26,172 nt of DNA from a virus, in the IMG/VR virus record IMGVR_UViG_3300022074_000330, positions 1-26,172 of that record. One strand, written 5' to 3'. Numbering within the stretch: the first letter of the stretch is position 1; every line of letters begins with the position of its first letter. The notes under the pieces were generated by a model. That model was not told where the DNA came from. It saw nothing but the letters and a program-made list of their open reading frames with translations, and ran no database searches. Of the stretch, positions 1 to 26,172 are shown in pieces. Position numbers and translations under genes: made by a program.

Positions 1-94
1 CACTATCACCAAGTACTCCCATGATGTCAACTAATAATTCATCAGCAGTTTCACTACCAATAAGATTACCTACTAGTGGTGCAATACGACTCAT
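1..94 (-). CDS. Unknown protein, N-terminal 31 residues only
   Basis: A minus-strand gene starts with ATG at 94 and stays open to the window edge. Its ATG overlaps the TGA of gp4 (ATGA), so it is probably translated by coupling in the same late transcript. The visible part begins MSRIAPLVGNLIGSETADEL and is followed by a mixed hydrophobic/acidic segment. It is too short to assign. In T4 the gene after 4 is 53 (baseplate wedge), but I see no convincing gp53 resemblance here. The existence of the gene is fairly well supported by the overlap and open frame; its function is not known. Confidence 0.6.
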   Translation of the reverse strand, partial: MSRIAPLVGNLIGSETADELLVDIMGVLGDS

Positions 95-528
95 TTGATT
101 CCTAGTTCTACTTCAGTCATGACTTTAAATTCCCATAAACGATCTTCACAGAACTCTGTTGCTGCTTTCCATTTTGCCTGATTCTTAGCGTATTCATATA
201 CTTCTCTTAAATAACTTTTTGTCTGTCTCTTCGGTTTCTTTGGTTTTGTTGTCTGTTTTAGTGGTTTAACTTCAATTAGATATCGTTTTATCTTACCTGT
301 ATTCTCTTGAACCTTGATATAGAAGTCAGGAAAGTATCTATGAACCTTATTATCAACAGGAGAACGATATGGTAATGCAATTTCTTCACTTCCCCACTCA
401 AGTATTCTCTCATTTTTGTCACAATAAACCATGAATTTTCTCTCCCAAAGAGACCTATAAATAATGTTTGTAGGATCACCTTTATACTTTTTGGGATAAG
501 AAGGATAATATTTTCCTTTATATGACAT
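91..528 (-). CDS. 4: Head completion nuclease, T4 gp4-like
   Basis: This 145-residue protein matches the T4 gp4 (gp50/gp4) head-completion family in length and motifs. In T4 this protein acts on the filled head before tail joining and has a TnsA-like PD-(D/E)XK nuclease fold. Visible motifs are SLWERKFMVYCD (residues 26-37), an acidic GSEE (46-49), HRYFPDF (63-69) with D68, and IEVKP (85-89) supplying the ExK pair E86/K88. The C-terminal part is basic and probably binds DNA. The ATG at 528 is preferred over a TTG at 543, because a late promoter at 551-558 sits 23 bases upstream of 528 and its transcript would start too close to 543. Its stop overlaps the next gene's start. It is divergent from the baseplate block. 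Confidence 0.85.
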   Translation of the reverse strand: MSYKGKYYPSYPKKYKGDPTNIIYRSLWERKFMVYCDKNERILEWGSEEIALPYRSPVDNKVHRYFPDFYIKVQENTGKIKRYLIEVKPLKQTTKPKKPKRQTKSYLREVYEYAKNQAKWKAATEFCEDRLWEFKVMTEVELGIK

Positions 529-533
529 AAATA
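526..533 (+). promoter_or_regulatory. T4-type late promoter CATAAATA
   Basis: CATAAATA lies 26 bases before the GTG at 559. It matches the late -10-like element seen upstream of many other genes in this window. It overlaps the gp4 start codon on the other strand and is interlocked with the leftward promoter at 551-558. Confidence 0.5.
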
Positions 534-550
534 GAAATAACAATCATACT

Positions 551-558
551 TATTTAGA
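551..558 (-). promoter_or_regulatory. Late promoter TCTAAATA for gp4
   Basis: Read on the minus strand the sequence is TCTAAATA, 23 bases upstream of the gp4 ATG. This is the same core (TAAATA) and spacing as the plus-strand late promoters. Confidence 0.5.
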
Positions 559-1173
559 GTGGCAGAAACACTAGTAAAACCATATAATATGTCAGCAGCC
601 AATCGGATCATGGGTCCTTTGGCGCAAACAAACCATTTTTTGGTGTCACTTACATCACTGACACCTGAAGTTAATTCATACTTACAATCATATACGGATG
701 CTTCTGATTTTAGAACTTTTTTAAGTCAAAGATCGGGAATTTTGTGTAGTGATGCGAGTTTACCTACAACTGCTTATGCAACAGCAGAAGTTAGAGATAA
801 CTTCATGGGCGTGCCACAGCAATATGCTCATACAAGAATTTACACTGATATTGATTTCACTTTTTATATTGATGACGATTATACTTTATTGAAAATATTT
901 GAGGGGTGGATGGAATATATCTCAAGTGGAGCAAATGTTGCACTTAATCAACAAACAAAATCATTCTATCGTAGAATGAGATATCCTGACTCTTATAAAT
1001 GCAATACATTGTATATAAACAAATTTGAAAAAGGTTTTAAAAGAACTATGAGATATCAATTTATAAATGCTTTTCCAAAGAGCATGGCATCAGTTCCAGT
1101 TTCTTATGGACCTGCTGATATATTAAAAGTCACAGTATCTTTCAATTATGACCGCTATATAGTAAGAGGTTAA
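559..1173 (+). CDS. Tail-tube-fold baseplate protein (tube initiator/cap, gp54/gp48-like)
   Basis: This 204-residue protein has the pattern of the contractile-tail tube fold. It has an N-terminal helix and loop (residues 11-60), a strand-rich middle ending in DIDFTFYIDDDY, an amphipathic segment (LKIFEGWMEYI), and a C-terminal beta hairpin ending KVTVSFNYDRYIV. In T4 the tube protein gp19 and the baseplate tube proteins gp48 and gp54 share this fold. The position next to gp26 and the hub genes argues for a baseplate tube-initiator or cap role rather than the bulk tube protein. The GTG start fits the late promoter 26 bases upstream; an ATG at 589 is the alternative. Fold class is fairly sure; the choice between gp48, gp54 and another tube-like subunit is not. 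Confidence 0.65.
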   Translation: MAETLVKPYNMSAANRIMGPLAQTNHFLVSLTSLTPEVNSYLQSYTDASDFRTFLSQRSGILCSDASLPTTAYATAEVRDNFMGVPQQYAHTRIYTDIDFTFYIDDDYTLLKIFEGWMEYISSGANVALNQQTKSFYRRMRYPDSYKCNTLYINKFEKGFKRTMRYQFINAFPKSMASVPVSYGPADILKVTVSFNYDRYIVRG

Positions 1174-1182
1174 AACATACCC

Positions 1183-1190
1183 TATAAATA
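1183..1190 (+). promoter_or_regulatory. Late promoter TATAAATA
   Basis: TATAAATA, the canonical T4 late element, lies in the 38-base gap 22 bases before the gp26 ATG. Confidence 0.6.
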
Positions 1191-1211
1191 ATTTTACACA
1201 GTGAAATAATC

Positions 1212-1928
1212 ATGCCTTTACCTAAGATTAGTACACCGTCTTATGAATTAACTCTACCTTCAAATGGGAAAAAAATAAAATATAGACCATTTTTAGTGAG
1301 AGAAGAAAAAATTCTTATCATGGCACTTGAAACTGAAGATCCAAAACAGATCACAGATGCAGTTGTTCAAATACTTGATTCTTGTATTCTTACAAGAGGA
1401 GTAAAAATTCAAAAACTTGCGACCTTTGACATTGAATATCTTTTCTTAAATATTAGATCAAAATCAGTTGGTGAATCAATTACAGTAAATGTGACTTGCC
1501 CAGACGATGAAAAAACATCAGTGGAGATGTCAATTGATTTAGAGACAATCAAAGTTAAGAAAAATAAATCTCATCAAGACACTATTAAACTTGATGATAA
1601 TTTATCTTTAAAATTAAAATATCCATCAATGGATCAATTTATTGAAAATAATTTTGAAGTTGGTAATGAAACAATTGGAAATACTATGAAAGTAATCACA
1701 TCATGTATTGATATGATTTACAATGAGGAAGAAAGTTGGAATGCTTCTGATTCAACTCAAAAAGAATTAGAAGGTTTTGTTGATCAATTGAATACGAAAC
1801 AATTTAAAACAATTGAATCATTTTTTGATACAATGCCTAAACTTTCACATAAGATAACAGTGAAAAATCCTAATACGGGAGTAGAATCTGATGTCGTATT
1901 GGAGGGACTGGCAGCTTTTTTCAACTAG
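1212..1928 (+). CDS. 26: Baseplate hub assembly protein, T4 gp26-like
   Basis: This 238-residue soluble protein has no signal or membrane segment. It resembles the T4 gp26/T4_baseplate family: an N-terminal beta strand region (YELTLPSNGKKIKYRPFLVREEK), then helices, a central CPDD-containing strand region, and a C-terminal helical part ending in GLAAFFN. T4 gp26 is a small assembly factor for the central hub and is not thought to be a major tail component. The gene is led by its own late promoter. The last codons contain a perfect in-frame -1 slippery heptamer (1916-1922), so a fraction of ribosomes may make a longer gp26-gp51 fusion of about 298 residues. That is the arrangement known for tail-assembly chaperones of lambda and many other long-tailed phages. 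Confidence 0.75.
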   Translation: MPLPKISTPSYELTLPSNGKKIKYRPFLVREEKILIMALETEDPKQITDAVVQILDSCILTRGVKIQKLATFDIEYLFLNIRSKSVGESITVNVTCPDDEKTSVEMSIDLETIKVKKNKSHQDTIKLDDNLSLKLKYPSMDQFIENNFEVGNETIGNTMKVITSCIDMIYNEEESWNASDSTQKELEGFVDQLNTKQFKTIESFFDTMPKLSHKITVKNPNTGVESDVVLEGLAAFFN

Positions 1929-1941
1929 GTATGGCTCATAC
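1916..1941 (+). promoter_or_regulatory. Putative programmed -1 frameshift signal between gp26 and gp51
   Basis: The heptamer T TTT TTC (1916-1922) is in the correct X XXY YYZ phase of the gp26 frame (GCT TTT TTC AAC TAG). A -1 slip gives CAA CTA GGT ATG, entering the gp51 frame exactly at its ATG (1931). Six bases after the heptamer a perfect hairpin GTATG-gct-CATAC (1929-1941) begins, which is the usual spacing for a stimulatory structure. The stem also covers the gp51 ATG, and the sequence before that ATG has no good ribosome site. The signal is seen directly in the sequence; its use in translation is inferred. Confidence 0.65.
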
Positions 1942-2107
1942 GAATCTGGAGTCATACTATAAAGTTAACTTTGCCCTGATTCAGCATCATAAATACTCAT
2001 TGACTGAGATTGAGAACATGATTCCTTGGGAAAGGGAGATATATGTTTCTTTACTACAACAACATATTGAGGAAGAAAACTTAAAGGCACAACAACGTGG
2101 AACCTGA
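1931..2107 (+). CDS. 51: Small baseplate hub assembly protein, gp51-like / chaperone frameshift extension
   Basis: This is a 58-residue helical, acidic protein. It carries the motif SLTEIENMIPWEREIYVSLL, followed by a charged helix (QQHIEEENLKAQQRGT). In marine T4-like phages a short protein of this type follows gp26 and is annotated gp51 (from memory, not searched); T4 gp51 itself is much longer. The 'P-(W/F)-ER-(E/D)-(I/L)-Y' pattern also recalls the C-terminal 'T' part of tail-assembly chaperones. It lies 2 bases after the gp26 stop in the -1 frame and is probably made mainly as a gp26 fusion through the signal at 1916-1941. It overlaps the next gene by 11 bases. A CATAAATA at 1988-1995 lies inside it and might be a weak late promoter for the next gene. 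Confidence 0.65.
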   Translation: MAHTNLESYYKVNFALIQHHKYSLTEIENMIPWEREIYVSLLQQHIEEENLKAQQRGT

Positions 2108-3422
2108 TACAGTAAAGACACCTAAAATTAATAAGAGCACCTTTAAGATTGGTTCAGGTGATCTTGGGATGAGAGTCGCCAATAATGAAAAAAAGATAAC
2201 AACATTAAAAAATATATTCAAGACACAAAGAATTGAAATAGGAGAAAAGATAACACCAAAAATTAATGTTTTAGAAGAATCATTAATAAGAACAAATGAA
2301 GTTTTAGGAAATATAGCGTTACAACTCAACAATGATTTTAGTAGGAGATTACAGGCAGAAAAAGATTTACTTCAAAAAGAACAACAAAATAAACTTGGTA
2401 GTAAGAGAGAAGATAAAGAAGAAAGATTAGAAGCAAAAAAAGTTTCTAAATTTGTAAAATCAACAGCAAGCACAGTAACTGCTCCTTTCAAAAATATATT
2501 TCAAAAAATATTAGATTTTGGAAAATTATTTCTAGCAGGTGTAGGTGTGAATGCTGCTCTTGCTTGGTTATCTAATCCTCAAAATCTTTTAAAATTTCAA
2601 GAAACACTTAAGAAAATAACTGACAGACCAATCATTAGTTTAGTTGCGTTTGGTGGAGCTGCATTTATTATTGCAGAGGTTATTGGAAAAGTAATTGGTG
2701 GGTTTAGAAAAGTTATATTTACTTTGTTAAATCCAATGACTTATGTTGATTTATTTACAGGTAAAACATTCAAAAACTTTTTACCTAAAATGCAAAAGTT
2801 AATACAAAAAGCAGGTAGAAATACCATGAAGGGTAAAGTATTAAAAGAAGTAGCAGAAGTTGGTATAAAAAAAGGTGGTCCTAAAATACTAGGTGCCTTA
2901 CCTTTAATTGGTAATTTTATTGATATCGGTGCTGCGATCTATAGATTTAGTAAGGGAGATATAGTTGGTGGATTTTTATCATTAGGTAGTGCGATACCTG
3001 TTCTTGGTTGGGGTGTTGCTGCAGTTGACATTGCAAGAGAGTTTGGTGCATTTGAAGGTTCTATATTAGAAAAACAGAAAAAACCAGACAAAGAACTTGC
3101 TATGGGTGGAACTTTTGAAAAAGGTGAAACGATTGTAATTGATGAACAAACACCTAATGCAAAAAGATTTACGAGTATGCCATTTAGTGGTAAAGTTATG
3201 ACTGCTCAACAAATGAAATCATTAAGAAGAGGGAAAAGGAGAAGAAGAACAACTATAGAAGAATTAAATTTACCAGACAAATATGTAGGTAATGATCAAA
3301 CAATTCGTCAAATAGAACCTGGTGGAGATTCATTAGTTGGTGCAGCAGAGCATTTTAGTTCTATGAATCCGAGTGATCCATATCCTTCAGAATTTGCATT
3401 CTTCATGGAGGACATTGTATAA
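2097..3422 (+). CDS. Virion structural protein, candidate tape measure
   Basis: This 441-residue protein begins with GTG, overlapping gp51. Residues 30-120 are charged and coiled-coil-like. Then come hydrophobic Gly/Ala-rich stretches: one around FGKLFLAGVGVNAALAWL, a second around LVAFGGAAFIIAEVIGKVIG, and a third of about 50 residues with paired Gly-Pro turns (LPLIGNFIDIGAAIY then GGFLSLGSAIPVLGWGVAA). After that comes a basic patch (RRGKRRRRTT) and an acidic tail. No enzyme motif is seen. Tail tape-measure proteins typically combine coiled coil and membrane-active hydrophobic segments and are encoded just after the tail chaperone pair. Position and composition therefore fit a tape measure, the role of T4 gp29, although I see no direct gp29 similarity. 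Confidence 0.5.
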   Translation: MEPDTVKTPKINKSTFKIGSGDLGMRVANNEKKITTLKNIFKTQRIEIGEKITPKINVLEESLIRTNEVLGNIALQLNNDFSRRLQAEKDLLQKEQQNKLGSKREDKEERLEAKKVSKFVKSTASTVTAPFKNIFQKILDFGKLFLAGVGVNAALAWLSNPQNLLKFQETLKKITDRPIISLVAFGGAAFIIAEVIGKVIGGFRKVIFTLLNPMTYVDLFTGKTFKNFLPKMQKLIQKAGRNTMKGKVLKEVAEVGIKKGGPKILGALPLIGNFIDIGAAIYRFSKGDIVGGFLSLGSAIPVLGWGVAAVDIAREFGAFEGSILEKQKKPDKELAMGGTFEKGETIVIDEQTPNAKRFTSMPFSGKVMTAQQMKSLRRGKRRRRTTIEELNLPDKYVGNDQTIRQIEPGGDSLVGAAEHFSSMNPSDPYPSEFAFFMEDIV

Positions 3423-4297
3423 TGGCAGTTGAAGATAGAGCAAAAGAATTAAATTCATTAGCAGAAAAAATTCAAGGTTCATTTACCAATTTTAGATCAC
3501 AATTTAAATCTATTTCTAATAAAAGAAAAAGAATAAGAAGAAATATTACGGAGAGAAAAAAAAGAGATGCAAAATTAAAATCTTCATCATCATCTTTTGG
3601 AAAATCAATTGGAAATATAAAATCAAAAGTATTATCAGGACCGAGTTCAATATTGGGTAAAGTTCTTAACTTTGCTTCACTCTTATTATTTGGAGTCGCA
3701 ATAAATGCCATTGCAGGAGTCAATCGTAAAGTTGATGATGACTCTAAGATGATGAAAGAAAATTCTGAAAATACTGGTAATTTTATTACTGGTATGGTTG
3801 CAGGTATACAAAACTTTATTGCAGGTTTTGGATTGATGGAGAAAAAAGTAAATAATACTTTTGATGATGTAGATAACAGTATTAAAAATGCAGAAAAAGA
3901 ACTTCAAGGATTTAAAAGTGATACTGACAAACTAGATAATTTTAATTTATCAAATATCTTAACTGACAATACACAAGAAGATAATGATAGAGAATCAGAG
4001 GAGAAATCGATTGATTCAAGATTTAAGACATCTAGTGATAAATCAAATTTAAAAAGAAATGCGGATAAAACTGATAAAATCTTAAAAGATAAAGATATTG
4101 AGTTAGTACAAACAGAGGGTTTAACACCAGAGGATAAGAAAAAAAATACGTTTACAAAGAGACTTTTTAAAAAACTTGATGAAAATGAACTAAATATTGA
4201 TAACTTGAAACTTGGTATTGAGTCAGAGGATATAGATGGTGATGGGGTAGATGAAAAAATTATTATTATACGACAAAGGGAGATAGTTAACAAATAA
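3422..4297 (+). CDS. Structural protein, shortened relative of the preceding gene
   Basis: This 291-residue protein is joined to the preceding gene by a TAATG stop/start overlap. It has a strongly basic N-terminal coil (KSISNKRKRIRRNITERKKR), a Ser/Lys stretch, one hydrophobic segment (LGKVLNFASLLLFGVAINAI) and a long, very acidic and polar C-terminal half. The hydrophobic segment has the same arrangement as FQKILDFGKLFLAGVGVNAA in the upstream protein, suggesting the two share an ancestor or an interaction mode. A DxDGDG-type acidic loop (residues near 270) could bind calcium. Its place between the tape-measure candidate and the hub suggests a hub or tail-lumen component. No function is recognised. 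Confidence 0.5.
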   Translation: MAVEDRAKELNSLAEKIQGSFTNFRSQFKSISNKRKRIRRNITERKKRDAKLKSSSSSFGKSIGNIKSKVLSGPSSILGKVLNFASLLLFGVAINAIAGVNRKVDDDSKMMKENSENTGNFITGMVAGIQNFIAGFGLMEKKVNNTFDDVDNSIKNAEKELQGFKSDTDKLDNFNLSNILTDNTQEDNDRESEEKSIDSRFKTSSDKSNLKRNADKTDKILKDKDIELVQTEGLTPEDKKKNTFTKRLFKKLDENELNIDNLKLGIESEDIDGDGVDEKIIIIRQREIVNK

Positions 4298-5616
4298 TGT
4301 CATTAGCAGGACCATCAAATTATCAAGTTCTTCGTATGGAGAAATCTGACGAAAATAATCCACAATCTATTGGTGTTGAAGGAAAAACTATTTCTTTTAA
4401 TTACTATGAGAGCATCTATTCACCAATGATAACTGCAAATGCAACCATTGTTGATACAGGTGATTCTGTTGTTGATAAAAGAGGTAATTTAGCAACGATA
4501 AAAGATGGATTTCCTCTTGAACATGACGGAACAGAAACTTTTAAATTTAAAATATCAAACGAAAATGGAACAATTACATCTTTAAAACCATTAGTTGTTA
4601 CTGCTTCACCAGTTACTTTAGATCAATCTACTAGACAAGTTTTAACATTAGAATTAAAGTCAAAATTTTCTATTGAGAGTAGTAGTAATCCAAGATTGAG
4701 TTCTTATGGTATAGGAACTGTAGATGAGTCAGTGAAAAAAATATTAAAAGAAAATAAATTACCCTTCAGAAATGAAAACATCGAAAAATCAAGCACAGTA
4801 GATAAGATAGAAGGAAAAAATGAAACACCAATTGATTTAATATTTAATTTAAGTCGAAAATGTAAACCTGTAAAAGGTGCACCTGGCTTCTTCTTTTATG
4901 AAACTCAAGAAGGATTTAATTTTAGATCTATTGAAGGTTTGATTGAACAAGGTATGAATGAATATAAGGAAAATCAAAGTGTTCGTGATGTTCGCACTTA
5001 CAAATATTTTAATAATCAGAGACAAGATTTAGGATCAAATGAAGATGATTATAATATGGTAAAAATGCCAATTTTAAAAAGAGATCATAATTTATTTAAT
5101 GCTTTGAAGGCAGGAGTGTATAATGTTCGTATACAAACAAAAAATTTACTAACTGGTGAATTTAAAGATAATGTAGTAAATTTACTTGATAAAGATTCTA
5201 GTTATCTTGGAAGTAAACCTAAAAAAATAATCGATCAAAATGAAAATAAATTAGAAAAGTATTGTAAAACTTATAGTTATGTTCTTGCACCAGGTAATGT
5301 TGATGAAGGTGTAAGTGATAAGATAACAAATAGTCCTGCAGAATATGAACCTCAGGCTATGATGAGATATAGTATGTTACACTCTCAAGTGCTTGAAATC
5401 CAAGTTCCTTGTAATATATTACTGATGGCAGGTCAAGTGATAAAATTAGAAATGGAAAATGTAACTGGTGGTAATAAAATATTACAGAGAGAAAATCAAC
5501 ATCGAAGTGGTTTTTATCTTATTCTTCATTTAAGTCATCACTTTGATCCTAAACATTCATATACATCAATGACTTTAGCCCGTGATACCTACGGATTATA
5601 TACAAGTAGCAAATAA
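4297..5616 (+). CDS. Baseplate hub protein, gp27/gpD-like
   Basis: This 439-residue protein has the layout of contractile-tail hub proteins: an N-terminal barrel-like beta region (1-125), a helical insertion (residues 140-190), the motif FFFYETQEGFNFRSI (198-212), and a second barrel-like region toward the C terminus (ILLMAGQVIKLEME, HHFDPKHSYTSMTLARD). The motif 'F.Y.T..GF.F.S...L' is typical of the gp27/VgrG-N-terminal family, which forms the trimeric hub linking tube and spike. The gene is coupled on both sides by TAATG overlaps, and the downstream partner has the gp5-like OB fold that gp27 binds in T4. The family call is reasonably sure; orthology to T4 gp27 is by context. Confidence 0.65.
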   Translation: MSLAGPSNYQVLRMEKSDENNPQSIGVEGKTISFNYYESIYSPMITANATIVDTGDSVVDKRGNLATIKDGFPLEHDGTETFKFKISNENGTITSLKPLVVTASPVTLDQSTRQVLTLELKSKFSIESSSNPRLSSYGIGTVDESVKKILKENKLPFRNENIEKSSTVDKIEGKNETPIDLIFNLSRKCKPVKGAPGFFFYETQEGFNFRSIEGLIEQGMNEYKENQSVRDVRTYKYFNNQRQDLGSNEDDYNMVKMPILKRDHNLFNALKAGVYNVRIQTKNLLTGEFKDNVVNLLDKDSSYLGSKPKKIIDQNENKLEKYCKTYSYVLAPGNVDEGVSDKITNSPAEYEPQAMMRYSMLHSQVLEIQVPCNILLMAGQVIKLEMENVTGGNKILQRENQHRSGFYLILHLSHHFDPKHSYTSMTLARDTYGLYTSSK

Positions 5617-6413
5617 TGGATAGAAAAAAACCAAAAATATCAAAAGTTAATGATCGATCTCAGTATGGTAAAACACCACTTGAATCGTGGACAGGAACTG
5701 TTGTTTCATATGACGCACAAAAAGATCAACTTGAAGGTGGTTGGGGTTGGAGATATAAAGTTAGAATTATGGGAGAGAATACACAATCTGATACTATTAC
5801 ATCTGAAAAAATAGATTATGCATACTGTTTACTACCTACAACTGCAGGTTCTGGTGGTGCTTATAAGTTAAGATCCGTTAGAATTAGTCAGGGTGATTAT
5901 GTATTCGGTGTGAAAGGTGGTGGAGGTCCAACAATTATCATGGGTGTTTTTCCTCGAACTTCTAAGCAAGTGCCTGGTTTTGGTAATTTTGAAAATCTAT
6001 CAGGTTTTTATGGTTCTCTAAAAAATACTGGTATTATAAGTGGTGAGTTTAATGAACAGATAGGACCTGCAACACCAGGTGGTTCTGGTCTTGATCCAAA
6101 AGAATGGACTAAAGCAACTGCTAATGATCCATCAGAAAAGATAAAAGAAATAATTCCTGAAGCAGAAAAAGGAGATGAGATACCAATCGAGCAAACAGAA
6201 AAATATCAACCTGCAAGTGGTAAATTAATTGACCCTCTTGAGTGGGAACCAGAAACTTCTTTAAATACACCAACCATAGAAGCTATAAAAGATTCTTATG
6301 AGAAGGGAGAATTGAATATAGAAATTTATAAACAAGCACTTAGGCAAGCAACAAAGCAAGGTCTAGATGGGTATGAAAAAAATGTGGTTGATGAAATAAT
6401 TAAAGGATTATGA
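5616..6413 (+). CDS. 5: Baseplate hub gp5-like OB-fold protein without lysozyme domain
   Basis: Residues about 24-115 form an OB-fold like the gp5/VgrG N-terminal domain: W-TG-VVSYD, a WGWRYKVRI strand, and the closing GDYVFGVKGGGGPTIIMGVF. That domain connects the gp27-type hub to the spike. The remaining 140 residues are Pro/Glu-rich and then helical (EAIKDSYEKGELNIEIYKQALRQ). T4 gp5 is 575 residues, with a lysozyme domain and a beta-helical needle. Here neither is present: no lysozyme-type E-D-T catalytic pattern is visible, and beta-helical spike sequence instead occurs in a separate gene at 8363. It follows the hub gene through a TAATG overlap. Confidence 0.7.
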   Translation: MDRKKPKISKVNDRSQYGKTPLESWTGTVVSYDAQKDQLEGGWGWRYKVRIMGENTQSDTITSEKIDYAYCLLPTTAGSGGAYKLRSVRISQGDYVFGVKGGGGPTIIMGVFPRTSKQVPGFGNFENLSGFYGSLKNTGIISGEFNEQIGPATPGGSGLDPKEWTKATANDPSEKIKEIIPEAEKGDEIPIEQTEKYQPASGKLIDPLEWEPETSLNTPTIEAIKDSYEKGELNIEIYKQALRQATKQGLDGYEKNVVDEIIKGL

Positions 6414-6438
6414 AATATGATCAAAATAAAAATACCCT

Positions 6439-6446
6439 ACTAAATA
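6439..6446 (+). promoter_or_regulatory. Late promoter ACTAAATA
   Basis: ACTAAATA sits in the 51-base gap after the gp5-like gene, 19 bases before the ATG at 6465. It has the same core and spacing as the other late elements. It would start a second transcript for the spike and collar genes. Confidence 0.55.
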
Positions 6447-6464
6447 GTATGAGTAAAAAAGATT

Positions 6465-8360
6465 ATGACTAGTATACCATTAGCAGTTAGTTTTGATTGT
6501 ACTCCTCCTGAAAACGCATCAAAAATTCAAAAATCCTTAACTAAATTTTTAAATGGTGCATCAGGAAAGTTAGGTGGCGCTTTTAATATGGTTTCGGGTC
6601 TTGATACTGCAGTGAGTGAAATATCTGCATCCATGACTAGTCTCACAACAAGTATGAGTTCTCTTCTTGAGGATAAATTATCTGAGTTTGTTAGTACAGG
6701 TTTGATGGCAGCAAAGAATTATATTTTTAATACAATCACAAATCCTTTAGCTGCTATCGCACAAAATAATGCATTTTTAACAAGTGCATTTAAACCAATT
6801 GGAAGTCTTTTTGGTGCTTTTGGATGCCTTGGATCTACAATTCAAAAGGCATTAAAGAATACAATCAAAAATTTACTTACCAATATGATAAGTAAAGGAT
6901 TAATTAATCCCCTTGAGTGTGCAGTTGAAGATTTTATTGGTACTATTACTAATAAGATAAGTAGTTTGATGGATGGAATCATTGGTCCTTTAATAGAACC
7001 AATTAATAAGTTATTCAGTATTATTGGAAGTTCCTTTGGATCGATCAAAGATGTTCTTGGAAAGGGTCTAAACATAGTTAATAAATTGAATGGTTTATTA
7101 AATTGTAAAGACAGTGGTGCTAAATGTCATGAGGTTGAGAGTTGGACTTTGAATAAAGGTTCATCAAAACCAGATAGTACGAAGAAAAAACAAAACTTTA
7201 TAACAAAATCTATTGATGCAGGAACAAAAAAAATTGATAATATTAATGATAAACTTGATGATGCGATTGGTAATATTGATGTTCCTAGAATAGATCCAAT
7301 TACTGGAGAGGAAATGGAGGTTACATGTAATGGAGGTAATATTTTAGATTGTGGATTGCCAAGAGTTGAGTTCTTTGGTGGTGGAGGAGAAGGTGCTGCA
7401 GGAGATGTAATACTTGGAAACTTTATTGAAGAACTTGATAAATCAATATCAGAAACAGAAGTTGTTGTAGATGGTGAGACACAACCTGTTGGTAGCATAT
7501 TGGAAGACGTTAAAACAACTGGAGGTATTTTGGGTGTGGATATAACATATCCTGGTGAAGGATACACAAGTGAACCCCTTATCTCATTTGTAGATAATTG
7601 TGATCAAGGTTATGGTGCCTATGGTCGTGCAATAATTGATAAAGATCCAAATTCACCTACTTTTGGACAATTAACTGGTGTTCTTATGTTATCTGAGGGT
7701 GAAAACTACCCAACAGGAGAACAAACTGATGTATTTGTAGATGAAATTGTGGTTGAAAAAGGTGGTTCTGGTTATAAATTAAATGATAAAATAGATGATT
7801 TTGAAATTTGTGGTGTAGATGAAAATGGTTCGATTACAAAAGTATGTACAAATGATAAAGCATATCGTACATTACCATCTTTAGGAGTCAAAAGTTATAC
7901 TGGAAGTGGTGCAATATTAACACCAATTATGACTCGTAAACGTAGACAGTCAGAAGTTATTCAAGTAATTGATTGTATTACACCAAGAAATAATATAGTT
8001 GGATATGTAAATGGAAAAGAGTATAATGGTCCTTTCCATGTGATGCCTAATGGACAAAAGATGACAGGAGCAGTTCATACTGAGAGTGATGATATAATTT
8101 ATAATACACCCCAAGAGAGTTTGAGAGATGGATCACCACAACGTATTAGTTCTACGGAGGTTAATTTTAGATCGATTCAACAATTAGTTCAAGAGAGTGA
8201 ACAAACACAAACAATAGAGAGCACAGATACTTACACTGATCCAGTAGATGATGCGATGGATATGGATACAGACATAGATCCAACACCACCAAGTACACCA
8301 CCAAGTACACCACCAAGTACACCACCAAGTAGTGGTGGAGGTGGAGGATACGGTTATTAA
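6465..8360 (+). CDS. Large virion structural protein with Thr-Pro-Pro-Ser/Gly tail
   Basis: This 631-residue protein is unassigned by name. Residues 1-200 are helical and hydrophobic with repeated Ser/Ile heptads (LTTSMSSLLEDKLSEFVST, NPLECAVEDFIGTITNKISS). Residues about 200-290 are a Lys/Asp-rich coil. From about 345 there are beta segments with a 'G-x-GY' signature (VDITYPGEGYTSEPLISF; IVVEKGGSGYKLND). Cys occurs at scattered positions. The C terminus is four TPPS units followed by GGGGGYGY, a low-complexity tether. Its position between the OB-fold hub gene and the spike-like gene suggests a central baseplate or spike-associated part. The Gly-Tyr motif recurs in the 1783-residue protein at 10399, pointing to a shared fibre-type domain. 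Confidence 0.55.
   Translation: MTSIPLAVSFDCTPPENASKIQKSLTKFLNGASGKLGGAFNMVSGLDTAVSEISASMTSLTTSMSSLLEDKLSEFVSTGLMAAKNYIFNTITNPLAAIAQNNAFLTSAFKPIGSLFGAFGCLGSTIQKALKNTIKNLLTNMISKGLINPLECAVEDFIGTITNKISSLMDGIIGPLIEPINKLFSIIGSSFGSIKDVLGKGLNIVNKLNGLLNCKDSGAKCHEVESWTLNKGSSKPDSTKKKQNFITKSIDAGTKKIDNINDKLDDAIGNIDVPRIDPITGEEMEVTCNGGNILDCGLPRVEFFGGGGEGAAGDVILGNFIEELDKSISETEVVVDGETQPVGSILEDVKTTGGILGVDITYPGEGYTSEPLISFVDNCDQGYGAYGRAIIDKDPNSPTFGQLTGVLMLSEGENYPTGEQTDVFVDEIVVEKGGSGYKLNDKIDDFEICGVDENGSITKVCTNDKAYRTLPSLGVKSYTGSGAILTPIMTRKRRQSEVIQVIDCITPRNNIVGYVNGKEYNGPFHVMPNGQKMTGAVHTESDDIIYNTPQESLRDGSPQRISSTEVNFRSIQQLVQESEQTQTIESTDTYTDPVDDAMDMDTDIDPTPPSTPPSTPPSTPPSSGGGGGYGY
8283..8330 (+). repeat. Four exact 12-bp tandem repeats (TPPS codons)
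   Basis: The unit ACACCACCAAGT occurs four times without change at 8283, 8295, 8307 and 8319. It encodes (TPPS)4 just before a run of glycines. Perfect identity at the DNA level suggests recent slippage expansion, so copy number may vary between related phages. Confidence 0.9.
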
Positions 8361-8362
8361 TT

Positions 8363-8956
8363 ATGACAAGTAAAAGTGAAAGTAGAGTACTAGACGTTTT
8401 CGGACCTAATTTTCTTATTGAAACTAATGGTCCTGTGGGTGTTGGTGGTGGTATTGCATATCAAATTTATTCAGTTACAGACAAAGATTACAAGTGGCAA
8501 CAGGCATTACATGCTAGTGGTCTTGCTACTATGGAAGCAGATGGTAGTTTAGAAATACAAACAGGATCAAAAAATAAAGAGGGGGATGTAAGTTACGTTG
8601 CGATGGCACATAATGGTGACATGGCGATAACTGCTGAAAATGGTTGGGTAAGAATATATGGAAGAAATATTGTGCTACAAGCAGCAGAAGAACTTCATTT
8701 ACAGGGAAATACAGTCAAAATAGGAAATAAAGCAAATGAAACACTTGTTTTGGGAAGAAGAATAGAAATTGGAGATGCAAAAGAGACAAAGGAAGTTGTG
8801 GTTCCAAAAGGTAAAAGAATTACAAGAGAAAGTGGTAATATATTTCTTAAAGCTTCTAAAAATGGTTTATCTGGTATAGGTGCAGTACAGGCTGCTTTTA
8901 TATCTCCATTTAAAAAGGCAGCACTCAAACCTGGTGAATTTACAGGAGGTTTATAA
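8363..8956 (+). CDS. Beta-helical spike-like baseplate protein (gp5 C-terminal-like)
   Basis: This 197-residue protein is two bases after the preceding gene. Residues about 55-140 are short alternating strands with regular Gly/Asn turns: GDMAITAENGWVRIYG, RNIVLQAAEELHLQG, NTVKIG, then ETLVLGRRIEIGD. This resembles the triple-stranded beta-helix needle of T4 gp5 and VgrG proteins. The C-terminal part ends in basic and hydrophobic loops (SPFKKAALKPGEFTGGL). The gp5-like gene at 5616 lacks this needle, so the spike here may be assembled from separate chains. An alternative is a non-spike beta-helical baseplate protein. It is coupled to the collar gene by a TAATG overlap. Confidence 0.55.
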   Translation: MTSKSESRVLDVFGPNFLIETNGPVGVGGGIAYQIYSVTDKDYKWQQALHASGLATMEADGSLEIQTGSKNKEGDVSYVAMAHNGDMAITAENGWVRIYGRNIVLQAAEELHLQGNTVKIGNKANETLVLGRRIEIGDAKETKEVVVPKGKRITRESGNIFLKASKNGLSGIGAVQAAFISPFKKAALKPGEFTGGL

Positions 8957-9849
8957 TGGAAAGACCTACCGATGCCGATAGTCTATTTGAAGACGTATAT
9001 ATCTATGGGAAACTAAATTATGATTTTAAAAATGATGACTTAACCTTTGGAAACGCAACCTTTACAGGTGATATAAATCTTGATGAAATAACTTGTCGTA
9101 ATGCAAATGTAACTGGGATTGCGACAGTCGGAACGAGTTTATATGTTCAAGGCAAATTATTTGATGGTGATGGTGATTTTGGAACAGCAGGTCAACTTTT
9201 ATCATCAGATGGGACAGACACTGTATGGATAGATGCAAACACAACCAGTGTGGCAAATGCAAATAATGTTGGAACTAATGAAAACTCAACAAATGCAGAT
9301 CAGTTTGTAACTTTTGTTGGTGCAAGTAGTGGCAATAATCCAATTCGTGTTGATGCAGGTGTTAAATATAACCCAAGTACAAACACACTCAAAGCAACTA
9401 ATTTTTCTGGTGATGGTTCGTTACTAACAAACATTACCACTGGTCAACTTCAAGGTGCAGGTATATTTGTAACTGGTATGATTGTATTATGGTCTGGTGC
9501 TGCTGATGCGATTCCAACTGGTTTTGTTTTATGTGATGGTAACAATAGCACACCAAATTTATCTGGTAAATTTGTAGTTGGTTATAGTGCTAGTAATGGT
9601 GACTATGATGTGAATGATACTGGAGGTGCAGAAACTGTAACTTTAAGTATTGCTCAAATGCCTAATCATAAACACGATACAACTGTAGATAATACTAAAT
9701 TGTTCCCCTCTAGTGGTCAAACATCAATAGGTTATGGTGGTGCTGGAACTTATCCTGCAACTACATTTTCAATGAGTAATACTGGTGGTGGTGGAGCTCA
9801 TGAGAACAGACCACCATACTACGCACTTTGCTACATTATGAAAACCTAA
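8956..9849 (+). CDS. Phage tail collar domain fibre protein
   Basis: This 297-residue protein has a fibre-like N-terminal part of short repeats (LTFGNATFTGDINLD, TGIATVGTSLYVQG, GTAGQLLSSDGTDTVWID), a 'FSGDGSLLTNI' linker, and a C-terminal tail-collar domain (174-297). The collar domain starts MIVLWSGAADAIPTGFVLCD and contains the metal-site-like MPNHKH (235-240) and the closing HENRPPYYALCYIMK. This family forms the trimeric tip or collar of short tail fibres and receptor-binding proteins. The FxGDGxxLxN linker recurs in the fibre gene at 15771 (FFGDGATLSNL), showing shared modules. It is the last gene of this transcription block. Confidence 0.8.
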   Translation: MERPTDADSLFEDVYIYGKLNYDFKNDDLTFGNATFTGDINLDEITCRNANVTGIATVGTSLYVQGKLFDGDGDFGTAGQLLSSDGTDTVWIDANTTSVANANNVGTNENSTNADQFVTFVGASSGNNPIRVDAGVKYNPSTNTLKATNFSGDGSLLTNITTGQLQGAGIFVTGMIVLWSGAADAIPTGFVLCDGNNSTPNLSGKFVVGYSASNGDYDVNDTGGAETVTLSIAQMPNHKHDTTVDNTKLFPSSGQTSIGYGGAGTYPATTFSMSNTGGGGAHENRPPYYALCYIMKT

Positions 9850-9886
9850 TTGACACAATTGGTGTTCTAGTATTATAATATAAATA
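9850..9886 (+). promoter_or_regulatory. Strong sigma-70 promoter overlapping a late promoter
   Basis: TTGACA (9850-9855) and TATAAT (9874-9879), both exact consensus hexamers, are separated by 18 bases. The last base of TATAAT is also the first base of the canonical late element TATAAATA (9879-9886), 22 bases before the ATG at 9908. This small gap therefore carries what looks like a tandem host-type and late promoter. Confidence 0.65.
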
Positions 9887-9907
9887 TTATGGTTCTAAAA
9901 AGAAAAA

Positions 9908-10036
9908 ATGGACAAAGAAAAAAGTCCGATGGAAAGATTGCATGATGATATTCGTCAAGCAGTAAAAAAAATAGAGGACGATATGGATGATGAAATGGTA
10001 CGCATCCATACAATTGAGAATGATGACGCAGGCTAA
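9908..10036 (+). CDS. Small acidic unknown protein
   Basis: This 42-residue ORF starts 22 bases after the dual promoter. It is highly charged and probably a single helix (MERLHDDIRQAVKKIEDDMD, then DEMVRIHTIENDDAG). It is the first gene behind the strongest promoter in the window. No signal peptide, metal site or known family is seen. The sequence before the ATG is A-rich (AAAAAGAAAAA), with only a weak ribosome site. Its stop codon is part of the next late promoter. Such small, promoter-proximal phage proteins are often regulators or host-directed factors, but that is only a possibility here. Confidence 0.55.
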   Translation: MDKEKSPMERLHDDIRQAVKKIEDDMDDEMVRIHTIENDDAG

Positions 10037-10039
10037 ATA
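10032..10039 (+). promoter_or_regulatory. Late promoter GCTAAATA
   Basis: GCTAAATA overlaps the stop codon of the 42-residue gene and lies 21 bases before the GTG at 10060. The spacing supports that GTG as the real start of the next gene. Confidence 0.5.
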
Positions 10040-10059
10040 ATTTACCTGCGTAAAAATCT

Positions 10060-10359
10060 GTGTACAAACTCTCTACTAAATTTTGCTGGTATGATGACAG
10101 TAAAATCATCGTAAAGATGTTTTTCATCAATGGACTACCATTTACTTTTGATGAATTACCATTTGGACACACATGGGATGAAGAACTCTGTAGTGTAGCA
10201 GACGAAAACCCTTGTTATGACCCAGAATACATGTATAAAGCATATGGGTATTTGATGTTAGAAGAATTGCACCCTCTATATTTTCCAGTTGAGTTGGAAA
10301 ATCCAGAACTCTTGCCTGATGATTTAGAGTATCTCTACGAACAGGAAGAATCTACCTAA
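10060..10359 (+). CDS. Acidic aromatic-rich unknown protein
   Basis: This 99-residue protein begins with GTG, chosen because the late promoter GCTAAATA is 21 bases upstream; an internal ATG at 10117 would be 78 away. The N-terminal part is beta-like and aromatic (TKFCWYDDSKIIVKMFFING). The rest is very acidic, with many Tyr, Leu and Pro residues (YMYKAYGYLMLEELHPLYF) and a final DDLEYLYEQEEST. No family is recognised. It sits alone between two late promoters and immediately before the giant structural gene, so a virion-assembly or small structural role is possible. Confidence 0.55.
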   Translation: MYKLSTKFCWYDDSKIIVKMFFINGLPFTFDELPFGHTWDEELCSVADENPCYDPEYMYKAYGYLMLEELHPLYFPVELENPELLPDDLEYLYEQEEST

Positions 10360-10366
10360 CTAAATA
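10359..10366 (+). promoter_or_regulatory. Late promoter ACTAAATA
   Basis: ACTAAATA starts at the last base of the preceding gene's stop codon and is 33 bases before the ATG at 10399. It is probably the late promoter of the 1783-residue structural gene. Confidence 0.55.
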
Positions 10367-10398
10367 GATCATAGGAATATTTTGTCAAAAATAAAGCG

Positions 10399-13300
10399 AT
10401 GCCTCTTAATAAACTAGAGAATTTTATAAAGAATACCGAAGGTCGTATTCTTTATGTGAATCCAAATGATATTGACTCGACTGATGCGATTACGAATCAG
10501 GGTAATTCACTAGCGCAACCATTTAAAACAATTCAAAGGGCTTTACTTGAGTCTGCTAGATTTTCATACGTACGAGGAAAAAATAACGATTTAATAGAAA
10601 GAACAACAATATTAATATATCCTGGTGAGCATGAGATAGATAATAGACCTGGTTTTGGAATCAAAAATGTTGGTGGAACCGCAACAGCAGTATCACCCTC
10701 TGGTTCAGAAACAGCAGCACAAACAACACTTACATTAAATTTAACCTCTAATTTTGATTTAGATCAAGAAGATAATATACTTTACAAATTCAATAGTATT
10801 AATGGTGGTGTAATTGTACCTCGTGGCACATCAATCGTTGGACTCGATTTAAGAAAGACAAAGATAAAACCAAAATATGTTCCAAATCCAACTGATTTAT
10901 CAGCACCTGCGACTGCATTATTCAGAGTTACTGGTACTTGTTATTTCTGGCAGTTTTCTATTTTTGATGCTGATGAAAGTAAGGTAGTTTATACTGATCC
11001 TGTAGATTTTTCTGCGAATAATCAATCAATACCAAGTTTTTCACACCATAAACTAACTTGTTTTGAGTATGCAGATGGTGTTAATAAAATTGATAGATTC
11101 AATTTAACAGATTTAGAAATTTATTATAGTAAACTATCTAATGCGTTCAATATCGCATCTACAAGAGATATTGATCAGAAGTTCCCAACTTCAACAGATG
11201 GTTTTGCAGCACAAAGACCAGAATTTGAGATTGTTGGTGCGTTTGCTTCAGATCCAATTGCGATTTCCGTAATTAAATCTGGTGATGGTAGCACAGCGGG
11301 GACTGTTGTTACAGTCACAACATCAACTCCACATGGATTTAGTAGTGGTACACCAATTAAAATCAACGGTGTATCGTCGCCAGAATATAACATATCAACA
11401 AAAGTAGCAAGTATTCTTGCAGAAGATGAGTTTACATATCTACTACCATCAGTTCCAGCAACTTTACCAGCAACACCAACTCCAACAACAAATCAAACAA
11501 TCACCATAGAAACTGATACAGTTACAGGTGCATCACCTTATATCTTTAACGTATCACTTCGTTCTGTATTTGGAATGAATGGTGTTCTTGCTGATGGTGC
11601 AAAAGCAACTGGATTCAAGAGTATCGTTGTAGCACAGTTCACTGGTGTATCTTTACAGAAAGATGATCGAGCATTTGTAAAATATAATCCATCTTCAAGA
11701 AAATTTGAAAGTATTACAATAAATCTAGCAAAGGGTGCATTACTTCCTAAAGAATCATCATCACTAGATGTTAATAAGGTTTACCATTTGGATACTAACG
11801 CAGTTTATAGAACTGGTTGGAAAACTGCACATATAGCGATGAAGAATGATGCAATCATGCAGATTGTGTCAGTGTTTGCGATTGGATTTAATCGTCACTT
11901 CTCTGCTGAATCTGGTAGTGATGCATCAGTTACGAACTCAAACTCCAACTTTGGACAGATTTCTCTAACATCTGATGGATTTAAAGAAACTGCATTTAGT
12001 AAGGATGACGCTGCATTTATCAGTAATATAATCACACCAAAAGCAATTACTGATACACCAGTAAACGTTGATTGGCAATCATTTGATGTTGGATTAACCA
12101 CAGCAGTTGGTATTTCAAGTCACTTGTACCTATTTGGATTTAATGATGTTGATGATAAACCACCTGTTGTAATTCAAGGTTATCGTGTTGGTGCAAAAGA
12201 AACTGATGTAATATCAGTCAATACTGGAACTGTCAAGAACGCATCAATCGTGATGAGTGATAATGTTGTGAGTTCTGCATCGACTGTTGTTACTGGTACA
12301 AATATAAGTAAAAAGACATTTAGAGTTGAATCTGGTCCTTCATTCGTACAAAATAATTCTGCAACATCTAATATCTTTACGATTGGAACTCATACAATAC
12401 AAACAGGTGAAAAGGTAAGATTATTCAGTGATGATGGTGATTTACCAGAAAATATAGAACCTAATACAGTTTACTTTGCGATTAGAGTATCAGCAACAGA
12501 AATTAAGTTAGCATCATCTGTTACTAACGCAGAAAATGGTGTTGCAATTACAGTATTTAAAGGAACAAAATTATTCATAGAGAGTCGAGTATCAGATAAA
12601 ACATCAGGTGATATTGGTTCACCAATACAGTATGATACTGTCAATAAAAACTGGTTCTTACATTCTCATACTACGAACGATATTTTTACAGAATTTTCAA
12701 CTAAAGGTGTTAATGAATTAGGTTCTAAGAGTAATGTATCATTTATCTCAAGGACTGTTGATCCACGTTCATTAGATGAGAGGTTATATACTGTTCGTGT
12801 TGTAGTTCCAAAAGAGGCATCAAACGCAAAAGATCCTAATGATGGATTTGTTATTCAAGAATCAAGTAGCACAGGAGCAACTGCAAATACTGATTTCTCT
12901 GCATCAACAATTACAGCATCAGATGTATTCTTTGAAAGAAATCCAAGATTTATCAGTACTTGTTCCGCATCAGGTAGTACAATATCAGTCAGAACTGAAA
13001 TACCTCATAATTTAAATGTGAGTGATAGAGTTAATATTCTAAATGTTAAGAGTTCTGCAAATACTACAGGTGTTGGAAATTCAGCATATAACGGAACATT
13101 TACAGTCACAGCAATATCAAATGATAAAGAGTTTCAATACTCAACCACTGATGTTGATGGTAAGACACATACTGCAGGTGATTTTACAAGTGATACTGCA
13201 ACTAGATCGATTGATTTACCAAGATTCCAAAGAAATGATTTACAATCTAATCACTACATTTATCGTAGTGAAGTAATTAGTGAATACATTAAGGATGTTC

Positions 13301-15750
13301 AAGATGGTATCTACCATTTATTTGTTTTAAAAGCAGACAATACTATTGTCGAGGAGTTTACAGATCAAAAATATAGTCAAAATGTTACTGATTTATATCC
13401 ACAACAAGATAAAGATAATGAAAATGATAATCCACCAGCAGCAGTTTCTTTTGCAAAAAGAGATCCAATTGGTGATGTTGTAACTAATAGCCTTAAAAAT
13501 AGTATTACAAGAGAATCTACTGATAAGTTACTACAAGATTTTGGAACAGGTTTAAAAGTAACTGGATTTGATTCCACCACTGGTGTTACAACAATTACTT
13601 TTGATAGAGAACATGGATTAAGTGGAATCGTAACTTATTCTGACTTTACTGGTGGTACTGGATATACAAATGGAACATACCAAAACGTTAAGTTATTCAA
13701 CACAGGAACTACCACATGGGATGGTGCAACTGCCAGAGTTACAGTTTCAGGTGGTTCGATCACAAACTTTGATATTATTGATGGTGGTTCTGGATATGGT
13801 GCAGAGAAATTAGAATTTGATCCTACATCTATGGGTTCACCAACTATCGGTGCAGCTGCGACATATACATCTGTTGGTTTATCTACAAACGTAGGTGATG
13901 TTCTTCAAGTTACTGGTATTGGAACTATCACTGATGGATATTACAGAATCGCATCAGTTCCCACAACTAAAACAGTTTCTGTTGCAACTACAACAGGTGA
14001 TCCATCATTCTTATCTGGTCAATTTGCAATTAATTTAGGACCCGCTGTTGCAATTTCATCTGATGATTTTGAATCTGTAAGTGGTGTATCAACATTTACT
14101 TGTAGTTCTGCTCACGGATTAGTAATTGGTAGTCCATTTAGAATTATTGATAGTTCAAATAATAAACTTGGTGACTTCACAGTTAAAGAAAGAGTTGGTG
14201 TTAATACATTCTCAGCAAAAACTAATGCTGATTTAAACGGTGCGTTTGTATTACGTCATGGTATGAGTGCTGCTGATGCAACTTCTGATGAAGGTAACGA
14301 AAATCTTGGTACTAGAGGTTTATCATTCTACGATAATGAAACACTTACATTACAGGCAAACTTAACAAGTGGAACTGCTGTTCAAGTTGCAGTACCAAAT
14401 GCAGGAATTGGAACTGCACTTAGATTCCCTCTTGGTTCTTATATACAGATAGATGGTGAGATAATGAGAGTTACTAGCTCTGAATTATCTGGTTCTTTGT
14501 TAAATGAAATAAATGTTGTTCGTGGTGCTTTAGGTAGTAGAAAATCAAATCATGAATCTGGATCACTAATCCGAAAAATCAAACCAATACCAATTGAATT
14601 TAGAAGACCATCAATTATTCGTGCTTCTGGACATACATTTGAATACATTGGTTATGGTCCTGGTAACTACTCAACTGGACTACCACAAGTGCAAACCAAG
14701 ACATTATCAGAAAGAGAGGAGTTTTTAGTTCAGTCACAAGAAAGATCATGTGGACAGGTTGTTTATACTGGTATGAACAATGAAGGTGACTTCTTCATTG
14801 GTAACAAGAGAGTTAGTTCTGCAACTGGTCAGGAGAAAACATTTGACGCTCCAGTTCCAACAGTCACAGGTGAAGATCCATCAAGATTAAGTGTTGTATT
14901 TGATGAAGTTGTTATCAAAGAAAGGCTCAAGGTAGAAGGTGGAACATCAAGAACAATCTTATCACAGTTTGATGGTCCTGTTGCATTTAGTCAAGATGTT
15001 AGATTTGATGCAATTACATCATTCTCTAAAACAATTAATCTTACACAGGGAACACAATCAACATCAACCACAACAGGTGATCTAGTAATCTCTGGTGGTG
15101 TTGGTATTGCGAAGAGTGTATTCATTGGTGGTAACTTAACTGTATCTGGCACATTTAATGGTGGTGCAGTTGACTTTGGTAACATTCAAATTGCAAAAAC
15201 AACTAACAATACCCTTGATACCAGTGCTGGTAATCTTGTATTAGATTCTACAGGTGGTTTAGTTGATATTAATGATAATGTTGATATTAGTGGAACTCTA
15301 GATGTTGATGGTAATGTAACTCTAGGTAATGCCACAAGTGATGCAACTACAGTATCTGGAACTCTTGCAGTCAACTCAACTACAAACTCAACCAGTAAAA
15401 CAACTGGTGCATTAACAGTCAGTGGTGGTGTTGGAATCAATGATGATCTTCATGTTGGTGGAGACATAACTGCATTTGCCTCTTCTGATATTAATCTTAA
15501 AGAGAATATTAATGTTATTCCAAATGCACTAGATAAAATCAATGCAATTAGTGGTAACACATTCACTTGGAAAGATAGTGATAAAGGAGAAGATACTGGT
15601 GTAATTGCACAAGAGATTGAAGCACTTGGACTACCAGGAGTCACAACTATCAGAGATGATGGTACAAAGGCAGTTCGTTATGAAAAATTAGTTCCCGTAT
15701 TAATACAGGCAATTAAAGAACTATCTGCGAAAGTAGATGCACTCTCATAA
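10399..15750 (+). CDS. Giant virion structural/fibre protein with C-terminal S74 self-cleaving chaperone
   Basis: This is a 1783-residue protein. Residues about 1-180 have a pectate-lyase-like start: ILYVNPNDIDSTDAI, then QPFKTIQRALLESARFSY, TTILIYPGEHEI, and GVIVPRGTSIVGLDLRKTKI. The centre is a long series of beta repeats with Gly/Ser/Thr-rich turns, including a GGSGYG element near residue 1130. Two similar modules (from 1552 and from 1662) contain a TTTG/KTTG-x-L-x-x-SGGVGI core. The last 89 residues (1695-1783) are a Peptidase_S74/endosialidase-type intramolecular chaperone (SSDINLKENI, then GVIAQEIEALG and VRYEKLVPVLIQAIKEL). In that family the chaperone trimerises the fibre and cuts itself off before a conserved Ser, here probably S1696. 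A marine T4-like distal structural protein or long fibre is the best reading; the receptor is unknown. Confidence 0.75.
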   Translation: MPLNKLENFIKNTEGRILYVNPNDIDSTDAITNQGNSLAQPFKTIQRALLESARFSYVRGKNNDLIERTTILIYPGEHEIDNRPGFGIKNVGGTATAVSPSGSETAAQTTLTLNLTSNFDLDQEDNILYKFNSINGGVIVPRGTSIVGLDLRKTKIKPKYVPNPTDLSAPATALFRVTGTCYFWQFSIFDADESKVVYTDPVDFSANNQSIPSFSHHKLTCFEYADGVNKIDRFNLTDLEIYYSKLSNAFNIASTRDIDQKFPTSTDGFAAQRPEFEIVGAFASDPIAISVIKSGDGSTAGTVVTVTTSTPHGFSSGTPIKINGVSSPEYNISTKVASILAEDEFTYLLPSVPATLPATPTPTTNQTITIETDTVTGASPYIFNVSLRSVFGMNGVLADGAKATGFKSIVVAQFTGVSLQKDDRAFVKYNPSSRKFESITINLAKGALLPKESSSLDVNKVYHLDTNAVYRTGWKTAHIAMKNDAIMQIVSVFAIGFNRHFSAESGSDASVTNSNSNFGQISLTSDGFKETAFSKDDAAFISNIITPKAITDTPVNVDWQSFDVGLTTAVGISSHLYLFGFNDVDDKPPVVIQGYRVGAKETDVISVNTGTVKNASIVMSDNVVSSASTVVTGTNISKKTFRVESGPSFVQNNSATSNIFTIGTHTIQTGEKVRLFSDDGDLPENIEPNTVYFAIRVSATEIKLASSVTNAENGVAITVFKGTKLFIESRVSDKTSGDIGSPIQYDTVNKNWFLHSHTTNDIFTEFSTKGVNELGSKSNVSFISRTVDPRSLDERLYTVRVVVPKEASNAKDPNDGFVIQESSSTGATANTDFSASTITASDVFFERNPRFISTCSASGSTISVRTEIPHNLNVSDRVNILNVKSSANTTGVGNSAYNGTFTVTAISNDKEFQYSTTDVDGKTHTAGDFTSDTATRSIDLPRFQRNDLQSNHYIYRSEVISEYIKDVQDGIYHLFVLKADNTIVEEFTDQKYSQNVTDLYPQQDKDNENDNPPAAVSFAKRDPIGDVVTNSLKNSITRESTDKLLQDFGTGLKVTGFDSTTGVTTITFDREHGLSGIVTYSDFTGGTGYTNGTYQNVKLFNTGTTTWDGATARVTVSGGSITNFDIIDGGSGYGAEKLEFDPTSMGSPTIGAAATYTSVGLSTNVGDVLQVTGIGTITDGYYRIASVPTTKTVSVATTTGDPSFLSGQFAINLGPAVAISSDDFESVSGVSTFTCSSAHGLVIGSPFRIIDSSNNKLGDFTVKERVGVNTFSAKTNADLNGAFVLRHGMSAADATSDEGNENLGTRGLSFYDNETLTLQANLTSGTAVQVAVPNAGIGTALRFPLGSYIQIDGEIMRVTSSELSGSLLNEINVVRGALGSRKSNHESGSLIRKIKPIPIEFRRPSIIRASGHTFEYIGYGPGNYSTGLPQVQTKTLSEREEFLVQSQERSCGQVVYTGMNNEGDFFIGNKRVSSATGQEKTFDAPVPTVTGEDPSRLSVVFDEVVIKERLKVEGGTSRTILSQFDGPVAFSQDVRFDAITSFSKTINLTQGTQSTSTTTGDLVISGGVGIAKSVFIGGNLTVSGTFNGGAVDFGNIQIAKTTNNTLDTSAGNLVLDSTGGLVDINDNVDISGTLDVDGNVTLGNATSDATTVSGTLAVNSTTNSTSKTTGALTVSGGVGINDDLHVGGDITAFASSDINLKENINVIPNALDKINAISGNTFTWKDSDKGEDTGVIAQEIEALGLPGVTTIRDDGTKAVRYEKLVPVLIQAIKELSAKVDALS
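15052..15480 (+). repeat. Two diverged SGGVGI fibre modules
   Basis: Two in-frame modules (15052-15160 and 15382-15480) share the protein pattern T-x-S-T-S-x-T-T-G-x-L-x-(V/I)-SGGVGI followed by a GGNLT or GGDIT turn. They lie just before the S74 chaperone and look like duplicated shaft units. Confidence 0.6.
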
Positions 15751-15753
15751 ATA
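15746..15753 (+). promoter_or_regulatory. Late promoter CATAAATA
   Basis: CATAAATA overlaps the stop region of the giant gene, 18 bases before the ATG at 15771. With no other promoter visible until 19131, it probably also serves the halogenase gene at 17676. Confidence 0.55.
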
Positions 15754-15770
15754 ACTAAAAATACTACGAA

Positions 15771-17672
15771 ATGGCGAATATCAGAAAATCATTTAGTTTC
15801 CGTAACGGAGTACAAGTTGATGAAGATAATTTTATAGTTAATGCTAACGGCTTGGTTGGTATAGGAACTTCTATACCTACTCAAAATCTTGATGTTCGTG
15901 GTACAACAAAGGTAGTTGGTTTAGTCACAGCATCAGATTTGTTTATATCTGGTGTTGCGACTGTTACTGAGATTCAAGTCGGAACTGCAATAACAATAGC
16001 AAGCGGAGTTATAAGTGCTACATCATTCTTTGGTGATGGTGCAACTTTATCTAACTTACCAACATCACAATGGACTGATGTTGATGTAGGATTAGGATTT
16101 ACTTCAATACATTCAGCAGGTAATGTTGGTATCGCTACCACAGATCCAAGAACAAGTTTCCAAGTTGGTGGAACGCCAGGTGTTGCAGGTAAATCAGGAG
16201 TCGGAATAAATTCAATTGGTAATATTCATGCAACAGGTATCACAACCTCTGCTAGTTTTGTAGGTCCTCTCACTGGTAGTGTTACTGGTAATGTCACAGG
16301 AAACTTAACTGGAGCAGTTACGGGTAATGTCACAGGAAATATAACAGGTAATGTTGACGGAAATATAAACTCAACTGGTCTTTCTACATTTGCAACACTA
16401 TCAGTCACAGGTTTAGTTAATGTTGGAACTGCTGCCACATTTAACACAGCAGGTCTTGACGTAACTGGAGTCACTTCATCTACGAGTTTTGTTGGTGCTT
16501 TAACTGGGGATGTTACAGGTAATGTTACTGGTAATCTCACAGGAGATCTTACGGGTGATGTAAGTTCTGGTATTACTACCGCAACTACAGAGTTGAATGT
16601 TGGTACGGGTGGAACTTCATTAACTTCATTAAATACAGGTAAACTTGGAATCGGAACTGCAATTCCTAGCAAAGATGTTACTGTAAAGAAAGAAGCAAAT
16701 ACTTCTGTTGAAGTTGTTTCAGAGAGTGGAGTACCAAATATAAGTATTGGATTGACAGGTCAAACTAAAAATAAAGGTATCGTAAGATTTAATAATGATG
16801 CTAATGCTTTTGATATTGTTAACAATGATACAGGTGATCTTAATTTTATTTTAGATGCAGATAGCAATAGTGGAACTGGTGATATAAGATTTATAAAGAC
16901 AACTTCCGAAAAAATGAGGTTAACAAATGATGGAAAATTGGGTATCGCTATTACAAATCCATCACATCAACTTCATGTGGTTGGTACATCTACTGTCACA
17001 GGAAATGCATTTGTTGGTGGTAATTTATCAGTTGGTGGTACAATATCTGGACAATTAGCATTAGGACAAACTTTACAGGCAAATATCTTTACCACTTCGG
17101 GTGTGTCTACGTTTGGACAAGTTAATATATCAGGACCAATCGGATTTGGATCAGCAATACCTGATGCTGATATTGATTTTAAAACTGCAACTGCTGCGTT
17201 TGCAAAAGTCGGTATAGCTACCACAAACCCTACAGGTGCTTTTCAGGTAAAAGATACCGCATTTATTGATACTCTCGGTATTAATACAACAACTATTCAA
17301 TCCGCATCTGGATTTGATTTAGGTAGATTGCAAATAGTTGGTAGTAAGATAGGACTTTTCCAAGCTTCAATTCGTTTAGATTATGATAGATTCTCTCAAA
17401 TTGGATTCGGAACATTTGGCGCACAAGAAGACCCAGAAGGTGTATTAGATCTAAGTAGAGCAGGTGAGAAACATCCAACACCTTGGTTTAAATTGCCAGA
17501 AATGACAACTACGAGAAGAAATTCGTTGACATCTGACTTTAATAATAGTGGTATTACTACTAACTCAGTGATATATAATACTACAAGTAAGAGAATAGAA
17601 ATTTATCTTGCAACACCAGGTTCCGTTGCTGGTAATTCTGCATACTGGGTTGGTGTTGCAACGGTCGCTTAA
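15771..17672 (+). CDS. Repeat-rich tail fibre protein
   Basis: This 633-residue protein starts with the fibre-like RKSFSFRNGVQVDEDNF and NANGLVGIGTS. It contains many copies of a 'G-I-x-T-x-P-x-x-x-L-x-V' unit (GIGTSIPTQNLDV, GIATTDPRTSFQV, GIAITNPSHQLHV, GIATTNPTGAFQV), which often lie in trimeric fibre shafts. Two blocks of TGNV-type four-residue repeats occur (residues about 167-198 and 244-263). The C terminus (LPEMTTTRRNSLTSDFNNSG, VIYNTTSKRIEIY, YWVGVATV) is the kind of end domain seen on marine phage fibres. The FFGDGATLSNL linker is shared with the collar gene at 8956. No S74 domain is present. It is probably a tail fibre; the halogenase gene begins three bases after its stop. Confidence 0.7.
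   Translation: MANIRKSFSFRNGVQVDEDNFIVNANGLVGIGTSIPTQNLDVRGTTKVVGLVTASDLFISGVATVTEIQVGTAITIASGVISATSFFGDGATLSNLPTSQWTDVDVGLGFTSIHSAGNVGIATTDPRTSFQVGGTPGVAGKSGVGINSIGNIHATGITTSASFVGPLTGSVTGNVTGNLTGAVTGNVTGNITGNVDGNINSTGLSTFATLSVTGLVNVGTAATFNTAGLDVTGVTSSTSFVGALTGDVTGNVTGNLTGDLTGDVSSGITTATTELNVGTGGTSLTSLNTGKLGIGTAIPSKDVTVKKEANTSVEVVSESGVPNISIGLTGQTKNKGIVRFNNDANAFDIVNNDTGDLNFILDADSNSGTGDIRFIKTTSEKMRLTNDGKLGIAITNPSHQLHVVGTSTVTGNAFVGGNLSVGGTISGQLALGQTLQANIFTTSGVSTFGQVNISGPIGFGSAIPDADIDFKTATAAFAKVGIATTNPTGAFQVKDTAFIDTLGINTTTIQSASGFDLGRLQIVGSKIGLFQASIRLDYDRFSQIGFGTFGAQEDPEGVLDLSRAGEKHPTPWFKLPEMTTTRRNSLTSDFNNSGITTNSVIYNTTSKRIEIYLATPGSVAGNSAYWVGVATVA
16269..16559 (+). repeat. TGNV-type 12-bp degenerate repeat blocks in fibre gene
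   Basis: Eight consecutive four-residue units at 16269-16364 (LTGS, VTGN, VTGN, LTGA, VTGN, VTGN, ITGN, VDGN) and five at 16500-16559 (LTGD, VTGN, VTGN, LTGD, LTGD) give a 12-base period. The DNA copies have drifted at third codon positions, so the repeats are older than the TPPS repeat at 8283 and are kept by selection on the protein. Confidence 0.8.
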
Positions 17673-17675
17673 TTT

Positions 17676-19139
17676 ATGAAAAAAATTGTTATTGTTGGTG
17701 CTGGCACTGCTGGATTGGCAGCTGCGGCTATGATGAAAAGTTATTGGAAAGACAAAGTTGATATAACTTTGATCTATGATAAGAGTCGAGGAAATATATC
17801 AGTTGGAGAAAGCACTACCCCAATCTTTAGATTGTTGTTAGGACATCTTGGTGTGTCAACAAAAGATTTAATAAATGATATTGGTGGTAAAGCAACTATA
17901 AAACTTGGTATTAAGTTTAAAAATTGGATACCAAATACAGAGTATTTTCATGGTTTTGCAGAGATAGAGAGAGGAATTGATACAAATACAAGTGCAATAT
18001 ATTCCATACCAGCAGGAGAATTTAATGGTGGTATGAATTATAATAATGCAAAAACTACCATACCTAACAAACCATTTGAAGATTATGATTATGCGATGCA
18101 CATTGATACAAAAGTATTTTGTGAATACATCACAGATAAATTAAAAGATAAAATTAATTTTGTTGATGGAGTTGTTAATCGAGTGCGAGTAAATCCTGAG
18201 TGTAATAAAATTGAACATATAGAATGTTCAACTGGAATATATGAAGCAGATTTATTTGTTGATGCATCTGGTTTTAATGCAGTATTATTTAAACATTTGA
18301 ATCCTATATGGAATGACACATCTGATGTACTTCCAATAGATCGTGCAATACCACAACAAGTTCCTCATGATTTTAAAGAGACACCCTCATTTACAACTTG
18401 TGAAGCAACTAATAATGGTTGGATATGGCAGATACCAATAGGAGATAGATTTGGTACAGGATACTTGTATTCATCTAAATTTACTACAGATGAAGAAGCA
18501 CAAGAACAATATGATAAATGGCTACAAGAAAAGTTTAACGTAGGATTAGAAACTGATCGAATTATAAGATATAAGCCTGGCTACTACGAGGATTATTGGA
18601 TTGGTAATTGTCTTGCAGTTGGACTGTCAAGTGGATTTATTGAACCATTAGAAGCAACTGGTATTCAGATTATTATACAACAGATACAAGAGTTTATGAT
18701 TGTTAATTCTACATTTAAAAATTTAGAGTACAATCGCACAATCTTAAACAAAGGCAATCGTACACTTTATAAAGATATTATAGATTTTGTTGCACTACAC
18801 TATTGTACGAATCGAACTGACTCTGCATTTTGGAATTATATGACATATAATAAAATTGATTGGGTACGAGATTTTGAAGAGAAATGTAAAGAAGAGTTTT
18901 TAGACGCAAGAACTTGTTATAAAGAAAAAACTTTTTGGGGACTTGATAGTTTTATACAAGTTTGTTATGGACTTAAAATGTTTAATCGAGAATCAATTAA
19001 AAACTTCTTATTGTCTAAAATTGATGGGATCGAAATTTTTAGAACAGCAGAAGCAGAACACCAAGCACTAGAGAGTGAGAAGAAAAAGATAAAACAAATT
19101 GCTCATAAAAAAGTTTTAGACCACATTATGAATAAATAA
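17676..19139 (+). CDS. Flavin-dependent tryptophan-halogenase-like enzyme
   Basis: This 487-residue protein belongs to the FAD-dependent (tryptophan) halogenase family, which uses reduced flavin, O2 and halide to halogenate an aromatic substrate. It has the FAD motif GxGxxG at G8-G10-G13 (IVGAGTAG), VGESTTP (43-49), the putative catalytic Lys K76 in ATIKLGIKF, the halogenase signature WxWxIP at 249-254 (GWIWQIPIGD), a second FAD region (DASGF near 196-200), and PLEATG with E326 at the position of the conserved catalytic Glu. All key residues are present and the length is near the usual 500-540, so it looks functional. No partner flavin reductase is in the window. It begins 3 bases after the fibre gene with no promoter, so it is probably expressed late with the fibres. 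The substrate is unknown. Confidence 0.85.
   Translation: MKKIVIVGAGTAGLAAAAMMKSYWKDKVDITLIYDKSRGNISVGESTTPIFRLLLGHLGVSTKDLINDIGGKATIKLGIKFKNWIPNTEYFHGFAEIERGIDTNTSAIYSIPAGEFNGGMNYNNAKTTIPNKPFEDYDYAMHIDTKVFCEYITDKLKDKINFVDGVVNRVRVNPECNKIEHIECSTGIYEADLFVDASGFNAVLFKHLNPIWNDTSDVLPIDRAIPQQVPHDFKETPSFTTCEATNNGWIWQIPIGDRFGTGYLYSSKFTTDEEAQEQYDKWLQEKFNVGLETDRIIRYKPGYYEDYWIGNCLAVGLSSGFIEPLEATGIQIIIQQIQEFMIVNSTFKNLEYNRTILNKGNRTLYKDIIDFVALHYCTNRTDSAFWNYMTYNKIDWVRDFEEKCKEEFLDARTCYKEKTFWGLDSFIQVCYGLKMFNRESIKNFLLSKIDGIEIFRTAEAEHQALESEKKKIKQIAHKKVLDHIMNK
19131..19138 (+). promoter_or_regulatory. Late promoter-like AATAAATA
   Basis: AATAAATA overlaps the halogenase stop, 16 bases before the ATG at 19154. 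It is the weakest match of the set, but the spacing is right. The next gene has a plausible ribosome site (AAAAGGT). Confidence 0.4.
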
Positions 19140-19153
19140 AAGAAAAAGGTAAA

Positions 19154-19339
19154 ATGGGTTATTACATCAAGAAAACAGGATTATCTGGAAAAACAGTTTA
19201 CTGGACAGGTGGAGTTCATTGGTCTGATGATAGTTCAAATAAAAAAACTTATGTCAATAAGTCAACAGCAGATGCAAAACTTGTTAACACTGATGGTAAG
19301 AACGGTGGTTGGACAGGTGCTACGGTTGTAAGTGAATAA
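19154..19339 (+). CDS. Small Trp/Gly-rich unknown protein
   Basis: This 61-residue protein is rich in Gly, Lys, Trp and Tyr (GYYIKKTGLSGKTVYWTGG, HWSDDSSNKKTYVNK, GGWTGATVVSE), with a predicted all-beta, compact look. It has no signal peptide and no Cys. It is preceded by a good AAAAAGGT ribosome site. Its stop overlaps the start of the adhesin-like gene (TAATG), so the two are probably made together and may act together, for example as a chaperone or cap of the adhesin. No function is recognised. Confidence 0.6.
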   Translation: MGYYIKKTGLSGKTVYWTGGVHWSDDSSNKKTYVNKSTADAKLVNTDGKNGGWTGATVVSE

Positions 19340-20469
19340 TGGCTATCTCAGTTACTAAATCAGGTCCTTATTTCACATCTGGTGCGATAAGTTTTAGTGC
19401 GATGAGAAATACATTTCGGTTGAATAGTCCAACTGGATCTATATCAGCGTCTGAACTTTTAAGAAATACTGATGTAACAAATACAGATCCAATATTACCT
19501 GATGCAACAGAGAATAATGATGTTGCAACTTCAACTGATTGGAAAACATCACAGATAAGAGATAGTATTAAATTTTATAATGTAACACAAACCGATACAA
19601 ATGTAAATCTAGATATTGATGGACTCTCATGGAATAGTAATTTAAATAAAAATATAGTCAAAAAAATGAATATTGAAGGTATTTGTGGTTCTAACACTAC
19701 AGGTACAGCAGCTGCTTTGATGGATGATACTGCACATAATTTAACAATAGATGTGAGTGGAGATATATTTGGTTGTGGTGCATTAGCAGTAACTGATGAC
19801 AATAATCCTGATGGTTTAGATGGTGGGGATGCACTCGATGTCATTACCTCTGGTAATAATGTTAAAGTTAATGTTCAATCCACTGCGAGAATTTATGCAG
19901 GTGGTGGTGGAGGAGAACATGGAACTGAAGGTGCTACTGGACAGAGTGGAACTTGTTTTGATTATATCTTTCAAAATGTAAATAGTGGTTGTGGATTTTG
20001 TGGAGATTGCAGTAGTTTAGGTGCAGGTTATAGTAGAATAGGTGGATGTAATAGTGGTTCAGGATGTAATTGTTCAGGATGGGGTTGGTGGTATGGATGT
20101 CGTAGTCGAAATTTGAGTGCTGCACAATGTCGTAAACAAGAAAATACAACTGTAGCAGGTGGAACTGGTGGTGCAGGTGGCGATGGTGGTCGTGGTCGTG
20201 GATATAATTATCAATCAGGTTCACTAGCAGGTTCTACTGGTGGTGGTGGTGAAGCATTTGTAGGTTGTGGTGGATTCACAGGTACAGTAACATCAGGTGG
20301 TACAGGTAATGATGGAGAAACTGGAGGAACTGGTGGTGAATGGGGTGAAAATGGTGCTAATACCAATGACTCAGGAGATGGAGGAACATCGGGAAAGGCA
20401 ATAGATAGATCGACAAATGTTTCAGTTGGTGGTATAATAAATTCAAATACAATAAAGGGGTCTTATTAA
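19339..20469 (+). CDS. Glycine- and cysteine-rich adhesin-like tail protein
   Basis: This 376-residue protein has three parts. Residues 1-115 resemble other tail-tip start domains (SGAISFSAMRNTFRLNSPTG, ISASELLRNT). Residues 115-185 are beta strands (NLTIDVSGDIFGCGALAV, VKVNVQSTARIYAGG). Residues 186-352 are Gly-rich with runs such as AGGGGGEHGTEGATGQSG. Within this part, residues 206-264 hold nine Cys (206, 218, 221, 224, 237, 243, 245, 254, 264) around an aromatic patch GWGWWYG. The Gly-rich loops recall the gp38-type receptor-recognising adhesins of T-even phages (polyglycine sandwich), but Cys clusters are not typical of those. A host-recognition tip protein is the best guess. It ends the late fibre module. 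Confidence 0.55.
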   Translation: MAISVTKSGPYFTSGAISFSAMRNTFRLNSPTGSISASELLRNTDVTNTDPILPDATENNDVATSTDWKTSQIRDSIKFYNVTQTDTNVNLDIDGLSWNSNLNKNIVKKMNIEGICGSNTTGTAAALMDDTAHNLTIDVSGDIFGCGALAVTDDNNPDGLDGGDALDVITSGNNVKVNVQSTARIYAGGGGGEHGTEGATGQSGTCFDYIFQNVNSGCGFCGDCSSLGAGYSRIGGCNSGSGCNCSGWGWWYGCRSRNLSAAQCRKQENTTVAGGTGGAGGDGGRGRGYNYQSGSLAGSTGGGGEAFVGCGGFTGTVTSGGTGNDGETGGTGGEWGENGANTNDSGDGGTSGKAIDRSTNVSVGGIINSNTIKGSY

Positions 20470-20484
20470 CCACTAGATTTTATT

Positions 20485-20769
20485 ATGGGAAAATTTCCTT
20501 CCTTATCTGAACAATTTAAAAACCTACGAGAATCTTTCCACCATAACTTTACATACCTCGTTAACAAACAGTACCGAACAGAACAAGATTTACTTGTAAA
20601 TAATGAGATATATGAAGAACGCTTGACTATTTGTAAGGGATGTGATAGATTTGATAAAGAACAAACTAGATGTATGGAGTGCGGTTGTTTTCTTATGATA
20701 AAAGCAAGACTTGTACCCGAACTTTGCCCACTAGGGAAATGGAAAGATGAAACTTCTAATAAAAGATAG
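20485..20769 (+). CDS. Small Cys-rich, probably zinc-binding protein
   Basis: This 94-residue protein has a basic N-terminal half (LSEQFKNLRESFHHNF) and a C-terminal cysteine cluster: C50-x2-C53, C63-x2-C66-x-C68, and C81 (ICKGCDRFD, RCMECGCFLMIKARL, LCPLGKW). The spacing of four to six Cys fits a zinc ribbon or small metal-binding fold. Proteins with this cluster are, from memory, common as unknowns in marine T4-like phages. Its last 23 bases overlap the next gene in another frame, so the two are translationally linked. No ribosome site is obvious. A role in regulation or in helping the neighbouring oxygenase is possible but unsupported. Confidence 0.65.
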   Translation: MGKFPSLSEQFKNLRESFHHNFTYLVNKQYRTEQDLLVNNEIYEERLTICKGCDRFDKEQTRCMECGCFLMIKARLVPELCPLGKWKDETSNKR

Positions 20770-21283
20770 ATTTTTTCACAATGCAGATGTTTTAAGAAGA
20801 TTTGCATTGAGTTTCGAGTATCAAGACAGTTCAAAGATATTAACAGATGTAGGTTGGAGAGGACATAGAACAGAAGAATTTGATTTACTAGATAATAAAA
20901 TTATAAATGAAGCAAGTCAAAATATATTAGAGACAGTATCTAAATTCTACAATTTAAAAGGATATTCAATTACATCACATTTTCATATATCTACAGAAAA
21001 AACAAAAAAGACATTAAATGATTTTGATAATGACAAATATCATAAAGATCAATGTGAATATGCAGGGGTAGTATATTTAAAACCAAATCCCCCTAGAAGA
21101 ACTGGAACATCATTACTTAATGGAAAAGAAAATAAAATTGTCAATATAAAAAATAGATATAATCGTTTACTCGCTTACCCTGCACATTTTGCTCATGCAC
21201 CTACAGATTTATTCGGAGATGATTTTTACACAGGTCGAATGACACTCACATTCTTCATGAAAAAGGATTGGACTTGGGATTGA
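20747..21283 (+). CDS. Putative 2OG-Fe(II) oxygenase-like protein
   Basis: This 178-residue protein has the pattern of small non-haem iron 2-oxoglutarate oxygenases of the double-stranded beta-helix fold: H99-x-D101 in KYHKDQ, a following strand AGVVYLKPN, the later LLAYPAHFAHAP with H147 or H150 as the third iron ligand, and R164 in GRMTLTFFM, which could hold 2-oxoglutarate. These enzymes hydroxylate or otherwise oxidise proteins, nucleic acids or small molecules. Marine T4-like phages often carry several copies of unknown substrate. It overlaps the Cys-rich gene and is followed by a terminator-like structure, so it probably ends that transcript. Confidence 0.65.
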   Translation: MKLLIKDRFFHNADVLRRFALSFEYQDSSKILTDVGWRGHRTEEFDLLDNKIINEASQNILETVSKFYNLKGYSITSHFHISTEKTKKTLNDFDNDKYHKDQCEYAGVVYLKPNPPRRTGTSLLNGKENKIVNIKNRYNRLLAYPAHFAHAPTDLFGDDFYTGRMTLTFFMKKDWTWD

Positions 21284-21288
21284 AATAT

Positions 21289-21340
21289 AAAATCTTATAC
21301 ATACTCTGTATGGTTTGTTCCGAAGGTTATAGATTTTTTT
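21289..21340 (+). terminator. Terminator-like structure at module boundary
   Basis: AAAATCTTATA (21289-21299) can pair, with one bulge, with TATAGATTTT (21328-21337), which runs into a T-tract (21334-21340). A perfect small hairpin CATAC-tct-GTATG (21300-21312) lies inside. The stem is AT-rich and therefore weak. The location, just after a stop codon and before a promoter, supports a terminator. Confidence 0.4.
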
Positions 21341-21349
21341 AAAGGCAAG

Positions 21350-21378
21350 TTGCGAGTACGAGAATTTTGTGATATGAT
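21350..21378 (+). promoter_or_regulatory. Sigma-70-type promoter
   Basis: TTGCGA (21350-21355), a 17-base spacer and TATGAT (21373-21378), with TG one base before the -10 (extended -10), precede the second oxygenase-like gene. Confidence 0.6.
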
Positions 21379-21401
21379 GATAAAAAGTTTTATTGTATGA
21401 T

Positions 21402-22100
21402 ATGGCAGAACATTTGCTATTTCCTACTCTGATCACTCAGAGTAAACGAGATGTGAGTGAAAAAGAAAAAATAGATTGGTTTGATTCGTATCTAGAAAAT
21501 AGTAACGAAAATGGTGAATCTATGGATTATCTTGGATTTGTCTCAATGCACCACGACCCAAGATTTGAAATGGTTTTTTATGATATTGCAAATACAGTTA
21601 AAGAACATCTTGAGTCTCTTGGTATAGACTCTACTACAATTTGTGTAAATATCACAAAATCATGGTTTAATGTTAATACTAATGAAGCGAGAAACCCCAT
21701 ACATGACCACGCAGAAAGTCATTACTCGATGACTTATTATCCCCATATTAAAAAGGGATTTGAAAAAAATTTAACTTTTTATGATAAAGCAGTGTCAAGA
21801 AATGAACCTTATATGTCTTTTTTGCAAAATAATGTTCACAAAATTAATCATCTTAACGCACGTTCAGTAGAGTTTACACCGCAGGTCGGAGATATATTTG
21901 TTTTTCCCTCTTGGATGGAGCATGAAACTGGCAATACTTCAGATAATTTAGATGTTTCTACAGAAGGTCAATCATTTTTTTCACATGAAGAATTAGAACA
22001 ATCACGCATTTGTGTTGGTTGTGATGCGATATTGACCAGAAAAAATACTTTTAAATATGATCACTTACTGACACCGATAACATTGTGGAAAAGATATTAA
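21402..22100 (+). CDS. Putative 2OG-Fe(II) oxygenase-like protein
   Basis: This 232-residue protein (numbered from the ATG at 21402) resembles the TIGR02466-type 2OG-Fe(II) oxygenases. Its motifs are KSWFNVNTNEARNPIHDHAES (84-106 region), with H101 and H103, a strand MTYYPHIKK, and GDIFVFPSWMEHETGNTS (163-180) with H174. R202 could be the 2-oxoglutarate ligand. C-terminal CVGCDAIL (204-211) has two Cys. The typical pattern is W-x-N...H-D-H...S...YYP...F-P-S...H. An in-frame ATG at 21393 is an alternative start. The gene has its own host-type promoter, unlike the oxygenase before it. The two are not close copies. The substrate is unknown. Confidence 0.65.
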   Translation: MAEHLLFPTLITQSKRDVSEKEKIDWFDSYLENSNENGESMDYLGFVSMHHDPRFEMVFYDIANTVKEHLESLGIDSTTICVNITKSWFNVNTNEARNPIHDHAESHYSMTYYPHIKKGFEKNLTFYDKAVSRNEPYMSFLQNNVHKINHLNARSVEFTPQVGDIFVFPSWMEHETGNTSDNLDVSTEGQSFFSHEELEQSRICVGCDAILTRKNTFKYDHLLTPITLWKRY

Positions 22101-22104
22101 TTTA

Positions 22105-22113
22105 TGCTATAAT
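22105..22113 (+). promoter_or_regulatory. Extended -10 promoter TGCTATAAT
   Basis: TGC-TATAAT has a perfect -10 (22108-22113) and extended TG. No good -35 is seen at 17 bases. The next ATG is at 22120, about where transcription would start, so a transcript from here could be nearly leaderless. Confidence 0.55.
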
Positions 22114-22119
22114 AGGTGT

Positions 22120-22683
22120 ATGACATCAAAAGCACTAGAAGCACTTACATCAACTACAGGTAATAAAACTGATTGTTGGAATACACCACCCGAATTTGTA
22201 GGGGATGTATTAAAATATTTTGGCACACTAGATTTAGATCCTTGCTCTAATGACGAGGATAATCCAAATGTACCTGCTAAGAGAGTATATACAGAAATAA
22301 CTAATGGACTCGCACACAGATGGACAGCAAATAGTGTGTTTATGAATCATCCTTATAGTCAGAGTGACAAATGGATTCCTTACGCAGTATCACAATATGA
22401 GTTAGGATATGCAAAAGAAATGATACTCTTAATTAAATTAGATGTTTCAACAAAGTGGTGGAGATCAGTATCACAATATTCTTGGATTGCAGTAAATGAA
22501 AGAATGAAATTTGGGGATGGCACAGGTGCATCACCATTTCAATCAGCAATAATATATCTTGGTAAAAATTTAGATAAGTTTAATACTATGTTTTGTAAAT
22601 ATGGAACTCTTTATGCACCATACTATGTACCACTTAAGAATCTGTCACATGGGATAGAGACACCTCTTACCAAAGTGCTATAA
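22120..22683 (+). CDS. Phage Dam-type DNA adenine methyltransferase with NHPY motif
   Basis: This 187-residue protein matches the phage DNA N-6-adenine methyltransferase (Dam, PF05869-type) family, which transfers a methyl group from SAM to adenine in DNA. Visible are WNTPPEFVGDVL (20-31), LDLDPCSNDED (37-47), AKRVYTEITNGLAHRW (53-68), the catalytic region VFMNHPYS (73-80) and FQSAIIYLG near the end. The usual motif IV in this family is NPPY; here it is NHPY (76-79), one base from Pro (CAT versus CCT). This might alter activity or be tolerated. The length is normal for the family. It has a TGCTATAAT promoter immediately upstream and is followed by the helicase gene. Confidence 0.75.
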   Translation: MTSKALEALTSTTGNKTDCWNTPPEFVGDVLKYFGTLDLDPCSNDEDNPNVPAKRVYTEITNGLAHRWTANSVFMNHPYSQSDKWIPYAVSQYELGYAKEMILLIKLDVSTKWWRSVSQYSWIAVNERMKFGDGTGASPFQSAIIYLGKNLDKFNTMFCKYGTLYAPYYVPLKNLSHGIETPLTKVL

Positions 22684-22684
22684 T
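22676..22684 (+). promoter_or_regulatory. Extended -10 promoter TGCTATAAT
   Basis: An exact copy of the TGCTATAAT element overlaps the methyltransferase stop (GTG CTA TAA). The helicase ATG is 24 bases downstream. Confidence 0.55.
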
Positions 22685-22707
22685 AAGTACATAAACAAAT
22701 TATTGTA

Positions 22708-23877
22708 ATGCAACTAAGACCACACCAACTTGAAGCACTTGATAAGATGAACACCAAAAGATTAGGACAAGTTATTGTTCCTACTGGTGGTGGTAAGACT
22801 ATGTGTATGATAGAGGATGCCAAGAAAAGATTTACACAGAGTAGTTTACCACAGACTATTGTTGTAGTTGCACCTCGCATCTTACTTGCAAATCAGTTAT
22901 CAGCAGAGTTCTTAGAGTTCATCACAGATGTAGATGTCATTCATGTTCATAGTGGAGAGACACATCACAAGAGTACAACAAAGGCAGATGAGTTAGAGTA
23001 TTGGGTTAACAATAGCACAGAGAACTTACTTATATTCACTACATATCATTCACTACACAGAGTCGAAGAGACAGGTATTGAAGTCGATACTATCTACTTT
23101 GATGAAGCACATAATTCAGTACAGAAGAACTTTTACCCTGCTACTGATTACTTCTCAAGAAATGCAGATAGATGCTACTTCTTTACAGCAACACCAAAAC
23201 ACTCTCGCACCACAGAGAAAGCAGGTATGAACCATACTAAAACTTATGGTAATGTCATATGCCAAATCCCTGCACCTAAGTTAGTCAAGCAAGGTTACAT
23301 TCTACCACCAAAGGTTGAAGTCTATCGTTCAAGAATACTCAAGAAAGATGAGTTGGTTGCTGACAGAGACAATGAGCAAATGATTGATGCCATTGACAAT
23401 CTTGACAAAGACAAAGTATTAATATGTGCGAAGTCAACCAGACAGATTGTTGCACTTACATCACAGACAGACTTTGTTAAGCAACTTGCAGTTCGTGGTT
23501 ATTCTTATATGTACATCACAGCAAAGACAGGTGCGGTTATTGATGGAGAGAAGGTTGACAGAGAGAGTTTCTTTGACACTCTTAATGAGTGGGGTAGAAA
23601 TGGTAAGAAGTTTGTTGTACTACATCACAGCATACTCTCAGAGGGTATCAATGTCAATGGTCTTGAAGCAGTATTGTTTATGAGATCAATGGATTACATA
23701 GGTATCTCACAGACAATCGGTAGAGTTATTCGTAAGGGTAATGCAGACAAAGTATTCGGACTTGTATGTATTCCAGTTTACTCTAACGTGGGTATATCAA
23801 CTGCAAGAAAGGTCGAAGCAGTTGTTGATACTATATTCAACAAAGGCGAAGCAGCAACATCAATCGTAAACTCATGA
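22708..23877 (+). CDS. SF2 DEAH-box helicase
   Basis: This 389-residue protein has a full set of SF2 helicase motifs: a Q-like start (LRPHQLEALDKM), Walker A PTGGGKT (25-31), motif Ia APRILLANQL (55-64), DEAH (132-135), motif III TATP (160-163), motif V LSEGINV (310-316) and motif VI SQTIGRVIRKG (334-344). It is the minimal two-RecA-domain form, like the helicase module of type I/III restriction enzymes, UvsW or T5 D10, with no fused nuclease or methyltransferase. An ATP-dependent translocase or helicase on DNA or RNA is secure; the pathway is not. Its TGA overlaps the next start (ATGA), so it is probably co-produced with the nuclease-like protein. Its sequence looks richer in CA/AG-type codons than its neighbours, a possible hint of separate origin. 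Confidence 0.8.
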   Translation: MQLRPHQLEALDKMNTKRLGQVIVPTGGGKTMCMIEDAKKRFTQSSLPQTIVVVAPRILLANQLSAEFLEFITDVDVIHVHSGETHHKSTTKADELEYWVNNSTENLLIFTTYHSLHRVEETGIEVDTIYFDEAHNSVQKNFYPATDYFSRNADRCYFFTATPKHSRTTEKAGMNHTKTYGNVICQIPAPKLVKQGYILPPKVEVYRSRILKKDELVADRDNEQMIDAIDNLDKDKVLICAKSTRQIVALTSQTDFVKQLAVRGYSYMYITAKTGAVIDGEKVDRESFFDTLNEWGRNGKKFVVLHHSILSEGINVNGLEAVLFMRSMDYIGISQTIGRVIRKGNADKVFGLVCIPVYSNVGISTARKVEAVVDTIFNKGEAATSIVNS

Positions 23878-24425
23878 ATTTTATTGAACAACTAGAAACA
23901 AAAGTGAATTGGAATAGAGTATTTGGAGTCGTTGATTCTTTATACTCTGACAAAGGATTTACATCTAATGCAGACAACTTTGCAAGGGCAACTATGGTAG
24001 AGAAAGCTTTAGATAAGTTTTCAGACATTAATAGAGTTGACCAAAATGGTTATGACTTTGAGTGGGAAGATAAAAAGATTGAACTTAAGATGGGTAAGAA
24101 TCTTTTTTACAAAGTCAAAGACCCAAAAGCAACTAAGAAGTTTAAAGTTAAATCATTTCTAAGTGAGACAAAAACTGTAGAAGATTTTAGACAGATAAGT
24201 ACCTTTGATTGGTTACTTGTCATTGATCTTACAGCAAGAAGAGTTGTAGTTGTAGAAGATGAACACGCAAGAAGTTTATATCAAGAAGGTGCTGATGGTG
24301 CTATGATAGCACTTCAAGATGGAGATTATTATGAGTGTAATATTGGAGAGATAAATCCAATACTACCACCAATTAATCTATCATATTTGTATCAGCAAGC
24401 AGACCAACAGTTTCTAAATTTCTAA
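23874..24425 (+). CDS. Putative PD-(D/E)XK nuclease
   Basis: This 183-residue protein has no certain family. Residues 60-75 read YDFEWEDKKIELKMGK: an acidic residue (D61, or D56) followed about nine residues later by E70-x-K72 in a short strand. This is the PD-(D/E)XK nuclease core layout. The following segment (KVKSFLSETKTVEDFRQIST) and strand FDWLLVIDLTARRVVVVED resemble type II restriction-enzyme cores. The C-terminal part has hydrophobic and acidic stretches (ADGAMIALQDGDYYECN). It starts inside the helicase stop codon (ATGA), and a DNA methyltransferase gene lies about 100 bases downstream. These neighbours make a restriction-type or helicase-linked nuclease plausible. Activity is inferred. 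Confidence 0.5.
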   Translation: MNFIEQLETKVNWNRVFGVVDSLYSDKGFTSNADNFARATMVEKALDKFSDINRVDQNGYDFEWEDKKIELKMGKNLFYKVKDPKATKKFKVKSFLSETKTVEDFRQISTFDWLLVIDLTARRVVVVEDEHARSLYQEGADGAMIALQDGDYYECNIGEINPILPPINLSYLYQQADQQFLNF

Positions 24426-24429
24426 ATCT

Positions 24430-24537
24430 ATGCTAAAATCAGATCAACTACTCAGAATATACAAAGTGGTTAAGGTAAAACCTACACCAAAATATAAACC
24501 AGTTAGAACTCACTATAACATTCACACATACGGATGA
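24430..24537 (+). CDS. 35-residue basic ORF
   Basis: This short ORF begins 4 bases after the nuclease stop and ends with an ATGA overlap on the methyltransferase start. Its product starts MLKSDQLLRIYKVV and continues KVKPTPKYKPVRTHYNIHTYG. It is very basic, with many Lys, Pro, Tyr and His, and could bind nucleic acid. The tight spacing on both sides suggests a real gene or a translated leader coupling the nuclease and methyltransferase. An overlapping TGCTAAAAT (24431-24439) argues the other way, since a promoter there would start transcription after this ATG. Confidence 0.4.
   Translation: MLKSDQLLRIYKVVKVKPTPKYKPVRTHYNIHTYG
24431..24439 (+). promoter_or_regulatory. Weak extended -10 candidate TGCTAAAAT
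   Basis: TGC-TAAAAT resembles the TGCTATAAT elements at 22105 and 22676. It could start transcription of the methyltransferase at 24534. The -10 is imperfect and it overlaps the 35-residue ORF start. Confidence 0.3.
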
Positions 24538-25655
24538 AGGACACTATTTTATTTGGAGATTGTAAGGAAACTTTGAGTGCATTTCTACCTCAGAGTGCAA
24601 GAACTTGCGTGACATCCCCACCATATTACGGACTCAGGGATTATGGTACAGCAACGTGGATAGGGGGAGACCCTAATTGCAATCATAGGAGAGACAGTAA
24701 AGTCAAACCTGAGAATTGTAATACAGGGCATAAAAATCACGATGAAATGTATGGAGTAGGGGATGCAATATATAAAACTGTTTGTCCTAAGTGTGGTGCG
24801 ATTAGACAAGATAGTCAAATTGGATTAGAAGAAACACCCGAAAAATATATTGAAAGTCTTGTAAATGTATTTCGTGGTGTCAGGGATGTTTTAACTGATG
24901 ATGGAACTTTATGGGTTAACTTAGGAGATAGTTATTATAATTATCGACCAGGAAAAGGTCAATCATATCCGAAACAATCCGTTTCTAAAACAAAACAAGA
25001 TTTACCAGATGAATGTAATAAAAGAGGTAATAAATTAGATGGATTAAAAGAGAAAGATTTAATCGGAATCCCTTGGATGTTTGCCTTTGCTATGCGTAAA
25101 GATGGATGGTATTTAAGACAGGATATTATATGGCATAAACCTAATCCAATGCCAGAAAGTGTAAGAGATAGATGTACTAAATCTCACGAGTATATTTTTC
25201 TATTCAGTAAAAACAGAAAGTATTTTTATGACAATGAAGCAATCAAAGAACCCGCAAAAGATTGGGGGACAAGAGACCGCACAAATGGTAAGTACCATAA
25301 TCCTGGTACTGGCTTGGCTCCTCATAGTGGGTTATCCAAGTCTTATCCTACAAAAAACAAACGATCTGTTTGGTCTGTTACTGTAAAACCATACAAAGAA
25401 GCACATTTTGCTACTTATCCACCTGACTTAATCGAACCTTGCATTAAAGCAGGGAGTGAAGAAGGAGATACAATACTTGACCCATTCATGGGTGCAGGAA
25501 CTACAGCGGCAGTAGCAAAGTCACTTAATCGTTATTATATTGGATGTGAACTCAATGAAGACTATGGTAACTTAATTCAGAAAAGAATACAAGATTATCA
25601 TCCAGTTCAAGAAGTGTCACAAGAACCTTGCATAAACATCTTAGATATTATATAA
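24534..25655 (+). CDS. DNA methyltransferase (type II, SPPY class)
   Basis: This 373-residue beta-class DNA methyltransferase has its motifs in the order IV then I. The catalytic motif SPPY (28-31, in TSPPYYGLRDYG) is near the N terminus, and the SAM-binding motif DPFMGAGTT (316-324) is near the C terminus, followed by RYYIGCELNEDY. Beta-class enzymes methylate N4 of cytosine or N6 of adenine; SPPY is more often N4-cytosine but does not decide it. An insertion at residues 49-90 with Cys pairs (CNH, VCPKCGAI) looks like a zinc ribbon. Both key motifs are complete and the length is normal. It is coupled by ATGA to the 35-residue ORF and sits downstream of the nuclease-like and helicase genes. 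It could protect phage DNA from that nuclease or from host enzymes. Confidence 0.85.
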   Translation: MKDTILFGDCKETLSAFLPQSARTCVTSPPYYGLRDYGTATWIGGDPNCNHRRDSKVKPENCNTGHKNHDEMYGVGDAIYKTVCPKCGAIRQDSQIGLEETPEKYIESLVNVFRGVRDVLTDDGTLWVNLGDSYYNYRPGKGQSYPKQSVSKTKQDLPDECNKRGNKLDGLKEKDLIGIPWMFAFAMRKDGWYLRQDIIWHKPNPMPESVRDRCTKSHEYIFLFSKNRKYFYDNEAIKEPAKDWGTRDRTNGKYHNPGTGLAPHSGLSKSYPTKNKRSVWSVTVKPYKEAHFATYPPDLIEPCIKAGSEEGDTILDPFMGAGTTAAVAKSLNRYYIGCELNEDYGNLIQKRIQDYHPVQEVSQEPCINILDII

Positions 25656-25656
25656 T
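25628..25656 (+). promoter_or_regulatory. Sigma-70 promoter TTGCAT-17-TATAAT
   Basis: TTGCAT (25628-25633), a 17-base spacer and a perfect TATAAT (25651-25656) overlap the methyltransferase end. They precede the 46-residue gene, whose ATG is 28 bases downstream. Confidence 0.65.
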
Positions 25657-25683
25657 AGAAGAGTAAACAAAAGAGAATCACAA

Positions 25684-25824
25684 ATGAGAGTCAAAGTAGA
25701 ACTTTATGTTGCAGGTCAAACTTTTACTGAAGAAGTAAGAGCAGTTGACTATCAAGAAGCAAGACAAGTCGCACTTGCCAGAAATCCTAATGCTAAAATT
25801 ATAAGTGTAACTGCTGTTTTTTAG
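25684..25824 (+). CDS. Small conserved-looking unknown protein
   Basis: This 46-residue protein reads as strand-helix-strand (VKVELYVAGQTFTEEV, YQEARQVALARNP, AKIISVTAVF). The compact fold and the phrase 'ARNPNAKIISV' recall small proteins found, from memory, in many marine T4-like phages. It is led by its own strong sigma-70 promoter and an AAAAGAGAAT stretch. It is coupled to the next gene by a TAGTG overlap. The function is unknown; early expression is likely from the promoter type. Confidence 0.6.
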   Translation: MRVKVELYVAGQTFTEEVRAVDYQEARQVALARNPNAKIISVTAVF

Positions 25825-26087
25825 TGGCAAGAAAAGTTAATTATCAAACTGCTTGTCCTACTACATTTCCATCTTTATTAGATCCTAAAGTCGGACAACC
25901 GAGTGGATATGTCACTAAAGATGGTGTATGGGCAGCAGTTCCGTCAAATGGAAGAAAGTTTGCCATTGTTCATAATGGTATCATTGAACACTTCTCAAAG
26001 AATTTTGAATGTGCTATGATATACATAAAAAAAGGTATTCAAAAAGAGAAGAAAGATGCACGATCAAAACTCAATCGACAAAAATGA
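25824..26087 (+). CDS. Small basic unknown protein
   Basis: This 87-residue protein starts with GTG inside the stop codon of the preceding gene. Its middle is strand-like (GVWAAVPSNGRKFAIVHNGIIEHFS) with a Cys-containing helix (NFECAMIYIKKGIQ) and a strongly basic C terminus (KEKKDARSKLNRQK), which could bind nucleic acid. No family is recognised. Its last 32 bases overlap the next gene in another frame. Confidence 0.55.
   Translation: MARKVNYQTACPTTFPSLLDPKVGQPSGYVTKDGVWAAVPSNGRKFAIVHNGIIEHFSKNFECAMIYIKKGIQKEKKDARSKLNRQK
26012..26020 (+). promoter_or_regulatory. Extended -10 candidate TGCTATGAT
   Basis: TGC-TATGAT, one base from TGCTATAAT, lies inside the basic-protein gene, 36 bases before the ATG at 26056. 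No good -35 is seen. Confidence 0.35.
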
Positions 26088-26172
26088 GACACCCTCTATG
26101 AAATATGATAGAGCATTGTCTTTATTCACAGAGTCAGTAATGAAACCAGACCACGATTTGCGTGGATGCGCC
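26056..26172 (+). CDS. Unknown protein, N-terminal part cut by window end
   Basis: An open frame of 39 codons starts with ATG at 26056 within the preceding gene and continues to the edge. It begins MHDQNSIDKNETPSMKYDRA and continues with LSLFTESVMKPDHDLRGCA. An internal ATG at 26098 (MKYDRALSLF) is another possible start. It is too short to assign. Confidence 0.45.
   Translation, partial: MHDQNSIDKNETPSMKYDRALSLFTESVMKPDHDLRGCA

Follow-up and report, generated by a model that had tools for sequence, protein, structure and literature searches.

Genes 26 and 51 of a T4-like phage are predicted to form one tail-assembly chaperone gene with two products, joined by a -1 frameshift

Results

Genes 26 and 51 of a T4-like (Kyanoviridae-type) phage very probably constitute a single gene with two products, a tail-assembly chaperone (TAC) whose long form would be made by -1 frameshifting. 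The DNA analysed (the window) is an entire IMG/VR record of 26,172 bases, and the features of the gp26/gp51 region described below lie on its plus strand. The analysis establishes the sequence of the site, its phase, its conservation, the missing gp51 start codons, the homology to a fused T4 gp51 and a TAC-like predicted fold; we infer that slippage occurs, how often it would do so, what the stimulators would do to it, and that the proteins act as chaperones.

A slippery heptamer at the end of gene 26

Gene 26 (positions 1212 to 1928; 238 amino acids; PF12322, E 1.5e-72) ends with the codons GCT TTT TTC AAC TAG (1914 to 1928). These codons agree with an earlier, sequence-only reading of this DNA in placing the heptamer T TTT TTC (1916 to 1922) in the gp26 phase, 3 nucleotides ahead of the TAG stop codon at 1926 to 1928. 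Read from 1916, the -1 frame encodes FFQLGMAHTNLESYYKVNFALIQHHKYSLTEIENMIPWEREIYVSLLQQHIEEENLKAQQRGT, a stretch of 63 codons that ends at a TGA stop codon (2105 to 2107). It is open throughout and contains all of gp51, including its ATG at 1931, such that slipped ribosomes would pass straight through this ATG, as that reading had supposed. The predicted fusion comprises 235 + 63 = 298 amino acids, the size it had estimated. The genes of the window hold four in-phase T6N sites in 8,059 codons, and only the one at 1916 to 1922 stands at the end of a gene with a long -1 open reading frame (ORF).

As conventionally annotated, the gp51 ORF extends from its ATG at 1931 to 2107. The same reading saw no clear ribosome site for this ATG, and we likewise find no Shine-Dalgarno (SD) sequence at a usable distance from it; the nearest SD-like stretch, GGAGGG (1901 to 1906), is 24 nucleotides away.

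In the mechanism that we propose, the majority of ribosomes would terminate at the TAG codon to yield gp26, the short form (TAC-N), whereas a minority would slip back one base in tandem on U UUU UUC, enter the gp51 frame and yield the 298-residue gp26-gp51 fusion (TAC-NC). Both a short form and a frameshift-extended long form are predicted from this locus. If they act like gpG and gpGT of phage lambda, the tape measure would be coated by the short form, and the tail tube protein would be brought in by the C-terminal domain of the fusion. The heptamer would be the universal core of the signal, and in the clade of the window GGAGGG and a 9-bp stem downstream probably raise the slip rate. Because this stem would hide the gp51 AUG, little free gp51 is expected.

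Conservation of the heptamer

Loci for gp26 were gathered from IMG/VR and from phage records, giving 236 distinct loci; queries of IMG/VR with the gp26 proteins of KVP40 and of Mendera contributed two loci each. Counts over 231 loci leave out T4, where gp26 and gp51 are two separate genes, the Ackermannvirus-like CRW-SP2, BX-1 and K483, and one record with a deletion in the run. This last, a Mendera-like phage record (L266, 2230 to 2330), has five Ts rather than six at the shift site; the deletion is probably a homopolymer sequencing error, since it disrupts the end of gp26 without joining it to the gp51 frame.

The sequence-only reading had proposed aligning many relatives to examine the heptamer and the frame relation, and both are kept in every case: all 231 loci carry six Ts in the identical codon phase followed by gp51 in the -1 frame. 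The seventh base is C in 189 loci, T in 21, A in 20 and G in one. The site is present even in Aeh1, KVP40, PhiW-14 and Mendera, whose proteins share 25-29% identity with that of the window.

Synonymous positions indicate that the heptamer is selected beyond its coding role. Among 95 non-redundant representatives (<80% identity), which were used for the codon and start-codon tests, TTT is preceded by T in every one, compared with 57 expected from codon usage, giving a log10 P of about -22 if the loci were independent; among the 19 representatives with <50% identity it is T in all, with 10.7 expected. As related sequences are not independent, such P values overstate the evidence. The codon ahead of the heptamer varies (GCT, AGT, TCT, GAT, AAT or GGT, for Ala, Ser, Asp, Asn or Gly), and its third base is always T. 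The first Phe codon (gp26 codon 236) is TTT in 95/95 representatives, relative to a TTT share of 0.68 elsewhere, and is the sole column of gp26 with 100% synonymous identity. The second residue is Leu in 21 loci, and these keep the six Ts. Because the preceding codon varies yet ends in T, and because the second residue may be Leu, it is the bases rather than the protein that are under selection.

The -1 frame and the start codons of gp51

A gp51-like -1 ORF of 58 to 71 codons follows the heptamer in all 203 closed T6[CT] cases, and the -1 frames of the T6[AG] loci are likewise open after it. Between the heptamer and gp51, the -1 frame keeps a conserved amino acid sequence (FFR[ILV][AT]L, with FFR[ILV]xL at the junction), upstream of any ATG. 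Within the first ten -1 codons, 43 of the 95 representatives lack an ATG, and 32 lack GTG and TTG as well. In existing annotations, gp51 is absent from Aeh1, LPCS28, ACG-2014d and 65.2, and begins at an internal start in syn9, Melnitz-1 and C48C1. Frameshifting is the simplest account of this protein-conserved stretch, of the missing starts and of the unannotated or internally started gp51 genes. The window and many relatives do keep a gp51 ATG, and some separate gp51 may be made from it.

Candidate stimulatory elements

The sequence-only reading had described a 5-bp GTATG/CATAC hairpin as the stimulator, with the gp51 ATG buried in its stem. The hairpin exists (1929 to 1933 with 1937 to 1941) and begins 6 nucleotides after the heptamer as stated, but another stem is more stable and covaries. 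Of 85 distinct relatives examined for its conservation, as that reading had suggested, 21 cannot form the 5-bp hairpin intact; it has no double-sided change, and we reject it. The minimum-energy structure from RNAfold instead pairs GUAUGGCUC (1929 to 1937) with GAGUCAUAC (1949 to 1957), forming 9 base pairs that also start 6 nucleotides after the heptamer. The ATG does lie inside a stable stem, although it is this longer one.

The 9-bp stem has a free energy of -12.6 kcal/mol, a z of -3.8 and no equally stable fold among 200 shuffles when computed on a 37-nucleotide stretch that was picked after the stem had been seen; a 75-nucleotide stretch gives the same stem with a z of only -1.07. Across 56 relatives, 96% of its cells are paired, with eight double-sided changes at three pairs, and its covariation score is matched by no shuffle and by no slid version. 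RNAalifold recovers the same pairing.

Programmed -1 shift sites can carry a structure 5 to 9 nucleotides after the heptamer, as the window does at 6 nucleotides, but not all known sites require one, and it is absent in some relatives. In S-PM2, a 14-bp hairpin unrelated to this stem occupies the corresponding position (z -5.1) and KVP40 has a weaker one, whereas the region downstream of the heptamer in syn9, Aeh1 and 65.2 folds no better than shuffles. A search for a stem common to the whole gp26/gp51 family found none. Because other lineages have unrelated, weaker or no structure, the 9-bp stem is best viewed as a lineage-specific addition in this clade and its neighbours.

Upstream, GGAGGG ends 9 nucleotides ahead of the heptamer. 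The conserved Glu codon within it is GAG in 29 of 33 representatives of the window's clade, compared with 27% elsewhere in gp26, and in 7 of 9 representatives with <50% identity. This codon bias is suggestive of selection on GGAGGG as a candidate upstream stimulator. A stimulatory SD element at a similar spacing, about 10 nucleotides upstream, occurs in E. coli dnaX, which likewise combines such an element with a slippery heptamer and a downstream stem. The dnaX heptamer differs (A AAA AAG) and the gene is unrelated; moreover, its stimulators have been shown experimentally, whereas those described here are predicted.

Homology and predicted fold

The relationship to T4 is evident from the phrog_150 profile. 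T4 gp51 (249 amino acids) covers it in full (positions 13 to 280), whereas T4 gp26 covers only 14 to 235. The gp26 and gp51 of the window split the same profile at 233/239, gp26 matching 5 to 233 and the -1 frame extension (TAC-C; 1916 to 2107, 63 codons plus stop) matching 239 to 280. This extension also matches phrog_634 (E 7.3e-29). Similarly, hhalign aligns the gp26 family with residues 6 to 201 of T4 gp51 (98.7%) and the gp51 family with its C-terminus (96.4%). T4 gp51 therefore combines a domain like gp26 with one like gp51, and its coverage of the profile implies that T4 encodes in two separate genes the products that this phage would obtain from one by slippage.

An AlphaFold2 model of gp26 has a pLDDT of 87. 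With VIA-align, residues 1 to 90 match three chains at Z 7-8: the HK97 tail-assembly chaperone 2ob9 (Z 7.9 over 84 residues, 3.9 Å), the prophage protein YqbN (3klu; Z 7.2) and the uncharacterised 3fgx. The chain 5ir0 follows at 4.9, and unrelated chains reach at most 2.2. The TAC fold is indicated by these Z values, whereas Foldseek statistics taken alone are weak (E about 1 for 2ob9). No solved chain resembling gp26 or T4 gp51 by sequence was found, which fits, and does not prove, the absence of these proteins from virions. Together, the homology and the TAC-like predicted fold support a chaperone function for gp26 and gp51. The proposal of the sequence-only reading that these genes encode tail chaperones is strengthened by their deep conservation, the missing starts, the fused T4 gp51 and this fold.

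Alternative explanations

Could gp51 instead be a separate gene, translated by ribosomes that terminate at TAG 1926 to 1928 and restart at ATG 1931? Overlapping stop and start codons automatically place a second gene in the -1 frame, and TAATG or TGATG overlaps are found in KVP40, PhiW-14, Mendera, S-CRM01 and EniLVp02 as well as in the heptamer-less CRW-SP2, BX-1 and K483; in the window, the ATG sits 2 nucleotides after the gp26 stop. We nevertheless regard such reinitiation as improbable, given that nearly half of the representatives have no ATG in the first ten -1 codons and a third have none of the three start codons, that the -1 frame is conserved as protein before the ATG, and that the ATG of the window lies within a stable stem. 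It would also leave the fixed run of six Ts unexplained.

The run itself invites two other readings. If RNA polymerase added a T within it, ordinary translation of the altered transcript would produce the fusion, and a T run followed by a stem, which can aid polymerase slippage, is what is present here. This possibility seems very unlikely to us: the run stops at exactly six Ts in 210 of the 231 loci, which is short for polymerase slippage, its seventh base varies without growth of the run in most lineages, and it always begins at a third codon position, a placement required for tandem slippage by ribosomes but not for slippage by polymerase. The heptamer might, finally, simply reflect a C-terminal Phe-Phe that is conserved in a genome rich in A and T. 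The C-terminus GLxxFF is indeed conserved as protein, and Phe favors TTT. A chance origin of this kind is refuted by the synonymous-site tests, in which both the invariant T of the preceding codon and the Leu-containing loci depart from it, and by retention of the run in Mendera and PhiW-14, where the codons nearby mostly have G or C at the third position; we give it almost no credence. Programmed -1 frameshifting on the heptamer is therefore the explanation that we favor.

Neighboring genes

Upstream of gp26 lies a gene for the tail tube protein (559 to 1173; PF23849, E 2.7e-21; phrog_45), and gp51 is followed by an ORF of 441 amino acids with hydrophobic segments (2097 to 3422). The sequence-only reading took this next gene for the tape measure. 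We detect no similarity between it and T4 gp29, and it is a tape measure candidate by position. It overlaps by one base with the ORF at 3422 to 4297 (291 amino acids). Other Kyanoviridae have a single ORF of >900 amino acids after gp51, so the candidate could be short, or divided between ORFs, in this phage.

Other genes of the window also deserve mention. The adjacent ORFs at 5616 to 6413 and 6465 to 8360 match successive stretches, positions 11 to 120 and 215 to 651 of 932, in the profile phrog_1922 (baseplate hub subunit and tail lysozyme), the pattern that a gp5 divided in two would give. A tryptophan-halogenase-type flavoprotein (17676 to 19139; PF04820, E 3e-84) directly follows tail fibre-like genes, and a 2OG-Fe(II) oxygenase (21393 to 22100; PF13759) is encoded near it; such genes are unusual in the structural region of a phage. 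DNA methyltransferases of the Dam type (PF05869; 22120 to 22683) and of the N6_N4_Mtase family (PF01555; 24534 to 25655) flank a UvsW-like helicase ORF.

Discussion

T4 gp51 is co-linear with the predicted gp26-gp51 fusion, and T4 gp26 with the gp26 of the window, whereas T4 encodes the two apart from each other, in divergent orientation and with no slippery site. Vladimirov et al. reportedly found frameshifting to be conserved in several T4-like groups, with T4 using genes 26 and 51 separately.

That work identified the chaperone genes of T4-like phages, with the T4 26/51 family as TAC-N and TAC-NC (Vladimirov, Gautam and Davidson, Virology 2022). A later text credits the same authors with poly-T shift signals in the TAC-N genes of these phages (PMC12846349), and another cites them for T4-like phages whose short and long forms are separate genes (PMC10885494). 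Since the chaperone genes were published in 2022, the principle is not new, contrary to what the sequence-only reading had thought possible for T4-like gp26 and gp51. What may be new are this clade's 9-bp stem and SD-like element. The present analysis adds breadth to the 2022 principle, corrects the stem and puts forward a candidate for an upstream stimulator.

The heptamer of lambda, G GGA AAG, is unlike the T TTT TTC described here. The order of 26 and 51 in this phage follows a T4-type tail. The likeness to lambda gpG/gpGT lies in a chaperone gene placed between tail tube and tape measure, the latter a candidate here, with a -1 slip near its 3′ end, predicted here, that gives a minor long form (PMC5009743). 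For the TAC locus of Vandenendeviridae and Andersonviridae, a poly-T -1 site ending TAC-N and an uninterrupted -1 frame have been argued from conservation, although these are other phage families and their motif is GTTTTT (PMC12846349).

Frameshifting may have been abandoned more than once. The gp26 genes of CRW-SP2, BX-1 and K483 lack the heptamer and are overlapped through TAATG by a gp51-like ORF; reinitiation may be their route to gp51, which would make them another case, after T4, of a lineage leaving frameshifting. For the marine clade, we propose a signal with three parts, namely the SD-like GGAGGG, U UUU UUC and the covarying 9-bp stem, which also hides the gp51 AUG; other lineages would have replaced or lost the stem. 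For this scenario, belief and doubt are evenly balanced. If true, the family would offer a natural series in which to follow the retuning of a chaperone ratio and the passage of T4 from frameshifting to a pair of separate genes.

Many deposited genomes lack gp51 or carry it in truncated form because it has no start codon, and we advise that annotation join gp26 and gp51 through a record of the slippage. The reading given here would explain two poorly understood 'baseplate hub' genes of T4 as encoding tail-assembly chaperones, and would do so for an ocean virus group that is very common.
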